A DNA stretch of 64,000 bases, from the NCBI RefSeq assembly GCF_025947185.1, contig NZ_CP110001.1:2914001-2978000 (forward strand), in the 5' to 3' direction. The DNA comes from Flavobacterium sp. N2038 (GTDB lineage: Bacteria; Bacteroidota; Bacteroidia; Flavobacteriales; Flavobacteriaceae). The notes below the pieces were generated by a model that did not search any database, was not told the origin of the DNA, and worked only from the letters and a program-made list of their open reading frames with translations. The translations under genes were made by a program, and so were the position numbers. This document shows positions 1 through 64,000 of the stretch, in pieces; positions within the stretch are counted from its first letter, which is position 1; every line of letters starts with the position of its first letter.

Positions 1-479
1 AACTGGTAAATACAGGCAAGCTGAAAATAACATTCTCTATTCCTGAAAAATATGCTACACAGGTAAATAATGGTTCAAACATTGAGTTTACCGTTTCAGG
101 TTCAAACAAAGTATACAATGCAAAAATATATGCTATTGAGCCAGAAGTAGCTGTTGCAACCCGTACTTTACAAATTCGGGCTATTGCAGAGAATGTTGAC
201 GGAAAACTCTTCCCCGGAACATTTGCTGATGTAAAATTGCCATTAAATATTATTAAAGATGCCATTGTTGTGCCATCTGAAGCAATAGTACCGATACAAG
301 ACGGAAAAAAAGTTTTCATCTCAAATATGGGTAAAGCAAAAGAAGTTATGGTTGAAGCAACAACCCGTACAGATGCTTCGATCTTAATTTTATCCGGATT
401 AAAAGCTGGTGATACACTCGTAACAAGTGGTGTTATGTCATTAAAAAATGATGCTCCAATAAAAGTTAAAGTAAAGTAA
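1..479 (+). CDS. RND efflux periplasmic adaptor (HlyD/MexE-like), C-terminal part
   Basis: The reading frame is open from base 3 to the stop at 477-479, so this is the end of a gene starting left of the window. The visible part reads as the beta-barrel and membrane-proximal domains of an HlyD-type membrane fusion protein: segments such as LFPGTFADVKL and VVPSEAIVPIQDGKKVF are typical of RND adaptors, and the tail VTSGVMSLKNDAPIKV is the usual end. Such adaptors sit in the periplasm and bridge the inner-membrane RND pump to the TolC-like channel. The permease and channel follow in order on the same strand, so this is the first known gene of a tripartite efflux operon. A shorter internal start at 237 is possible but would cut the domain. 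Confidence 0.88.
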   Translation, partial: LVNTGKLKITFSIPEKYATQVNNGSNIEFTVSGSNKVYNAKIYAIEPEVAVATRTLQIRAIAENVDGKLFPGTFADVKLPLNIIKDAIVVPSEAIVPIQDGKKVFISNMGKAKEVMVEATTRTDASILILSGLKAGDTLVTSGVMSLKNDAPIKVKVK

Positions 480-608
480 TTTTTGGTTTCAGATTAAAAA
501 ATCTAAAATCATTTAAAATAATATAGTCATAGATTTTTAGAGATAGAATTTAGGTTTTATTGATAAATCTAAAATCAACAATCTAAGATCTAAAATCATA
601 AATTATAT

Positions 609-3600
609 ATGAGTTTATCAACCACAAGTATAAGGAGACCCGTTTTAACCATTGTACTGAATCTTTTGATTATTTTATTCGGTTTTATTGGTTATACCTT
701 TTTGGGTGTACGTGAATTTCCTTCGATTGATCCGGCACAGGTTTCGATAAGAACCAATTATACCGGAGCCAATTCTGATATTATCGAATCACAAATTACA
801 GAACCGCTTGAAAAAGCCGTAAATGCCATAGACGGAATCCGAAATATTACTTCATCCAGTAATCAGGGAAGCAGCAATATTACAATCGAGTTTAATCTGG
901 ACAAAGATTTAGAAGAAGCCGCAAATGATGTGCGTGACAAGGTTTCACAAGCAATCAGAAGTTTACCTCAGGATATCGATGCTCCACCAGTAGTGTCTAA
1001 AGCAGATGCTGATAGTGATGCTATTATTTCGATGACTGTACAAAGTGATACACGAAATTCCTTAGAATTAAGTGATTATGCCGAAAATGTAATTTCGCAA
1101 CGATTAGAAACCATACCCGGCGTAAGTGGTGTTCAGATTTGGGGACAAAAACGTTATGCCATGCGTTTATGGATTGATCCTGCAAAATTAACTGCTTATA
1201 GCTGTACCGTTGCTGATGTTCGTACAGCGCTAAACGCACAAAATGTCGAATTACCTTCAGGAAAATTAACAGGAAACAATACCGAACTAACGGTTAAAAC
1301 TGTGGGAAATCTTTCTAAACCGAAGAATTCAATAATATTATCATTCGTACAGACGGAGATAAAATTGTTCGTTTCAGCGATGTCGGAATTGCCTCTTTAG
1401 GTCCTGAAAATATAGAAACAAAACTAAGTCAGTCCGGTTTACCAATGATTGGTTTAGCCATTGTCCCAATGCCGGGAGCCAATTATTTAGATATTTCTTC
1501 TGAGTTTTATAAAAAATACGAAGCCTTAAAAAAGGATTTACCAAAAGATATCAAACTGAATATTGCACTTGACAATACTATTTTTGTAAAGAAATCAGTA
1601 CTCGAAGTTGCCGAAACCTTAGGTATTTCGATTGTTTTGGTAATCATTATCATCTATTTATTCTTTAGAGACTGGGCGATTGCTTTCAGACCCTTAATTG
1701 ATATTCCTGTATCGTTAATTGCAACATTTTTTATCATGTGGCTTTTTGGGTTCTCCATCAACGTATTGACTTTACTGGCAATTGTATTGGCTACCGGTTT
1801 AGTGGTAGATGATGGAATTGTAGTAACCGAAAATATCTTCAAAAAAGTAGAAGAAGGAATGTCACCAATTGAAGCTGCGATCAAAGGATCAAATGAGATT
1901 TTCTATGCCGTAATCTCGATCTCTGTTACTTTGGCAGCAGTATTCTTACCTGTTATTTTCTTAGAAGGTTTCGTAGGTCGACTCTTTAGGGAATTTGGTG
2001 TTGTAATTGGTGCCGCAGTTTTAATCTCTGCCTTTGTATCCCTGACTTTAACGCCAATGTTGAATGCTTATTTAATGAAAGGCGGCGAACAAAAAAAATC
2101 AAAATTCTATATTAAAACTGAACCATTTTTTGAAAAAATGAACAGTAGTTATGCTGAGGCTCTAACAAAATTCATGGATAGAAAATGGATTAGTTTCCCA
2201 ATTCTTATAGTTTGTTTCGGATTGATTTATTTATTTTTTACCATACTCCCAAAAGAAACTGCTCCTTATGATGACAGAAGTTCTGTTACGATGCGTATGA
2301 CAACACCTGAGGGTTCCTCTTACGAATATACAGATCGTTTTATGCAGGAGATTTCTAAATTGGTAGACGATTCGATTCCGGAGAAAAAAGTGAGTTTGGT
2401 TATTACGGCACCTGGTTTTGGAGCTTCGGCAACCAATACTGGTTTTATCAGGCTTTCATTAAAAGAACCCGATGAGAGAAAACTTTCTCAAAAGGATATT
2501 GCAGATAAATTAACCAAATGGACTAAAAAATATCCTGAGGCAAAAACTGCAGTAATTCAGCAGCCTACAATTGCTGTAAACAGACGTGGTGGTTTACCAA
2601 TTCAGTATATTATTCAGGCTCCGAATTTTGAAAAACTGAGAGAAAAAATCCCGGTGTTTATGGAAGAAGTGGGCAAAAGCGATGTTTTTTCTACTACAGA
2701 TGTAAACTTAAAATTTAACAAACCTGAAATCAATGTTAGTATCAATCGCGAAAAAGCAGAAAGTTTAGGTATTTCGATCTTAGATATAGCGCAAACTTTA
2801 CAACTTTCTTTAAGCGGACAACGTTTTGGTTATTTCATTAAAAACGGAAAACAATATCAGGTTATTGGTCAGTTTGATCAAAAAGACCGTTCTAAGCCTT
2901 TGGATTTAACGTCAATGTTTGTAAAAAACAATAAAGGTCAATTAATACAAATGGACAACGTTGTCAATGTAGAAGAACAAAGTAATCCACCTCAGTTGTA
3001 TCATAATAACCGATACATGTCGGCTACGGTTTCTGCAGGTTTAGCGCCCGGAAAAAGTATCAGCGACGGTATTCAGGAAATGGACAGAATTAAGGCTAAA
3101 GTTTTGGACGAAAGCTTTACAACCGATTTAAGTGGAGAATCGAGAGATTTTGTCGAAAGTAGTTCTAATACTTCTTTCGCTTTTGGATTGGCATTATTAC
3201 TTATCTTTTTGATTCTGGCGGCTCAGTTTGAGAGTTTTATCGATCCGTTTATTATTATCTTAACCGTGCCTATGGCAGTTGCAGGAGCTTTATTCTCACT
3301 TTGGTTATTCAATCAGACCTGGAATATTTTTAGTCAGATTGGTACTGTAATGCTTATTGGTCTGGTTACTAAAAATGGTATCTTAATTGTTGAATTTGCC
3401 AATCAGCTTCGAGAACAGGGAAAACCAAAATTAGAAGCCATTTTAGAAGCCTCAGAAGCACGTTTACGTCCTATTTTAATGACGAGTTTAGCAATTGCCT
3501 TAGGAGCATTACCAATTGCAATGTCACTTGGAGCAGCCTCTACAAGTAGAATCGGAATGGGAGTTGTAATTGTTGGAGGAACAATTTTCTCTCTGGCGCT

Positions 3601-3706
3601 GACTCTTTTTGTAATTCCGGCTATTTATTTAATGTGGTCCAAAGCCAGAAAACATTATCCGGAATTTGACCATATTGACGAATACGAAAAAGAAAGTATA
3701 AAATAA
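609..3706 (+). pseudogene. RND efflux permease (AcrB/MexF-like), split by a one-base frameshift
   Basis: Two adjoining frames, 609-1400 and 1445-3706, together spell one RND permease of about 1030 residues. The first ends in a spurious tail. Continuous homologous coding resumes in the other frame at 1322, just after the codon begun at 1320, as if one base were missing after cc at 1320-1321. Family hallmarks are present: N-terminal signature (SIRRPVLTIVLNLLIILFG), porter domains, the proton-relay motif GLVVDDGIVVTENI near 1796-1837 and the later lysine motif GLVTKNGILIVEF near 3360-3400. It would pump drugs or other amphiphiles using the proton gradient. The break is not in a long homopolymer, so it may be a real mutation or an assembly error. 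If real, the pump is dead although the rest of the gene looks intact. Confidence 0.9.
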
Positions 3707-3770
3707 AAGCTAAAAATCAGGAACTCTATTCTTTATACAGTTCCTGATTCTTTGGTAAAAGAAAATAAAT

Positions 3771-5081
3771 ATGACTATTAAAAATTTATACAGCACTTTA
3801 CTCCTTCTCTTCTTATGCATTATACAAGCAAATGCACAGGAAGTTTTGACTATAGAGGATGCTACAAAAATTGCTCTTGAGAATAATTTCGAAATTAAAA
3901 TTGCCAAGAATAATTCAAAAATCAGCGAGACGAATGTTACGATTGGAAATGCCGGAATGTTACCTTCTGCAATAGCTTCTATTACAGACAATAACAGCAT
4001 TACCAATTCATCGCAAACACGTCAGGACGGAACAACTACTTCCTTAGACAATGCCAAAAACAACAGCTTAAATTATGGTGTAAGCCTTGGCTGGACTGTT
4101 TTTGACGGAATGAAAATGTTTGCCAGACTAGATCAGTTAAAAGAACTACAAAAATTAGGCGATTCAGAATTAAGAAGAACTGTTTTAATAAAAATAGTTC
4201 AGGTAAATTCCGCTTACTACGATCTTGTACAGCAACAACATCAATTGGCCGCTCTGGATACCACAATTGTAATTTCGAAGCAAAGATTAACATTAGCACA
4301 AAACCGTTTCAGCATAGGAAAAGCTTCAAAATTAGAAGTTTTAAATGCTCAGGTTGATTTAAATTCTGATCAGGTTGCCTTATTGAGACAAAAAGAAACG
4401 TATGCAAATGCCAAAATCTTACTAAACCAATATCTGGCACGCGATCCCAAAATCAACTATACAGTGACTGATTTAGTAACCGTAAATGATGCTTTAAATC
4501 TGACCGAACTATCAGAACTTGCTCATAAACAAAATCCGGCTGTAGAAGCCCAAATTATCAACAAACGAATTGCTGAATTGCAATTAAAACAAGTAAAAGC
4601 AGATCGTTACCCGGTTGTAAATTTAACCTCAGGATACAATTTTACAGAAAGTCAGTCCAGTTTAGGTTTTACGAGTCAGGCTTCATCAAGAGGTTTAAAT
4701 TATGGCTTTAATGCTACTTTAAATATATTTGACGGTTTTAATCAGCATCGAAATGAAAAAGTAGCAAAACTTGAAATCGAAAACTCTCAGATTGCTATAG
4801 AACAGCAAAACATGATTTTGGATACTCAGTTAAGTACCGCTTTTCAAACGTATTTAACCAATTTAGAATTAATCGGATTAGAAGAAGATAACGTTACAAT
4901 TGCCAAACAAAACTTAGACATTACCTTGGATAAATTTAGAATCGGAACCATTACAACTCTTGATTTCAGAACTGCTCAGTTAAATTATGTCAATGCAAAA
5001 GTACGCTACAGCAATGCACAATATCAGGCAAAATTATCTGAAATTGCCTTGAGAGAATTAGCTGGTAATATTAATTTTTAA
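3771..5081 (+). CDS. TolC family outer-membrane efflux channel
   Basis: This 436-residue protein begins with a Sec signal peptide (MTIKNLYSTLLLLFLCIIQANA) and then carries two outer-membrane-efflux-protein repeats, at about 25-215 and 235-430. Each has the long helical stretches typical of TolC (for example LTLAQNRFSIGKASKLEVLNA and LDITLDKFRIGTITTLDFRTA). The length is normal for the family. It follows the RND permease after 64 bases on the same strand and should form the exit duct of the same tripartite pump in the outer membrane. The ATG at 3771 gives the complete signal peptide. Confidence 0.92.
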   Translation: MTIKNLYSTLLLLFLCIIQANAQEVLTIEDATKIALENNFEIKIAKNNSKISETNVTIGNAGMLPSAIASITDNNSITNSSQTRQDGTTTSLDNAKNNSLNYGVSLGWTVFDGMKMFARLDQLKELQKLGDSELRRTVLIKIVQVNSAYYDLVQQQHQLAALDTTIVISKQRLTLAQNRFSIGKASKLEVLNAQVDLNSDQVALLRQKETYANAKILLNQYLARDPKINYTVTDLVTVNDALNLTELSELAHKQNPAVEAQIINKRIAELQLKQVKADRYPVVNLTSGYNFTESQSSLGFTSQASSRGLNYGFNATLNIFDGFNQHRNEKVAKLEIENSQIAIEQQNMILDTQLSTAFQTYLTNLELIGLEEDNVTIAKQNLDITLDKFRIGTITTLDFRTAQLNYVNAKVRYSNAQYQAKLSEIALRELAGNINF

Positions 5082-5110
5082 ATTAAATTTGTTTCAAAAA
5101 ACAAGCATAA

Positions 5111-5974
5111 ATGATCGCATATAATACCAAAGAGTGGTTTACTTTTATCTTCCATTTTCATAAATCTGACACCATCAGACAATTATTCCCTGTAATGATT
5201 GGTATTGGTATTTACTCCGGACTTGTAGGCTATTCTGAAATTATTTATTTTGATATTGACCAAAACCATTATCTCAAAAATATTCCGATAATGCACGGAA
5301 TATTAGGTTTTGTAATTTCGCTTTTATTAGTTTTCAGAACCAATACTGCCTATGATCGCTGGTGGGAAGCTAGAAAATTATGGGGTGGTTTAGTCAATAA
5401 TAGCCGTAATTTTGCCATAAAACTTTCGGCTATTTTAAAAGACGAAAATGACCGCAAATTTTTCAGAAAATTTATTCCGGCTTATGCCTCTATTTTATAC
5501 AAGCATTTAAACAATTCAGACACAGCAAAACAGCTTTTTGAAGATGTTGATTTAGAACTTGATCACCATAAACACAAGCCCAATCAGGTAAAAAGAATGA
5601 TGTATCATAAAATTAATGATTTGTATGATGCAAAAAAAATCAGTGGTGATCAGTTAATCATTCTAAATGCCGAACTGGTTGCCTTTACTGATATTTGCGG
5701 TGCCTGTGAACGAATAAAAAACACTCCTATTCCCTACTCTTACAGTGCCTTTATCAAGAAGTTTATCTTTTTCTACATTATGACTTTGCCTTTTGGATAT
5801 TCATTAAGTTTAGGTTATTATGTAGTTCCGGTTGTTGTTTTTATCTTTTATGTTTTGGCCAGTTTAGAATTAATTGCCGAAGAAATCGAAGATCCTTTTG
5901 GTGATGATGAAAACGATCTTCCTATTAAAAAAATATCCGAAAACATCAAAAAGCATGTTGAAGAACTGATTTAA
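5111..5974 (+). CDS. Bestrophin family protein (YneE/UPF0187-like channel)
   Basis: This 287-residue inner-membrane protein has hydrophobic segments near residues 25-42, 58-75, 222-240 and 240-258 and the bestrophin-family signature FRTNTAYDRWWEARKLWG at 75-92. Bacterial bestrophins are pentameric ion channels; the transported ion here cannot be read from the sequence. It starts 29 bases after the TolC gene on the same strand, so it may be read through from the efflux operon, although a functional link is only inferred. The acidic tail (EEIEDPFGDDENDLP) is also typical of the family. Confidence 0.88.
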   Translation: MIAYNTKEWFTFIFHFHKSDTIRQLFPVMIGIGIYSGLVGYSEIIYFDIDQNHYLKNIPIMHGILGFVISLLLVFRTNTAYDRWWEARKLWGGLVNNSRNFAIKLSAILKDENDRKFFRKFIPAYASILYKHLNNSDTAKQLFEDVDLELDHHKHKPNQVKRMMYHKINDLYDAKKISGDQLIILNAELVAFTDICGACERIKNTPIPYSYSAFIKKFIFFYIMTLPFGYSLSLGYYVVPVVVFIFYVLASLELIAEEIEDPFGDDENDLPIKKISENIKKHVEELI

Positions 5975-6045
5975 TAAAACGTTAAATCTGATGGTATTAC
6001 ATATATTTTTATTAAATTTAAGACATCTTCAAAACTTTAATAAAA

Positions 6046-6969
6046 ATGCAGAATCAACGTGTTTTAATCCATCCGCCTCAATTATCGAATGAAAAATCAT
6101 TAAAAACACTTGTTGAAAACAGGAGTGTTTACACGCTGAACAACTGCGAATTAAATCTTTTTGAGACTTACGAATCTTCTAAACTGGTTCCGTTAAAATT
6201 TAATGATTTTGTGGTAACAAGTATGTTGCGTGGCAAAAAAATCATGCATTTATTTGATGATCCCGGTTTTGATTATTTGCCCGGAGAAACTGTCGTTATT
6301 CCTTCAAATATTGAGATGAAAATAGATTTTCCGGAAGCTTCAAAAGAAAATCCGACGCAATGTCTTGCTTTAGCCATTGATAATAGTAAAATTAACGACA
6401 CTTTAAATTTTTTAAATGAACGCTATCCCAAAGAAGGCAGCAATACATATTGGCAATTAAACTATCAGAATTATTTTTTTTACAATAATATTGATCTTGC
6501 CACAACAATCAATAAACTAATTAAGGAGTGTACCAGTACTTCTATTACCAAAGATGCGCTGGCTGACTTAACTTTACAGGAATTATTAATCCGAATCATT
6601 CAGACTCAAACCGCAAAATCTATTGATGAAGGGCTTAAAATTTCTTCCAGCAACCCTATTTTTGAAGTTACTGAATTCATCAAACTAAATCTTAAAGAAA
6701 ATATAAGTCTAAAAATATTAAGTGAGAAGGCTTGTATGAGCACAACTTCATTCTACCGCTTTTTTAAACGTGAGTTAGGCATGAGTCCAATTGAATATGT
6801 TTTGAATGAAAAAATTAAACATGCCAAAAAATTACTTAGGAATCCCGGAATCCAAATAAACGAAGTGTGTTATTTATCCGGTTTTGAAGATGCAAACTAT
6901 TTTACCCGATTGTTTAAAAAACACGAAGGAATTACGCCAAAACAGTATCAGTTGCTTTATGTTAACTAA
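6046..6969 (+). CDS. AraC family transcriptional regulator
   Basis: The 307-residue protein has an N-terminal ligand-sensing region (about 1-190, AraC_N type) and a C-terminal AraC/XylS double helix-turn-helix (about 205-305), including ISLKILSEKACMSTTSFYRFF and INEVCYLSGFEDANYFTRLFK. Both DNA-binding helices are intact, unlike the AraC gene at 15.9 kb. It converges on an operon of DUF779 protein, alcohol dehydrogenase and aldehyde dehydrogenase. An AraC regulator beside such genes usually responds to an alcohol or aldehyde; here that is inference from position. The direct repeat AATAGCAC at 10243 and 10264 upstream of the aldehyde dehydrogenase is a candidate binding site. Confidence 0.9.
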   Translation: MQNQRVLIHPPQLSNEKSLKTLVENRSVYTLNNCELNLFETYESSKLVPLKFNDFVVTSMLRGKKIMHLFDDPGFDYLPGETVVIPSNIEMKIDFPEASKENPTQCLALAIDNSKINDTLNFLNERYPKEGSNTYWQLNYQNYFFYNNIDLATTINKLIKECTSTSITKDALADLTLQELLIRIIQTQTAKSIDEGLKISSSNPIFEVTEFIKLNLKENISLKILSEKACMSTTSFYRFFKRELGMSPIEYVLNEKIKHAKKLLRNPGIQINEVCYLSGFEDANYFTRLFKKHEGITPKQYQLLYVN

Positions 6970-6983
6970 GTTTTTTTTTAGGT

Positions 6984-7136
6984 ACAAAGGCTCAAAGTAA
7001 CAAAGGCTCAGAGCTTTCTTAATCTTTAAGTCTCAGATTAGAATGCATTCTAAAAAATACTGTTTAAACATAACTAAGATTCAACGATACAAATGCAAAA
7101 TCTTTGTCCCTTTGCAACTTTGTCTCTCTGAGCCTT
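6984..7136. repeat. Long imperfect inverted repeat between convergent genes
   Basis: The left arm carries the direct repeat CAAAGGCTCA (6985-6994 and 7001-7010). AAGGCTCAGAG at 7003-7013 is perfectly complementary to CTCTGAGCCTT at 7126-7136, with more partial pairing between AAAG- and CTTT-rich arms. It lies between the AraC gene and the convergent DUF779 gene and overlaps the latter's stop codon. It may end transcription from both sides or be a dispersed intergenic repeat. Confidence 0.55.
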
Positions 7137-7509
7137 AAAGAAAAATTTTTACACTCTCCAAATCCTTCTCCTCTTCTTCGGTAAAAATTCTGTATTCGAT
7201 TTGAAAAGTCTTTTTGAGCGGAGTTTCTAATGAAAAACCACCAACACCAAAAGCATCAATTACTTTAAGGGTAAAATGCGAATGTTTCCAATATTCGTAC
7301 AAGTCATTATCAATCCAAAATTCTGCATCTTCTATCGTTCCTATACAAACATCGCCAGTTCGCTGATAGTAACTGCCTTTTTCAAAACATTGCGGCTGAG
7401 TTCCCTCACAGCATCCTCCGGCCTGGTAAAACATTAAATCGCCATGTTTTTCCTTTAGAATTCTGATTAATTCAATTGCTTCTTTTGTTGCATCTAATCT
7501 CTTTATCAT
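7135..7509 (-). CDS. DUF779 domain-containing protein
   Basis: This 124-residue protein matches the DUF779 family in length and in its conserved cysteine motif GGCCEGTQPQC at residues 31-41, followed by an aromatic and acidic C-terminal half (FWIDNDLYEYW). DUF779 proteins are often encoded beside aldehyde and alcohol dehydrogenases; their biochemical role is not established. The cysteine pairs suggest metal or thiol chemistry, which is inference. It is the last gene of the minus-strand operon, 67 bases after the alcohol dehydrogenase. The ATG at 7507-7509 is the only sensible start. Confidence 0.9.
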   Translation of the reverse strand: MIKRLDATKEAIELIRILKEKHGDLMFYQAGGCCEGTQPQCFEKGSYYQRTGDVCIGTIEDAEFWIDNDLYEYWKHSHFTLKVIDAFGVGGFSLETPLKKTFQIEYRIFTEEEEKDLESVKIFL

Positions 7510-7576
7510 GACTCAATAATTTTAAAAAAAGCAGTAAACTTATCATTATAAATTTACCGCTTTTTTGCATTACCAA

Positions 7577-8611
7577 TTAAATATTTGCAATATCAAGAAC
7601 GACTCGTCCTTCAATTTGTCCTTTCTTCATTTTATCAAAAACGTTATTAATATTTTCGAGTTTTTCAGAAGTTACAGTGGCTTTTACTTTTCCTTCGGCA
7701 GCAAATTCTATTGCTTCTTTCATATCCTTACGGGTACCAACAATAGAACCCCGAATTGTAATCCTGTTTAAAACCGTATCAAAAATTGATAAATCAAAAG
7801 TACCTGGAGGAAGTCCGTTAAGTGCCATTGTACCTTTTCTTCTTAATGTTTCAAGACCTTGCTTAAAAGCTATAGGAGAAACTGCTGTTATCAATGCCCC
7901 GTGCATCCCACCGACTTCCTTTTTTAAATATTCTCCAGGATTTTGATTCATTGCATTTACGACCAAATCGGCACCTAGCCTTTTTGCTAAGTCAAGCTTA
8001 TCATCGGCAACATCAATTGCCGCAACGTGCATTCCCATTGCCTTTGCATATTGTACAGCAACATGCCCCAGGCCACCAATTCCAGAAATAGCAACCCATT
8101 CTCCGGGTTTTACCTCTGTTTCTTTAAGCCCTTTATAAACCGTAACTCCGGCACAAAGTATGGGAGCCATTTCTATAAAATTTACATTTGAAGGAAGAAT
8201 TCCAACATATCTGGCATCTGCAATTACAAATTCTGCAAAACCACCATCAACACTGTAACCTCCATTCTGTTGGCTATCACATAAAGTTTCCCATCCTGTA
8301 ATACACTGATCACAGCCACCACATGCGCTATAAAGCCACGGAACACCAACAGCATCTCCTTCTTTTACATTTTTTACGTCCTGCCCCACAGCGGCGACAT
8401 AACCAACTGCTTCATGCCCAGGGATTAGTGGCATTTTTGGTTTTACAGGCCAATCCCCTTCAACAGCATGCAAATCAGTATGACAAACTCCACTTGCGAT
8501 AACTTTTACAAGGATCTCATTTCTTCCTGGTCGTTTTACTTCTACTTCTTCAATTTTTAAAAGAGAACCAAATTCTCTAATAACTGCTGCTTTCATCGTT
8601 TTTGGTAACAT
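7577..8611 (-). CDS. Zinc-dependent alcohol dehydrogenase (AdhP-like)
   Basis: A medium-chain dehydrogenase of 344 residues from the chosen start ([15 protein letters not shown]). Catalytic zinc ligands are Cys43, His66 and Cys153. The structural zinc site uses Cys97, Cys100, Cys103 and Cys111 (CGGCDQC...C), and the NAD-binding glycine motif GIGGLG is near 177-182. It oxidises primary alcohols to aldehydes or does the reverse. An upstream ATG at 8653 would add 14 residues unlike the family's N-terminus, so 8611 is preferred; 8596 is also possible. It sits between the aldehyde dehydrogenase and the DUF779 gene on one strand, consistent with alcohol to aldehyde to acid conversion. Confidence 0.93.
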
Positions 8612-8686
8612 AACAAAGATTGATTTATGAGCATAATAAATTGTTTTTATCATGCTTGATTTATAAAAAATAAGAGTGTTGTTTTC

Positions 8687-10192
8687 TTAGAAGAAACCTA
8701 ATTTCTTTTTATCGTAGGAAATAAGCATATTTTTGGTTTGACGGTATTGACTCAACATCATTTTGTGATTCTCACGACCAATTCCGGATTGTTTATAGCC
8801 GCCAAATGGTGCTCCGGCCGGATAAGAATGATATTGATTGATCCAGACACGTCCCGACTGAATTGCTCTTGGAACCTGATATATTTCGTGTGCATCACGT
8901 GTCCATACTCCCGCGCCAAGCCCGTACATGGTATCGTTTGCAATTTCGATTGCCTCTTCGGTAGTTTTAAAAGTTGTAACAGCTAGTACTGGTCCAAAAA
9001 TTTCTTCCTGAAAAATTCTCATTTTGTTATGTCCTTTAAACAACGTTGGTTTGATGTAATAACCACCATCAAGTTCTCCTCCCAGTTTATTTTCATCTCC
9101 TCCGGTTAATAATTCTGCACCTTCTTCTTTACCCAATTTGATGTAAGACATGATTTTTTCTTTCTGCACTATCGAAGTCTGTGCTCCAATCATAGTCGAT
9201 TTATCCAATGGATTTCCTGCTATTATAGCTTCAGTCCTTTCGATAACCTTAGCAATAAACTTATCGTAAATGTCTTCATGAATTAACAATCGCGAAGGAC
9301 AAGTACAGATCTCGCCCTGATTTAAAGCAAACAAAACAGCACCTTCAATCGCTTTATCAAAGAAATCATCATCATGATCTGCTACAGACGGAAAGAAAAT
9401 ATTTGGTGATTTCCCTCCTAACTCCAGAGTAACCGGAATAATATTTTCGGTCGCATATTGCATTACCAAACGCCCGGTTGTTGTTGATCCTGTAAATGCA
9501 GCTTTAGCCACTTTTTTGTTTGTTACCAACGGACGTCCAAGTTCTGCACCAAAACCATTTACGATATTTAAAACACCCGCAGGAAGAATATCTCCAATTA
9601 ATTCCATTAAAACCATAATGGAGATTGGAGTACTTTCGGCAGGTTTTAAAACAATAGTATTTCCTGCTGCCAAAGCCGGAGCTATTTTCCATACCGCCAT
9701 TAAAATCGGGAAATTCCACGGAATAATTTGTGCTACAACACCAAGAGGTTCACTTAATGCAATTGAAACAGTTTGCGAATCAAGTTCTGCAATTGAACTT
9801 TCTTCAGCACGAATTACTCCGGCAAAATATCTAAAATGATCAATTGCAAGCGGAATATCTGCCGCAAGTGTTTCGCGAATTGGTTTTCCGTTATCTATGG
9901 TCTCTACAGTTGCGATGTATTCAAGATTGTCTTCTATTTTTTGCGCAATTTTATTGAGTAAAATACTTCGTTCTGTTACAGATGTTTTTTCCCATGTTTT
10001 AAATGCCTCATGCGCTGCATCTACTGCTTTCTCAAGATCTTCTTTTCCGGAATGTGCTGCTTTTGTAAATACTTTTCCATCAATAGGAGAAACAACATCA
10101 AAATACTCTCCTGACACAGGCGCAGTAAATTTTCCATTTATATAATTGTCATATTTTGCCTTAAAGTCAGGTCTTTTTGCCGTTGTGCTCAT
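8687..10192 (-). CDS. NAD-dependent aldehyde dehydrogenase (AldB/ExaC-like)
   Basis: A 501-residue aldehyde dehydrogenase. The general base is Glu257 in [10 protein letters not shown] and the nucleophile Cys296 in [16 protein letters not shown] near 158-162 belongs to the cofactor site. The GEICTCPSR form resembles the AldB/ExaC group that oxidises acetaldehyde and similar short aldehydes. An in-frame ATG at 10261 would add 23 residues that do not match the family, so [10 protein letters not shown] at 10192 is preferred. It is the first gene of the operon with alcohol dehydrogenase and DUF779. The direct repeat upstream (10243-10271) overlaps the longer-start option and looks like a regulator site, which also favours the shorter start. 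Confidence 0.93.
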
Positions 10193-10242
10193 AATTACTT
10201 TTTTTTGATTCTTCTCAAAATTAGTTTCATCTACTGAAACAG

Positions 10243-10271
10243 AATAGCACTTTTCGTTCATCTAATAGCAC
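10243..10271 (-). promoter_or_regulatory. Direct repeat AATAGCAC, 21-bp phase; candidate AraC operator
   Basis: AATAGCAC occurs at 10243-10250 and again at 10264-10271, so the half-sites are 21 bp apart, two helical turns. They lie about 50-80 bases upstream of the preferred aldehyde dehydrogenase start. AraC-family proteins bind direct half-sites with this phasing; assignment to the regulator at 6046 is inference. Confidence 0.5.
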
Positions 10272-10429
10272 AAAAATTACATATTTGATTTTATAACACT
10301 CTTTTACTACTATTTTATTATTTTTTTAAGAGATAAATTATTTAAAACACACTTTTGAAAACTTTTTACCTGATTACAAGCCTCTTAAAAAAACCAAATA
10401 AATTCTTTCTTACTACAATTCGCAATTCT

Positions 10430-10437
10430 TATATTTG
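10430..10437 (+). promoter_or_regulatory. -7 element (TATATTTG) of the pheT promoter
   Basis: TATATTTG matches the Bacteroidota -7 consensus TAnnTTTG and ends 29 bases before the pheT ATG. The -33 element is weak (a TTT/TTC-rich stretch near 10403-10408). This places transcription start a few bases ahead of a short leader. Confidence 0.6.
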
Positions 10438-10466
10438 TATCCTCAATACAAGAATAATAAACTAAC

Positions 10467-12887
10467 ATGAAAATATCTTACAACTGGTTAAAGCAATTTA
10501 TTAAAACAGACTGGACTTCAGAACAGACTTCAGAATTACTGACGGATTTAGGTCTTGAAGTTGAAGTTGTTGAAAAATACCAATCCATAAAAGGTGGTTT
10601 AGAAGGAATTGTTGTAGGACACGTACTTACTTGCGAAAAACATCCTGATGCAGACAGACTTAGAGTTACAACTGTAAATATTGGTTTAGAAGCTCCGATA
10701 CAAATTGTATGTGGCGCTGCCAATGTTGCGGCAGGTCAAAAAGTTCCGGTTGCAACGATTGGAACTGTTTTATATGATAGCGAAGGAGTTGAATTTACTA
10801 TTAAAAAAGGAAAAATTCGCGGACAGGAAAGTCACGGAATGATTTGTGCTGAAGACGAATTAGGTCTGGGAACAAGTCACGACGGAATTATGGTTCTTGA
10901 TGCTGATCTGGTTCCGGGAACTCCGGCAGCAGAAGTTTTTAAAATTGTAAATGACGAAGTATTCGAAATTGGATTAACTCCAAATCGTGCGGATGCAATG
11001 AGCCATTTTGGAACTGCGCGTGATTTAAGAGCCGGAATGTTGCAGCGTGGAGTAAATATTGAATTGATTACACCATCTGTAAGCAATTTCAGAGTTGACA
11101 TGCGTACGCTTAAAATTGATGTAAATGTCGAGGAACCAACTTTAGCTCCAAGATATTGTGGCGTTACCATTTCGGGCATTACAGTTCAGGAATCTCCTGC
11201 CTGGTTACAAGATCGTCTAAAAGCTATTGGGTTAACTCCAAAAAATAACATTGTCGATGTTACTAATTATGTATTACATGAACTAGGACAGCCTCTACAC
11301 GCTTTTGACGCTGCTAAAATAAACGGAAAAGTTATCGTAAAAACATTAGCTGCAGGAACTAAATTCACCACTTTAGATGACGTAGAAAGAACCTTGCATG
11401 CAGAAGACTTAATGATTTGTGATGAAAAAGGCCCGCTTTGTATTGCAGGTGTTTTTGGCGGAAAAAAATCAGGAGTTACAGAAGGAACAACTTCTATCTT
11501 TTTAGAAAGTGCTTATTTTGATGCTGTAAGCATTCGTAAAACAGCAAAAAGACATCAATTAAACACAGATGCTTCTTTTAGATTTGAAAGAGGAATTGAT
11601 CCAACAATTACAGAATATGCTTTGAAACGTGCAGCTCTATTAATTCAGGAAGTTGCAGGCGGAAAAATAACTTCTGATGTTGTCGAAGTTTATCCTAAAA
11701 AAGTAGAAGACTTTTCTGTGTTATTGAATTTTAGTCATGTTTCTAAAATCATCGGACAGGAAATTCCAAAAGATACGATCAAAAAAATACTAGTTTCTTT
11801 AGATATTAAAGTAAACAGTGTTTCTGATTCCGGTTTAGGATTAACAATCCCTGCTTACCGTGTTGATGTTCAGCGTGAAATTGATGTAATCGAAGAAATC
11901 TTAAGAGTATACGGTTATAACAACATTAATTTCTCTAAAAAATTCAATGCTACGGTGGCTAATTCACCAAGAACGGAGGATTACAAGGTACAAAATGTAA
12001 TTGCATCACAGTTGAATTCACAGGGTTACCATGAAATGATGGCCAACTCTCTAACGACTGCTGCTTACACTAAATTATCTGCTTCTTTAAAAGAAGAACA
12101 TAATGTAACGATGCTAAATCCACTGAGCAGTGATTTATCTACAATGCGCCAATCTTTATTGTTCTCTGGTTTAGAAGCCATATCATACAACATCAATAGA
12201 AAAAATTCTGATTTAAAATTATTTGAATTCGGAAAAACATATCATAAATATCTAAACGGATACGAAGAGCACAAACATTTAACTTTGCTGCTTTCCGGAA
12301 ACAGAAATAAAGAAACCTGGACAAACCCTCAAAAAGCAACAGATTTCTTTTTACTAAAAGGATATGTAAAAGGTATTTTATCTCGCTTGGGCATTGATAA
12401 AATTTCGAATGCTCCGGTTCAGTCAGACATTTTCTCTGAAGGAACAGCAATTTGTTACAACAATGATACTTTGGTAGAAATGGGTGTAGTTAAAAAGTCT
12501 ATCCTGAAACATTTTGGTATTAAGCAAGATGTTTACTATGCCGATTTTAACTGGGATTTAGTTTTAAAAATTATCACCGGAAAAATCAAATACAGTGAAA
12601 TTCCTAAATATCCTGAAGTTCGCAGAGATTTAGCTTTATTAATTGACCAGAGTACAACTTACGAAAGTATCTTTAATCTGGCTAAACAAACAGAAAAATC
12701 ACTTCTAAAAGACATTAATTTATTTGATGTTTACGAAGGAAACAAACTTCCGGAAGGTAAAAAATCGTATGCATTGAGTTTTACGATTCAGGATAACACC
12801 AAAACGCTTACTGATGCTCAGATTGATAAAATCATGTCGAAATTGCAACAAACTTTCGAAACCGAACTTGGAGCAACTTTGAGATAA
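10467..12887 (+). CDS. pheT: Phenylalanine-tRNA ligase beta subunit
   Basis: A full-length 806-residue PheRS beta chain. In order it shows the N-terminal domain, an EMAP/tRNA-binding OB-fold (about 43-150, with GHVLTCEKHPDADRLRVTTV and IVCGAANV), the B3/B4 editing domain (about 210-390), B5 (about 410-480), a catalytic-like core and the C-terminal ferredoxin-like anticodon-binding domain (about 710-806). With the alpha subunit, not in this window, it charges tRNA-Phe and edits Tyr-tRNA-Phe. The ATG at 10467 follows a recognisable promoter, and a strong palindromic terminator follows the stop. It is the clearest housekeeping gene here. Confidence 0.98.
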   Translation: MKISYNWLKQFIKTDWTSEQTSELLTDLGLEVEVVEKYQSIKGGLEGIVVGHVLTCEKHPDADRLRVTTVNIGLEAPIQIVCGAANVAAGQKVPVATIGTVLYDSEGVEFTIKKGKIRGQESHGMICAEDELGLGTSHDGIMVLDADLVPGTPAAEVFKIVNDEVFEIGLTPNRADAMSHFGTARDLRAGMLQRGVNIELITPSVSNFRVDMRTLKIDVNVEEPTLAPRYCGVTISGITVQESPAWLQDRLKAIGLTPKNNIVDVTNYVLHELGQPLHAFDAAKINGKVIVKTLAAGTKFTTLDDVERTLHAEDLMICDEKGPLCIAGVFGGKKSGVTEGTTSIFLESAYFDAVSIRKTAKRHQLNTDASFRFERGIDPTITEYALKRAALLIQEVAGGKITSDVVEVYPKKVEDFSVLLNFSHVSKIIGQEIPKDTIKKILVSLDIKVNSVSDSGLGLTIPAYRVDVQREIDVIEEILRVYGYNNINFSKKFNATVANSPRTEDYKVQNVIASQLNSQGYHEMMANSLTTAAYTKLSASLKEEHNVTMLNPLSSDLSTMRQSLLFSGLEAISYNINRKNSDLKLFEFGKTYHKYLNGYEEHKHLTLLLSGNRNKETWTNPQKATDFFLLKGYVKGILSRLGIDKISNAPVQSDIFSEGTAICYNNDTLVEMGVVKKSILKHFGIKQDVYYADFNWDLVLKIITGKIKYSEIPKYPEVRRDLALLIDQSTTYESIFNLAKQTEKSLLKDINLFDVYEGNKLPEGKKSYALSFTIQDNTKTLTDAQIDKIMSKLQQTFETELGATLR

Positions 12888-12907
12888 AAATGGCTCTTAT
12901 AAAAATC

Positions 12908-12944
12908 AAATCCCAATTCTAAATTTAGAATTGGGATTTTTTTT
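12908..12944. terminator. Bidirectional rho-independent terminator between pheT and apt
   Basis: A perfect 32-base palindrome (12908-12939) is built on CCCAATTCTAAA and its complement, with an A-rich left flank and a T-run to 12944. It lies between the convergent pheT and apt genes and can serve both. Confidence 0.88.
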
Positions 12945-12961
12945 ATTCATTAATTCAGCCC

Positions 12962-13474
12962 TTAATACACCAAAGCAGAAAAAACCGGATACTCCTTAAT
13001 TTTTTCTTTCCCGTTTAAGAAACTCAATTCCATTAAAAAATTGCATTGTACAATTTCGCCACCTAATTTTTCAACCAATTCACAAACTGCTTTTGCAGTG
13101 CCACCTGTTGCCAGAACATCATCGTGAATCAAAACACGATCTCCTTTCTTTATAGCGTCTGTATGCATCTCTAAACTATCTGTACCATATTCGAGTTCAT
13201 ATGACGCAGAAATGGTCTTAAAAGGCAGCTTTTTGGGCTTTCTGACAGGAACAAACCCAGCATTTAATTCCTGAGCCAGTAATACACCAAAGAAAAAGCC
13301 ACGACTCTCTGCTCCTACTACTTTATCAATTTTTTGATCTTTTAATGATTCTGCTAAAATTTTAAGGCATTCTTTTCTTGCAATTGGGTCATTTAAGAGC
13401 GGAGTGATATCTTTAAATAAAATTCCCTCTTTTGGAAAGTCTTGAATATCACGTATATAATTTTCAATCTGCAT
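12962..13474 (-). CDS. apt: Adenine phosphoribosyltransferase
   Basis: The 170-residue protein has the normal APRT length and the PRPP-binding loop VLIHDDVLATGGTAKA in its C-terminal half, preceded by FKDITPLL and VVGAESRGFFFG typical of the family. It converts adenine and PRPP to AMP plus pyrophosphate in purine salvage, in the cytoplasm. The gene stands alone, convergent with pheT and divergent from the tRNA-Arg gene. ATG at 13472-13474. Confidence 0.97.
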   Translation of the reverse strand: MQIENYIRDIQDFPKEGILFKDITPLLNDPIARKECLKILAESLKDQKIDKVVGAESRGFFFGVLLAQELNAGFVPVRKPKKLPFKTISASYELEYGTDSLEMHTDAIKKGDRVLIHDDVLATGGTAKAVCELVEKLGGEIVQCNFLMELSFLNGKEKIKEYPVFSALVY

Positions 13475-13502
13475 TTTTTTTTATTTTTATGTTATTTTTC
13501 TC

Positions 13503-13532
13503 TTGTATATCTCACATTTATGTCTATCTTTG
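13503..13532 (+). promoter_or_regulatory. Promoter of the tRNA-Arg gene (TTG-N19-TATCTTTG)
   Basis: TTG at 13503-13505 and TATCTTTG at 13525-13532 are separated by 19 bases, a near-perfect Bacteroidota sigma-ABfr promoter. Transcription would begin roughly 50 bases before the mature tRNA 5' end. Confidence 0.8.
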
Positions 13533-13588
13533 CACCCGCAATAAGCAATCAACAAAGCTACGAAAAATTAGCTAATTGATAACAAAAA

Positions 13589-13662
13589 GGCCTCGTGGCG
13601 CAACTGAATAGCGCATCTGATTACGGCTCAGAAGGTTACTGGTTTGAATCCAGTCGAGGTCA
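13589..13662 (+). tRNA. tRNA-Arg (anticodon ACG)
   Basis: A complete 74-nt cloverleaf: 7-bp acceptor (one G-U, position 2-71), D stem GCGC/GCGC, anticodon stem TCTGA/TCAGA with loop TTACGGC giving anticodon ACG, and T stem ACTGG/CCAGT. CCA is not encoded. The ACG anticodon needs adenosine deamination by TadA to read CGU, CGC and CGA. The D loop carries A at position 19 instead of the near-invariant G, and the T loop carries T at 56 instead of C, so the elbow pair 19-56 changes from G-C to A-U. A promoter lies upstream and a terminator downstream. Confidence 0.95.
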
Positions 13663-13672
13663 CTTCTTAAGA

Positions 13673-13704
13673 AAACGTTAAAACTTAGGTTTTAGCGTTT
13701 TTTT
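13673..13704 (+). terminator. Terminator after tRNA-Arg
   Basis: A stem pairs AAACGTTAAAAC with GTTTTAGCGTTT (one G-U) around a 4-base loop and is followed by a T-run, starting about 10 bases after the tRNA. Confidence 0.8.
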
Positions 13705-13912
13705 ATGTCCTTTCTACACTATTTAACCATCTTTTACATCTAAAAAAGAGAGATTTGTAAATCCTATCAAGTTAACTCCACTGGACACAAACCACCAGTA
13801 AAACATTGTAAACACTACATTTCTAACAAATCCATTATCTCTATATTAACAATAATTTAAGTTTGTGGAAATTGAAGAAGAGAAGTATTGAGGAAAATAT
13901 CCGACTAATCAT
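13705..13912. other. Intergenic stretch without recognised features
   Basis: Between the tRNA terminator and the minus-strand terminator I see no coding frame of note, no promoter consensus and no repeat. Confidence 0.6.
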
Positions 13913-13948
13913 AAAAAAAAAGAGGCCAGCAACTATGAGCTGACCTCT
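13911..13948 (-). terminator. Terminator of the alpha/beta hydrolase gene
   Basis: Read on the minus strand, AGAGGTCAGC pairs with GCTGGCCTCT (one G-U) around an 8-base loop and is followed by a run of T. It lies 20 bases after the hydrolase stop codon. Confidence 0.82.
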
Positions 13949-13967
13949 GCACATTTTTTAAGTTTTA

Positions 13968-14948
13968 CTAACTAAATAAAGCCTTTTTTAAGCCCAAGGC
14001 AGCTTGTTCAGATGAAAATTTAACCGCATCAATATGATCTAATGGGTTTAACAAACCATAATCATGGATAAATCCGTTAAAGGTTTGAATTGTTGTAGGA
14101 ACACCAGCCTCATCTAACTTACGGGCATAAGCTAATCCTTCATCAAAAAGAATATCATTCTCGGCTAATTGTACTAATGCAGGTGGCAATCCTTTCAATT
14201 TTTCAATTGAAGCACTGAACGGGGTAGCATAGTATTCTTTTCTTTGCTCTAAATCTGTAGTATAGTTATCCCACATCCATTTCATTAAGCTTGCTGTTAA
14301 GAATCTGCCTTCAGCATATTTTTGCCAAGATTCACGTGTAAAATCAGCATCTGTTACTGGCCATAAAAGTAATTGGAATTTTATTTCAGGGCCACCTTTA
14401 TCTTTTGCCATAAGACAAAGTACAGCAGTCATATTTCCGCCAACGCTGTTTCCAGCGGCCGCCATATTTTTACCATCTACTCCTATCTGGTCTCCATTTT
14501 CTGAAACCCATTTTGTAGCCGCATAAATTTGATTAATAGCGGTTGGATATTTAGCTTCAGGCGATGGTGTATAGTCTGTAAAAACTGCTGCTGCCCCACT
14601 ATTTACGACTAAGTCCCTTACCAATCTCCTGTGGGTAGGATAATCCCCTAATATCCATCCACCACCATGTGTAAACATAAATACTGGTAGTTTTTCAGAA
14701 ACTGCATCGGCAGGTTTTACAATATGAATATTTACTGTATAACCATCTTGTATAATTTCTCTTTCGGATTCAACAATATCTGAATAATCAAATTCTACTG
14801 ACTTTTGAGCATCTATCAGTACTTGTCTTGCGTCTTGAGGCGTCATTGTTTCCAATGGTTTGCCACCACTGTTATTTAGAGCATTTAAAAAATCTCTAAT
14901 TTGTAAGAGGATTTGAGGGTCTTTTTCTGCTGGAATTGGTTGTGCCAT
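13968..14948 (-). CDS. Alpha/beta hydrolase (HSL-type esterase)
   Basis: A 326-residue hydrolase of the hormone-sensitive-lipase type. It has the oxyanion motif HGGGW at 94-98, the nucleophile elbow GNSVGG with Ser168, a likely acid in ENDILFDEG (about 265) and a likely catalytic His in GFIHDYG (about 295). There is no signal peptide, so it is cytoplasmic. The substrate is unknown; this family cleaves short-chain esters. It forms its own transcription unit downstream of the dyad motif at 15090-15106, which it shares with the stress genes to its right. Confidence 0.88.
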   Translation of the reverse strand: MAQPIPAEKDPQILLQIRDFLNALNNSGGKPLETMTPQDARQVLIDAQKSVEFDYSDIVESEREIIQDGYTVNIHIVKPADAVSEKLPVFMFTHGGGWILGDYPTHRRLVRDLVVNSGAAAVFTDYTPSPEAKYPTAINQIYAATKWVSENGDQIGVDGKNMAAAGNSVGGNMTAVLCLMAKDKGGPEIKFQLLLWPVTDADFTRESWQKYAEGRFLTASLMKWMWDNYTTDLEQRKEYYATPFSASIEKLKGLPPALVQLAENDILFDEGLAYARKLDEAGVPTTIQTFNGFIHDYGLLNPLDHIDAVKFSSEQAALGLKKALFS

Positions 14949-15089
14949 AAAAGTAAATTTTAATGATTATTATTTTTAAACAAAGTGCTCTAAGTAATTT
15001 TTATTCTTGACTTAGATTTTGATGAAACTTATCACTAACAAATTTCCTGATAAATTGGCAAGATTGTGTAACTGAATCAATTAAGTGTG

Positions 15090-15106
15090 TAACCAAATCT
15101 CTGGTT
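15090..15106. promoter_or_regulatory. Dyad operator, copy 1 (TAACC-N7-TGGTT)
   Basis: TAACC at 15090-15094 and TGGTT at 15102-15106 flank the 7-base centre AAATCTC. The same arrangement, with the same ATCTC centre, recurs at 17831-17847 and 21084-21100. This copy is about 140 bases upstream of the alpha/beta hydrolase start. Confidence 0.6.
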
Positions 15107-15124
15107 GAAATATATATTTGAAAA

Positions 15125-15853
15125 TTAATTTCTTATATATACTTCTTCAAAAGGAACTCTGTATCTTTCTCCCCAGATGCCTTCATTTTCTTTTCTAATT
15201 CCACATGAAACTACCATATTAATTTCGGCACTTTGAGGCAATTTTAAAATTCCCTTTAAAACTTTACTGTCAAAACCTTCTAAAGGACAGGTATCATACC
15301 CTTCGTTAGCCATTGCAATCATAAAAGTTTGAGCTGCCAAAGCACATGATTTATGAACAACTACTCTCATATCATTCTCAGAGACTTCTCTTGTAATAGT
15401 TCTGAATAATCCAATAATCTTTGTTAAAATTATCCTGAAAATTCCAAGTAACCCAAAAAAACGCGAATAGAGTAAAGGCATTATTTTACCATAGTATAAT
15501 TCACGATCCTTAATTCTTTTCTCTTGACGTTCTTGCGGGCTATTCCGGCGAATATTCCCTTTTTCAAAATCTAAAACAAATTTCGCTCTCTTTCGAAATA
15601 AATCTCTTCTGGTTACAAAAATTACAATTTGTGAAGCTGTTGAAGTTGCAGTTTGGTCTAGACAAGCCTTAGATACTTGTTTTAATAATTCTGGTTTTGT
15701 TATATGATGAAACTCCCATAATTGCATATTGGAACTATTTGGAGCCAAAGTTGCCAATTCTAAGCATTCTTTTACCTTTCCTTCATCAATAGGTTTTTCT
15801 TTATCATAAACCCGAACGGAACGTCTAAAATTTAATATTTCAGTTAAATTCAT
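15125..15853 (-). CDS. Nitroreductase family protein
   Basis: A 242-residue FMN-dependent nitroreductase-like flavoprotein from the start MNLTEILNFRRSVRVYD; the ATG at 15871 would add six residues. The N-terminal RRSVRVYD is the FMN phosphate-binding signature. MQLWEFHHITKPELL and ACALAAQ-type segments (here SCALAAQTFMIAMANEGYDTC) are also typical, as is a C-terminal strand ending in ERYRVPFEEV. It would use NAD(P)H to reduce nitro compounds, quinones or enones. An insertion at about 100-155 makes it longer than minimal members. It is the last gene of the minus-strand run and follows the AraC regulator closely. Confidence 0.87.
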   Translation of the reverse strand: MNLTEILNFRRSVRVYDKEKPIDEGKVKECLELATLAPNSSNMQLWEFHHITKPELLKQVSKACLDQTATSTASQIVIFVTRRDLFRKRAKFVLDFEKGNIRRNSPQERQEKRIKDRELYYGKIMPLLYSRFFGLLGIFRIILTKIIGLFRTITREVSENDMRVVVHKSCALAAQTFMIAMANEGYDTCPLEGFDSKVLKGILKLPQSAEINMVVSCGIRKENEGIWGERYRVPFEEVYIRN

Positions 15854-15870
15854 CGTTATTTTAAATAGCA

Positions 15871-16806
15871 TTAATTAAATGATTGTCTGAACTCTAAAGG
15901 CGAAATAGAGGTTCTGTTTTTAAACAAGCGGTGAAAAGACTACGGGTGTTCAAAACCTAAATGATAAGCAATTTCAGAAACTGACAAAGAAGTGGTAGAG
16001 AGCAGTTCTTTTGATTTTTCGATAATTCTATTCTGAATATGCTGTTGAGTTGTTTGTCCTGTGTGAACTCTTAACATATCGCTTAAATAATTAGGACTTA
16101 AGTGTAATTCGTTAGCAACATATTGAACCGTAGGAATGCCATCTTTCTCCAATTTGTCATTTTTGAAATAACCATCAAGTACATTTTCCAATTTACTAAG
16201 TAAATCGTTATTGGCTTTTTTTCTTGTCAAAAACTGACGGTTGTAAAAACGATTGCAATACTTCAGAAGCAAATCGATATTAGACACTAATAAATCCTGA
16301 GTAAATGAATCCATGTTGGCATCAATCTCACTACTGATATTTTCAATTATGTCCATTATCGATTTTTCTTCCTTTTCAGATAGAAATAAAGCTTCACTGG
16401 TTGAATATGAAAAGTAGCCATAGTCTCTAACTATGGCAGCCAAGTTGTATCCCTGCAAAAAATCGGGATGTATTACCGCAACAAATCCTTTAACACCATT
16501 AAGAAGAACATCCTCAAACTGCAATACTTGATGTGGAGCTATAAAGTACATTATGCCCTCATCAAAATCATAATATTGCTGCCCATATTTACATTTGCCT
16601 CCTGCACACTCTTTTTTAAGAGCAACCACATAAAAATCAGTTGTTATGGTGCTTAAAATTGTTTCAGGCTCCAACTTTACATCATCAAAATTAAATACAC
16701 TGATCAACGGATTAGAAGGGCTTTTTAATCCTAAAAATTGATGTAATGCACTTATTGATGAAACTTTTGAAGGAGTTTTCATTTGTTGAAATTCTGACTT
16801 ATACAT
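15871..16806 (-). pseudogene. AraC family regulator with an in-frame TAG near the C-terminus
   Basis: The frame from ATG 16806 (a GTG at 16809 is also open) encodes an AraC regulator and meets TAG at 15940-15942 right after YHLGFEHP. Reading on in the same frame gives SFHRLFKNRTSISPLEFRQ and a natural stop at 15871-15873, exactly what follows HPQ in AraC proteins. The change is CAG (Gln) to TAG. The N-terminal half (1-180) is an effector domain and the first helix-turn-helix (about 215-262, VQYVANELHLSPNYLSDMLR) is intact, but the second recognition helix is lost unless the stop is read through. It lies inside a minus-strand run of redox genes that share a dyad motif and would be their natural regulator. 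The remaining coding quality argues for a recent lesion or an error. Confidence 0.85.
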
Positions 16807-16823
16807 CACTAAGTTACAATTTT

Positions 16824-17756
16824 TTATTTTAATAATTGTTCATTCTTAATTTGTTCGATACCTTGTTTATATGTTGTCACCTGAAAATCAGGAAAACGCT
16901 TTTTAAACTTTGAATCGTCGAATAAATTATCATATTTATATCTTGGAAGTAATTCCTGCAATTCTTTCACTCTTTCATTAAATCTTGCGCCAATTTTAAA
17001 AACAAATTTTGGTACAACTGAATATTGCAATTTTTTTCCATAAATTTTTGATGCCAGATTGATAAACTGATTATAATTTAACATGTTATCATCAATCGGC
17101 AAATGCCAAGTTTGACCGAAAGCATCAGGTGTATTACCAATTAAAGCTGTTGCCCTACTTGCATCTGGTGTCCAAATTAAACTTCTCAATTTATCATCTC
17201 TCAAAGGCACCTTCAATTTTTTATTTTCCTTTATATTATTAAAAATCAAAGTGTTGGTTACACTTTGTGTTTTACCAGGTCCATAAAATTCCGGTGCACG
17301 ACAAATAACCGCTTCGAGTTCACCTGATTCTATTTCTTTCAAAACCATTTCAGCCATTTCTCTTCTTACTTTTCCTTTTCTTCCAACTGGATCGAAAAGG
17401 GTTTCTTCAGTGAGCAAACGACCATCCTGTGGGTACATATAAGTATTGTCAAAAAAAACCAATTTTGTTCCGTTGATTTTACAGGCATCAATGACATTTC
17501 GTAGAATGAGAGGAAATTGTTTTTCCCATAAGTCAGAACTAATAGGAAGCCCTAAAGTAAAATAAGCAATCTCACTTCCTTTTACAGCTTCAATAGCACT
17601 TTTTTTATTAGATAAATCGGCAGAAAATACTATATCTGTATCATTAACTTTCTTTGCTTCTCTGCTTACGATTCTTATCTCTGAAGTATAACTTCTCTTC
17701 AATTCTCTTGCTAATTCTTCGCCAATTTGACCGTTGGCTCCTAATATTACTTGCAT
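16824..17756 (-). CDS. NAD-dependent epimerase/dehydratase family protein (atypical SDR)
   Basis: From the start MQVILGANGQIGEEL the protein is 310 residues. The N-terminal GANGQIG is the NAD(P)-binding GxxGxxG motif of an extended/atypical short-chain dehydrogenase. YMYPQDGRLLTEE near 115 and a mid-protein substrate region follow, with no clear YxxxK catalytic pair, so it may be a NAD(P)H-dependent reductase or a regulator rather than a sugar epimerase. An in-frame start at 17798 would add 14 residues and is unlikely. It is the first gene downstream of the dyad motif at 17831-17847 and is followed by the AraC gene after only about 14 bases. Confidence 0.82.
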   Translation of the reverse strand: MQVILGANGQIGEELARELKRSYTSEIRIVSREAKKVNDTDIVFSADLSNKKSAIEAVKGSEIAYFTLGLPISSDLWEKQFPLILRNVIDACKINGTKLVFFDNTYMYPQDGRLLTEETLFDPVGRKGKVRREMAEMVLKEIESGELEAVICRAPEFYGPGKTQSVTNTLIFNNIKENKKLKVPLRDDKLRSLIWTPDASRATALIGNTPDAFGQTWHLPIDDNMLNYNQFINLASKIYGKKLQYSVVPKFVFKIGARFNERVKELQELLPRYKYDNLFDDSKFKKRFPDFQVTTYKQGIEQIKNEQLLK

Positions 17757-17830
17757 TTTTTTAGTTTTAAATTCTACTACAAAGTTCAGTATTATCATAG
17801 TGATAGACGTAACTCTGTTATGGGTTGTTG

Positions 17831-17847
17831 TAACATTATCTCTGTTA
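17831..17847. promoter_or_regulatory. Dyad operator, copy 2 (TAACA-N7-TGTTA)
   Basis: TAACA and TGTTA flank the centre TTATCTC. Including the flanking G and C it is a 6-bp inverted repeat, the best of the three copies. It overlaps the stop codon of the aldehyde dehydrogenase gene (17845-17847) and lies about 75 bases upstream of the epimerase-like gene. A partial copy (GTAACTCTGTTA, 17809-17820) is next to it. Confidence 0.65.
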
Positions 17848-19206
17848 CATTACCCTTTTTAGCCACTTCATTTTTTTATCTGAATAAGGCGGATATTTCC
17901 AATCGGGTTCGCCCCAAGTTGTTTTCTCTATTACTGATTTTTGATGTGAGAATGTCAAAAATCCGAATTCACCGTGATAATGACCAATCCCGGAATTTCC
18001 AACTCCGCCAAAAGGAAGATAATCACTTGTAATCTGCATCAACGTATCATTGATGCAACCACCACCAAAGGAAACTCTGTTTAGTAGTTTATCTTTCTCA
18101 TCATCATTATTTGTAAAAAGATAGGCTGCCAAAGGTTTTTCTCCATTAATGATTTTTTCAAGAGCTTCATCATAATTTTTAAAGGAAACCACTGGCAAAA
18201 CCGGACCAAAAATTTCTTCCTGCATGACAGCATCATCATACGTTACATTGGTCAGGACTGTGGGCTCAATGTAAAGCATTTCTTCATTATGTTTCCCTCC
18301 ATAAAATATTTTACCAGGAGTAATCAGACTTAATATTCTGTCATAATTTCTTTTATTGATTATACTTGTATAGTGCTCTGCACCATCTATATATCCAGTT
18401 TCTTCAATTTTATCTTTTAACAATTGCAAAAATTTGTCTTTGACGGATTCTTCAACCAGCAAATAATCAGGTGCTATACAAGTTTGACCACCGTTTAAAA
18501 ATTTACCCCAAACGATACGTTTTGCGGCCACTTCTAAATTAGCTGTCTTTGTTACAATAGCGGGCGATTTACCTCCTAATTCTAACGTTACGGGGACCAA
18601 GTTTTTCGCAGCTGCTTCATACACAATCTGCCCTACTTTTGGACTTCCTGTAAAGAAAATTTTGCTCCACCGCAATTTCAATAACTCGGTTGTTTCCGGT
18701 ATGCCGCCTTCAGCAACATACAAATAATTGGAAGGGAAATTAGTATTGATTAATTCCGCCAAAAGGCGCATTGTATTTTCGGGTAATTCACTTGGTTTTA
18801 CAACACAAGTATTTCCGGCTGCAATGGCTGTAATCAAAGGAACTAAAGTCAATTGATAAGGATAGTTCCACGCCCCAATTACCAAAGTTACGCCCAAAGG
18901 GTCTGCATAAATATGGCTGCTTCCGGGTTGTAAACTGAGAGCCGTTTTTACTTTTTTGGGTCTAGCAAGCTTATCTAAATTTTTCAAAAAAAAGTTGATT
19001 TCTTTATGAACTAAATTAAGTTCAGTTAAAAAAGTATCGAAAGTACCTTTGCGAAAATCTTTGTAAATCGCATCGTATAGTTGTTGTTCGTTTCCTTTCA
19101 AAATATCTTTCAACTTTAGTAAAGTTTCCTTTCTAAACGCCACATCTTTTGTTTGATGAGTGTTGAAGAACTCCTTCTGCGATTGAAATATTTTAGCGAA
19201 TTCCAT
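17845..19206 (-). CDS. NAD(P)-dependent aldehyde dehydrogenase (ALDH3 type)
   Basis: A 453-residue enzyme of the class-3 aldehyde dehydrogenase group, shorter than the common 500-residue form. The oxyanion Asn114 lies in GAWNYP, Glu209 in [10 protein letters not shown] and the nucleophile Cys243 in NGGQTCIAPDY; SFGGGCINDTLMQ and LPFGGVGNSG near the C-terminus are ALDH3 hallmarks. It oxidises medium- and long-chain or aromatic aldehydes. It lies 27 bases after the acetoacetate-decarboxylase-like gene. Together with the neighbouring DJ-1 protein and nitroreductase it suggests aldehyde detoxification, which is inference. Confidence 0.93.
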   Translation of the reverse strand: MEFAKIFQSQKEFFNTHQTKDVAFRKETLLKLKDILKGNEQQLYDAIYKDFRKGTFDTFLTELNLVHKEINFFLKNLDKLARPKKVKTALSLQPGSSHIYADPLGVTLVIGAWNYPYQLTLVPLITAIAAGNTCVVKPSELPENTMRLLAELINTNFPSNYLYVAEGGIPETTELLKLRWSKIFFTGSPKVGQIVYEAAAKNLVPVTLELGGKSPAIVTKTANLEVAAKRIVWGKFLNGGQTCIAPDYLLVEESVKDKFLQLLKDKIEETGYIDGAEHYTSIINKRNYDRILSLITPGKIFYGGKHNEEMLYIEPTVLTNVTYDDAVMQEEIFGPVLPVVSFKNYDEALEKIINGEKPLAAYLFTNNDDEKDKLLNRVSFGGGCINDTLMQITSDYLPFGGVGNSGIGHYHGEFGFLTFSHQKSVIEKTTWGEPDWKYPPYSDKKMKWLKRVM

Positions 19207-19233
19207 TTCCTTAATTTTTAAAAATGAGTTGAA

Positions 19234-20283
19234 TTATTTATTGTTTTCAGTCACTAATTCAGGTGTGTATAAAGCTGCTTGAAATTCCGGTTGGTAATCA
19301 TAGCGAACTAATTTTTTAAGTTCCAATGATTTGATAAAGGCTGATAACGGACCATCTGAAAGATTAAATTGAATATCTTCAGCCTTTTTGCTTGTTGCTT
19401 TTTTTATTGCTCTTACATCACTGTAACCGTGTGTTAACTGGCCTTTTGTATTAAGATTGATAAAATTCGAACGGTTAATTTCAGGTATTGAATTGGTAAC
19501 CTCTAATTTTTTACCTGTCATTGAAAAATCTAAATTCCCTTTTTCATCGTAATAAGTGAAAGTTACATTGTTTCCATCAGTGTTATAATCAATGGGGATT
19601 AACCATTTCGGTAAATTATATCCAACTTTTCCACGAACTCTTGCTAATTCGGTATTAACAGGCAATTTCAACACATAACCCCATAGACTTTTGTCATTTA
19701 CTTCACCCATTAAAGAAATCAGTCCCCAATTACTTTTATTTTGTTTAGTGGTTACAATAGAGATAGAGAGTTCATTGTATGAATCATTATCACAAAAATG
19801 GTAAGCATAGGAAGTAATAGCGATCAATCCTCTACCGGGTGTATAAGAAATCGGTTTGACCAATTCGTTTACTTCCGCAGGAAGTAGCTCTTTTATTTTG
19901 CTCATATCTGCTGTATAAATAGCAGTAATACTACTATTGCTGTAATAAAAGTTCGGTGAATATGTGATAAAGCCAACATCTTTTTCTTCTTTGTGAAGGG
20001 TTTTGAACCAGCTTAAATCTATATCAGGTCTTTCCTCTGCGACTACGGAAAGGGGTGAGTTGGAATGGAATCTATCAAACATACCGCCCTTTAAAACAGG
20101 TAGTTGATGACCTGCCAATTCAATAATGGTATCGTTTTTAGCTATTGAATCGTTGTTTATTGCTTTCAGATTTGAATTTGCAGATGCTGTATTAATGATG
20201 GCATTGCTTAGAAAGAAGCCTGGTATAAAAAGTAGAATTACACCAAGGACTACTACAAAAAATATGATTTTTATTTTTTTCAC
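19234..20283 (-). CDS. Acetoacetate decarboxylase-like protein, membrane-anchored
   Basis: A 349-residue protein starting at GTG 20283, with an N-terminal hydrophobic segment (residues 5-28) that would anchor it to the membrane or export it. The central region (about 130-260) resembles the acetoacetate decarboxylase fold: SYNELSISI matches the conserved YxEl segment and VRGKVGYNLPKWLI the conserved GxPK segment. The lysine of that segment aligns roughly with the family's conserved region, but I cannot confirm the catalytic Schiff-base lysine. The substrate is unknown. It is 12 bases from the DJ-1 gene upstream and 27 from the aldehyde dehydrogenase downstream, clearly one operon. Confidence 0.6.
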   Translation of the reverse strand: MKKIKIIFFVVVLGVILLFIPGFFLSNAIINTASANSNLKAINNDSIAKNDTIIELAGHQLPVLKGGMFDRFHSNSPLSVVAEERPDIDLSWFKTLHKEEKDVGFITYSPNFYYSNSSITAIYTADMSKIKELLPAEVNELVKPISYTPGRGLIAITSYAYHFCDNDSYNELSISIVTTKQNKSNWGLISLMGEVNDKSLWGYVLKLPVNTELARVRGKVGYNLPKWLIPIDYNTDGNNVTFTYYDEKGNLDFSMTGKKLEVTNSIPEINRSNFINLNTKGQLTHGYSDVRAIKKATSKKAEDIQFNLSDGPLSAFIKSLELKKLVRYDYQPEFQAALYTPELVTENNK

Positions 20284-20295
20284 TGTGTTATAGTT

Positions 20296-21012
20296 TTATT
20301 TAGTATCTGAGTTTGTTTTAATTTTTTCAAGTTCTTTCATTACTACTCTTGCCATTTCTTTAGAGCTAAAAGGATTTTGACCAGTAATTAAATTACCGTC
20401 AACAACTACTTTTGAAGTCATAGGAATAAAAGCTTTTTTATAATCGGAGTTTCTTTCCTTTAATGCTGCTTCAAGATTAAATGGAACTTTCTTTTTTCGT
20501 CCGGCAAGACTTTCTTCAAACCAATTAAATCCAGTTATCTTTTTGTCTTTTATCAAATAGTCGCCATTGGAAAGTTTAACATTCAACAATCCGCCTACAC
20601 CGTGACAAATCGCAGCCACTTTTTTATTGTTTTCGAAATGATCTTTAATGATTTTTTGTAGAATAGTATCATTTGGAAAATCATACATAGTCCCATGTCC
20701 ACCTGCTAAATAAACACAATCAAATTCTTGTTTTGATACTTCTTTTAAACTTTTGGTGTGCTTTAATTCTTCTCTAAATTGAATATTATTCCAATATCCT
20801 TTAGATACTTTATCCAAAACTAAAGGTCTTAAACTTTCAGGATCAATCGGTGTATCTCCACCGTTTGGACTTGCTATGGTAATTTCAAACCCTTGCTCTT
20901 TAGCTTTATCATAGATATGGGTAAGTTCACTGAGCCATAGACCAGTTGGCAATTGGCCATCGTCATACATATTAATCCCGGTAACAATAATTAATAATTT
21001 CAATGTGTTCAT
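20296..21012 (-). CDS. DJ-1/PfpI family protein (type 1 glutamine amidotransferase-like)
   Basis: A 238-residue DJ-1/PfpI protein from ATG 21012 (MNTLKLLIIVTG). It shows the nucleophile elbow AICHGVGG with Cys136 and the following His137, the YLAGGHGTMYDF strand-loop at 101-112 and a probable acidic partner near Glu29. This group includes Hsp31-type glyoxalase III and chaperone enzymes that detoxify methylglyoxal. The first M of the longest frame (TTG at 21054) would add 14 residues and is less likely. It is the first gene of the stress operon and lies about 72 bases downstream of the dyad motif at 21084-21100. Confidence 0.87.
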   Translation of the reverse strand: MNTLKLLIIVTGINMYDDGQLPTGLWLSELTHIYDKAKEQGFEITIASPNGGDTPIDPESLRPLVLDKVSKGYWNNIQFREELKHTKSLKEVSKQEFDCVYLAGGHGTMYDFPNDTILQKIIKDHFENNKKVAAICHGVGGLLNVKLSNGDYLIKDKKITGFNWFEESLAGRKKKVPFNLEAALKERNSDYKKAFIPMTSKVVVDGNLITGQNPFSSKEMARVVMKELEKIKTNSDTK

Positions 21013-21083
21013 AATATCTCTTTTTGATGATACAAAGTTCCGTCTTAAATGCAAAACAGAAGTAACCTAATCAACTGAAATTA

Positions 21084-21100
21084 TAACATAATCTCTGTTG
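21084..21100. promoter_or_regulatory. Dyad operator, copy 3 (TAACA-N7-TGTTG)
   Basis: TAACA at 21084-21088 and TGTTG at 21096-21100 flank TAATCTC. It is the same 5-7-5 layout and centre as at 15090 and 17831, here ahead of the operon that begins with the DJ-1 gene. Confidence 0.62.
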
Positions 21101-21742
21101 TTGAAATTTTAATTATAAAAAACGAGTCAGAAAGTAATTTGCTTGTAATATTAGGAACATTAATATTTGCGTATGCAAACGAAAATTGCAGATAATGATA
21201 AGGGCATATTTTTAAATCCGTAACTTTTTTAAATGCCTTTTTCGAATTCAAGAATTCCACAAAAAAATGTTACAACTTAATAACATTAAAAATGTATATG
21301 GATTAAAATGTCTTAATTTTTTTAACGTTTAACCCCTACATTACATACAAACCGTCTCCTATTTAGATATCAGATTAATTATCTTACAAAATAACCTCAG
21401 AATAAGCCAATTTCTTTAAATCATTCATAAAATGGTTTGTAAATTGTATCGTAGAGGTCACCACAGCCAAAAGGCGCCATTTGAATATAATTGGCGCCTT
21501 TTTTTATATTATCATTATTCAATAAATAAGTCAACTTCTTTCTATTAGCTAACAACGAAGACAAGGAAGAGGAAGTAAAAAAGGACAAAACAATTAAAGC
21601 AATCACACCGTTTTCTGTAATTTGTTTTTTCTAAAACTCTTTAGCAACTTAAAATCCTTACATTTACCCGCTGGCTAACCAAATTTCGCTGTATAATTAA
21701 TCCATTTAGCGGCGTCAGGTCAATTAACTTTAAGCAGTCAAG
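21101..21742. other. Gene-free stretch before the amidase gene, with a degenerate tRNA-tail-like element
   Basis: About 640 bases of AT-rich DNA. Short frames here (for example 21421-21606 minus) overlap the terminator and look spurious. The only structured part is at about 21427-21505: CATAAAATGGT and TAGAGGTCAC resemble the block at 24600-24634 and are followed by a terminator. Confidence 0.6.
21469..21505 (+). terminator. Terminator at the left edge of the amidase/amidoligase module
   Basis: GGCGCCA pairs with TGGCGCC (extended by A/T pairs) around a 12-base loop and is followed by a T-run. No gene precedes it on this strand for many kilobases, so it looks like the tail of a lost gene. 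GAGGTCAC, the 3' end of the tRNA-Arg gene plus one base, lies just upstream at 21454-21461. Confidence 0.7.
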
Positions 21743-22480
21743 ATGGAAAAACATACTGTAACAGTAGCATCGTTACCTTTAGATGATCATACACTATCTA
21801 ATATTCAGATCAAGAAAGCCAATTTGTTACCAGATCTAAAATCGCAGCTGGATTCTATGGAAATGAAAGAAAAACCGATAATGGATTCTGCCATTCCTTA
21901 TAGGGACCTGACTGATACAGCGAGTAAAAAAGAAAGTATTGCCCGAATAATTGATAAACTGGACGTTGAAACCAGTCTTAGATATCAAAGAACTCCAGAA
22001 GATACCTATTGCAATGTATACGCTTATGATTATTGCTATTTTGCTAAAGTATATCTTCCAACCGTTTGGTGGACTCCCGAATCCCTTGAAAAAATTATAC
22101 AAGGCCAAGATGTAAAAGCTGTTTTTGAACAAACCGTAGACCGTATCTATTCCAGTGCCATACACGACTGGTTTTTAGAATGGGGACCAAATTTTGGATG
22201 GGAAAAAATGTTTACAGCTGAAGAAATCCAACAGAAGGTAAATACCTATGGCGGAATTGGAATAATCTGCGCCAAGAGAAGGGAAAAAGGTCTCTCCGGA
22301 CACATTGTTCCCGTGGTTCCTGAAACCGAATTGCATAAAGCGTACCGCGAAAATGGCATTGTCGTATATCCGCTACAGTCACAGGCAGGAAAACTGAATT
22401 ACAATTACTTTTCGGAAGTGAGAAAAGACTGGTGGAATGATGATTTGTATTCCTCTTATGTGTTTTATTATCACGAATAA
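21743..22480 (+). CDS. Putative papain-like (NlpC/P60-CHAP type) amidase or peptidase
   Basis: A 245-residue protein without signal peptide. Residues 88-104 read TYCNVYAYDYCYFAKVY, with Cys90-Asn91 as in papain-like peptidoglycan amidases (T-[FY]-C-N-x-[FY]-xx-D). Later come HDWFLEWGPNFGW at 141-153 and SGHIVPVVPE at 185-194, with His187 as the probable second catalytic residue. The order Cys, Trp/Gly-rich element, then GHxxxVxP is that of NlpC/P60-CHAP enzymes, which cut or form amide bonds in cell wall or peptides. The first 75 residues are not recognised. It precedes a predicted amidoligase gene (gap 428 bases) and both lie between two related repeat blocks. Function is inferred from motifs only. 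Confidence 0.65.
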   Translation: MEKHTVTVASLPLDDHTLSNIQIKKANLLPDLKSQLDSMEMKEKPIMDSAIPYRDLTDTASKKESIARIIDKLDVETSLRYQRTPEDTYCNVYAYDYCYFAKVYLPTVWWTPESLEKIIQGQDVKAVFEQTVDRIYSSAIHDWFLEWGPNFGWEKMFTAEEIQQKVNTYGGIGIICAKRREKGLSGHIVPVVPETELHKAYRENGIVVYPLQSQAGKLNYNYFSEVRKDWWNDDLYSSYVFYYHE

Positions 22481-22908
22481 AAACGCAATTCGTCATATTG
22501 CTAAACATTAAAAAAAAATACTGATTATCAACGAGATAACTACTTGGAAATACGATAATAAAAAACTAGTTTTGCAACTTAGAAAAAACAAGAACAGCAA
22601 AAGTTGTGATTTAGCCGTTCCCTTGCTTAAATTATTGATACAAAAGCGATTAATAACACTGGTGATTTTATAATTCTATTATAAAATTTTACTCCTTATT
22701 TGATCTTTCCCTCGATAAAAAGTGCGAAATATCTAAAATACAAATTCCTATATTTTTAAAAGTAAACAAAGACTTTTATAATGGAGGCAATAATGTGCTT
22801 AATCCGTTATAGGTTTCCTGTCACTAATGCTAACCGCCGAATTTGTATCTTCAGATGAAATAATGCTTTAAAAATTATAATTAACCTTAAAAAAGAAAGT
22901 AAGTATAA
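22481..22908 (+). other. Spacer inside the amidase/amidoligase module
   Basis: No convincing coding frame, terminator or perfect -7 consensus is visible. The spacer is long enough for the amidoligase gene to have its own promoter, so an operon is not certain. Confidence 0.5.
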
Positions 22909-24450
22909 ATGACAGATAATCAGACAAAAAAATATTATTGGGGAATAGGATTGGAAAACGAAACCTACATGCAATTTGAAGAACCCCTAATAGTTTCTGG
23001 TGAATTTATACAAGAAAAAATTGGTTTTGAGAAATATAGTATTGATTATAGAAAATGCTATAAACCCGAAAGCCTGGCTCCTATGCTGAAAAAAGCTTTT
23101 AACCTGACTGAAAGCTATAAAGTAAGCCGAATGATGAACAGTCATTCGCTGGAAAAGCTCGATATCAATTATCAGCACAAGACATTATCGCCAATAAAAA
23201 CATTAATCAATACGGAAGCCGGTGAAACGATCGCAGAACCGATTGAAAATCCGGAATATCTGGGCAAATCGATCATGGAACTTTTCCTTGAAGATCAGCC
23301 ATACAACATTCAGAGTATGATTACCCAAAGAAACAAAACGATGGGATCTGTACATTTTGATGGTGATTCTATTGAATTTGTAACCAAATATTTTGAAAAC
23401 AGAACAATTACTGATTCCTGCAAAGAATTGAAAGCAACCAAAAAACTGTTTTTGGATAAAATCAACGAATCGTCTGTGTTAAACGGAAAATTAAATTTTC
23501 CGGATTACAACAACGGCCTTAATATGTTTATGACCAATCAGGAAAATCTGGTTTTGTTTAATAACGGAACCTACCATTTTCATATCACCTTGCCGTCATT
23601 AACAGAAGACAGCAGAATTGTGGATTACAATGATTTTGAAAAAACACATGCTAACGCCATTTACCTATTACAGTGGTTTGAGCCTTTTTTTATATCCACG
23701 CTCGGAAGCCCTGATATTATGGGCGTGATCAGTGATAAATACAGTTTAGACAAAAAATTCACTTTAGGTTCAATGCGAAATGCTATGTCTCGTTACATAG
23801 GTGTTGGGACCTATAACAAATCAATGCCAAAAGGTAAAATTCTAACCTATAAGGTGGACAATTTTAGAAAACTACTGAAATTTACAAAAGAAGAAAACAT
23901 CTGGTGGCGCGATCAGATTGAAGCCCACATGGAATATGAAATGCTTTCGGAAGTGGGGCTTGATTTTAATCAGGAAAAAATGTACCAGAGCGGTTTCGAA
24001 TTCAGAAGCTTTGACGAATTCCCGGCGGAGTATTTAAATGATGTTCTTTTTTCTATTATTCTAATTTGCGAACATTCCCTAAACCTGCCTGATGTACAAT
24101 GGGGACATGACAGCAGAATCTGGAATAACCTGGTCTTTAAAACCTTAAAAACAGGTTATGCCACTGAAATCAATGAAGATGAAAAGAAAGAGCTTTTAAA
24201 TTTACTACAGCTATTAAATCCCTCAGATTCTAATTACAGCACACTAAAATCAGAATTGGAAGCCATAATCATGCTGGATGAATTTTTCTTTAAAATTTTA
24301 GCTGTTTTGCATGACAAATACAAGGACAACAACATTTGCCTGGATGCTATGTACGGCCAAAAAACAAGCACACCTCCAAAATGGGACAATTTTAATAAAT
24401 ACCAGACCGAGAGGCATTTAAAGCAAATTGGCTCTTTCTGCGATAATTAA
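22909..24450 (+). CDS. Putative amidoligase (COOH-NH2 ligase, glutamine-synthetase fold)
   Basis: A 513-residue protein. It opens with WGIGLENETYMQF (11-23), the GxExE strand of the gamma-glutamyl-cysteine-ligase/amidoligase superfamily (Glu16, Glu18). A His-x-His pair in TYHFHITLPS (His223, His225) and FEFRSFDEFP with Glu364 and Arg366 are further metal/ATP-site motifs, and LLQWFEPFFISTLGSPDIM (253-271) is a typical helix. This fold uses ATP to join a carboxyl to an amine, as in GCS2, glutamine synthetase and the predicted amidoligases. The substrate is unknown; no carrier or precursor peptide is seen nearby. The gene to its left encodes a papain-like amidase, so the pair could make and break the same amide bond. 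It differs in length and detail from EgtA or GshA. Confidence 0.7.
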   Translation: MTDNQTKKYYWGIGLENETYMQFEEPLIVSGEFIQEKIGFEKYSIDYRKCYKPESLAPMLKKAFNLTESYKVSRMMNSHSLEKLDINYQHKTLSPIKTLINTEAGETIAEPIENPEYLGKSIMELFLEDQPYNIQSMITQRNKTMGSVHFDGDSIEFVTKYFENRTITDSCKELKATKKLFLDKINESSVLNGKLNFPDYNNGLNMFMTNQENLVLFNNGTYHFHITLPSLTEDSRIVDYNDFEKTHANAIYLLQWFEPFFISTLGSPDIMGVISDKYSLDKKFTLGSMRNAMSRYIGVGTYNKSMPKGKILTYKVDNFRKLLKFTKEENIWWRDQIEAHMEYEMLSEVGLDFNQEKMYQSGFEFRSFDEFPAEYLNDVLFSIILICEHSLNLPDVQWGHDSRIWNNLVFKTLKTGYATEINEDEKKELLNLLQLLNPSDSNYSTLKSELEAIIMLDEFFFKILAVLHDKYKDNNICLDAMYGQKTSTPPKWDNFNKYQTERHLKQIGSFCDN

Positions 24451-24598
24451 AAAAAGTATATCTAAATACAAAATGGGTGCAAATTCTGGTAAAAGTGAGA
24501 TAATTTTACATCAATCACCAACTGGACATCCAAACCAAATTGTTTAAGCCATTCAAAGACAGACCTTACAAATAGTAGGTTAATATCTTCAAATCCTC

Positions 24599-24635
24599 CA
24601 TAAAATGGTGCGAAATCTGTCCGTTAGAGGTCACT
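24599..24635 (+). repeat. Direct repeat block B, related to 21427-21462
   Basis: CATAAAATGGT and TAGAGGTCAC occur here and, in the same order and orientation, at 21427-21462; the roughly 36-40 bases between and around them are about three-quarters identical. GAGGTCACT also matches the 3' end of the tRNA-Arg gene at 13655-13663. The two blocks bracket the amidase/amidoligase module. Confidence 0.5.
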
Positions 24636-24674
24636 AAATTAAAATCCCATTTCTAACGGAATGGGATTTTTTTT
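24620..24674 (+). terminator. Terminator with a competing upstream hairpin
   Basis: AAAATCCCAT (24641-24650) pairs with ATGGGATTTT (24661-24670) and is followed by T. TCCGTTAGA (24620-24628) is fully complementary to TCTAACGGA (24652-24660), the terminator loop, so a 9-bp alternative hairpin would exclude the terminator stem. A related terminator occurs at 28179-28213. Confidence 0.7.
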
Positions 24675-24976
24675 ATGCCTTTTCTTTAGTATTCAACTAA
24701 TCTTCGCAGGAATCAAATATTTAGAATATCAATTTACGAATAATTATATGTAAAATATTTTAAAAATATGGATTATCAAAACCACTGCTAACCATAATAT
24801 GTCTTTTTTATGAGTAGAAATACATTTTGAATAAAATCTCTAATCTTTTGCAACAATAGAATAGGATCAAAAAGTTTAATCTTCTTTGTTAATTCATTTA
24901 AAACATAAATTATTTATATTAGCTCAAAGAATATAATAACAAGTATTGGCTTTCGCCAAAATCTTAAAATAAACTA

Positions 24977-26047
24977 ATGAACCAAAGAGAAACTGATTTA
25001 ATTAAAATAAAAAAAATTATAACCGAGAAAGACAGTGATGGAGCGTATAAAAAAGCTTTTTCTTTTATTCACACCTACGAAGAAGACGAAGAAATTCTTT
25101 TACTTCTTTGTCAAATCTTCGAATCAGACTGGCACAAGAATCATGAAAATATGGCTCAGACTTTTCAGTATCTTTCAAATCCTATTACGGCAGAAACTTT
25201 ATTTAAAGTAGCATTTTCTGATTTTGAATATATTAGATGGAATGAATATTTTCCTTTACAAAGAAAATGCACTTGGGCACTTGCAGACATAGGTACTAAT
25301 GAGGCTAAAAAATATCTAGAACAAATAGCACAACAAGCCAATGAAACAATAGCTAAATACGCAACCAAAAGGCTGGTAAAATGGGATTTTGAGTTCAGAA
25401 GAAAATTTCCTACAATAGGAGAATCACGCTATGAAGGCTTTGAAATAGCACTTGAAAATTATTCAGACAGGCTAAAAGAGTTAGCGCAAAAAGGACAAGA
25501 TATAATAGGTTATGTCATGAAAAATGTTGCCATTATAGAAACTGCCCCACCATATGATGGTAAAGTAACGGAGTATATTGTATTATATCTGGTTAATAAA
25601 AAAAGTACAGCTGCCACTATTACAGAAAGCCAAGATCTTAAAAAACCTGACTATAGCAGCTTGAAAACAAACACATTGTACCTTAGTTTTCTATCAATAA
25701 TGCACGATTACAGCTCGCGAGAAAAAGAAAATCAGGAAAGTGTATTGGCTCTTTGGATAAAAAAAGAAGTCTTTAAAGAAATTTTACAAAAAGTAACACC
25801 AAATTGGAATCCCGATTATGATTATTTTGGAAAAGAACTCGAAAGACAAACCATTCAACTTGATTTAAACGAAGAGGATTTTGAGAAATTGATAAAAGAA
25901 AAAATTGATTTTGTATTCGACGTTTCTGATTTTATTAAAGAACAAAAACAATATATCGACCAAAATCAGATTGAAAAACTAATGCTTCCTAAAGAAAGAA
26001 TAGTTGATTTTGAAACGCCCGAACTCATTGATGAGCAATGGATGTGA
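24977..26047 (+). CDS. Protein of unknown function with HEAT-like N-terminal helices
   Basis: I do not recognise this 356-residue protein. Its first 140 residues are alpha-helical and contain PBS-lyase/HEAT-like segments (CTWALADIGTNEAKKYLEQIAQQANETIAKYATKRL around 94-130). The remainder is a mixed, strongly charged domain with DFEKLIKEKIDFVFDVSDF. There is no signal peptide or membrane segment. It lies in the accessory island between the amidoligase module and several orphan genes. HEAT-like orphans in such places are sometimes immunity or adaptor proteins, which is speculation here. The reading frame, start and codon use look genuine. Confidence 0.6.
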   Translation: MNQRETDLIKIKKIITEKDSDGAYKKAFSFIHTYEEDEEILLLLCQIFESDWHKNHENMAQTFQYLSNPITAETLFKVAFSDFEYIRWNEYFPLQRKCTWALADIGTNEAKKYLEQIAQQANETIAKYATKRLVKWDFEFRRKFPTIGESRYEGFEIALENYSDRLKELAQKGQDIIGYVMKNVAIIETAPPYDGKVTEYIVLYLVNKKSTAATITESQDLKKPDYSSLKTNTLYLSFLSIMHDYSSREKENQESVLALWIKKEVFKEILQKVTPNWNPDYDYFGKELERQTIQLDLNEEDFEKLIKEKIDFVFDVSDFIKEQKQYIDQNQIEKLMLPKERIVDFETPELIDEQWM

Positions 26048-26145
26048 GCAACTTTAACCCCTGAAAAATAAACCATAACTAAATCTGATAAACCATAAAT
26101 TAAAAATAGTAACAATTTAACATTTAACCCTAACGATACATACAA

Positions 26146-26514
26146 CTATTCATCTGCCACTTCAATAACGCCAAAAACATGGCAACTGTAATACTCTCTA
26201 TACTCCTTAAAATTAAAAATCACTAAGAACTCTTTTTTACAATTATTTGAAAATGTTTTTAGGTAGCGATATTCATGTTTCCTGTCTTCTCTTTTTAAAT
26301 TTTCAAGCTTATCAACTCCTAATTTTGCAAGTTCTTCATACGTCATTTCATCTTTATCTACAGCTTCATTAAGAGAAGCTGATTTTTTTAATGACAAAAT
26401 TGTTTGGTGCTTTTCTCCTTTATCATTACAGTAAAAAGTAAGCGCTACTTCATCATCATAGTAGTTTACGGGAAAAGTTTCCTGGCTTAGTTGTATTTTC
26501 TTTATACAAATCAT
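26146..26514 (-). CDS. Small protein of unknown function
   Basis: A 122-residue frame from ATG 26514 (MICIKKIQLSQETF); a GTG at 26529 would add five residues. It has no signal peptide or membrane segment, many charged residues and a predicted beta-rich start. No family is recognised. It is followed on the same strand, upstream, by an 88-residue orphan after 82 bases, and the two may be co-transcribed. Size and location in an island suggest a possible immunity-like role, without direct evidence. Confidence 0.5.
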   Translation of the reverse strand: MICIKKIQLSQETFPVNYYDDEVALTFYCNDKGEKHQTILSLKKSASLNEAVDKDEMTYEELAKLGVDKLENLKREDRKHEYRYLKTFSNNCKKEFLVIFNFKEYREYYSCHVFGVIEVADE

Positions 26515-26596
26515 ATTCTTCAGTTTCACTGTTGTTTTTACAATTATTGACTTAATAATTTTATTCCTTATGCTTACAGTTTATATATTTTTACTT

Positions 26597-26863
26597 TTAC
26601 ACCTCATAATCTGAAGGAAATGGATAATCTGCAATAGGTAACCAGCTCTCCTGTCTTTTTGCTAAATAATATTGAATCTGTCCTAATTTATACGAATACT
26701 CATGTATTAATTCTCCTTTAGTATCCTTAAAATCAATACAAACAAAAGGAGAACCATCAATCACTTCATCAGTAACTTCAATATCAGTTCTGTTTTCTCT
26801 ATTAAATTTATATGTATATTGACGCGCTGCAATAGGTGCGTACATTACCTGTCTTACCTTCAT
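26597..26863 (-). CDS. Small protein of unknown function
   Basis: An 88-residue frame with a clean ATG (26861-26863). It is rich in Tyr, Asp and Glu (QYTYKFNRENRTDIEVTDEV) with no signal peptide. No family is recognised. It is divergent from the secreted-protein gene at 27175 and shares with it a 311-base control region that holds an inverted repeat. Confidence 0.5.
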   Translation of the reverse strand: MKVRQVMYAPIAARQYTYKFNRENRTDIEVTDEVIDGSPFVCIDFKDTKGELIHEYSYKLGQIQYYLAKRQESWLPIADYPFPSDYEV

Positions 26864-27174
26864 TATTTTAATATTTTAAATTATCAATCAGTATTATATC
26901 TACATTAGGGAATAAAACTATTACCTCTTAATAAATTTAAATATGCATATGTTTTAACATATTTTAATTCAACTACTTAGTTGTTACGTTCCCAATGTAT
27001 CAAGATTACCGAAATTTACACTCACATTGATACAAAAGTATGCAACAAATTAAAAAAACCTTTTGATGATTTATAAGCTTATTATTTTATATTTGATAAT
27101 AAATAAACCCTGTCGTTTCTACTAGTTGGGCAGCATAATCTTAAAAATCAAAATCAGAATTTATTAAAAAACAG
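26864..27174. other. Divergent control region with inverted repeat GTATCAA-N23-TTGATAC
   Basis: GTATCAA at 26997-27003 and TTGATAC at 27027-27033 form a 7-bp inverted repeat between divergent genes, suggesting a regulator site. The promoter at 27063-27095 is downstream of it. Nothing else is seen. Confidence 0.45.
27063..27095 (+). promoter_or_regulatory. Promoter TTG-N22-TATATTTG of the 27175 gene
   Basis: TTG at 27063-27065 and TATATTTG at 27088-27095 are 22 bases apart, within the Bacteroidota range. The leader to the ATG is about 75 bases. Confidence 0.6.
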
Positions 27175-28149
27175 ATGAACAAACTAACCATATTGCTTCT
27201 GCTCATATTTAGTAATAATCTATTTAGCCAGGAAATAACAGAAGAACAAAGAACCTTTTATACCAAAGTATTACACGGAGCAGACTCTCTAAAATTTAAC
27301 AAAACTACTCGCAATGCATTTAAATTTGTGGAATATAAAGAAGGCGATTTTTTTAAACAAATAATTACTCCCGAAGAAATATCCTCTTGTACCAAATTAG
27401 CCAAAGAGACTGCTAAATTAAGTTTAAATGATGAAAATCAATTAATTTTATCCGGAGCCTTAACTACACGATTTAATGGAGAAGTAACAGGTATTTTATC
27501 GATTAAACTATTAGAGAATAATCTAATCAAGGAAAATGGTGAAAAATTTCAATTAAATACTTTGTACAACTCAAATAACGGGTATGGTAAAATTAATCTT
27601 AAAACAAACATAAAAAGTAACTATACTAAAGATGAAAAGATAACCGGATTTGTCAAATTTGAAATAAATTATTTAATTGGATATGATAAAGTTGAACTAA
27701 CGCTAAACGATATTGGAAAAAACATAACTTTAAATGACTGTAATTACACTATTATTAACATTAAAGAAAATGAAATAGTTCTGAATAAACTATCTGAGAA
27801 AGAAAACGAACTTAATGTTATCAATTTTGATAAAACAGGAAAGGTAGCAAAATCTTATTCGTATAGTGAGTTACTGGAAATGACTACAAAAGATTCGACG
27901 ATCTCTATGGAAAGTTTTGATAGAAAAAATAGAGAAACATATAAAATGGTACGAGACTTATTTGAAAAAAAACCAAAAATATCACTTGCAGAATTTAAAG
28001 ATTTTTTTACTATCGATAAGTTAATAGAAATGAAAAAAGAAGGTAAATATGTAATTGTTGAAAGCATAGCTCCTTTTCAAAATAAGCTTGAACTTTATTC
28101 TCCTAAATTTCACTCTGAAGTAATAAAAGTGGATATAAAACAACTGTGA
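27175..28149 (+). CDS. Secreted or periplasmic protein of unknown function
   Basis: A 324-residue protein starting with a clear signal peptide (MNKLTILLLLIFSNNLFSQ, cleaved about residue 19). The mature part is lysine-, asparagine- and glutamate-rich and looks mostly beta-stranded in the middle (KITGFVKFEINYLIGYDKVELTL). The last 100 residues are helical (SLAEFKDFFTIDKLIEMKKEGKYVIVES). No family is recognised. It stands alone, with its own promoter and a terminator 30 bases after the stop. Confidence 0.6.
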   Translation: MNKLTILLLLIFSNNLFSQEITEEQRTFYTKVLHGADSLKFNKTTRNAFKFVEYKEGDFFKQIITPEEISSCTKLAKETAKLSLNDENQLILSGALTTRFNGEVTGILSIKLLENNLIKENGEKFQLNTLYNSNNGYGKINLKTNIKSNYTKDEKITGFVKFEINYLIGYDKVELTLNDIGKNITLNDCNYTIINIKENEIVLNKLSEKENELNVINFDKTGKVAKSYSYSELLEMTTKDSTISMESFDRKNRETYKMVRDLFEKKPKISLAEFKDFFTIDKLIEMKKEGKYVIVESIAPFQNKLELYSPKFHSEVIKVDIKQL

Positions 28150-28178
28150 TTAAAAAAGCTCTAAATTAATAATTTCCG

Positions 28179-28213
28179 AAAGAATCCCATTTCTAACGAA
28201 GTGGGATTCTTTT
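28179..28213 (+). terminator. Terminator after the secreted-protein gene
   Basis: AGAATCCCAT pairs with GTGGGATTCT (one T-G) and is followed by T. Loop and flanks (TTTCTAACG, then TTTTATG) closely resemble the terminator at 24641-24674, indicating a common origin. Confidence 0.75.
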
Positions 28214-28333
28214 ATGTCTTTTTACTATAACAACACCACTCTCTATCGCTTGAGTTTCATTCTGCGAAATGACAAGATTGTGTAAATCGATGTTGAAGTT
28301 TTTATACTCTCGTATTTTAAAGTTTGGGATATT

Positions 28334-28894
28334 TTATCCCATTACACGATCAATCCGATCCGTTTTCTTGATTTTCTCCACTCCCCTTTCTCTTATCTGT
28401 TCTGCTGCGTCGAGCATTCTGATCACGTGAATATAAGGCGTCGTCAAGTCTGGGGCGGGATCTGCGGCGTGGGGAGACAACGAAAGCTCCAGGGTTTGAT
28501 ACAGAAATAATTCAAATTCTTCGAGTGTTTTTTCTTCAAATGCTTTCTCAAATACCACAAAAGGATTCTCGTATTCTCCTTTGGTTAAGGAAGAAAGACG
28601 AAAAACCGTTTCAGATTGCAAGGAGCCTGCTATTTTCCATTTTTTACTTTTCTCTTTCAAGCAGTAACAAATTCTGAAGAAAGATTTGATAACGGTATAC
28701 AGCACAAAAATATCCGAAGGATTGTCCTGTTTGCAGACTTCTGTTTTATAACTGTATAGTACTACTTCGCTTAAACTCTGTTTATAATAATCGAGATCTG
28801 CAAAAGTAAAAAAAGCATCAAGGACCTTAAATGGATTTCCTGCCGAATATCCTGCCCAAAAACTGGTTTCGAAGGGTGTTTTTCTCTTTTTCAT
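28334..28894 (-). CDS. Protein of unknown function, divergent from an XRE regulator
   Basis: The longest frame starts with TTG at 28900, but ATG at 28894 gives MKKRKTPFETSFWAGYSAG and 186 residues. The protein is soluble, aromatic-rich and probably helical (ADLDYYKQSLSEVVLYSY, PFVVFEKAFEEKTLEEFELFLYQTLEL), ending in a basic tail (IKKTDRIDRVMG). I do not recognise the family. It is divergent from the XRE-type regulator at 29076. Base composition is slightly richer in G and C near its 3' end (for example SPHAADPAPDLTTP) than its neighbours. Confidence 0.55.
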   Translation of the reverse strand: MKKRKTPFETSFWAGYSAGNPFKVLDAFFTFADLDYYKQSLSEVVLYSYKTEVCKQDNPSDIFVLYTVIKSFFRICYCLKEKSKKWKIAGSLQSETVFRLSSLTKGEYENPFVVFEKAFEEKTLEEFELFLYQTLELSLSPHAADPAPDLTTPYIHVIRMLDAAEQIRERGVEKIKKTDRIDRVMG

Positions 28895-28989
28895 AGTCAA
28901 TAGATTTAAAAATATGTAGCGAAATTCTTTCTTTTTAGAAGAATAATCTATTCGCTAAATACCTATAATATTCTTACAAAGTAATTCTT

Positions 28990-29055
28990 CTTTGAAATAT
29001 TTTTTTATCTTTGAAACTCATGATTTTTAGCCCAAATGGCTTTATCTTTGAAACT
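28990..29055 (+). promoter_or_regulatory. Repeated CTTTGAAA boxes with two TATCTTTG elements
   Basis: CTTTGAAA occurs at 28990, 29009 and 29046. The last two are part of the longer repeat TTTATCTTTGAAACT (29004-29018 and 29041-29055), each including a -7-like TATCTTTG. It may be a tandem promoter or an autoregulatory site for the XRE gene that starts at 29076. Confidence 0.5.
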
Positions 29056-29075
29056 TCAGAAAATCAAAATTCATT

Positions 29076-29486
29076 ATGGAACAGAAAATACATCAGGGAA
29101 GAAACGTAAAGCGTTTTAGAGAAATGCTTAACATAAAGCAGGAAGCATTGGCTTATGATCTGGGCGAAGACTGGAACCAAAAGAAAATTTCGATGCTGGA
29201 GCAAAAAGATGTAATTGAAGACAAGCTGCTGAAACAAATCTCAGCCGTATTAAAAATTCCTGTTGAAGCTTTTCAAAATTTCGATGAAGAACAAGCAATA
29301 AATATTATTTCTAATACTTTTGATAATGGTTCAGTATTGTATGGCTATCAAAGAAATGATAATTGCACTTTTCATCCAATTGACCAACTATTAAAACTTC
29401 ACGAAGAAAAGATTGCATTGTACGAACGTATGTTGAAAGAGAAAGATGAAATGATGGTGAGGCTTGAGAAATTGATCAGCAAATAA
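29076..29486 (+). CDS. XRE family helix-turn-helix regulator with coiled-coil tail
   Basis: A 136-residue protein. Residues 8-65 form an XRE/Cro-type helix-turn-helix (NVKRFREMLNIKQEALAYDL, then KKISMLEQKD and LLKQISAVLKIPVEAF). The C-terminal third (about 105-135) is a charged helix likely to form a coiled coil (KLHEEKIALYERMLKEKDEMM). Such small regulators control neighbouring mobile or stress genes. The flanking repeats suggest it binds its own promoter, which is inference. It is followed, beyond a 280-base gap with a terminator, by the LysM/PAAR-like operon. Confidence 0.85.
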   Translation: MEQKIHQGRNVKRFREMLNIKQEALAYDLGEDWNQKKISMLEQKDVIEDKLLKQISAVLKIPVEAFQNFDEEQAINIISNTFDNGSVLYGYQRNDNCTFHPIDQLLKLHEEKIALYERMLKEKDEMMVRLEKLISK

Positions 29487-29646
29487 TTACAGGATAATTC
29501 TTATTCATACTTACCCCTCCATTAGTTGGATGATTTTTTTTAATATCTAAATCATAATCAATTATTAAATATAGTAAGATTATATTTTTTACACTTGTTA
29601 GATTAATGATGTTATAAATCAATATACAATATTGTTGTAAATTACG

Positions 29647-29692
29647 AAAGAGATAGAGTTTGTTGTATACAAACTCTATCTCTTTTTTTTTT
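29647..29692 (+). terminator. Strong terminator before the LysM/PAAR-like operon
   Basis: A 17-bp perfect stem (AAAGAGATAGAGTTTGT and its complement) with a 5-base loop and a 10-base T-run. It isolates the downstream operon from transcription of the XRE gene. Confidence 0.88.
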
Positions 29693-29738
29693 GCAAGAAA
29701 TACCTGCAAATTGTATTTTTATTTTGTAATAAATTATT

Positions 29739-29746
29739 TATATTTG
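29739..29746 (+). promoter_or_regulatory. -7 element (TATATTTG) of the LysM/PAAR-like operon
   Basis: TATATTTG lies 21 bases before the first ATG of the operon. The -33 region is only T-rich (about 29717-29719). It starts right after the strong terminator. Confidence 0.55.
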
Positions 29747-29767
29747 TTTTTTAACGATTTATACTAA

Positions 29768-30976
29768 ATGAATAATTTTAGAAAATATAAAGTTCAAAAA
29801 GGTGAAACAATCGAAATAATTGCAGCAAAGATTGGAATTCCTGCTTTTGATGTAAGAGCATATCACAATAAATATTGTGAATTGTCAGATTTAGTAGAAT
29901 TAGGATTGCCTATAAGAAGAGCAGAATATATTTTATTACCTCCCTTAGAGGTGAATACTCAATTAGCTGAAATTAGTACTCCCAAAAAAATCGAATTAGG
30001 TAAAAACAATAGCTTACGTTTATTTGCTTCAAATGGTCAAAAGAAGAAATATGGAACGATAATACTTTATAAAGAAAATAATCAATTAATAAACAAAGTT
30101 CATTTTACTTCGCAAATTGAGTTTTTAAAAAAATACAATGATTTTTCTATTGTAGAATATCAGATTAATCAGGTGTATATAAACAATAAAGAGCCAGAAA
30201 TGGTTATTGAACAATTAGCTGATAAAACCTCTAAGGCACTATATCCAATAGTGATGGCTTTAAATAATGATGGTGAAATACACGAAATACTTAATATTGA
30301 AGTGATACAAAAGAAATGGGAAGTACTGAAACCTTCTATTCTTGAATATTATAAAGGTGGTGATGTTATAACCAAATTACTCTCTTCGTTTGAAAAAAGT
30401 ATTCAATCAGCATCACGATTAAAGAGAAATTTAACTGAACATCCTTTTTGCACTATTTATTTTGCACCTATATATCAAAATTATTCATCTGATTTGTCAT
30501 TTACAAAAAATGATTCTGAATTAGAAATAGTTCAAAGTATTGATGAATTTCAGAGCGCAACATCTAAAATCCTTGTTAGACGTAAGGGAGTTGTAAGATC
30601 CAAAGTAAATTTTGACGAAAATTCAAAGTTACAAGATCAACTACATGATTATACTTCAAAAAATACAGAAATCAATTTAGAGAAAGTAGAATTTCAAGTT
30701 GGAAAGTTAGAAGAAGGAATTCATAACAATATGGATTTTCAATATAAACTACATCATAGTGATAACAGCATATTTTCTATTGTTGGATTTATAAATACAA
30801 GAAAAAACAGTAAAACAATATCTTCTGTCGAGTTTGAAACATACGAAAGAGTAAAGAAAAAAGAACAAAAGGAAGTACAAATTCCAATGTCAAAAGAAAT
30901 AGATTGGAACGCCGAAATTATAAATGAAAAGAGCATAAAAAAGCGAGGATTTTGGGATGAATTTTGGGGTAATTAG
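29768..30976 (+). CDS. LysM domain protein, first gene of the PAAR-like/effector operon
   Basis: A 402-residue protein. Residues 5-58 form a LysM-like domain (YKVQKGETIEIIAAKIGIPAFDV ending in YILLPP), expected to bind glycan or to act as an adaptor. The rest has no recognised domain; a helix-rich middle (SFEKSIQSASRLKRNLTEHP) precedes a charged tail and a Trp-rich end (FWDEFWGN). There is no signal peptide. In Bacteroidota, LysM proteins beside DUF4280 proteins accompany contractile-injection or type VI-like cargo, so it may be a loading adaptor; that role is inferred. It is followed by two DUF4280-like genes after 48 bases. Confidence 0.7.
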   Translation: MNNFRKYKVQKGETIEIIAAKIGIPAFDVRAYHNKYCELSDLVELGLPIRRAEYILLPPLEVNTQLAEISTPKKIELGKNNSLRLFASNGQKKKYGTIILYKENNQLINKVHFTSQIEFLKKYNDFSIVEYQINQVYINNKEPEMVIEQLADKTSKALYPIVMALNNDGEIHEILNIEVIQKKWEVLKPSILEYYKGGDVITKLLSSFEKSIQSASRLKRNLTEHPFCTIYFAPIYQNYSSDLSFTKNDSELEIVQSIDEFQSATSKILVRRKGVVRSKVNFDENSKLQDQLHDYTSKNTEINLEKVEFQVGKLEEGIHNNMDFQYKLHHSDNSIFSIVGFINTRKNSKTISSVEFETYERVKKKEQKEVQIPMSKEIDWNAEIINEKSIKKRGFWDEFWGN

Positions 30977-31024
30977 CAGATGTAATAAAGTGAGCCTAAA
31001 TTAACTTTTAAATTATTATTTAAG

Positions 31025-31384
31025 ATGGTAGATTATATAGTGGTAGATAGTGCGACAATACAATGCAAATACGGAAGTATAGAATCGACTTTTCTAAATT
31101 CAGAAGAGCATGGATTCAAGATTGAGGATAAGAATCCTATACTTGAAAACAATTCAAATATTTGCGATTTTATTTTCTGCAGTCTTCATAAAAAGGGATG
31201 TGAATTTGAAGCGGCAGAAAAAAAATGGATAAATACAGCAAATAGTGGAACTACCGAAGGAAAATACATTACAACAAAATCAGTACTGCTTTGTAAACAA
31301 GGTGGACTTATATCAATTGTTAATTCCGGACAAGACTGTGTTATTGAAGAGGCAGGAAAGTTGAAAATTACAGATCTTGAGTAG
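31025..31384 (+). CDS. DUF4280/PAAR-like protein, short variant
   Basis: A 119-residue protein with DUF4280/PAAR-like features: a Cys-containing first strand (VVDSATIQCKYGS), a central CDFIFCSLHKKGC and the conserved C-terminal SVLLCKQGGLISIVNSGQ. Members of this family cap the spike of contractile secretion systems or bind to it. It is shorter and more divergent than the next gene, so I call it a PAAR-like relative rather than a canonical member. It lies 48 bases after the LysM gene and 38 before the second DUF4280 gene, within one operon. Confidence 0.7.
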   Translation: MVDYIVVDSATIQCKYGSIESTFLNSEEHGFKIEDKNPILENNSNICDFIFCSLHKKGCEFEAAEKKWINTANSGTTEGKYITTKSVLLCKQGGLISIVNSGQDCVIEEAGKLKITDLE

Positions 31385-31422
31385 CTTAATTTTTGCATAA
31401 AATAATTTAATTAATTATAATA

Positions 31423-31890
31423 ATGAGCGAAGTACATTTAGTTTGTCAAGGTGCAATTTGTAAATGCCAATTTGGTACAGCACCCGATACTTTGAAAGTA
31501 AAAACACAAAAGAAACATTATATAAATGATTGGGAAGCAAAATCAAAGTTAACAGCAACCAATAAAGATATTGGACAAACTTTTGAAAAAAATACTTTTG
31601 GAAGTTGCTCAAAAGCAAACAACAGCCCTTGTTCTCCAACAATTACCAAATGGGACGGCTTTTATGATAAAATTACTCTGAGTAATAATGGTAAGCCTTT
31701 ATTAGAAAATAGTAAAGCAACTTGTGCCGTAGCGGGAAGCGCGTGTATTGAAATTATAAATCCTGGACAAACCTGTGAAGTTACCAAGCAAAATATTAAA
31801 AATTCTGATCCCGAAGTCATTAAGGTAATTAATCCGGCAATGAATTTAAGTATTGACGAAGTTGGAGAATTGCAAATACCTAACCCGTAA
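31423..31890 (+). CDS. DUF4280 (PAAR-like) protein
   Basis: A 155-residue DUF4280 protein. The N-terminus VHLVCQGAICKCQFGTAPDTLKV is the family signature, followed by FGSCSKANNSPCSPTITKWDGF, then PLLENSKATCAVAGSACIEIINPGQ, with the usual Cys pattern. DUF4280 proteins are proposed PAAR-like tips that link toxins to a type VI or extracellular contractile injector. Here a large protein follows after only 5 bases, the classic order tip then cargo. No sheath, tube or baseplate genes are present in this window, so any injector must be encoded elsewhere. Confidence 0.86.
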   Translation: MSEVHLVCQGAICKCQFGTAPDTLKVKTQKKHYINDWEAKSKLTATNKDIGQTFEKNTFGSCSKANNSPCSPTITKWDGFYDKITLSNNGKPLLENSKATCAVAGSACIEIINPGQTCEVTKQNIKNSDPEVIKVINPAMNLSIDEVGELQIPNP

Positions 31891-31895
31891 ACAAA

Positions 31896-34481
31896 ATGAA
31901 CGATAACAAATTAAATCTAATTCCAGTATTAGAAAAAGGGCAAACTTATGATGCCTCAACCGGAACTCTTATTTTAAATAATGAAGGTTCTGTTTTCGTG
32001 ACTATCAAGCAGTATCAGGAGGATGAAAAAAAGATAAAAGAATTAGAAAAAAAGAAGAAAAGTTCAATTGAATTTGCCAGACAAAAATGGGAACAGCGTG
32101 CAAAAGAAGGCTGGAGTGAAAGAAAATTAAAAGAAAATTATGAAGCCAATATGCAGGATTGGGAAAAATTGAATAAAGAATCCCAAGCTCTTATAGAGAA
32201 ATATGAAAATATAAATTGGTGCTGGCAGTTGGTTGGTAATAAATTAGATTACAACAAATTATCTCATAATGAATCCTTTAGTAAAGGTATTTCTCAAATA
32301 ATAAGTAATGGCAAACAAAAGGTTCTATTTCCTGCACTTTTGGTAGGAGGCGGAATGGCTTGGCTTGAGGCATTTGATGAAAAAGAAGGTCCATCTGGGA
32401 AAATACCAAATGGAATATTAGTAAAAGCAAAAGGGATACCTAAAATATTGCGAACACAATGGACAGATTTCGAATATCAGCCAATTGTTGGAAGTATTGG
32501 TTTTATGTCGAAGGTAATATTACATATCTATACTTCTGGCATGTATGGACAAGAAGTAGAAATAAAATTAATAGACCGCGATTTGTTTACTGGTAACGAT
32601 GAATTGACTTTCTCAGGTAAATCTACTTTTGAACGTGAAGTGAATGTGTTAAAAGCGAAGAAAAATGATTCTGGTAAAATACAGGTTTCTGAATTGATAA
32701 AAAGTGGACAAAGTACAACAGATAATATTATAGAAAAAGAACAATATGTTCAAAAAATAGAAGTAGAAATATTTGTTGATGCCAATTGGGGAAAAGAGGG
32801 TGGAAAAGAATTAAAAATTTTTCCTACTATAAAATCAATTGAGACTGATGTCTATTTTGAAGACTTTGATAGAACTTATTTAAGTGTTGTAAAAAATAGT
32901 CTAATTCTTGACGCACCTAAAGAAGTAAGTAATAATGTTTCAATAATTGGTGCTGTAGAAACGAATGAAAGTGCTTATCATCCTTGCAAGTACAATGCAA
33001 TTGAATTGAAAATAATTCCTGAAACCGAAAAAGAGAAAAACAAAATTATTTTCAAAGAAAGGAATATGGTAAGCCCTCTTACATACAACATACCTATTAT
33101 TTGTGCAGATACAGATCACTTTAAAGATTATGCAATAGAATTAAACGATCTGGAAACAAAAGAATGTCGATTTAATGGCAAATCTAATGATCACGGAAAA
33201 AGTACTATAAACATATTAAAAACTCCTGAAAACTATCAAATAACCAAAAATGATGGTAAAACATTAAATTTTAAAGCTGCATTTAATTATCATCCTAGCA
33301 ATGATAATCTTATCGAGATGACCTCTCTTAAAATGTTTGAGTATATTTGGCCTGTTAGTCTGCGGGATGATAATAACCATGCTTTAGAATTGAGAGCTTT
33401 ATCTTGTAGACATGACAAAAGAATAAATATAATTGCTTATCCTGATGTAAAATGGACATTGGATTTTAGATTTGGAATGAAAGGCCCTGAACAGTACACA
33501 CATACAAATCTTCCAACCTACCCAAGAAACAGCGATGAAGAGAAAGCCGAAAAAAAGCCTCAATCCAGACATAGTGATTCTTTTGAGAAAGCTAAAAAAG
33601 CGGGACGAATTAATACCTATGGCATGGAGAAAAGAGCTAATGGAATGGAACTAGAGTTTCAATTAGTTCTTAAAGCAGAGTATAATAAAGGCGAAGAAAT
33701 AGAATTAGCAGATAAATATGCTCAGAAAATAAAAAAATTTTTGGAACTACTTTTGTCATTGAAAGAAGGTTTAGACACATTAACCAATATTGATAAAATA
33801 AACTCCGGACACAAGAGTGCTGTCAAGGGTCTTGGAAAATTTTTAAAATCACCAATTGTCGGTACAATTGATTATCCTGCCATCAGCGTTGGAGCAAAAT
33901 GGCAAGCAGCAATAAAAGATGAAACAAATGAAGTCTATACTGATGGAAAGATTGCTTTAAGATTTAATCCTTTATTAAAGGGAGATATTTCATTAGATAT
34001 AATAGCTGCAGTTTCTTATGTTCCTGCATTTGGCCAGGCGGTAAAAGCGATTGAAATAGCATTAAATACTGCCGGAGCTGAATTAAACTTTATGCTTACA
34101 ATATTTGGACAAGTAAATGTAGAATTCGAATATGCACTTGCAGAAAAAGGTGGTTCTAATCTAAATTTAAATGGTGAACTTGGACTCAAACTAGTTTTAT
34201 CCGGGAAAGTTAAAGTAAATTTAAATGCTATAGTTTTCAGTGTGGATGGCGAGATCCAAGCTGAAGCATATGCTGTTACATCTATAAAGCCTAAAGCAAG
34301 CATAGGACATGATAAGAAAGGAACATTTGTAGAAGCTAAATGTGATTTTATGGGAATTAATATTGTATGCATTATAACAGCAAAAGGTAAAAACAATCAA
34401 ATACAATATAAAGACACATACAATGTTTTAGATAGAAAAGATGATTTTGTAAAAGGTAAAAAGTATTTGATAGAATCATGA
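31896..34481 (+). CDS. Large effector-like protein (861 aa) downstream of PAAR-like genes
   Basis: I do not recognise the whole protein. Residues 40-110 are a charged helix (KKIKELEKKKKSSIEFARQK and on), about 195-310 looks like an Ig-like beta domain (HIYTSGMYGQEVEIKLIDRDLF), followed by further beta-rich modules up to about 590. Residues 690-730 contain two hydrophobic amphipathic helices (ISLDIIAAVSYVPAFGQAV and IALNTAGAELNFMLTIFG). The last 120 residues are alternating beta strands (NLNLNGELGLKLVLSGKVKVN). Helical hairpin plus strands suggest a membrane-active or pore-like end, as in some type VI cargo; this is inference. It overlaps the next gene by ATGA, so translation is coupled. No signal peptide, as expected for an injected protein. 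Confidence 0.62.
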   Translation: MNDNKLNLIPVLEKGQTYDASTGTLILNNEGSVFVTIKQYQEDEKKIKELEKKKKSSIEFARQKWEQRAKEGWSERKLKENYEANMQDWEKLNKESQALIEKYENINWCWQLVGNKLDYNKLSHNESFSKGISQIISNGKQKVLFPALLVGGGMAWLEAFDEKEGPSGKIPNGILVKAKGIPKILRTQWTDFEYQPIVGSIGFMSKVILHIYTSGMYGQEVEIKLIDRDLFTGNDELTFSGKSTFEREVNVLKAKKNDSGKIQVSELIKSGQSTTDNIIEKEQYVQKIEVEIFVDANWGKEGGKELKIFPTIKSIETDVYFEDFDRTYLSVVKNSLILDAPKEVSNNVSIIGAVETNESAYHPCKYNAIELKIIPETEKEKNKIIFKERNMVSPLTYNIPIICADTDHFKDYAIELNDLETKECRFNGKSNDHGKSTINILKTPENYQITKNDGKTLNFKAAFNYHPSNDNLIEMTSLKMFEYIWPVSLRDDNNHALELRALSCRHDKRINIIAYPDVKWTLDFRFGMKGPEQYTHTNLPTYPRNSDEEKAEKKPQSRHSDSFEKAKKAGRINTYGMEKRANGMELEFQLVLKAEYNKGEEIELADKYAQKIKKFLELLLSLKEGLDTLTNIDKINSGHKSAVKGLGKFLKSPIVGTIDYPAISVGAKWQAAIKDETNEVYTDGKIALRFNPLLKGDISLDIIAAVSYVPAFGQAVKAIEIALNTAGAELNFMLTIFGQVNVEFEYALAEKGGSNLNLNGELGLKLVLSGKVKVNLNAIVFSVDGEIQAEAYAVTSIKPKASIGHDKKGTFVEAKCDFMGINIVCIITAKGKNNQIQYKDTYNVLDRKDDFVKGKKYLIES

Positions 34482-35389
34482 AATATATAATATTCATTTT
34501 AGCATTATTTATACATTTTGAAATTTGTTCGCAAACTAATAAAACCAACATGGAATTGATAAAAAAAGAAATTTTTGATAATAAAAAAACATATACATCT
34601 AAACCATACTATAGTGTGAAACTACAAATTCAAGCTTGTGATTTTGAATTGCTGCTTAACGACATACCTGTATTTAGCTATAGTGTAAAAGGCGGTATGA
34701 CAAATGAAATACCTTTGAACTGTTATATTTTAAAAAGCGGAGAACAAAATTTAAAAATTAAATTGACACCAATTAGTAATCAGATACATCTTAGCGAACA
34801 AGTTGATTTATCTCTGGATCTTGGTTATAACAATATTGTCGGTGAAAACGGCCTTGGTCAATATATTCAGTCAGTAAAATTTCAGTTACCTCAAGAAATA
34901 AAAGATGAAAAACTTCCTTACTTTGAAATCAAAATCCCATTTAATGCAGAAGTTCCTTGGAATTATAACTATATTTTAGAAGATGCCCAAGATTTATCTC
35001 AGCAATCTGATTTATTAAAACAAACAGTAAATAAATTCTATCACATATTAGAAACCAAAGATTCAAAAAAATATTTTGAATTAATGAAAGGTAGTCTTAA
35101 AATCCAATCGGATGTTGAATATATGTCAAGAGAAGAAACTAAAAAATTACTAAATGATTTGAATCTTTCTCAAATTAAAAAATTGTATCCCCTGGACAAT
35201 TATGAAATAAAATTTTACGCCAATAACAAATTAGTGAGATTTGTTAGTAAAACCAAAGATGAGGATGGAAATCAGTATCTTTATAGGTATACTGTTCCTC
35301 CACTTATAGAAGGGAAACGTGATGGAGAAGGATCCTTTAATTATCTATTTTACCTTCCAAAAAATAAAGAACAATTAGAAGTATTTTAA
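34478..35389 (+). CDS. Secreted protein, possible periplasmic immunity partner
   Basis: A 303-residue protein with a signal peptide (MKYIIFILALFIHFEICSQ). It has a beta-rich middle (ISNQIHLSEQVDLSLDLGY), a helical segment (SDLLKQTVNKFYHILETKD) and a C-terminal domain with a DxDG turn (KDEDGNQYLYRYTVPP). The family is not known to me. The start overlaps the stop of the 861-residue gene (ATGA), so it is translationally coupled to it. A periplasmic protein coupled to a candidate membrane-active cargo would fit an immunity protein, but this is an argument from layout only. Confidence 0.6.
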   Translation: MKYIIFILALFIHFEICSQTNKTNMELIKKEIFDNKKTYTSKPYYSVKLQIQACDFELLLNDIPVFSYSVKGGMTNEIPLNCYILKSGEQNLKIKLTPISNQIHLSEQVDLSLDLGYNNIVGENGLGQYIQSVKFQLPQEIKDEKLPYFEIKIPFNAEVPWNYNYILEDAQDLSQQSDLLKQTVNKFYHILETKDSKKYFELMKGSLKIQSDVEYMSREETKKLLNDLNLSQIKKLYPLDNYEIKFYANNKLVRFVSKTKDEDGNQYLYRYTVPPLIEGKRDGEGSFNYLFYLPKNKEQLEVF

Positions 35390-35403
35390 TTATAAATTAC
35401 TAA

Positions 35404-35955
35404 ATGCTAAAAGAGAAAATTAAGATAGAAGAAGTTGATTTTGTAAAAAAAACATTTAATAAAAGTTTATGGAAATCATTAATTATAATGCCATTTATTC
35501 TAACTTTTCTGTTATTACCAATTTATTTTTTAATCTTTTTTATTGACTTATTTCTATTTCACAGTCGTTTAGATAATTTATTATCTATATATGTTATTTC
35601 TATTTTAGGATTAGTGATTACAAACTTTTTATATGGAAAAATCATTATCAATAAAAGGATTACAAATCAAAAAATATACAAAATAACCGAAGAGTTTACC
35701 ATTCAGAGAAAAGATAATTACACTTACACTTCTGATTCTGCGTCTGATAGTCATTATTTTAGATTATATCTAATAAATGAAAAGCATCAAAGAAAAGGAA
35801 TTTATATATGCGAAGAAGATTATAAAAAAGTAAAAGAAAATGAAATAATAACAATCACATATTTTGAGACAATAAATATTAGTTCAAGAGCTGTGCATAA
35901 TAATCAAGAATTGGAATATGCTCATTTTTTTACCATAAAAAAATGGAAATTATAG
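35404..35955 (+). CDS. Two-helix membrane protein (paralogue of 36031-36553)
   Basis: A 183-residue protein with two hydrophobic segments at about 25-52 and 60-80 and a cytoplasmic or periplasmic C-terminal half (YKITEEFTIQRKDNYTYTS through KGIYICEEDYKKVKENEIITITYFETI). The next gene shares its arrangement (SDSASDSHYFRLYL against NDSGYNSEYYKVFL), so the two are paralogues. No Pfam name comes to mind. It starts 14 bases after the previous gene, in the operon of the effector-like protein. Duplicated small membrane proteins next to cargo genes are often immunity factors; this is inference. Confidence 0.6.
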   Translation: MLKEKIKIEEVDFVKKTFNKSLWKSLIIMPFILTFLLLPIYFLIFFIDLFLFHSRLDNLLSIYVISILGLVITNFLYGKIIINKRITNQKIYKITEEFTIQRKDNYTYTSDSASDSHYFRLYLINEKHQRKGIYICEEDYKKVKENEIITITYFETINISSRAVHNNQELEYAHFFTIKKWKL

Positions 35956-36030
35956 TAATGTTATGAGAGGGTTACAAAGTATAAAATTATGTAAATGGAA
36001 AACTTGTTCGTTCTGTAAGCAAAAATTCAG

Positions 36031-36553
36031 ATGAAAAAAAGGAAAATTACAGAAGATGAGATGCTATTTATTAGTCAAATATTCAATAAAGATATTAGAA
36101 ACTCGAGTCTTATCATTTTTGTTTTATTATCTTTCTTTTTTGCTTTTCTTTATTGTTTATTTATAAATTGGGTTGAATTCCTAATTGTAAAATTTATATT
36201 AATTATTATATTATCATTCTTAGGATTTCTTATTTTTAATTCAATACATAGTATCGTTTATTTGAATAAAGAAATTAATACATGTAATATTGATTATATA
36301 GAAGCTGAATTTAAGGTGCAAAGTAAAGATACCCTCACTCATACAAATGATAGTGGCTATAACTCAGAATATTATAAGGTGTTTTTAACAAACATTTTTA
36401 ATGATGAAAAAAAAAAGAATCTATGTGGAGCGCGAAGATTACAGAGCGATTAAAGAAAAAGACTTGATAAAGATTATATATTTTGACAAAGTGAATATAA
36501 CCTTTGAAGCATTTCATAATGATAAAAAAATGGGGAAAATAAGTTTCTTTTAA
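36031..36553 (+). pseudogene. Second copy of the membrane protein, frameshifted in a run of ten A
   Basis: The frame opens at ATG 36031 and encodes a 140-residue product up to 36453, but the last 13 residues are out of frame. At 36407-36416 there is a run of ten A. Removing one A joins the frame to KRIYVEREDYRAIKEKDLIKIIYFDKVNITFEAF and on to a stop at 36551-36553, which aligns with the C-terminal half of the 35404 gene. The continuation is intact, so the shift is a recent mutation, a sequencing error, or a slippage site that lets a fraction of products be full length. Two hydrophobic segments lie near 25-45 and 50-70. Confidence 0.8.
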
Positions 36554-36644
36554 CCCGATCGCGCTGATTTGTAATCCTTGCTCGTAAATTATATCATAAC
36601 AGATTTAAAAATAGGAATTTATAATAAAAATAAATTTATCCATA

Positions 36645-36677
36645 AAAAAACCAGTGAATTAACTTCACTGGTTTTTT
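36645..36677. terminator. Terminator of the PAAR-like/effector operon
   Basis: A 14-bp perfect stem (AAAAAACCAGTGAA with its complement) around a 5-base loop, ending in TTTTTT, about 90 bases past the repaired stop of the last gene. It is symmetrical enough to work on both strands. Confidence 0.88.
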
Positions 36678-36764
36678 AAAATCTAAAGTTACGGATCATA
36701 CTAATTTTGGAGCTCTATATTCGACTAAACCATTGGTTTTCAAAACAAAAAACACTAAGCAATT

Positions 36765-36868
36765 GTTGGTTAAATTTCGATTTCATTCCCCATTAACGGA
36801 ACATTGCATTTAGAATGATATTGATTCTGAATTTTAATTCTCAGTTCATCTGCAGGCAGGTTTTCACC
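36765..36868 (-). pseudogene. Relic of the beta-CASP metallo-hydrolase 3' end (direct repeat of 45728-45831)
   Basis: This 104-base stretch is ungapped-identical to 45728-45831 except at four positions, all transitions. It encodes the last 32 or so residues of the metallo-hydrolase (ENLPADELRIKIQNQYH...) including the stop codon, in the same minus orientation. Three of the four differences are silent and one changes Phe to Ser. No more of the gene is present: upstream coding sequence is replaced by unrelated DNA. It therefore marks the far end of a segment of about 8.9 kb inserted or recombined behind the intact gene. Confidence 0.88.
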
Positions 36869-36898
36869 CCCGCTCTACGAAGTATTCTTCTTTACGTT

Positions 36899-36934
36899 GC
36901 GCAATCCCGAAAGCCTTCGGGACTGACTTTGCGC
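36899..36934. repeat. Nested hairpin of possible mobile origin
   Basis: GCGCAA (36899-36904) pairs with TTGCGC (36929-36934), and inside it TCCCGAA pairs with TTCGGGA around AGCC. The GC-rich composition stands out from the AT-rich surroundings. It could be a remnant of a palindromic repeat or a structured transcript end. Confidence 0.5.
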
Positions 36935-36967
36935 CATTTTAAACAAGTGCTACTTATAATTTTATAA

Positions 36968-38236
36968 TCAGTCTGTTTTTGTATATATAATTTCACCTTT
37001 TCTAACCGTATATTTTACATCCGACAAAGTTCTGATGTCTAGTTCTGGATTTCTCTTAAAAACCACCATATCCGCGGTCATGCCAACAGCAAGTCTGCCA
37101 TATTGCTTTGAAAAACCATATTTTTCTGAGGGTGTTGTAGTAAGCATTGCCAGAATTTGTCGGAAATTAAGTCGTGCCTTTTGCAAATAAACATACTCAT
37201 CTGTTGGATCAAAATCATCCATGAAACCAATGTCTGTTCCAAATAAAAGATTCCCTCCTGCTTCGTTAAAATCTTTTACTTGTCTGATAGCGATAGAAAC
37301 AAAATCTTCAATTTGCTGTGGAGATTGATTATTATTGAGTAAACTCCATTTCCAAAGTTTTAATGTTGGAATCAGATATAAATTCTTTTTAACCATTTGT
37401 TGAATCATTTGATTATCCCAAGGCAGGCCGCCGTCAGGAGTGGTATGTGCCAGTATATCGATACCGGATTCTAATGAAACTAAAATCCCGTCATTTACCG
37501 AAGGATGTGCAAAGACAAGTTTGCCTTTTTTATGGGCAGTATTGATAACTGCTTTCGCAATTTCTACAGGCATCATCTTTTCGGCCTTACCAGGTCCCAT
37601 AGGAGATCCCGCAAATATTTTTATTCCATCTAAACCATCGGCGATATTTTGGTTTACGATTTTTGCAGCGATATCTATAGAAGTCAGTTCTGGCAATTTT
37701 ATATTCATTGCTTTTACATAGAAAGGAGTGCCATCCTCAGCCGTAAGTGGAAGGCCGGTAGTTAGAATGAGAGGACCTGAGATGGAACCACTGTTAATTC
37801 GTTGTCTTATGTTATTTGTATTCTCTGGAAATGAACCTATATCGAAGGCATAGGTAAACCCATATTTGATTAAAAATTGTTCAAGGTAGGCAGATAATTC
37901 ACTATTACTTAAACTTGGCGCATTGGCAATTTTTGGATCGGTAAAATGGACGTGACTATTCCAGAATCCCGCTGTAATTGTTAAACCCTTGCAATCAATT
38001 AATTTAGCGTTATCTGGTAGTTTTACCTTGTTCTTTTTACCGACTGCAATTATTTTATCATTCTCAATAACTACGATTCCTTCAAGAATTGCCGGATCGG
38101 TTGGCGAAACATATATAGTGGCATTGATGAACGCCAAAGCATTTTTAGTTTGTTTGGTTTCTTGTCCATTAACAACACTACAGTGTAAACTCAAGACAAT
38201 AAAAAACGTCAGGAAAGTGCGAACGATATTATTCAT
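36968..38236 (-). CDS. Secreted amidohydrolase (imidazolonepropionase-like)
   Basis: A 422-residue protein from ATG 38236 with a signal peptide (MNNIVRTFLTFFIVLSLHCSVVNG). The amidohydrolase metal motifs are present: HVHF at about 96-99, HPSVN and DILAHTTPDGG for the two later histidines, and LLFGTDIGF with the catalytic Asp. The usual C-terminal AVGMTADMVVFKRNPE also fits. Such periplasmic enzymes hydrolyse cyclic amides or dipeptides (prolidase-like); the substrate is unknown. The in-frame ATG at 38290 would put 18 residues before the signal peptide and is unlikely. It is the first gene right of the 104-base relic. Confidence 0.9.
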   Translation of the reverse strand: MNNIVRTFLTFFIVLSLHCSVVNGQETKQTKNALAFINATIYVSPTDPAILEGIVVIENDKIIAVGKKNKVKLPDNAKLIDCKGLTITAGFWNSHVHFTDPKIANAPSLSNSELSAYLEQFLIKYGFTYAFDIGSFPENTNNIRQRINSGSISGPLILTTGLPLTAEDGTPFYVKAMNIKLPELTSIDIAAKIVNQNIADGLDGIKIFAGSPMGPGKAEKMMPVEIAKAVINTAHKKGKLVFAHPSVNDGILVSLESGIDILAHTTPDGGLPWDNQMIQQMVKKNLYLIPTLKLWKWSLLNNNQSPQQIEDFVSIAIRQVKDFNEAGGNLLFGTDIGFMDDFDPTDEYVYLQKARLNFRQILAMLTTTPSEKYGFSKQYGRLAVGMTADMVVFKRNPELDIRTLSDVKYTVRKGEIIYTKTD

Positions 38237-38655
38237 ATATAGTGAATTAGTTAGTTTTGATTCTGGTGAAATGTAAATAATTAGTATCAAAGACTACAAA
38301 TTTTGCTGATTGTTACAATTATTTCAATTTTTGAAAGCACATAACTACACCCTTTCGATTTTACAAATAAAACAAGAAGCTTCTGAATTTCTTGCGTGAA
38401 GATATTCAACATCGCTTTTTGTTTCAAAGATTTCTGCACTTACAAACTCTTTAGACAACGGAACAATTTTAAATTTTTTCATATTTTTTATATTTTAAAT
38501 CAAAACAAACTTATATGCTGTTCTTCTTATTAAAAACCCGTTTCTTGCTAATTTTTGTATTGGTAAAATAAGATGGTAAAACGACACAAAACATGCTACT
38601 AAACAAAACATTAAAAAGCTATAAATAAACATTATAGCCATTTTCTGTTTCCCCA
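38237..38655. other. Intergenic region with one small frame
   Basis: Apart from the small minus-strand frame at 38345-38482 there is nothing supported. The right end (38500-38655) is AT-rich without consensus promoter or terminator. Confidence 0.5.
38345..38482 (-). CDS. Small open frame (45 aa), possibly truncated
   Basis: ATG at 38480-38482 opens MKKFKIVPLSKEF and runs 45 residues to a stop at 38345-38347 (including HARNSEASCFICKIERV). The beginning resembles the N-terminus of small DUF1203-like proteins, which are much longer, so this could be a broken remnant or a real micro-protein. No terminator or neighbour gives context. Confidence 0.3.
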   Translation of the reverse strand: MKKFKIVPLSKEFVSAEIFETKSDVEYLHARNSEASCFICKIERV

Positions 38656-39126
38656 TCATACTTGTTTGTATAGTACAGGACGTGAAAGTGCTATAAGCAA
38701 TAATATTTCTATTATCATCATCAAAATTGGTCTATGCCACGAAACTGTTATCCAAAGACTTGTCTGCTGTTGAAAGTCAATATTGTCTGTCATATTTTTA
38801 AATAGTTCTAATTTTTTTGCAAAGAATATACTTATTACTGTGATATACATATAGCAGATGAATGCTGATAGAACTAATTTTTTTCGAGTTGGGATTTTCC
38901 AATTAAAAATTAATGATGACACCATTGTAAGTAAGATCAAAAGATGAACGGGTATCCAAAATTTTATGGCTTGTCCCAAGTTGTTATTACTTTTGGTTAT
39001 CATTGTTGACGGGCTTTTTAGCATTTCCGGAATGCCAAATAAATGTTCGTAAAGCCCTGCTGATGCACTTATACTTAAAAAGATAATACAGGCAATTAAA
39101 ATCGGGTTTGTCAATTTCGTTTTCAT
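38656..39126 (-). CDS. Four-helix membrane protein of unknown function
   Basis: A 156-residue protein with four predicted transmembrane segments (about 8-25, 55-75, 83-103 and 130-150). The first segment could double as a signal anchor. It has a charged loop (FGIPEMLKSPSTMITKSNN) between the first two. The family is not recognised; overall it looks like small DoxX-like or DUF1772-type proteins, which I cannot confirm. It lies one base after the SGNH hydrolase gene (stop 39128), so the two are translationally linked. Confidence 0.6.
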   Translation of the reverse strand: MKTKLTNPILIACIIFLSISASAGLYEHLFGIPEMLKSPSTMITKSNNNLGQAIKFWIPVHLLILLTMVSSLIFNWKIPTRKKLVLSAFICYMYITVISIFFAKKLELFKNMTDNIDFQQQTSLWITVSWHRPILMMIIEILLLIALSRPVLYKQV

Positions 39127-39127
39127 A

Positions 39128-40057
39128 CTATTTTATGTTTGATAATGTATTGATTAAAGATTTTACTATTGCTTTTTGCCCCTCAATAGTAAGGTGTATA
39201 CCATCATACTGAACGAATTCAGGATTTACAGGATTTCCAAATTCTTCTGTTAAATCAATTACAGGTTCTGGTTGGCCTTTCAAATATTTACTAATTTCAT
39301 TTAAATCTGAATTTTTCACACTCAATTGTTGCGTTTTGAATGGCTGAAAATTTTCTGCTTTTTTCTCGTCAATGGATGCTGGTGTAAGCCAAACAATATT
39401 TGCTTTTGTGTCTTTATTAATTATTTCTTTTATAGCATTTAGGTTTGCAATCGTCTCTGTTAAAGAAACAGATGTTTTTTGGTTCCCATAACGCATACAA
39501 TCATTTGTGCCCAAATGACAAATTACCCAATCGGGACTTAATTTTATTTGTGCTGTTATTTTACGAAGTGCTTCTGTTGTAGTTTGTCCTGAAATCGCAG
39601 CATTAATTATACGAATATTGTCTTGTGGTCGTCTTTGATTTAAAAGATATTGCAAAATATAAACCCAGGAGTTTAAAGCATCTGCTGTACTTTCGCCAAT
39701 TACTAAAACAGTCTGATTTTTCTTGAAAGGGAGCTTATCAATTTTAAATGTAAAGTCTGAATTTGTCAAAAGTTCTGATGCTGTATTTCGGGCCTGGTCG
39801 TCATAAACTTTTTTAGCTAATTGATATTCTTCTATTGACATACCGTATAGCTGTGCAATTTGCTCATCATTTAAATTTGGTAAAAAATTCAAGAACTTTT
39901 CCGGGTGCATATGAAGCAATATTTTGTCCGCGTATGCTATTTTTTTTGTTTCCATTTTTTTTGTTTCCATTTTATTAGTTGTTTTTTCTTGTGCGTTTAC
40001 ATTTCCTATACTATTTAAAAAAAGTAGCGTGAGAAATACTTTGTTTACTGTTTTCAT
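39128..40057 (-). CDS. SGNH/GDSL-type esterase with signal peptide
   Basis: A 309-residue protein with a signal peptide (MKTVNKVFLTLLFLNSIGNVNA). The catalytic blocks are VLVIGESTAD (Ser of block I), the Gly and Asn motifs (SGQTTTEAL, HLGTNDCMRYG) and the block V DGIHLT with the Asp-His pair near the end. It should be a periplasmic or surface esterase or deacylase acting on acetylated glycans or lipids; substrate not inferable. METKKMETKK after the signal peptide is an in-frame 15-base duplication. It follows the winged-helix gene and is preceded by operator copy A. Confidence 0.85.
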   Translation of the reverse strand: MKTVNKVFLTLLFLNSIGNVNAQEKTTNKMETKKMETKKIAYADKILLHMHPEKFLNFLPNLNDEQIAQLYGMSIEEYQLAKKVYDDQARNTASELLTNSDFTFKIDKLPFKKNQTVLVIGESTADALNSWVYILQYLLNQRRPQDNIRIINAAISGQTTTEALRKITAQIKLSPDWVICHLGTNDCMRYGNQKTSVSLTETIANLNAIKEIINKDTKANIVWLTPASIDEKKAENFQPFKTQQLSVKNSDLNEISKYLKGQPEPVIDLTEEFGNPVNPEFVQYDGIHLTIEGQKAIVKSLINTLSNIK

Positions 40058-40073
40058 AATAATTAAATAATTT

Positions 40074-40110
40074 TAGTTTGTAAATAATTCTAGTTTGTAA
40101 TGCAAACCAA
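40074..40110 (-). promoter_or_regulatory. Operator/promoter copy A (GTTTG-N5-CAAAC)
   Basis: The dyad GTTTGTAATGCAAAC (40093-40107) lies 36 bases upstream of the SGNH gene, with a second half-site TAGTTTGTAA at 40074-40083. Read on the minus strand it sits between a TTG -33-like element and a weak TATTTAC -7-like element, as does copy B. Confidence 0.65.
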
Positions 40111-40123
40111 AAAAACAAAAAAA

Positions 40124-40417
40124 TTAGAGATGTAAATACTTTTTTATTGTTTCTACATAATTTTCAAAGGCATTTTTCCCTGTTTTTGTCAGTTTACAAA
40201 TTGTTTGCGGATAGTTTCCTTTAAATGTTTTTTCTACTTCAATATATTTTGCTTCATTTAGTTTCTTTATCTGATGACTTAAATTACCTTGTGTTGTTTT
40301 GGTTATTTCTTGCAGATAACCAAAATCAGCTTGTTTCATTTTTACTAGTGCTGAAACAATAGCCAAACGAACAGGTGCATTCAAAACAGGGTCTAGTTCC
40401 TCAAAAGTCTCTGCCAT
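40124..40417 (-). CDS. Winged-helix transcriptional regulator (HTH_34/MarR-like)
   Basis: A 97-residue winged-helix protein: NAPVRLAIVSALVKMKQADFGYLQEITKTTQGNLSHQIKKL covers helices 1 to 3, and the wing is EVEKTFKGNYPQTICKLTKTG. This short type (PF13601-like) is a homodimeric repressor. It lies four bases downstream of the 187-residue membrane-protein gene. Two near-identical dyads stand in front of that gene and of the SGNH gene, so it very likely controls both, an inference supported by the shared site. Confidence 0.88.
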   Translation of the reverse strand: MAETFEELDPVLNAPVRLAIVSALVKMKQADFGYLQEITKTTQGNLSHQIKKLNEAKYIEVEKTFKGNYPQTICKLTKTGKNAFENYVETIKKYLHL

Positions 40418-40421
40418 TCGA

Positions 40422-40985
40422 TTATGATTTTGAATTTTTAAGTATGTATCCCGGAATTAAATAACCTACAATAATTGCAAAACCGTGAAGCAGAACTTTG
40501 AATTCGTCTGTAATAAAAACACAACAAATAGAGGCAATAAGAAAACAAACACCTCCAAATATCAACGGTTTAAATTTCATTACCATTCCGGAAACTGCTG
40601 TGCCAATTGCAGCTAATATCAATGTATAAGTAAAGGGTTCAATTTTTTGATATACACTTACAAATACTATGGCAATAAATCCAAAAGCCAAAACCATCCA
40701 AAGTTTTTTAAGGAAAAAATTCAAATGAGTTTCTGATGTTTTATTTCGGTTGTAATTAACTGTTATTATCAACGCAATAGCAACCAAAATAGGAAATGGC
40801 AAAAAATAGTATTTAAAGTCGGTTTTCGTTTGAATCAAAAAACGAAAAATACTTGCCGTAGCCAAAGTCCAACCCCAAAGCAAAAATATAAAGCTATGTG
40901 ACTTGATGTTTTCTTTTGTTTGATTAATTACTTCTGTAATAAGTTTCAAACTCTGTTCTGGTGTTAATTTGATTTCTTTTTCCAT
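40422..40985 (-). CDS. Membrane protein of unknown function, upstream of a winged-helix regulator
   Basis: A 187-residue protein with five or so hydrophobic segments (about 32-52, 60-78, 92-112, 115-135 and 140-165). The sequence is typical of the small membrane proteins encoded beside HTH_34 regulators in Bacteroidota; no biochemical role is known. It is the first gene of the operon and has operator copy B about 37 bases upstream. Confidence 0.7.
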   Translation of the reverse strand: MEKEIKLTPEQSLKLITEVINQTKENIKSHSFIFLLWGWTLATASIFRFLIQTKTDFKYYFLPFPILVAIALIITVNYNRNKTSETHLNFFLKKLWMVLAFGFIAIVFVSVYQKIEPFTYTLILAAIGTAVSGMVMKFKPLIFGGVCFLIASICCVFITDEFKVLLHGFAIIVGYLIPGYILKNSKS

Positions 40986-41006
40986 AAAGAAGATATTAAT
41001 TTACTT

Positions 41007-41040
41007 TGTAAATGTAAAGTAGTTTGCAATACAAACCAAA
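41007..41040 (-). promoter_or_regulatory. Operator/promoter copy B (GTTTG-N5-CAAAC)
   Basis: The dyad GTTTGCAATACAAAC at 41022-41036 differs from copy A at two positions that are symmetric in the dyad. On the minus strand it lies between a TTG and TACATTTA, in the -33/-7 spacer, the position expected for a repressor. The flanking TTTACAAAG is also shared with copy A. Confidence 0.68.
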
Positions 41041-41167
41041 TTTTATGGCTAAATTTTTAGAATTTAATTTTTAGCTCGTTTGTATGTGTGTTTTGGAATT
41101 TACTTTGATCAAATATTCTTTCTTTGGCAACTTCAATAACTTTAGATTAATAGCCTCTCTTTATTTT

Positions 41168-42706
41168 CTATTTAAAAATATTCATCTGCTCATCATAAAC
41201 AGGACTTTGGATGTTTAAAAAATTCAAAACACTATGAAACACATGATTCTGCGATACTGTTTTAATGGCTTTGAGCTGTTTTGAATTATCAGATACCCAG
41301 ACAATAAAAGGGATTTGGTATTGTTCTTTTGGCGCAAAACTTATTGGCACTCCATGCATATAGAGATTTTTTTCTCCTAAAGATTCCCCGTGATCTGAAA
41401 CAAAAATCATGGCACTTTTATATTCTTTTAACTCCTTTAGGTCTTCAATTACTTTCGAGAGGATATAATCTGTGTAAACAATCGTATTATCATAAGCATT
41501 CACGAGCTCTTCCTGCGAACATTTTCCAAGTTCAACGCTGTTGCAAACTGGTTTAAAAGTCTCGAACGAAGGTGGATATTTCTTGCTATACGTAGGCCCG
41601 TGGCTTGTGCTCGTGTGCAGTATGATAAGTATTTTATTTTTTTTACTTGCCATAATCTGCTCTTTTAACCCCGTTAAAAGAACTTCGTCATAATTACATA
41701 TCTCGCCTTTGCAGTCTTTCTTTAAAACATCCCTGTTTTGATATTTCTCAATATGTACCGGAGGTTCTCCCCAATTTGTTGTTCTCCAGACGACCTCTAC
41801 ATTATTCCTATAGAGATAGTTAGGTAGGATTTCATATAAATCATCAGAGTTTTTATGTTCCAATATGCATTTTACACCGGCTGTTGTATAGGTAGCACAG
41901 GAATTGGCATTAAAATGAAACAAATTTGATGTTTTGGAAAGCAGCGGGTTGGTGTTTTTCTTATAACCATACAGCGAAAAATTCTGACTTCTTGCCGATT
42001 CTCCAATCACTAAAACCACAACTGACTTCTGATTATCTTTTACGACAGCATTTGGCAGTAAAATTTCTTTTTCATTTTTCTTGTATTTATGGATATAAAA
42101 AAGTGAAGTATTTACCGAATAAGACCAAGGCATGGCAAGACCTCCCAACTGCTTTGAATTTTTATCGATCCATAACCAGTTGCTTGCATTGGCAAATATC
42201 AAAACGACAATAAATAATAAAGTCAGAGAAGAGAGCGTTAAGAATTTCTTCAGGGCAATATTTATCATATTGGCTTTAATGATATAAATACTCGGAAGAA
42301 TACCAAAAAAGACCAGATATAGAATCAATTTGAAGGAGAAAAAACTGCTGGACTCTTCATAATTGGTGTTAAGCACGTTACCAATCATAGTTTCGTCTAT
42401 TATAACACTGTAGGTATTCACAAAGTAAACAGCAACAGCATTAATCATAAAAAATAAAACCAATAAGAATTTTCCAAGATAACGCGACAGAGAAAATATC
42501 AGATAAAAAACAAAGGCATTTAAAACCAGCATGAGTATTACCAGACTGATAATCAAAACAACACCGTTCCAGCTTTTATAATCAACATGATTAAAAACAT
42601 AAGTATAAAAAGGCAGATGAAAGAATATAAAATTCAAAAAACTCATCAGTAAAACAAAATGAGTTAATTTTATATTACTTTTTGGCATAAACGGCTGTAA
42701 TTTCAT
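41168..42706 (-). CDS. Phosphoethanolamine transferase (EptA-like, sulfatase fold)
   Basis: A 512-residue membrane-bound alkaline-phosphatase superfamily enzyme. There are five N-terminal transmembrane segments (about 18-170), then VLVIGESARS with Glu236 as the first metal ligand. The Thr nucleophile region is CATYTTAGVKC at 270-280, and VSDHGESLGE with the Asp-His metal ligands is near the C-terminus. EptA-type proteins add phosphoethanolamine to lipid A or glycans, neutralising negative charge and raising resistance to cationic peptides. The start at 42706 overlaps the end of the PAP2 gene by 32 bases; ATG 42688 would overlap by 14. The gene order PAP2 then EptA suggests dephosphorylation followed by decoration of the same lipid, which is inference. 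Confidence 0.92.
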   Translation of the reverse strand: MKLQPFMPKSNIKLTHFVLLMSFLNFIFFHLPFYTYVFNHVDYKSWNGVVLIISLVILMLVLNAFVFYLIFSLSRYLGKFLLVLFFMINAVAVYFVNTYSVIIDETMIGNVLNTNYEESSSFFSFKLILYLVFFGILPSIYIIKANMINIALKKFLTLSSLTLLFIVVLIFANASNWLWIDKNSKQLGGLAMPWSYSVNTSLFYIHKYKKNEKEILLPNAVVKDNQKSVVVLVIGESARSQNFSLYGYKKNTNPLLSKTSNLFHFNANSCATYTTAGVKCILEHKNSDDLYEILPNYLYRNNVEVVWRTTNWGEPPVHIEKYQNRDVLKKDCKGEICNYDEVLLTGLKEQIMASKKNKILIILHTSTSHGPTYSKKYPPSFETFKPVCNSVELGKCSQEELVNAYDNTIVYTDYILSKVIEDLKELKEYKSAMIFVSDHGESLGEKNLYMHGVPISFAPKEQYQIPFIVWVSDNSKQLKAIKTVSQNHVFHSVLNFLNIQSPVYDEQMNIFK

Positions 42707-43526
42707 ATAGGGAAACGGTAGTAATTTTATAAAGTGAAATGACTAAACTAATGAATGCTAAATAAAAGATGATTAAATCTTCATTAATTATTTTGTTAAT
42801 CAGGCAAATACTGCAAATAAGAAACAAAACAACAAATACTGGATAGTATTTTTTATTTTTAATCCAAGCGAAGATTCTATATTTTCGGCTTATAAAAATA
42901 CCCAATAATCCCGACATATATCCAATAATTCCTCCTGTAATAACATCAAGAGGATAATGTGCTCCCACTCCCACTCTGGTAAAGGCAAGAAACAATCCTA
43001 AAATTACGATTGCAAAAGACCATAAAACTTTCATTTTGAGATTTTGAGGCATAAAAGCAAAAAGTAAAACTGTAAGCACTGTAAAAATTACAATCGAATG
43101 CCCTGATGGCAAACTATTGTGTCCGGACAATGTTTTGCCAACAATAAAAAAAGTCTCATTGTTAAACGCAGCAGCAGGTCTTGGTACTGAAAATAATTTT
43201 TTAAGCGAACAAGAAAACAAAAGAGAAACCAACAAACCAGAAATTAAAGCTTCCCAAAGTTTAGAAGCATACACAAATAAAACACTTAAAAATGATAAAA
43301 AAACAAGAGCGTCACCTATTTGAGTAAGATTATATTCAAAACTTGGATAATGTCCCAAATGATGATTAATAAAATAGAAACTGTCTTTTTGAATCTGTAT
43401 ATACTGCTTTTCATTTAAAGCATTTTGACTATACAAAAACAGAACAATAGTCGCCAGGAAAAATAGAGGCAGAAAAAATAAAAAAGGCTTAAGTCTTGAA
43501 TAATTATTAATGATATATGTATTCAT
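42675..43526 (-). CDS. PAP2 family phosphatase (lipid phosphatase, LpxE-like)
   Basis: A 283-residue membrane protein with about six transmembrane segments. The PAP2 motifs are Lys110-x6-ArgPro (KLFSVPRP), PSGHS (140-144) and Arg184-x5-HisYPxD (RVGVGAHYPLD). Such enzymes remove phosphate from lipid A or undecaprenyl diphosphate. It overlaps the start of the EptA-like gene and is co-transcribed with it. Divergent upstream lies the decayed response regulator, normally the control gene for such pairs. Confidence 0.93.
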   Translation of the reverse strand: MNTYIINNYSRLKPFLFFLPLFFLATIVLFLYSQNALNEKQYIQIQKDSFYFINHHLGHYPSFEYNLTQIGDALVFLSFLSVLFVYASKLWEALISGLLVSLLFSCSLKKLFSVPRPAAAFNNETFFIVGKTLSGHNSLPSGHSIVIFTVLTVLLFAFMPQNLKMKVLWSFAIVILGLFLAFTRVGVGAHYPLDVITGGIIGYMSGLLGIFISRKYRIFAWIKNKKYYPVFVVLFLICSICLINKIINEDLIIFYLAFISLVISLYKITTVSLYEITAVYAKK

Positions 43527-43987
43527 TGTATTTTCTGCATTATTTTTTTATCCTTTAATGGGTTCTCTAAAATTAACTGGTAAAAGTTGCGTTCTTCGAT
43601 GAGACAAAAACGGGCAACGGAAAGACTTGAATTGTTCATGTTTTACTTTTTAAAAGGATAAAACAATTGATCAATTCTGAAGAAATTTAGAATTTCTGCG
43701 TGATTAGATTTTTTTTATCGTACAATTTCAATTTGTTAGAAAACATAATCCATTCATAGTATTAGCTTAACATATACTTAATTTACAGCACAATAGAACT
43801 GAAGATTATTCGCTTGTTTAACTAATTATATAATCATAATTCATCAGTTATATTTTTTGGGGAAATTATTAAAGTCCCGGTCACACAAATGCCACTAAGA
43901 GTTTTAATTGTAGCACAACAAGACATATTCTATGAAGGAGTTTTTTTTGAGATTTTTGATTGTGCTTAAAATCTATAAACTTGTAGC
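43527..43987. other. Region between the PAP2 gene and the decayed regulator
   Basis: AT-rich DNA with no intact gene. A 26-codon frame at 43889-43969 (MPLRVLIVAQQDIFYEG...) faintly resembles the start of a NarL-type receiver domain but is too short to call. Confidence 0.5.
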
Positions 43988-44509
43988 ATGAAGATTTTAA
44001 TTATAGGGAAAGAGCTCGAAATTACTCAGAGTATCAAAAAATTATTTTAGAACCAATAGAATCCAATATGGAACAGCCGAAACTTATGATTTGGCAATAA
44101 GCAAAATTGATTCCTATGATTACGACTGCATACTTCTTGATCTGATGTTACCTGATGATGATGGATTTGATATACTAAAGGAACTTAAAAAAAAAGCAAA
44201 ACTGATGGAGTTATTGTAGTTTCTGCTAAAGAAACGCTGGAAACACGTCTGGAAGGATTCAACCTTGGAGCAGATGATTATTTGACTAAGCCTTTTCATC
44301 TCTCAGAACTTTTGGTTCGAATGCAGGCACTTATTCGTCGCAAAAATTTCAAAGGAAACAACAGCATTACTTTCAATGAGATAGTAGTTGAGATTTTCTC
44401 AAAATCCGCAACAGTTAATGATACGAAATTAGATCTGACCAAAAAGGAATTAGATCTGCTCCTTTTTTTAATTGGTAATGAAAATACAGTTTTCTTGCCT
44501 TTTCGTTAA
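43988..44509 (+). pseudogene. OmpR-type response regulator, decayed
   Basis: Pieces in different frames reassemble a receiver domain. MKILIIGKELEITQSIKKLF stops at a TAG after about 20 codons. RIQYGTAETYDLAISKIDSYDY with the phospho-acceptor region ILLDLMLPDDDGF (44127-44167) follows in a second frame. After a run of nine A the sequence returns to frame for IVVSAKETLETRLEGF, ADDYLTKPFHLSELL and the winged-helix start. It then ends early with NTVFLPFR in place of the usual DNA-binding tail. The acidic pocket is altered (GKE in place of the expected EDE). It should once have controlled the divergent PAP2-EptA pair. At least two frameshifts and a truncation make it non-functional, and no sensor kinase is nearby. 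Confidence 0.9.
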
Positions 44510-44553
44510 CTTTACTTAGGCATTCTAGATCAAAATTTTATACTTTCAAATCA

Positions 44554-44589
44554 AAAAACCTCCAAAATCAAATGAATTTGGAGGTTTTT
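44554..44589. terminator. Terminator between decayed regulator and aldo/keto reductase
   Basis: AAAAACCTCCAAA pairs with TTTGGAGGTTTTT around a 10-base loop, with T-rich ends on either strand. It lies between the convergent regulator relic and the aldo/keto reductase. Confidence 0.85.
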
Positions 44590-44675
44590 AATTTACAACG
44601 CATTATCAATTCAGATATTTAACAAATACGTAAATACCAGAAATTATATAAGTTTTGCCCTTTATACATGGAAGG

Positions 44676-45539
<864 letters not shown>

Positions 45540-45727
45540 TTAAAATTCTCTTTTGCAAATTTCCAAACTAATTATATTCCTGTTGTTATATGAATTACGG
45601 TATCTCTTACCAATATTACTGATTAACAGCTAACGGTAGTTTAAATCAATATTTACATTTGGTTACCTTTAGAAAATCTATTGCTTATAACTCACATATA
45701 AAATATTTTAATTACCAAGTGATTCTG

Positions 45728-45831
45728 GTTGGTTAAATTTCAATTTCATTCCCCATTAACGGGACATTGCATTTAAAATGATATTGATTCTGAATTTTAA
45801 TTCTCAGTTCATCTGCAGGCAGGTTTTCGCC
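45728..45831. repeat. 104-bp direct repeat, copy 2 (3' end of metallo-hydrolase gene)
   Basis: Identical to 36765-36868 at 100 of 104 positions, in the same orientation. It forms the intact 3' end of the gene at 45733-47088, with the stop codon five bases inside its left edge. Confidence 0.9.
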
Positions 45832-47088
45832 ATGAACTAAATAAATACATTTGGGAGTGTTTTTAAGAGCAGACAGCCAGTTTAGTAGGTCTTTTTGGTC
45901 TCCATGTGCAGAAAGTCCTTCTATCTGAAAAATTTTTGCTCTTACAGTATAGTAATTTCCATATATCTTAATTTCATGAGCTCCTTCCAGGAGTTTTCTT
46001 CCACGGGTACCTTCGGCCTGATATCCCACAAAAATAATCATCGTTTTTTCAAGACTGATGTAATGTTCAAAATACGATAATACACGTCCGCCTGTCACCA
46101 TACCGCTTGCGGCAATAATTACTTTGGGTTCCGGATTATCAATAATGCGCATGGTTTCTTCAAACTCAGAGACAATGGTAAACATTTTACACATTTTATG
46201 ACAGTCATCAGCAGAAAGTTTATGCCATTGTAAATATTCCAGAAAGACCTGAAGTGCACTGGCTCCCATTGGAGAATCCAGTATATAAGGAATATCGGGA
46301 ATCCTGCCTTCTGTTTTAAGCTGCCATAATAAAAACATTACAGATTGTGCCCTTTCTACAGCAAAGCCCGGAATAATTACAGTCCCTTTCTGTTTTATAC
46401 CTCTATTAATTAATGTTTCCAGTTCACTTTTTACGTCCAAATCGGGATGCAGTTTGTTTCCATAGGTGCTTTCCAGAAAAAGATAATCAGCCATTACAGG
46501 TTTTGTTGGCGGAAACATCAGCACATCATCATCACGACCAATATCTCCAGAAAACACTAAAGTTTTGCCGTCGAGAGTTAGTGTAATACTGCAGGCTCCT
46601 ATAATATGTCCTGCATTTTCAAAAACAGCAGTAATTTCGTTTGCCACTTCTACAGCTGTATTGGGCGGAACAATTTTAAAAAAAGAAGTTACCGCTTGAG
46701 CCTGCTCGACTGTATAGAGCGGTTCTGCCTGTTCATGTTTAGAGTATTGTTCTTTATTGGCTCTATTGGCTTCTTCTTCCTGTATTTTTGCGCTGTCTAA
46801 AAGAACAAGTTTAGCGATTGATTTTGTCGGACTGGTACAATAAATTTTACCATTAAATCCCTGAGATATTAATCGGGGAAGCCAGCCGCAATGATCCAGA
46901 TGTCCGTGCGTAAGCAGGACACAATCTATAGTCGAGGGTAAAATGGGCAATGCATCCCAGTTTAATTCTCTGAGTGATTTAATGCCCTGAAAGAGACCGC
47001 AATCGATCAATATTCTGCTATTTTCGGTTTCAATGAGGGTTTTTGAACCCGTTACAGTTCCTGCGCCTCCTATAAATTTAACTTTCAT
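45733..47088 (-). CDS. MBL-fold RNA-specificity-domain hydrolase (beta-CASP nuclease)
   Basis: A 451-residue beta-CASP metallo-hydrolase. His61, His63, Asp65 and His66 (THGHLDHCG) form the zinc site, and GHIIGACSITLTLDGKTLVFSGDIG holds further ligands. SGMVTGGRVLSYF is the beta-CASP segment and GLSAHGDQKDLL the C-terminal motif. CPSF73-like bacterial enzymes of this type act on RNA as exo- or endonucleases. The adjoining upstream gene ends one base before this start and encodes an ATP-cone protein with a nuclease fold, so the two are likely partners. Its 3' end is the target of the 104-bp duplication. Confidence 0.92.
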   Translation of the reverse strand: MKVKFIGGAGTVTGSKTLIETENSRILIDCGLFQGIKSLRELNWDALPILPSTIDCVLLTHGHLDHCGWLPRLISQGFNGKIYCTSPTKSIAKLVLLDSAKIQEEEANRANKEQYSKHEQAEPLYTVEQAQAVTSFFKIVPPNTAVEVANEITAVFENAGHIIGACSITLTLDGKTLVFSGDIGRDDDVLMFPPTKPVMADYLFLESTYGNKLHPDLDVKSELETLINRGIKQKGTVIIPGFAVERAQSVMFLLWQLKTEGRIPDIPYILDSPMGASALQVFLEYLQWHKLSADDCHKMCKMFTIVSEFEETMRIIDNPEPKVIIAASGMVTGGRVLSYFEHYISLEKTMIIFVGYQAEGTRGRKLLEGAHEIKIYGNYYTVRAKIFQIEGLSAHGDQKDLLNWLSALKNTPKCIYLVHGENLPADELRIKIQNQYHFKCNVPLMGNEIEI

Positions 47089-47089
47089 C

Positions 47090-47923
47090 TTATCTATGTT
47101 TACAAATTTCTGCAGCTTCGTTGAGTATGTTTTTAATCCGATTTTGGCTAAGTCCTATTTTAGAAAGACTGTCGGGAGCACTGATAAGATCTTTTACAAG
47201 TATCTGATCCAGTATAAGTAATTTTTCTTTTTCGATCATTGATAACGTTGTAAGGCAGGTAATCGGATATAAAGCTCTTCTGTCTATTATATTTTTGAGA
47301 TTATTATCTTGTGGATAATCCCAACTTAAAATAGAGATACCGCTGCAATTAGCAAAATCTTGTGCATCTTTTGTAAAACGATTATTGGTTACTATAATAC
47401 AAGAATCTATAGTTTCACTGTTAGAAAAAATGGTGTGCTTTATTGCTTTAAGATCGTTAAAACGTGAAAGAATATACATAGGAACTTTTACATCCGAAGA
47501 TCCTTCTTTACTGCCATGAAATTTGCATTCAATCATAGTTATCTTGTTGTTTTTCATAACTGCTATATCAACTTCATGCGACACACATTTTCCTTGTAAC
47601 GTTAAATTTAATTTGGTCTTAAATCCATCTGCAGCATACAATTTAGAAATGAATTTTTCAAAGAAAAACCCTGCCGGACCAAGCATTTGCAATGCTAATC
47701 TGATGTTGTAGCGCGCTGCATGCCCACTTGACGCTTTCTTTAAAATTTCAAAGGCTAATTTGTAGATTTCCTTGGTAGTTATACCATCATACATCTGTTT
47801 TTCTATTTCTGCCAAAGATTCCTTTATCAAATCAGAACTAGCTCCGGATCTTTTAAGAGAACTTTTTAGTTTTTCTTTATCAAAAGGTACTTTGTGTCCA
47901 GAATGCTTTATTATTTTCATCAT
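47090..47923 (-). CDS. ATP-cone / restriction-endonuclease-like fusion protein
   Basis: A 277-residue protein (second ATG at 47920 equally possible). Residues 3-90 are an ATP-cone, as in NrdR and ribonucleotide reductase (IIKHSGHKVPFDKEKLKSSLKRSG). From about 100 to 215 a PD-(D/E)xK nuclease fold follows: HEVDIAVMKNNKITMIECKFHG gives Glu117, Asp119 and the Glu132-x-Lys134 core, as in Mrr-like restriction endonucleases. The C-terminal 60 residues are helical with KIGLSQNRIKNIL. A nucleotide sensor fused to a nuclease suggests ATP- or dATP-gated cleavage. It is paired with the beta-CASP nuclease (gap one base). Function unproven. Confidence 0.85.
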   Translation of the reverse strand: MMKIIKHSGHKVPFDKEKLKSSLKRSGASSDLIKESLAEIEKQMYDGITTKEIYKLAFEILKKASSGHAARYNIRLALQMLGPAGFFFEKFISKLYAADGFKTKLNLTLQGKCVSHEVDIAVMKNNKITMIECKFHGSKEGSSDVKVPMYILSRFNDLKAIKHTIFSNSETIDSCIIVTNNRFTKDAQDFANCSGISILSWDYPQDNNLKNIIDRRALYPITCLTTLSMIEKEKLLILDQILVKDLISAPDSLSKIGLSQNRIKNILNEAAEICKHR

Positions 47924-48402
47924 GTGAAACGAATTTTATTAGATAATTCCGTTTAATTAAAAAGAAAATAGTGTTCATCAGTTAAAGCTGATTTTATATT
48001 TCAAAAATTTAATATTTTCTAATGCTAAAAGTATTGTAGTTTTTTTTCGTCTGTAAAATCTAACCGCCTGGTTTTATTCAGTTTTCATTTTTAGAATTGT
48101 TTTACCAAAACACAATAATTCTTAATACACATCTGATTTTCAACAAATAAACAGTTCTAATTTACAACTATTACCTTTTAAATCCTAATTAATGATACTT
48201 AACTCCTGTAATCTGCTTAATCAATATCTAAAGAAAAAAGATTAATTAGGTGGCTTAATAAGCATAATTTAACTGCTCTTTTTCTGTCTGGTAAAAAAAA
48301 ACTTATAAAAAGAAGCTGTTTAACTAGGGGATAAATCGCTTTTTTGGTACTTACTATATAATTATCAAGAGACTATACATCAATTCTAATCTGACACAAT
48401 TT
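47924..48402. other. Divergent control region with long-loop inverted repeat
   Basis: CCTAATTAAT at 48184-48193 is perfectly complementary to ATTAATTAGG at 48241-48250 across a 47-base loop. No other feature stands out. Confidence 0.5.
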
Positions 48403-49047
48403 TTGAAAAAGGAACTAAACGTTTTAATAATTGGTGACCATCCAATCATTACGGAAGCTTACAGAAGAATTTTTTTCGATAATAATAGTTATGAAATAAA
48501 CTCACAGATTGGCAAATCTTATGGTGAAGCTCTGGTAATTTTAAACAGCTGTAAGTTTGATGTGGTTTTTATTGACTTTGAATTATCTCCTTCAAATGAT
48601 AATTTACATATTTCAGGAGATAGACTAACTATTTTAATAAAAAGCAAGTTTCCCAAGACCAAAATTATACTGGAAATATCCGAAAATAAAGCAAAGTTGT
48701 TTTCTATTTTAAAAAGCATTCCCTTTCATGGTTTATTAATTAAAAAAGATGTCACTTCTGAGATCATCCTAAAAGCATTAGACACTGTTCTTTCGGGTAT
48801 TTTGTTTTATAGTCTTACTGCAACAGCTTTAAAAATTACGGCCGAAAAGCAAGCTTTTACTCTTGATGAACTAGATTTTAAAATTCTACAGAGTCTTTCT
48901 CAAGGGGTGAGAACAAAAAACATGGTGAAGTTTATTCCTTTATCATTAAGCGCCATAGAAAAACGAAAAAGTAAACTAAAAGAACTTTTTAATGCAAAAA
49001 GCGACGAATTGTTGCTAGATAAAGTTAGAAAAGAAGGTTTAGTATAA
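48403..49047 (+). CDS. LuxR/NarL-type response regulator starting with TTG
   Basis: A 214-residue response regulator. The start is TTG at 48403; no ATG in frame is near. The receiver runs from about 5 to 120 with ADhP-like IIGDHPIITEAY (first pocket Asp replaced by Gly) and the acceptor region VVFIDFEL. Residues 150-214 form a LuxR/GerE-like helix-turn-helix (LDELDFKILQSLSQGVRTKNMVKFIPLSLSAIEKRKSKLKELF). Loss of one pocket acid may weaken phosphorylation. It is convergent with the outer-membrane protein gene. A hybrid-kinase partner is not visible. Confidence 0.78.
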   Translation: MKKELNVLIIGDHPIITEAYRRIFFDNNSYEINSQIGKSYGEALVILNSCKFDVVFIDFELSPSNDNLHISGDRLTILIKSKFPKTKIILEISENKAKLFSILKSIPFHGLLIKKDVTSEIILKALDTVLSGILFYSLTATALKITAEKQAFTLDELDFKILQSLSQGVRTKNMVKFIPLSLSAIEKRKSKLKELFNAKSDELLLDKVRKEGLV

Positions 49048-49138
49048 GATTAAAACTTTTTAAGAAATATTGAATAACACATTAAAATCAATAAAATCAT
49101 TTTAAATTTAAATTAATGTGTCCTAATGCTTCATTGTC

Positions 49139-51931
49139 TTATTTAAAGCTGCCATTACCTTTTCTGCCCTGTCCGTTATCAAATTGGCTTTTCCCCCACT
49201 TTTGCGGCTGCCAGGAAAATTGAAGCAGGAAATAGTTACTATTTCTATTGGTAAGACTTTGTTGATAACCGTTATCAGAACTAGTGTAGTTGATAAGATA
49301 ATTTTGTTTGGCTAAATCCATTACAACAAAACTGATAATTCCGTTTTTTTGCTTAAAAATTCGTTTTTCGATATTCATATTCAAAACAAATGGAGTCATT
49401 TTTTGTTCACTATTTGAAGTATGATTTATATTTTGCTGCAAATAAAAATTCATATTCCAGGTTTTGGCAAAATACAGACTAAGGTTTAAATTACCATTAA
49501 ACAATTGATTGAATGTCTTAACCGGAGACGCAGAATTACGATCTACCTGAGATGAATATTCAAGTGTTGTGGTAATTTCTAACCATTTTTTAGGATGAAA
49601 TACAAAATCTGCCTTCCAGTTTTGTAACATTGATTTTCGCATTTCGAGCATTTCATTTAGAAAGTATGGATTATTTGACTGTGAAATCAAACCATTTAGT
49701 TGAAGATTGGAATCAAATACTGATAAGCTTTTACCTAAATTAAAGTTTATCAGCCTGGATTTTTGACCGTCAATATTAGCAAAAGTATTAACTGTTGTAA
49801 GTGTGTTTTTATCTGGATCTACAATCGTGCTTGTTACAGCTCCAACACCATTTTTTGAAGCAGTAGATAAAAACCTTATCGAGGTATTAAGCTGGAGTCT
49901 TTTAAAAAAATTATTGTAGGTAATGTTATAATTTAGTATTTCCGAATTTTTTAAATTAGGATTTCCAATAGTTGTATAATAAGGAGTTGTATTATTGGGT
50001 ATAGGATTTAGCGCGCTTAATGAAGGCTGTCTGAAATTTTGAGAAACTAAAATGCGTAATCTCCCAAATTTACTGTTATTATATGCAATATCAAACGCTG
50101 TTTCGGGCAGAAAATCATAGCGGTTTACTTTGTTTCTTTCGAGTCCAATTACTCCTTTTATCCAATTATTTCTCATTCCAAAAACAGGTGATATTGTTAA
50201 ACCATTTTGCAGAGCATATTCCGTTTTAAAAGAAACAGGAATCTGATAGGTTGCATCTTTTTGAAAATAACTCAAATTAGGATCATAGCTAACAGATTCA
50301 TTTTCGGCTATCGAAGTGTTGGTATCATTTAAATTAGCATTACTGTCAAAATTAAGACTAGCTTTAAATTTCAATTGTTTATTGTAATTCCAATTTAAAT
50401 CATTTTTGATCGAATTTGTAAAATTCCTGTTTTTAATATTTTTAAACTGATGAAGCGTACTATCTACAGCAACAAAATTTATTATGTCTTTGTAAATATT
50501 GGTAATCGAATTGTTTTTTGATCTATTGGTGGTATAATTACTCATTATCCAAAGATTAAAAAATAAATTCTGACTAATAGTATTACGATATTGTGTATTG
50601 AAATTATAGTTTAGTTTTTTGGAATCAACGATAGAATTTGCATCTTCAAAATTATTAATTAATCCCGACTGAAGACTTTGATTGGATAAATTTGAGTCAT
50701 TTGCAGCAACACTTACATTCAGAAATCCAAGAAGACTGCTGCCGTTTTCAAAATTAGAAGAAAAATTATTAGTGAAACTTAGATTATCATTTTCAGAAGA
50801 AGATACTTTTACTGTTTCTTTGTACAAATTACCGTCTTCATAATAATTTTCGCCAATTGATTTAACAGAATTTTTATTTATAGTACGAGAGTATTTTAAA
50901 TCACTGAATAAATTTATTTTTTTTAATTTAAAATTTTTCCCAATTCCAGCGTTCATGTTTTTTAACTGACCATTTGTAACATCAAAATTACTGCGCATTA
51001 AGGTAAGATTCTGCTTCGCTAATGAACCCGGAACTGTCGTACTCCTGATGCCTAAAGGTTCTTGCTGATAATTTGCATATGTCGAAAATTGATTGAATTG
51101 ATCAATATTTTTTATACTTGCTGCAGCACGCATTCGGGATCGAGAACCATTTTCGCCGGTAAAGTCAAGCATTCTTCCTGCAGATTTATCGGCTTTGGTT
51201 ACAATATTTACTACTTTGACGGACTTTTCGGTTTTAAGCTTTTTGGATGTATTGCCTGATTCATCCATATCAATAATCTGAATGCGTTCTATAATATCCG
51301 CAGGCAGTTCTTTTATGGCTTCTTTAACCGATCCGTTAAAATATTGGGCACCGTTAAAAAGTGCCTTTACAACCTCTTCATCGTTATAAAACACTGTTCC
51401 GTTAGCATCAATTCGTATGCCTTCCATTCGTTTTAACAAATCTTCAAGCCTTGCAAAATCTCTAACAATATAATCTTTAGCCCAAAACTCAGTAGTATCA
51501 CCTTTTATCGCTGGTCCTTTTATTCGGGTGATAGTAACATTTTCCAGCTGTTCTTCTTTTATCCCAAGTCGAATAGGCGGCAAATTAATCAGTGTTTTGG
51601 TATCGTTATTAAAATACTTTCGATTGAAAGACTGATGTCCTAATGCTTTTACACTTATAAGAAAATCAGCGGAACGAACTTTTGCAAAACCATAAAATCC
51701 GTAAATATTAGTTGCCGTTTTTAGTGTATCTTTTGCCGATATCAATCGAATATCTGCACCGCTTATTGGTTTATTTAATGAATCACGCAGTATACCTGTT
51801 ACATTTCGCACGACAGAAGGAGTTGTTTGAGCTATCAAATTTGAATTACTAAAAAGAAAGCTGAGTACTATAAAAACCAGCCATAAATGAGACTTTCTTG
51901 TTATTAAAGTTCTGTAGAATTGATTAATCAA
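49139..51931 (-). CDS. Outer-membrane beta-barrel family protein (TonB-receptor-like)
   Basis: A 930-residue protein with TTG as likely start codon at 51931 (MINQFYRTLITRKSHLWLVFIVLSFLFSN...). After the signal peptide (cleaved near residue 35) comes a carboxypeptidase-regulatory-like domain (about 42-125) and a plug-like region (about 130-230, VTITRIKGPAIKGDTTEFWAKDY). The large barrel with many alternating strands runs from about 300 to 925, as in the outer-membrane beta-barrel family PF14905. There is no TonB box I can be sure of. Such proteins take up glycans, peptides or metal complexes. A CBM9/DOMON-like gene lies upstream on the same strand. Confidence 0.88.
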   Translation of the reverse strand: MINQFYRTLITRKSHLWLVFIVLSFLFSNSNLIAQTTPSVVRNVTGILRDSLNKPISGADIRLISAKDTLKTATNIYGFYGFAKVRSADFLISVKALGHQSFNRKYFNNDTKTLINLPPIRLGIKEEQLENVTITRIKGPAIKGDTTEFWAKDYIVRDFARLEDLLKRMEGIRIDANGTVFYNDEEVVKALFNGAQYFNGSVKEAIKELPADIIERIQIIDMDESGNTSKKLKTEKSVKVVNIVTKADKSAGRMLDFTGENGSRSRMRAAASIKNIDQFNQFSTYANYQQEPLGIRSTTVPGSLAKQNLTLMRSNFDVTNGQLKNMNAGIGKNFKLKKINLFSDLKYSRTINKNSVKSIGENYYEDGNLYKETVKVSSSENDNLSFTNNFSSNFENGSSLLGFLNVSVAANDSNLSNQSLQSGLINNFEDANSIVDSKKLNYNFNTQYRNTISQNLFFNLWIMSNYTTNRSKNNSITNIYKDIINFVAVDSTLHQFKNIKNRNFTNSIKNDLNWNYNKQLKFKASLNFDSNANLNDTNTSIAENESVSYDPNLSYFQKDATYQIPVSFKTEYALQNGLTISPVFGMRNNWIKGVIGLERNKVNRYDFLPETAFDIAYNNSKFGRLRILVSQNFRQPSLSALNPIPNNTTPYYTTIGNPNLKNSEILNYNITYNNFFKRLQLNTSIRFLSTASKNGVGAVTSTIVDPDKNTLTTVNTFANIDGQKSRLINFNLGKSLSVFDSNLQLNGLISQSNNPYFLNEMLEMRKSMLQNWKADFVFHPKKWLEITTTLEYSSQVDRNSASPVKTFNQLFNGNLNLSLYFAKTWNMNFYLQQNINHTSNSEQKMTPFVLNMNIEKRIFKQKNGIISFVVMDLAKQNYLINYTSSDNGYQQSLTNRNSNYFLLQFSWQPQKWGKSQFDNGQGRKGNGSFK

Positions 51932-52116
51932 AATGTAATTTTGTTTAGAAAATATATTTTAAAAAAACTACTACAACCTATTTTAATAGTGTTTTTTTAA
52001 TGTACTTAATTATACTCTTGCCAAGGAAAATCAGGATCGACAGAAGGGTTAATTTTCGATGGATACTCACACCCTTTTTCAGATCATGCAATTGATTATT
52101 TATAATGAATCAGCAT

Positions 52117-52839
52117 TTATAATGCTTTTAAATCAATGGATCCAAAAAAAGATGTTGGTGTCATACTATCCCAAAACTCTTTTTGATAGATGCTTTTAGG
52201 ACCGTTATCTATCATAGGCAACGACCGCATGTTTAAAGTATAAGAAAGACCGCGCAGTGAGATTCCGAATTGAAGAGTAGTGCTATTAACACTGTACTTC
52301 TTTAAATACTCTAAAGGAATTTGAATTTCGGCGGTAAAAACATTTGGATTAGCAGGAGTGGCTCTATCATCTAATACTGAATTTCTCACTACAAAATATT
52401 CAATGTCAGTAACTTTCCATTCTACGATAATACCGGTTTCGTTGTAAGTTGATAATGTCTGACTTACAACACCGTTTAGATTTCTTACCAAAAAAAAATC
52501 GTGAGTTTCTTTTAGAGATTTATTGGTAGCGGGATCTTTCAATTTACTAGCAAATACCACCTGCAGGCCAGTTGTATCAGCTTTTTTATCTGAGAAAAAA
52601 ACCTGCACACCGCCCCCGTCAAATTTGGAAGCATTTTTATTTTTTAATATCCCTAAATAAAGAAACTGATTGTCTTTTTTAAAAGTATAATACAATTGGT
52701 TATCGTTATCGTACTGCATTTTTTTAGTATCACCCCATTCGCTGAGATCACCATCAACAACGACTTGTGCTTTTAGTGAAACCGAGAATAACAGAAGAAT
52801 ACTGTAGAAAAACAGGATAAAATAATTGTATTGCTTCAT
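52117..52839 (-). CDS. CBM9/DOMON-like surface or periplasmic protein
   Basis: A 240-residue protein with a signal peptide (MKQYNYFILFFYSILLLFSVSLKAQ). VDGDLSEWGDTKKM at about 27-40 and the later TAEIQIPLEYL segment follow the carbohydrate-binding module 9/DOMON-like pattern, with an FDGGGVQVFFSDKKAD strand pair between. Such domains bind sugars or heme; it lacks an enzymatic domain. It lies 185 bases upstream of the outer-membrane barrel gene on the same strand and may be its ligand-binding partner (inference). Confidence 0.72.
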   Translation of the reverse strand: MKQYNYFILFFYSILLLFSVSLKAQVVVDGDLSEWGDTKKMQYDNDNQLYYTFKKDNQFLYLGILKNKNASKFDGGGVQVFFSDKKADTTGLQVVFASKLKDPATNKSLKETHDFFLVRNLNGVVSQTLSTYNETGIIVEWKVTDIEYFVVRNSVLDDRATPANPNVFTAEIQIPLEYLKKYSVNSTTLQFGISLRGLSYTLNMRSLPMIDNGPKSIYQKEFWDSMTPTSFFGSIDLKAL

Positions 52840-53209
52840 TTTTTATCTATTTTAATGGCTAAAAAGAGGCAGTTAACAATTTATAATTGGCTAACAAGAT
52901 GTTCAAAAATCTTGAAAAATACATGTTTTAAATAAGAGTAATATGTTAACTGCAAATCTTGAAAACCGTCATGCTTTTTTCACAAATATATAAGCTCTTT
53001 GTAAATCTCTATTGCGGAAAAACCGTAAAAATTCACGCAATTAAACTACTCCCTTTTTTCTTCATAGTATTAAAACCAAAAGAGACAACTATCAAATAGT
53101 TGTCTCTTTTTTATCTCCATAAAAATCTTTTTACTTACTTTTTACAGTCTGATCTTTTATCGTTTGTTTATAGCTTACTGATAAATGTGCTAAACCATTA
53201 GTATCTTAA
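52840..53209. other. Intergenic stretch with a terminator
   Basis: The terminator at 53078-53112 is the only feature. The left part (upstream of the CBM9-like gene) is AT-rich without consensus promoter. Confidence 0.5.
53078..53112. terminator. Bidirectional terminator between TPR regulator and CBM9-like gene
   Basis: A 15-bp perfect stem (AAAAGAGACAACTAT and complement) around a 3-base loop, with T-runs on both strands. On the minus strand it ends the TPR/LuxR regulator transcript about 100 bases past its stop. Confidence 0.88.
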
Positions 53210-54685
53210 TTAATCGAAAAATTTGTAAATATCATCCCCTTCCTTCATGAACAATCGTTTCCGTAAACGGTTTTTTCTATTCTGTATCGCTTTAACGGTT
53301 ACGAAAGTATAATCTGCAATTTCTTTGGTTGAAAATTTAAGCTTTAGATAAAAACAAATTTTTTGTTCCGTTATAGTTAAATCGGGTTGTATACTGATCA
53401 ATTTTAAATAAAAATCGGGGTACAATTCTTTAAATACAACGACGAACAATGGGTCATTCTTTTTTGCCATTTCTATTACTTCATCATAAGATGTAGTAAC
53501 TTTTTGTTTTAGAGAGGCAATCTGAGTTGTTTTTTGCTGAATTTCTTTTTTCTTTTGTTTAGAGTCAAGTTTCAGTCTTTTTTTATACGAAAACTGCCAA
53601 TAGGCATGCAATAACAAACCTGTTATTAACAAACCAGCAATTACTTGCAAAATTATACTTTTATTGATCACAGCTTCCTTTTCAACCTGTGCTTTGGAAA
53701 CCAAATAATTAGCTCCCTCAATTATACTTTTTTGCTCAACGATCTGGGCACTATCCTTATAAATCAATTCCAGCTTTTGATAGTCTAACTGAGCTTGTTT
53801 TAAGTCTTTTTGCTCTGCTATTTTTTTATATAAATTGTAATTATAGGTCAGTATATAATATTCTTTATTGCGCTTTGCTTTTGTAGTTGAGCTATCCAGA
53901 TAACTAATCGCTTTTGTATAATCCCGGTTCCTGTAATAAACTTCTGCCAAATTAGATAACAACATCTCGGTAGTACTGATTTTTTTTCTTTCATAATCAA
54001 GCAATGCCTTTTTAAAATAGTATTCGGCAGAATCAAGTTTACCGGATGACAAATATGTATCTCCTATATTTATCAGTCCACAGTTAGGAACACGCTTTAT
54101 TTTACTGAAAAAACCGGCTGCTTTTCTATGCAGCTTAATAAACTCTTCTTCAGTAGGTTTATTCTTAAGTCCACTTGAAAAAAAAGCCTTATAACTATAC
54201 AATCTTCCCAAAAAAAACAATTTAGACTCTCCTCCTAGACAATCAGCTCTCTTTAAACAATTATCTAATTGGCGTACAGCTAACTGATGAAATTTCATTC
54301 TGCCATGTTGGACGGCTATTGCAAAATCTGAATAAAGCAGGAGAGAATCATTCCTTATTTTTTCTGCTATATGTCTGGATTCTTCCAGATGCTTTAATGC
54401 CTGATCATAATTACGAAGTTCTCCCTTGCAATTTCCCATGTTTAATAAAGCAAAGCAACAACCTAATTTATAATTTTGTTCTAATGCAGTATAATATATC
54501 TCTTTTGAAATTTTATATTTAGCACTTGCTGAATTATTTAAATGCTTATTTACCGAATTTAAAGTACTGTCAATTTCCTTTACGGTCATTTTTTTTCTCT
54601 GACCATGACTATCGCATAACCCAAAAACAATATAAAAAATAGTAAAATATAAATATTTGATTAGTAAAAACTTACTCTTGGACAT
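53210..54685 (-). CDS. TPR-repeat LuxR-type regulator with a membrane segment
   Basis: A 491-residue protein. A signal or anchor segment (about 7-25) precedes six or so TPR repeats (about 30-330, for example AKYKISKEIYYTALEQNY and NLAEVYYRNRDYTKAISYLDS). One transmembrane helix at about 342-362 (SIILQVIAGLLITGLLLHAY) and a coiled-coil follow. The C-terminus (about 425-491) is a LuxR/GerE-like helix-turn-helix (LTITEQKICFYLKLKFSTKEIADYTFVTVKAIQNRKNRLRKRL). This membrane-anchored TPR/HTH architecture is common in flavobacteria and links a periplasmic signal to transcription. A 14-base palindrome lies 31 bases upstream. Confidence 0.88.
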   Translation of the reverse strand: MSKSKFLLIKYLYFTIFYIVFGLCDSHGQRKKMTVKEIDSTLNSVNKHLNNSASAKYKISKEIYYTALEQNYKLGCCFALLNMGNCKGELRNYDQALKHLEESRHIAEKIRNDSLLLYSDFAIAVQHGRMKFHQLAVRQLDNCLKRADCLGGESKLFFLGRLYSYKAFFSSGLKNKPTEEEFIKLHRKAAGFFSKIKRVPNCGLINIGDTYLSSGKLDSAEYYFKKALLDYERKKISTTEMLLSNLAEVYYRNRDYTKAISYLDSSTTKAKRNKEYYILTYNYNLYKKIAEQKDLKQAQLDYQKLELIYKDSAQIVEQKSIIEGANYLVSKAQVEKEAVINKSIILQVIAGLLITGLLLHAYWQFSYKKRLKLDSKQKKKEIQQKTTQIASLKQKVTTSYDEVIEMAKKNDPLFVVVFKELYPDFYLKLISIQPDLTITEQKICFYLKLKFSTKEIADYTFVTVKAIQNRKNRLRKRLFMKEGDDIYKFFD

Positions 54686-54715
54686 TCTGTTTATTCCTTT
54701 ATTCTATTATTATTT

Positions 54716-54729
54716 AGGTACTAGTACCT
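54716..54729. promoter_or_regulatory. 14-bp perfect palindrome, candidate operator
   Basis: AGGTACTAGTACCT is fully self-complementary and lies 31 bases before the TPR/LuxR gene ATG, where an autoregulatory site could sit. Confidence 0.45.
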
Positions 54730-55185
54730 GTTTCATTCTCCTTAAGTAAATAGTCGAACACAGTCTACTTTATTGATGATTTTAATCTTCACTTTATTCT
54801 CCTGATAAATCTTATAGATAAACAATTAAAGAGTTGTTATGTTTTTACAAGCATTTTCATATCAGTTATGAATACCAAAAGGCACTTCTTTACCGTAAAA
54901 AACAGGCAAGAAAAACGGTAACTATTCTAGGCAAAGATTTTTGCAGCAAACTATTTTTCGGTTTAGTCGGGCTTTAAAACCTTAAAAAAAATAATGCTTT
55001 TTCAGCGTGCAAAAATAGCATTAATAACCATAATAACCTTATAAATTTGTAATACTTTATACGATTGATATGTAGATCTTGTACTACAAAAGATTGCTGT
55101 TACTCAATTGATTAATTTAACCTTCCTTTTATTACAAAGATCAATAGCTCCTTGTATTTGAAGTTATTTTATAAATCATTTTTCT

Positions 55186-55211
55186 AAAAAAAAACAGCCA
55201 TAAGGCTGCTT
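55186..55211 (-). terminator. Terminator of the lipoprotein gene
   Basis: Read on the minus strand, GCAGCC pairs with GGCTGT (one G-U) around TTAT and is followed by a run of T. It lies about 35 bases after the stop codon. Confidence 0.8.
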
Positions 55212-55244
55212 CTCTACTTTTTTCTATATTTCAATGATTTACAT

Positions 55245-55667
55245 TTACTTCTTGCTGTATTTTTCTACCATTTGGCTATACTCATATTTTATAAGCAAAT
55301 TACTCTTATCTAATTTGATTATTTTATATTGCATTGTATCTACAATTTCCTGACGGTTTCCGATACTTTTTGCTACAAGGAATAATTCGTCATTGTTTGT
55401 CCACCATCTTTCGTATAGGAGTGTTCTCATATTTATGGATTTGGCAGTTCCGTTTTCTAATAAATTAAATCCCTGAACTTCTTTACTATCAATCGGATTC
55501 GGCTGTACCCACTCTCCGGTAAGTTGTTCTTTTAAAATTGGATTTGATTTAACCATTTCTTTTGCTTCATCACTGTTTTCCTGAATTGGTTTGTTTTCAG
55601 TTTTATTACACGCAGCCAATAGAACTATTACTGACGCAGCTATCAAAAATTTCCCATTGCGTTTCAT
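55245..55667 (-). CDS. Lipocalin-like lipoprotein
   Basis: A 140-residue lipoprotein: MKRNGKFLIAASVIVLLAACNK has a lipobox with Cys20 as the likely lipid-modified residue. The mature part has a lipocalin-like start (LTGEWVQPNPID) and strands FNLLENGTAKSINMRTLLYERWW. Such proteins sit on the inner face of the outer membrane; a ligand is unknown. It stands alone with its own terminator. Confidence 0.75.
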   Translation of the reverse strand: MKRNGKFLIAASVIVLLAACNKTENKPIQENSDEAKEMVKSNPILKEQLTGEWVQPNPIDSKEVQGFNLLENGTAKSINMRTLLYERWWTNNDELFLVAKSIGNRQEIVDTMQYKIIKLDKSNLLIKYEYSQMVEKYSKK

Positions 55668-56010
55668 ATTCGTTTATTTAATTTATTGTTAATGATTATT
55701 TACATTATCAAAGATTCCGGTAAGGATATATTTTCTTAGATGAAGTTACATTTAAATCGCGATAATGATAAAATTTTTCACAAAATAAGATTTCATCTTT
55801 TAATACTTTATGTTGCTAATTTAGCCACATTAATTGTGCCATCCATTAATTTCTCCTGAAGCTTTATGAGAGATGATATAAGAAGAAGGGAATTAGCTGT
55901 AGTATTCAAAAAGTTATTCAAATAGCCATATCCCTTCTCCCCATTATTATCAATGTTTATTGAAAAATTCAAGTTCAAATAGTGATTTTTACTCTTTTGA
56001 CATTATCTTA
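55668..56010. other. Intergenic stretch without recognised features
   Basis: About 340 bases of AT-rich DNA. I see no promoter consensus, no stable hairpin and no coding frame of note. Confidence 0.5.
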
Positions 56011-57960
56011 CTAGTCAATTGAAATAATTATAAACTCACTACGTCTGTTAGCCTGATGTTCTTTCTCGCTACATTTTACACCATCAGAACAACGGTTTAC
56101 CAATTGCGATTCTCCATACCCTTTTCCGGTAAGTCTGTCGGGAGAAATTCCATTTTTTATCAGCCATGCAATAGAAGATTTAGCTCTTCTGTCTGATAAT
56201 GCAATATTGTATTTTGCAGTTTGTCTACTATCAGTGTGCGAGCGAACATCGATTTTCATCTTTGGATATTCTTGCATTACCGCAAGTACTTTCTCTAACT
56301 CAAAGGCTGCTTCTTTGCGAATAAACGACTTATCTAAATCAAAATAAATAACCGGTATATTAAGCGTTTTTGCTAAATCTGTACCAACTTCTATAAGTTT
56401 AATTCGTTTCTCTAAATGCAATGGTAATTCTGTTTTACCTGCAATAGTACTGATTACAATTTTTTCTTCCTTAGTTTCATATTTATCTTTTTCTGCACGC
56501 ACTGAATATGTTTTTCCGCACGTTACATCAAACTCATATTTTCCACCAGAATTGGTTCTTATGGTAGCTACTAACTCAAGCTGATCATTAAACAAACTTA
56601 CAGTAGTCTCCCCTAAAGCTTCACCCGTTTCCTGATCTGTAATAACTCCCGATAATAATTGTTCGCAAGTAAGTTTACGTCTTTCTAAAAAACGATAAAT
56701 ATCATCATAGCCTTTACCTCCAGTTCTATTAGAAGTAAAAAATCCATTCCCGCTTTTTGTATCCATTAAAAAGGCAAAATCATCCTGAGCACTGTTTACC
56801 GGAGCTCCCACATTTTGTACTTCGTCAAAACTAGTAGCGCTTTTTATCTTTGCTACAAAAACATCCAGGCCACCAAGTCCCGGATGTCCGTCACTTGCAA
56901 AATACAGCTCGTTATCAGCAGATATAAAGGGAAAGGTTTCTCTTCCTTCGGTATTAATTTCTTTTCCTAAATTTACAGGAGCACCATAACTCCCATCATT
57001 ATTGATAGCAACGCTAAACAAATCTGACTGGCCCAATGTTCCCGGCATATCCGAAGCAAAATATAATGTTTTTTCATCAGGGCTCAATGCCGGATGTGCC
57101 ACACTATAGTTATTACTATTAAAAGGCAATTCAGTTACATTTCCCCACTTATTATCTTTTAATATTGCTTTGTATAGTTTTAATAAAATGACCTGTTTCG
57201 TATCTTTTCCTTTTTTATGTTCCAAATAATTGTTTCGGGTAAAATACATCGTCTGACCGTCTTTGGTAAATACAGGTGTGGACTCATGAAACTTTGAATT
57301 TATTTTTTTATTAAAACGTTCCGGTTTTCCCATTTCTCCACCAGCTTTAATTTCAGAAACATACAAATCAGTAAAAGATTGATTGGTCCATTTAAAAACT
57401 TTCTTTGAAACTCCGCCAGTATCTCTCGCTGAAGCAAAAACTAATTTGTTATCCCAAAAAGAGCTCCCATAATCCGAGTATATTGAATTGATATTGGCAT
57501 CGCTTACATCAAAACGTCCGGAATTTGCTTTGATTTTTTCCAGATAGTTTTTATTCTTATCATATAGTTTAGCTCTTAAATCATTATCTGATTTCTTATT
57601 AAACTCCTCTAACATCTTTTCTGCTTTAGGATAATTCCCTATAGACTTGAGTGCTTGTGCATAACGATAATAATATTCAGGTTCCTGATTTTGGTTCATT
57701 GCAAAAAGTTCACTGTACCATTTTTCAGCCTGGGGTAAATCAGCAATAAAATAATACGCATTACCAAGCTTTTGAAACATGCTTTCGTTTTTGTATCCTT
57801 TATTTGCTATGCGCTCATAGGTAGCAATTGCATCAATATAGGCATATCTTTCATACTTTTTGTTAGCTGCATCTATTCCCGCTTTTTGCCCATAACTTTG
57901 TAAGGCCAGAATACTAAAAATAGTACTATAAAAGAGCGTTTTCATTTTCATAATAGTCAT
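56011..57960 (-). CDS. OmpA family protein with TPR and PD40-like repeats
   Basis: A 649-residue outer-membrane-associated protein with a signal peptide (MKTLFYSTIFSILALQSYG). It has TPR-like repeats (about 30-130), WD40/PD40-like beta-propeller repeats (about 170-400, with PALSPDEKTLYFASDMPG and FPFISADNELYFASDGHPG), a carboxypeptidase-regulatory-like domain (about 435-520) and a C-terminal OmpA peptidoglycan-binding domain (about 540-649, VRSHTDSRQTAKYNIALSDRRAKSS). It lies two bases after the PorP/SprF-like gene and closes the operon adhesin, SprF-like, OmpA-like. It likely anchors the surface protein's T9SS partner to the cell wall (inferred from similar triads). The start could also be residue 4 or 6. 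Confidence 0.93.
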   Translation of the reverse strand: MTIMKMKTLFYSTIFSILALQSYGQKAGIDAANKKYERYAYIDAIATYERIANKGYKNESMFQKLGNAYYFIADLPQAEKWYSELFAMNQNQEPEYYYRYAQALKSIGNYPKAEKMLEEFNKKSDNDLRAKLYDKNKNYLEKIKANSGRFDVSDANINSIYSDYGSSFWDNKLVFASARDTGGVSKKVFKWTNQSFTDLYVSEIKAGGEMGKPERFNKKINSKFHESTPVFTKDGQTMYFTRNNYLEHKKGKDTKQVILLKLYKAILKDNKWGNVTELPFNSNNYSVAHPALSPDEKTLYFASDMPGTLGQSDLFSVAINNDGSYGAPVNLGKEINTEGRETFPFISADNELYFASDGHPGLGGLDVFVAKIKSATSFDEVQNVGAPVNSAQDDFAFLMDTKSGNGFFTSNRTGGKGYDDIYRFLERRKLTCEQLLSGVITDQETGEALGETTVSLFNDQLELVATIRTNSGGKYEFDVTCGKTYSVRAEKDKYETKEEKIVISTIAGKTELPLHLEKRIKLIEVGTDLAKTLNIPVIYFDLDKSFIRKEAAFELEKVLAVMQEYPKMKIDVRSHTDSRQTAKYNIALSDRRAKSSIAWLIKNGISPDRLTGKGYGESQLVNRCSDGVKCSEKEHQANRRSEFIIISID

Positions 57961-57962
57961 GT

Positions 57963-58892
57963 TTAGAAGAATCTTGGAGAAATTATTTTGTCATATTTAT
58001 TGAATAATTCAAATCGTAAAAAAAGTTCATGCGATCCTGAATTATAATTTTCTAATCGGGTAGCTTCTAAGTCGTAGCCATAGCCAATAAACCAGGAATC
58101 ACTTACCTGAAATCCTGCCATTGCACTAAAAGCAGCACTCCATCTATAGGCAATACCTGCAGTAAATTTTTCATTGATTAAAAAATTTCCCGATACATCT
58201 ACTTGTAAAGGCGCTCCCTGTACATATTTTGCCAGCAAAGCTGGTTTGAATTTTACATTATAGCTTAAATCAAAAACGTGACCTGCAATTAAGTACAATT
58301 GCATGCTTTCCTTAGCCACATGACTACTAGATCCTTTACCGGCATAGCGATCAAAATGTTTGGTCTCCAGAAATTGGGGTATTGATAACCCCACATATGT
58401 ATTATCTGAATGTAAATACACCCCTGCTCCTATATTTGGAGAAAATTTATTATCAATATTGGTCTCAAAAGTATAGTCATCTTTATCGTATTGATTCAAT
58501 TTACTAAAATCTACATCCAATAAATTAGCTGTTCCTTTTAATCCAAAAGACAATTTATATCGGTCTGATGTATGAATTGTATAGGAAAGGTCTACAGCAA
58601 TATTGTTCTCAACCGACGGACCAATTCTATCATTAATAACTGAAACTCCTATACCTAAATTACTCCCATTAATTGGAGTATTAACTGATGCTGTATTGGT
58701 TACCGGTGCTCCATCTAATCCTACCCATTGTGTACGATGCAAAGCAAAAATGCTCATTGTTTCACGAGATCCGGCATAGGCAGGATTGATGTTTATGGTA
58801 TTATACATATACTGTGTAAACTGAGCATCTTGTTGTGCATAACTTGTGATTGTTGCCAACAGCAAAACAAATCTTAATATTATTTTTTTCAT
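57963..58892 (-). CDS. PorP/SprF family type IX secretion membrane protein
   Basis: A 309-residue outer-membrane protein with a signal peptide (MKKIILRFVLLLATITSYAQ). The PorP/SprF signature DAQFTQYMYNTININPAYAGSRE follows at about 22-44; further beta strands cover the rest. In Flavobacterium johnsoniae SprF is needed for secretion and attachment of the type-B adhesin SprB, and paralogues pair with other adhesins. It stands between the giant T9SS type-B protein and the OmpA-like gene, 62 bases after the former, so it is the dedicated export partner by context. Confidence 0.95.
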   Translation of the reverse strand: MKKIILRFVLLLATITSYAQQDAQFTQYMYNTININPAYAGSRETMSIFALHRTQWVGLDGAPVTNTASVNTPINGSNLGIGVSVINDRIGPSVENNIAVDLSYTIHTSDRYKLSFGLKGTANLLDVDFSKLNQYDKDDYTFETNIDNKFSPNIGAGVYLHSDNTYVGLSIPQFLETKHFDRYAGKGSSSHVAKESMQLYLIAGHVFDLSYNVKFKPALLAKYVQGAPLQVDVSGNFLINEKFTAGIAYRWSAAFSAMAGFQVSDSWFIGYGYDLEATRLENYNSGSHELFLRFELFNKYDKIISPRFF

Positions 58893-58954
58893 CTATTTTC
58901 TTTATATAAATCACTGATTTTAAACCCTGTCTAATCTCAGAAATCAATTTATTT

Positions 58955-61900
58955 TTATCTGCTTAAATACAAGTATCCTGCTTTTGAGTGCGATTGTGAA
59001 GCATTGTCTTTGTATTTTAAGATATAATAGTAAGTTCCCACAGGTAATCCTTCACTCTGATTCATTGTTACACGTCCGTCAGATATTCCCTTAAAGGCTC
59101 TTTCGGAATTGTTGTAATGATCAATACCGAATACTAAAACTCCCCAACGATTATAAATTTCTACAGTGTTATCAGGAAAACATTCTAAACCATCTATTCT
59201 AAATACATCATTTTTTCCGTCTCCGTTTGGTGAAACAGCATTAAAGACTTCTATAATACACGATGGTTCTATAACTATCGTAACTGTCGTTGTATCACAA
59301 TTTGCAGGATTTAATTTTTCACAAATACTGTAAGTAATACTATAATTACCTGCCGAAGTATTAGGAGCAACCGTAATTGTACCATCTGTGTTTAAGGTAA
59401 ATCCTGTTGGAATATTCACTCCCGTTAGATTTACTTCTGATGGGGTAACTATTTCTCCATTTAAAGTATCGTTTGACAGCACATTTGGTGTTGTTCCCCC
59501 TTCTTTTTCATTAAAGGGCATTGAAGTGTAATCATCTGCAGTTGCACGAATTACAGTCTCTTCCACAACCACGTTGACGGTCGTTGTATCACAATTTGAT
59601 GGATTTAGCTTCTCACAAATTCTGTAAGTAACGACGTAATTCCCAGCCGCTGTGTCAGGAGCTACTGTAATTGTACCGTCTGTGTTTAAAGTCAATCCTG
59701 AAGGAAGAGTTATTCCAGTTAAATTTACTTCTTCTATTTGTACAGGTAATCCGTTGAGGGTGTCATTTACTAAAACACTACTAGTTTTACCTCCATCTTT
59801 TCCATTAATTGGCGTTAAACTATAATCGTCATTTTTAGCGCAAATTGCAGGTTGTATGATCACACTATTTGAAACTGATGAAATACACCCCGAGATGGCA
59901 TCTCTAACTATTGCAGTATATGTTCCTGCCGGTGCTGTAACAACTCCTGTAGCCGATATACTTACCCCTGTATTTGGCGTAAAAGTATACGTCATTGCTG
60001 CATCATAATTTGTAATGGTAAAGCTACCCGTGTCTGTAGAACAGGTGGGTTGCGTTACGGCACTAAATAATGCTGGCGCTGGTGCAGACGGAGCTCCATT
60101 GATTACAACACTTAAAGAAGGTACTGAAGAACATGCTCCGAAAGTTGCTGTTACGGTATAGCTACCTGCTGGCGCTGTTACAACTCCTGCAGCAGATATA
60201 CTTACTCCAGTAGTTGGTGTAACTGTATAAGTATAAGCCACATCATAATTGGTGATGGCAAAACTTCCTGTCGCAATAGTACAGGTAGGCTGTGTTGTAT
60301 TGCCTAATGTTGGTGTAACCGGAGTTACTGGCTGAACATTAATCACTACACTTGCAGAAGCTGCTGATATACAACCCGAGTTGGCATCTCTAACTGTTGC
60401 AGTATATGTTCCTGCCGGTGCTGTGACAACTCCTGTAGCCGATATACTTACTCCTGTATTTGGTGTAAAAGTATACGTCATTGTTGCATCATAATTTGTA
60501 ATGGTAAAGCTGCCCGTATCTGTAGAACATGTAGGTTGTGTTACAACACTAAATAATGCTGGTGCAGGTGCAGATGGAGCTCCATTGATTACAGCACTTA
60601 AAGAAGGTACTGAAGAACATGCTCCTAATGCTGCTGTAACGGTATAGGTGCCTGCCGGAGCTGTTACAACTCCTGTTGCTGATATATTTACTCCTGTAGT
60701 TGGTGTAATTGTATAAGTATAAGCCGCATCATAATTGGTAATGGCAAAACTACCGTTTGGAGATGCGCAGGTTGTTGGCTGAGTTACAGTCCCCAATAAT
60801 GGTTGTAAAGGTGTAGCAGGCTGTACATTAATTGTTATACCTGCAGAAGGCCCTGAAGTACAAGTTCCTAATGCTGCTTTTACGGTATAAGTCCCTGCTG
60901 GCGCTGTTACAACTCCTGCAGCAGATATACTTACTCCTGTAGTTGGTGTAACGGTATAAGTATAAGCCGCATCATAATTGGTAATGGTAAAACTTCCTGT
61001 CGCAATAGTACAGGTAGGCTGTGTTGTATTGCCTAATGTTGGTGTAACCGGAGTTACGGGCTGAACATTAATCACTACACTTGCAGAAGCTGCTGATGTA
61101 CACCCTGAGATGGCATCTCTAACTGTTGCAGTATATGTTCCTGCCGGTGCTGTGACAACTCCTGCAGCCGATATACTTAATCCTGTATCTGGTGTAAAAG
61201 TATACGTCATTGCTGCATTATAATTTGTAATGGTAAAGCTGCCCGTATCTGTAGAACAGTTGGGTTGAGTCACGGCACTAAACAATGCTATTGCAGGTGT
61301 CACTGGTTGCATATTTACTGTAAAATTACTTGCACTTGATCTGCACGCTCCGGCAGAAGCAGTAACTTCATAACTACCAGATGACAATCCTGAAAATATT
61401 CCAGTCGTATTAGTAACAGCTGCAACTACAGGATTTATTCCTGTAAGAGTAAAAGTAATGTCCGAACCTGCTACAGGTGCTGTAATCGTAATAATACCCG
61501 TATTTACAGTACAGTCAGGTTGCGTAACTTTGGCTGTTGGAGCTGCCGGCGCCGCTGTATTAACAACAGTATAAGTTGATACAGAGGTTCCCGAACATAA
61601 ACCATTTACAGTATATGTAAACGTAAATGATCCTGTTGCAGATAGTGATGGCGACCAAATACTACCATTCAGATTCCCACTGGACGGACTGGTTGTTTCT
61701 TCCCAAACACCATAAGAATCGGCTGTAGCAGGAAGCAATGTATTTAAATCCAGGCTGGCAACCGACCTGCAAACCGGAGTGGAACTATTTGCGCCAGAAT
61801 TTGGATTATCTAAATTTGGCGTTATTTTATAGTCTAATACAACATTTACACAAGAACCCGGCGTAGACGAAGTAAGTCTTACATGATATACACCCGCATC

Positions 61901-64000
61901 TGTTGCTGTATTAAAGGTTGGAAAAGCCAATGAAGAACTTGTACTCAATACAGTAGGATCATTGTCTTTTGTCCAGCTAAAATTAAGATAAGGTACTCCG
62001 TCTACAAAAAGCTTTCCTGTTGTAGAGCCGTTGCATATATTTACAGCTGTAAGTTTTGGTAAACCAAGTTTTTCTACATCAAGTAGTGAATTAACAACAT
62101 TGCCACAGGCATCTGTAACCGTAAAATTATAGATCCCATTAGTTAAACCAGTAAATAAACTATTATTGCCATTATTTACAACAAAAGGACTTCCGTCTTT
62201 AGTAGTGATACCGTATGTATAAGGTTCAACTCCATTATAACCCGCTATCGAAGCATTAAAATGCACTCCATCAGCACATTTAAACGAATACAAATCTTTC
62301 GTTTTTAACTCCGTTCCATTGTAATCAAAAGTAGAAAGAACATCATAGCATTTTTTTCCATAACCATAAACAGCTACACCCGGATACAAACTAAGAGTAC
62401 CAAAAGTTTTTATTATTCGGTAAGTTCCCGACACAGACCATGACCCTTGTTGCTGACCATTAATTAGTGATTGGGCATTTGCAGAGTTTGGAGCATCATT
62501 AGAATAACCTCCTGCTGTAGGATGCCCCCAATTATTACTTAAAGGATCTTTTATTTGCAGCCAATAATAAACATTCTGAATAGACGGAACAAGATTATCA
62601 CCTGTTACACTCAGATTGACATCAAAACTACTACACTTTTGAACTTTAGAGGCTACTACAGTTCCCTGATCATACCCAATAACATTTACATTAGTTGTAA
62701 TAACATGTCCACAATTATCCGTTGTTTCAACCGTATATTGACCACCTGCAACATCATCAAAAACAACATTATAACCATCCGGATAAATTTTGGATGTTAC
62801 ATCAACCGGATAAGTATTTGAAAAACCAGAAGGACCCGAAGTAACTCTCGCGCTTGCAAAAGTATAAGTTGAAGTATTTTGGGATACAGAAAAAGTACCA
62901 TTCCCGGCTCCGCAACCTATTCCCTGAAAGACCCACAATATAGGAGTTGGAGTAGAAACTGTAACATTTTCGTTAATAACAATACCACAAGCATCTGTTA
63001 TACGAACTTGATAAACCCCTTCAGGAATTGGATTTCCGGGCCCGCCAATAAGATTAGAACCCGATGCGCCGCCAATTGAATATCCCGGCGGTGCAGATAT
63101 AACCTCATATGACAAAGGACTTACCATAAATTTAGCACTTAAGGACAAATACGATCCTGAACAATTTGCCGGTAAAACATCTGCAAATACTTCTGCCGGA
63201 GCATTAATATTTTTTGTATCAGTAAATACATTTCCGCAAGCATCTGTAACCTTCAGATCCAATACATAAGGTGTAGTATAAAAAGGAATTGAGGTAGTGA
63301 TATCGTCTGTAGTGCTGCCAAAACGATTCGGACCTGTAATTGTCCTGGTAGTGGTTATATCTGCTCCTCCACCTGGCGGATGAACAATATAATCAAAAGT
63401 AAGCGGGTAAACCATCACATTACTATCTGCTCCCGCTTTTAAAAATTGTCTAAAATCACCATAACCACAAGCAGTTCTTTCGGTATTATAACTGCTGTTT
63501 GATTCAAATATAACATTGGGTGTAAACGTAGTCAGCGTTACTGTTTTAGTAACAATTTCACCACAATTATCTGTAACTGACACCACATAAGAGCCACCTG
63601 TAAGCCCCGTGAAAGAGCTGCCCGATTGTGGACCAATAGCCATAGGGCCAGTAATTCTATAAGCGTTGGTAGCCGATGGAGTTCCCGTATTAATGGTTAT
63701 ATCGATCGCCCCTGAATTTGGGCAGGTTTCATCTGTTTTAGTTATCGTAAAAGTTAACGGATTTACATTGGCATTTATATTACCATTCCAAACCTGAGAA
63801 TTGCTTATACTTCCGGCTTTACTTTGAATTGCATTAATGCGATAAACCCCTCCGCTAAGTCCTGTTACAGAATTGCTTGTTGTTGTAACTATTGCAGTTG
63901 TAAAATTAGGCGCTTTGTAAATTGCATATGTTACAGTGGCAGCAGGATCAGTTCCAGTAGTGCCAAATGATAATGCCCCATTATTCCTGCAACTCTCTGC
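58955..64000 (-). CDS. Giant T9SS type-B adhesin with repeats (5' end outside window)
   Basis: The frame is open from 64000 down to the stop at 58955-58957; the ATG at 63643 is internal, since coding continues upstream (TCPNSGAIDITINTG and on) to the window edge. At least 1680 residues are visible. The N-terminal half has many Cys-rich SprB-like repeats of the type GxYxVxVTDxCG. Seven repeats of about 80 residues follow (59840-61545, signature TQPTCxxxTGSFTITNYD...SISAAGVVTAPAG). Two Ig-like repeats of about 85 residues come next (TLNTDGTITVAP). The end is the type-B CTD (about 59250-58955: VSPNGDGKNDVFRIDGLECFPDN, VEIYNRWGVLVF, GTYYYILKYKD). It is a cell-surface adhesin exported by T9SS, with the SprF- and OmpA-like genes downstream. 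Confidence 0.95.
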   Translation of the reverse strand, partial: AESCRNNGALSFGTTGTDPAATVTYAIYKAPNFTTAIVTTTSNSVTGLSGGVYRINAIQSKAGSISNSQVWNGNINANVNPLTFTITKTDETCPNSGAIDITINTGTPSATNAYRITGPMAIGPQSGSSFTGLTGGSYVVSVTDNCGEIVTKTVTLTTFTPNVIFESNSSYNTERTACGYGDFRQFLKAGADSNVMVYPLTFDYIVHPPGGGADITTTRTITGPNRFGSTTDDITTSIPFYTTPYVLDLKVTDACGNVFTDTKNINAPAEVFADVLPANCSGSYLSLSAKFMVSPLSYEVISAPPGYSIGGASGSNLIGGPGNPIPEGVYQVRITDACGIVINENVTVSTPTPILWVFQGIGCGAGNGTFSVSQNTSTYTFASARVTSGPSGFSNTYPVDVTSKIYPDGYNVVFDDVAGGQYTVETTDNCGHVITTNVNVIGYDQGTVVASKVQKCSSFDVNLSVTGDNLVPSIQNVYYWLQIKDPLSNNWGHPTAGGYSNDAPNSANAQSLINGQQQGSWSVSGTYRIIKTFGTLSLYPGVAVYGYGKKCYDVLSTFDYNGTELKTKDLYSFKCADGVHFNASIAGYNGVEPYTYGITTKDGSPFVVNNGNNSLFTGLTNGIYNFTVTDACGNVVNSLLDVEKLGLPKLTAVNICNGSTTGKLFVDGVPYLNFSWTKDNDPTVLSTSSSLAFPTFNTATDAGVYHVRLTSSTPGSCVNVVLDYKITPNLDNPNSGANSSTPVCRSVASLDLNTLLPATADSYGVWEETTSPSSGNLNGSIWSPSLSATGSFTFTYTVNGLCSGTSVSTYTVVNTAAPAAPTAKVTQPDCTVNTGIITITAPVAGSDITFTLTGINPVVAAVTNTTGIFSGLSSGSYEVTASAGACRSSASNFTVNMQPVTPAIALFSAVTQPNCSTDTGSFTITNYNAAMTYTFTPDTGLSISAAGVVTAPAGTYTATVRDAISGCTSAASASVVINVQPVTPVTPTLGNTTQPTCTIATGSFTITNYDAAYTYTVTPTTGVSISAAGVVTAPAGTYTVKAALGTCTSGPSAGITINVQPATPLQPLLGTVTQPTTCASPNGSFAITNYDAAYTYTITPTTGVNISATGVVTAPAGTYTVTAALGACSSVPSLSAVINGAPSAPAPALFSVVTQPTCSTDTGSFTITNYDATMTYTFTPNTGVSISATGVVTAPAGTYTATVRDANSGCISAASASVVINVQPVTPVTPTLGNTTQPTCTIATGSFAITNYDVAYTYTVTPTTGVSISAAGVVTAPAGSYTVTATFGACSSVPSLSVVINGAPSAPAPALFSAVTQPTCSTDTGSFTITNYDAAMTYTFTPNTGVSISATGVVTAPAGTYTAIVRDAISGCISSVSNSVIIQPAICAKNDDYSLTPINGKDGGKTSSVLVNDTLNGLPVQIEEVNLTGITLPSGLTLNTDGTITVAPDTAAGNYVVTYRICEKLNPSNCDTTTVNVVVEETVIRATADDYTSMPFNEKEGGTTPNVLSNDTLNGEIVTPSEVNLTGVNIPTGFTLNTDGTITVAPNTSAGNYSITYSICEKLNPANCDTTTVTIVIEPSCIIEVFNAVSPNGDGKNDVFRIDGLECFPDNTVEIYNRWGVLVFGIDHYNNSERAFKGISDGRVTMNQSEGLPVGTYYYILKYKDNASQSHSKAGYLYLSR
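59840..61545 (-). repeat. Seven coding tandem repeats of about 240 bp in the adhesin gene
   Basis: Seven units of roughly 80 codons share CxxxTGSFxITNYD and SISAxGVVTAPAGxYT. They follow a two-unit higher order: the pair at about 60110-60340 plus 60340-60580 repeats in the next pair with only scattered changes. Long near-identical DNA blocks of about 480 bp allow unequal recombination, so repeat number is likely to vary between strains and may be miscounted in short-read assemblies. Confidence 0.85.

Follow-up and report, generated by a model that had tools for sequence, protein, structure and literature searches.

What do two neighbouring genes, a putative peptidase and a putative ligase lying between related repeat blocks, do in Flavobacterium sp. 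N2038? We analysed a stretch of 64,000 nucleotides of its genome (contig NZ_CP110001.1, positions 2,914,001 to 2,978,000 of the forward strand; hereafter, the window), in which the locus is laid out as follows.

21409..21461, no strand assigned: left repeat block, then a terminator-like hairpin (by eye); from repeat finding, 75% identical over 53 nt to the right copy.
21579..24473, plus strand: conserved unit common to other Flavobacterium loci, with differing flanks; from blastn extents and neighbour families.
21743..22480, plus strand: gene for a papain-fold, Tae1-like peptidase/amidase of 245 aa; from predicted-model fold and motifs.
22544..22574, plus strand: promoter-like site of Flavobacterium type, TTG-N20-TAGTTTTG, in the intergenic region before the ligase gene; from an intergenic motif scan.
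22592..22620, plus strand: inverted repeat (22592-22598 with 22614-22620) that opens the ligase leader, a possible 5' hairpin.
22909..24450, plus strand: gene for a carboxylate-amine ligase of glutamine-synthetase (GS) fold, 513 aa; from predicted-model fold and motifs.
24582..24634, no strand assigned: right repeat block, then a terminator-like hairpin (by eye); from repeat finding.

This layout agrees with the initial annotation, which had described a two-gene module between related repeat blocks. Five other loci (L031, L032, L034, L035 and L036) likewise have such blocks next to the cassette, either on one flank or on both. In the first 40 loci listed from blastn, the conserved unit starts at 21550-21818 and ends at 24437-24634, and the one start outside this range belongs to a locus cut by a contig end. 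Integron-type attC sites were considered and rejected, the core sequence being a misfit by eye. A search for an empty insertion site by way of the left neighbour gene found no orthologue of that gene in 13 relatives, because the best matches were only 31-40% identical.

The 513-aa protein carries GLENE (14-18), HFH (223-225) and FEFR (363-366), and G14, E16, E18, H223, E364, R366 and D369 do not vary among 36 aligned ligases. In the GS-fold carboxylate-amine/ammonia ligase superfamily, core strand 1 carries GhExE, core strand 4 [HD]x[NH] and core strand 6 Ex[RK]xxD (PMC2588565). These three motifs were found here, as G14-L-E16-N-E18 on strand 12-19, H223-F-[HN]225 on strand 221-227 and E364-F-R366-S-F-D369 on strand 363-369, and these signatures of ATP-dependent carboxylate-amine ligases are kept in 96 of 96 relatives, the count for ExRxxD being that of the pattern anywhere in the sequence. 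A further feature of the superfamily is Arg on strand 5 and in the loop that precedes it; FDGDxxE is present in 96/96 ligases, and the invariant R290 and R295 are, from the sequence alignment, candidates for these arginines. The predicted model has a fold like that of YbdK and glutamate-cysteine ligase. The GS fold and the catalytic motifs of the protein, a putative carboxylate-amine ligase, are thus well supported.

The original placement in the GCS/amidoligase superfamily therefore holds for the GS-fold carboxylate-amine ligase, but a GCS2 identity is undetectable by sequence. YbdK/GCS2 ligases (PDB 1r8g, 1tt4; PF04107) are only 11-14% identical to the protein, PF04107 is absent from the eight Pfam families matched by any of the 36 ligases at E 1, a search of the organism's own genome with PF04107 gave no match, and hhalign of the ligase profile against 13 Bacteroidota GCS2 sequences returned a probability of 0.2. 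Neither the 245-aa nor the 513-aa protein is claimed by any Pfam, NCBIfam, PADLOC or PHROGs model (PADLOC 2023, 0 families for either at E 10), and the PDB searched by sequence gave no convincing match for either. A match of 73 ligase residues to an archaeal RNase P component (PDB, E 0.0041; NCBIfam echo, E 0.056) was taken as chance because the 36-ligase profile finds nothing. Kinship with phage 'amidoligases' was also rejected (E 0.028 or worse; TMq about 0.2), and tblastn of the ligase against plasmids and phages gave no result.

The closest structural kin of the ligase are giant-virus proteins. Structural alignment placed Dasosvirus A0A3G4ZUC6 (30% identity, TMq 0.80), Yasminevirus A0A5K0U889 (26% identity, TMq 0.79) and mimivirus R704a (34% identity over 174 columns only) in the same family. 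The first viral-contig scans gave no match for the ligase; a protein of IMG/VR contig 3300032270_002105 (L222/L244) belongs to the family by profile (E 1.5e-81, 33% identity). It differs from the Flavobacterium ligase in its length of 911 aa and in having an AlaDh_PNT_N domain; in the viral L222 protein, ExRxxE stands in place of ExRxxD. No peptidase of the present family was found in the 14.1 kb of this contig that were examined, and hence the ligase may work alone. An unrooted tree of 29 ligases showed three deep clades, the branches being about 4-6 changes per column long.

The 245-aa protein has C90-N91 and GHIVPVVP (H187), so that the motifs first noted in both proteins are present. C90, N91, G186 and H187 are the same in all 47 aligned peptidases and, with the invariant ligase positions above, show that these motifs are no chance occurrence. 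Its predicted model has a papain-like fold in the arrangement of the T6SS peptidoglycan amidase Tae1, with a Cys-His dyad. This fold and the catalytic residues C90 and H187 are well supported by model and motifs, and Q212 is perhaps the third residue. PF10030 (DUF2272), the family of Tae1 amidases, in which Tae1 has a Cys at the third catalytic site (PMC10318531), is absent from the 17 Pfam families matched by any of the 47 peptidases at E 1. Where Tae1/Tse1 (PDB 4fgi) has this Cys, the peptidase has an invariant QSQAG, the two sites being probably equivalent in position; it also differs from Tae1/Tse1 in having no constantly linked T6SS or immunity gene, its partner being the ligase.

Elsewhere, relatives of the peptidase include lysins of phage contigs and SH3 or GH19 fusions, and its profile matches six of these relatives (L165-L170) at E 9e-20 to 9.5e-57, indicating a catalytic domain shared with phage lysins. 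Phage-contig lysins L165-L169 are 33-41% identical to it, and Azospirillum and Hymenobacter plasmid proteins 36-42%. L165 and L168 have the SH3-peptidase architecture of the convergent Flavobacterium clade described below, and L165, L167, L168 and L169 have holin or terminase genes nearby, unlike the Flavobacterium pair; no ligase was found near L165-L169 in the contig stretches examined. Thus, of the proposed NlpC/P60-CHAP identity, the papain-fold amidase remained, whereas the closest kin proved to be Tae1 and phage-contig lysins and not generic NlpC/P60 or CHAP enzymes. The main-group Flavobacterium peptidase is without an SH3 domain and so may have lost peptidoglycan binding. No signal peptide was visible by eye, and a cytosolic location is presumed.

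Both genes occur in the same 89 of 398 Flavobacterium genomes and are adjacent in 88 of these, 72 in tandem and 16 convergent; the convergent pairs have a longer, SH3-bearing peptidase. The remaining genome keeps both genes 334 kb apart. No Flavobacterium genome (0/398) had the ligase or the peptidase alone, one weak match having been dropped (genome G301; 77 ligase residues, E 1.9e-4), and two loci were left out of the peptidase counts, one on a contig that starts 246 bases before the ligase (L059) and one with the peptidase cut by the contig end (L100). In a sample of the phylum (296 genomes, 9 positive), three of the nine had the peptidase family but no ligase. Because linked genes travel together, only the switch between tandem and convergent order and the genome with the 334-kb split count as independent evidence within this co-occurrence. 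The near-constant adjacency suggests that the two enzymes probably act on the same substance. Comparison of the window with seven hand-picked relatives gave dN/dS of 0.08-0.17 for the peptidase and 0.03-0.08 for the ligase, indicating that both genes are under purifying selection.

The nearest neighbours of the main-group pair fall into 100 families, indicating a self-contained module that has moved. No third constant gene of 90 aa or more lies within 5 kb, which is in line with the self-contained accessory system that had been suggested. In 16 genomes, the position of the pair is fixed, next to genes that by eye resemble those of threonine biosynthesis. A defence-island setting was rejected: with three of the 100 neighbour families left out because their example protein is longer than 900 aa, 35 PADLOC families were matched among 97 neighbours, with no control set, and no repeated system was seen, the 25 families listed having one member each. 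The initial annotation had staked its reading on a structural match for each protein and on homologues occurring together in other genomes, and both expectations were borne out.

The region between the genes was searched for further signals. TTG-N16-24-TAnnTTTG, which we take to be the Flavobacterium-type promoter consensus, was found in 61 of 68 intergenic regions of >300 nt, that of the window among them, as against 2.4% of plain shuffles; most sites have a spacer of 20 at the same place. The inverted repeat of the leader had 91.3% of cells paired in 36 rows, with 12 cells changed on both sides and, in the window, an A-C mismatch at one of seven pairs (by eye). RNAalifold on 36 ligase leaders gave 0 pairs and the z-score of the window leader fold was -1.19; therefore, a structured leader is claimed no further than this short repeat. 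Rfam gave two matches across the locus, both under the gathering score. A carrier peptide was also sought and rejected, since none of the nine ORFs of at least 15 aa in the window intergenic region ends in GE or GQ as a Pup-type carrier would, and the earlier remark that no carrier is visible extends to the constant neighbours (at least 90 aa, within 5 kb).

We tentatively favour a cytosolic two-enzyme pair that makes and breaks an amide on peptidoglycan-derived peptides or a similar metabolite. The ligase would activate a carboxylate, presumably with ATP, and join an amine to it, and fold and motifs point to a gamma-glutamyl-type amide as its likeliest product. The peptidase, related to phage lysins and Tae1 but acting in the cytosol, would hydrolyse the same class of bond. 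The pair may thereby add and remove an amide, or exchange it, on peptidoglycan precursors, recycled muropeptides or a chemically similar metabolite. Against this reading stand the viral ligase and the three peptidase-positive genomes of the phylum sample, each without its partner, and the missing SH3 domain of the main-group peptidase. The fold match itself gives no substrate, and for neither enzyme is there a match to the Pfam family that represents its nearest fold; the substrate, the cytosolic location, the use of ATP and the shared bond are our inferences. A narrower and decidedly doubtful form of the proposal is that a captured phage-lysin-type DL-endopeptidase, acting in the cytosol, and the GS-fold ligase remodel peptidoglycan precursors or recycled muropeptides at their gamma-D-glutamyl bond, the bond being cut and then re-amidated with another amine.

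A metabolite or polyamine cycle like that of glutathionylspermidine, in which a small conjugate of gamma-glutamyl type, made by the ligase and recycled by the peptidase, would serve storage or redox defence with no involvement of peptidoglycan, is conceivable, although we consider it rather unlikely. A conflict module is unlikely; here, the lysin-like enzyme would be a toxic effector, directed at the cell itself during phage attack or delivered by a T6SS, and the ligase would provide control or protection chemistry. The kinship of the peptidase to lysins and Tae1, the relocating and patchy unit (89/398 genomes) and a DUF4280 gene 6.6 kb downstream of the pair in the window are consistent with such a module, whereas the high conservation with low dN/dS, the lack of PADLOC matches to either protein, the main group without a constant neighbour, the lack of a constantly present small immunity-type gene, and the fixed place beside the threonine-biosynthesis-like genes argue against it. 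PafA attaches Pup to proteins and Dop removes it, and protein tagging in this style, with a peptide or amino acid attached by the ligase and removed by the peptidase, is quite improbable, as PafA/Dop stand below YbdK and glutamate-cysteine ligases, which top the fold-match list, and a carrier-like ORF is absent as described above. That two unrelated enzymes are linked by hitch-hiking only is the least credible account, for although each is found elsewhere without the other, the pair is retained in two orientations and across the 334 kb split, and neither gene occurs alone in Flavobacterium.

The locus thus presents two conserved enzyme families without a curated name, and the genomic evidence that links them is strong enough to direct bench work. 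Should the make-and-break proposal prove true, this large genus of soil and water bacteria would have either a new modification of the cell wall or a new conjugated metabolite, and giant-virus proteins at present described as uncharacterised would gain a chemistry. If the gamma-D-glutamyl rewriting is true, cell-wall editing would have a new route, and giant viruses would possess the ligase half on its own, as an enzyme that conjugates amino acids.

Among known systems, glutathionylspermidine synthetase/amidase (PDB 2io7) also pairs an amide-forming activity with papain-fold amide cleavage. Rv2566 is a predicted fusion of a papain-fold domain and a carboxylate-amine ligase, and ligase-thiol-peptidase neighbourhoods are also predicted (PMC2588565). 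Rv2566-type systems show the same functional pairing, likewise predicted from genome context, but differ from the Flavobacterium pair in their transglutaminase-like papain domain and in being a fusion rather than separate genes.

Both open reading frames of the cassette, the five motifs in their products and the two flanking repeat blocks, as described in the initial annotation, were found when the window sequence (contig positions 2914001-2978000) was checked.

21743-22480, + strand: peptidase, a 245-aa Tae1-like papain-fold protein
22909-24450, + strand: ligase, a 513-aa GS-fold carboxylate-amine ligase
21409-21461 and 24582-24634: 53-nt flanking repeat blocks, 75% identical to each other

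Neither protein had an above-cut-off match in Pfam or NCBIfam, or any match in PADLOC or PHROGs. Across 398 Flavobacterium genomes, the ligase search gave matches in 90, or in 89 after the exclusion of G301, a genome whose match covered only 77 residues (E 1.9e-4), and the peptidase profile was positive in 89. With G301 left out, the ligase-positive and peptidase-positive sets of 89 genomes were identical. In 72 genomes (the main group), the two genes shared a strand, the peptidase being upstream of the ligase; in 16 (the convergent clade) they converged, and in one (G284) a distance of 334 kb separated them. Assuming independence, the probability of identical sets is 3e-91, but linked genes violate that assumption; therefore, the case for pairing rests on the changed orientation and on the split genome retaining both genes.

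A search of genome contigs matched 125 stretches, 117 of which were relatives. Among the best 80 of these 117, the peptidase was directly upstream of the ligase in 79, including one (L100) in which only the peptidase end was present at the contig edge, and the sole exception was a contig beginning 246 bases upstream of the ligase. The closest ligases to that of the window in this set were from F. pectinovorum and F. sp. Root186 (98%), and on the basis of its relatives the window is part of a Flavobacterium chromosome. The divergences of peptidase and ligase were correlated, with an r of 0.86 over 79 rows, a value reached by 0 of 999 permutations. Outside the genus the pair was rare, being found in 1 of 249 genomes of the family sample (the own genome), 8 of 296 of the order sample and 6 of 296 of the phylum sample, every positive being Flavobacterium. 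A few pair-bearing records among the best 80 of 117 carried other names, such as Fluviicola, Cryomorphaceae and Glaciecola. In the last, a Glaciecola amylolytica chromosome (L099) named as gammaproteobacterial, the ligase grouped in the tree with that of a Flavobacteriales MAG; either the pair was transferred or the genome carries a wrong label.

The pair is a unit that moves. Among the 40 loci listed, blastn similarity to the window ended just upstream of the peptidase and just downstream of the ligase, and the most frequent other gene family within 5 kb occurred in at most 19 of the 94 loci examined. The 151 nearest neighbours of main-group cassettes fell into 100 families, the largest having 12 members, and no function recurred, the top Pfam family being found in 3 of the 97 neighbour families compared with Pfam, among the matches listed (25 of 117 Pfam families). 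In the convergent clade, the pair occupied one fixed site adjoining thrA-, thrB- and thrC-like genes, as named by eye after translating 6 of its 16 loci, and three neighbour families were present within 5 kb in all 16. Inspection by eye indicated that the peptidase of G284 had a 179-aa gene on one side and a GNAT-like gene on the other, with the ligase elsewhere; similar genes adjoined the convergent-clade peptidase too, but on one side.

A flanking repeat block (53 nt plus a terminator hairpin) was also observed beside the cassette in other loci, including L032 and L036, with one further copy 6 kb off in L032; in the own genome, the two window blocks were the only copies standing out. The cassette is adjoined in the window by a 356-aa protein (24977-26047) that matched DUF4291 (E 6.3e-16) and, weakly, HEAT, and that was found near the cassette only in the own genome among 110 loci compared within the stretch examined. 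Farther on, the region 29768-34481, with a below-cut-off LysM match, one gene for DUF4280, another ORF recognized by eye as DUF4280-like and an 861-aa ORF, resembles a contractile-injection-system effector island.

Among the intergenic regions exceeding 300 nt, 61 of 68 (counting that of the window) contained a site fitting the promoter consensus TTG-N16-24-TAnnTTTG, compared with 2.4% of plain shuffles; most of the sites had a spacer of 20 and lay about 330-350 nt upstream of the ligase. Directly 3' of it, at the leader start, was an inverted repeat with covariation, beyond which no RNA structure was found in the leader. From these two sequence features, it is probable that the ligase is transcribed from a promoter of its own and preceded by a long leader. 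The site and a 323-350-nt leader (window 22544-22908) were conserved in 55 rows, comprising the window and 54 of 68 loci tried, selected for 300-360 nt; this region is a possible 5' regulatory element or operator. In 8 of the best 80 of 117 relatives, the intergenic gap was just 40-69 nt, leaving no room for a long leader.

When the ligase was compared with predicted viral structures, the leading matches were in the Klosneuvirinae Dasosvirus (E 6.6e-36, 30% identity, TMq 0.80) and Yasminevirus (E 2.2e-35, 26%, TMq 0.79), followed by a Mimiviridae protein (16%) and mimivirus R704a (34% over 174 columns), and phage proteins named amidoligase ranked far behind (E 0.028 or worse). Scanning viral contigs for a motif yielded 16 stretches, one of which, on IMG/VR contig 3300032270_002105, encoded a ligase relative (profile E 1.5e-81), and a second motif gave 9 stretches with no ligase relative. 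This viral ligase was 33% identical to that of the window, about the distance between the two Flavobacterium clades (33-36%). Its 911-aa ORF (L244:2568-5300, a large-DNA-virus gene) joins the ligase to AlaDh_PNT_N, a domain matched at 556-681 (E 1.8e-13). The contig also encoded the small chain of a ribonucleotide reductase and a fusion of a PIF1 helicase with uracil-DNA glycosylase (UDG), with no peptidase-family member within the 14.1 kb examined. Judged by title, none of the papers listed for giant viruses and amidoligases dealt with such a ligase.

At its N terminus, the convergent-clade peptidase carried an SH3 domain (SH3_3, best E 1.3e-9), matched in 10 of the 47 rows of the peptidase alignment, which includes 10 of the 16 peptidases of this clade. 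Phage contigs, Bacteroidota genomes and plasmids encode a wider unnamed family of Tae1-like peptidases (L165-L170, L180-L182, L171, L172), some of which are fused to SH3 or GH19 domains; the catalytic domain matched nothing in Pfam. The best reading of the pair is that the two enzymes form and cleave a single amide, probably gamma-glutamyl, and do so in the cytosol. The lysin kinship of the peptidase points to peptidoglycan-derived peptides, and the fact that the viral ligase is fused to an amino-acid-dehydrogenase-like domain, together with the SH3-less main-group peptidase, leaves room for a free metabolite.

Glutathionylspermidine synthetase/amidase is a known precedent for ligase-peptidase pairing, and a larger survey of amidoligases was reportedly made by Iyer and colleagues in 2009. 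Judged by title, none of the matches listed for amidoligase with Flavobacterium was evidently on the present pair. Fusions of papain-fold and ligase domains and ligase-peptidase neighbourhoods are precedents described in an earlier study (PMC2588565). Given such precedents and no paper evident on the present pair among those listed, we call the type of pairing known and the ligase-peptidase pair itself a new variant of it.
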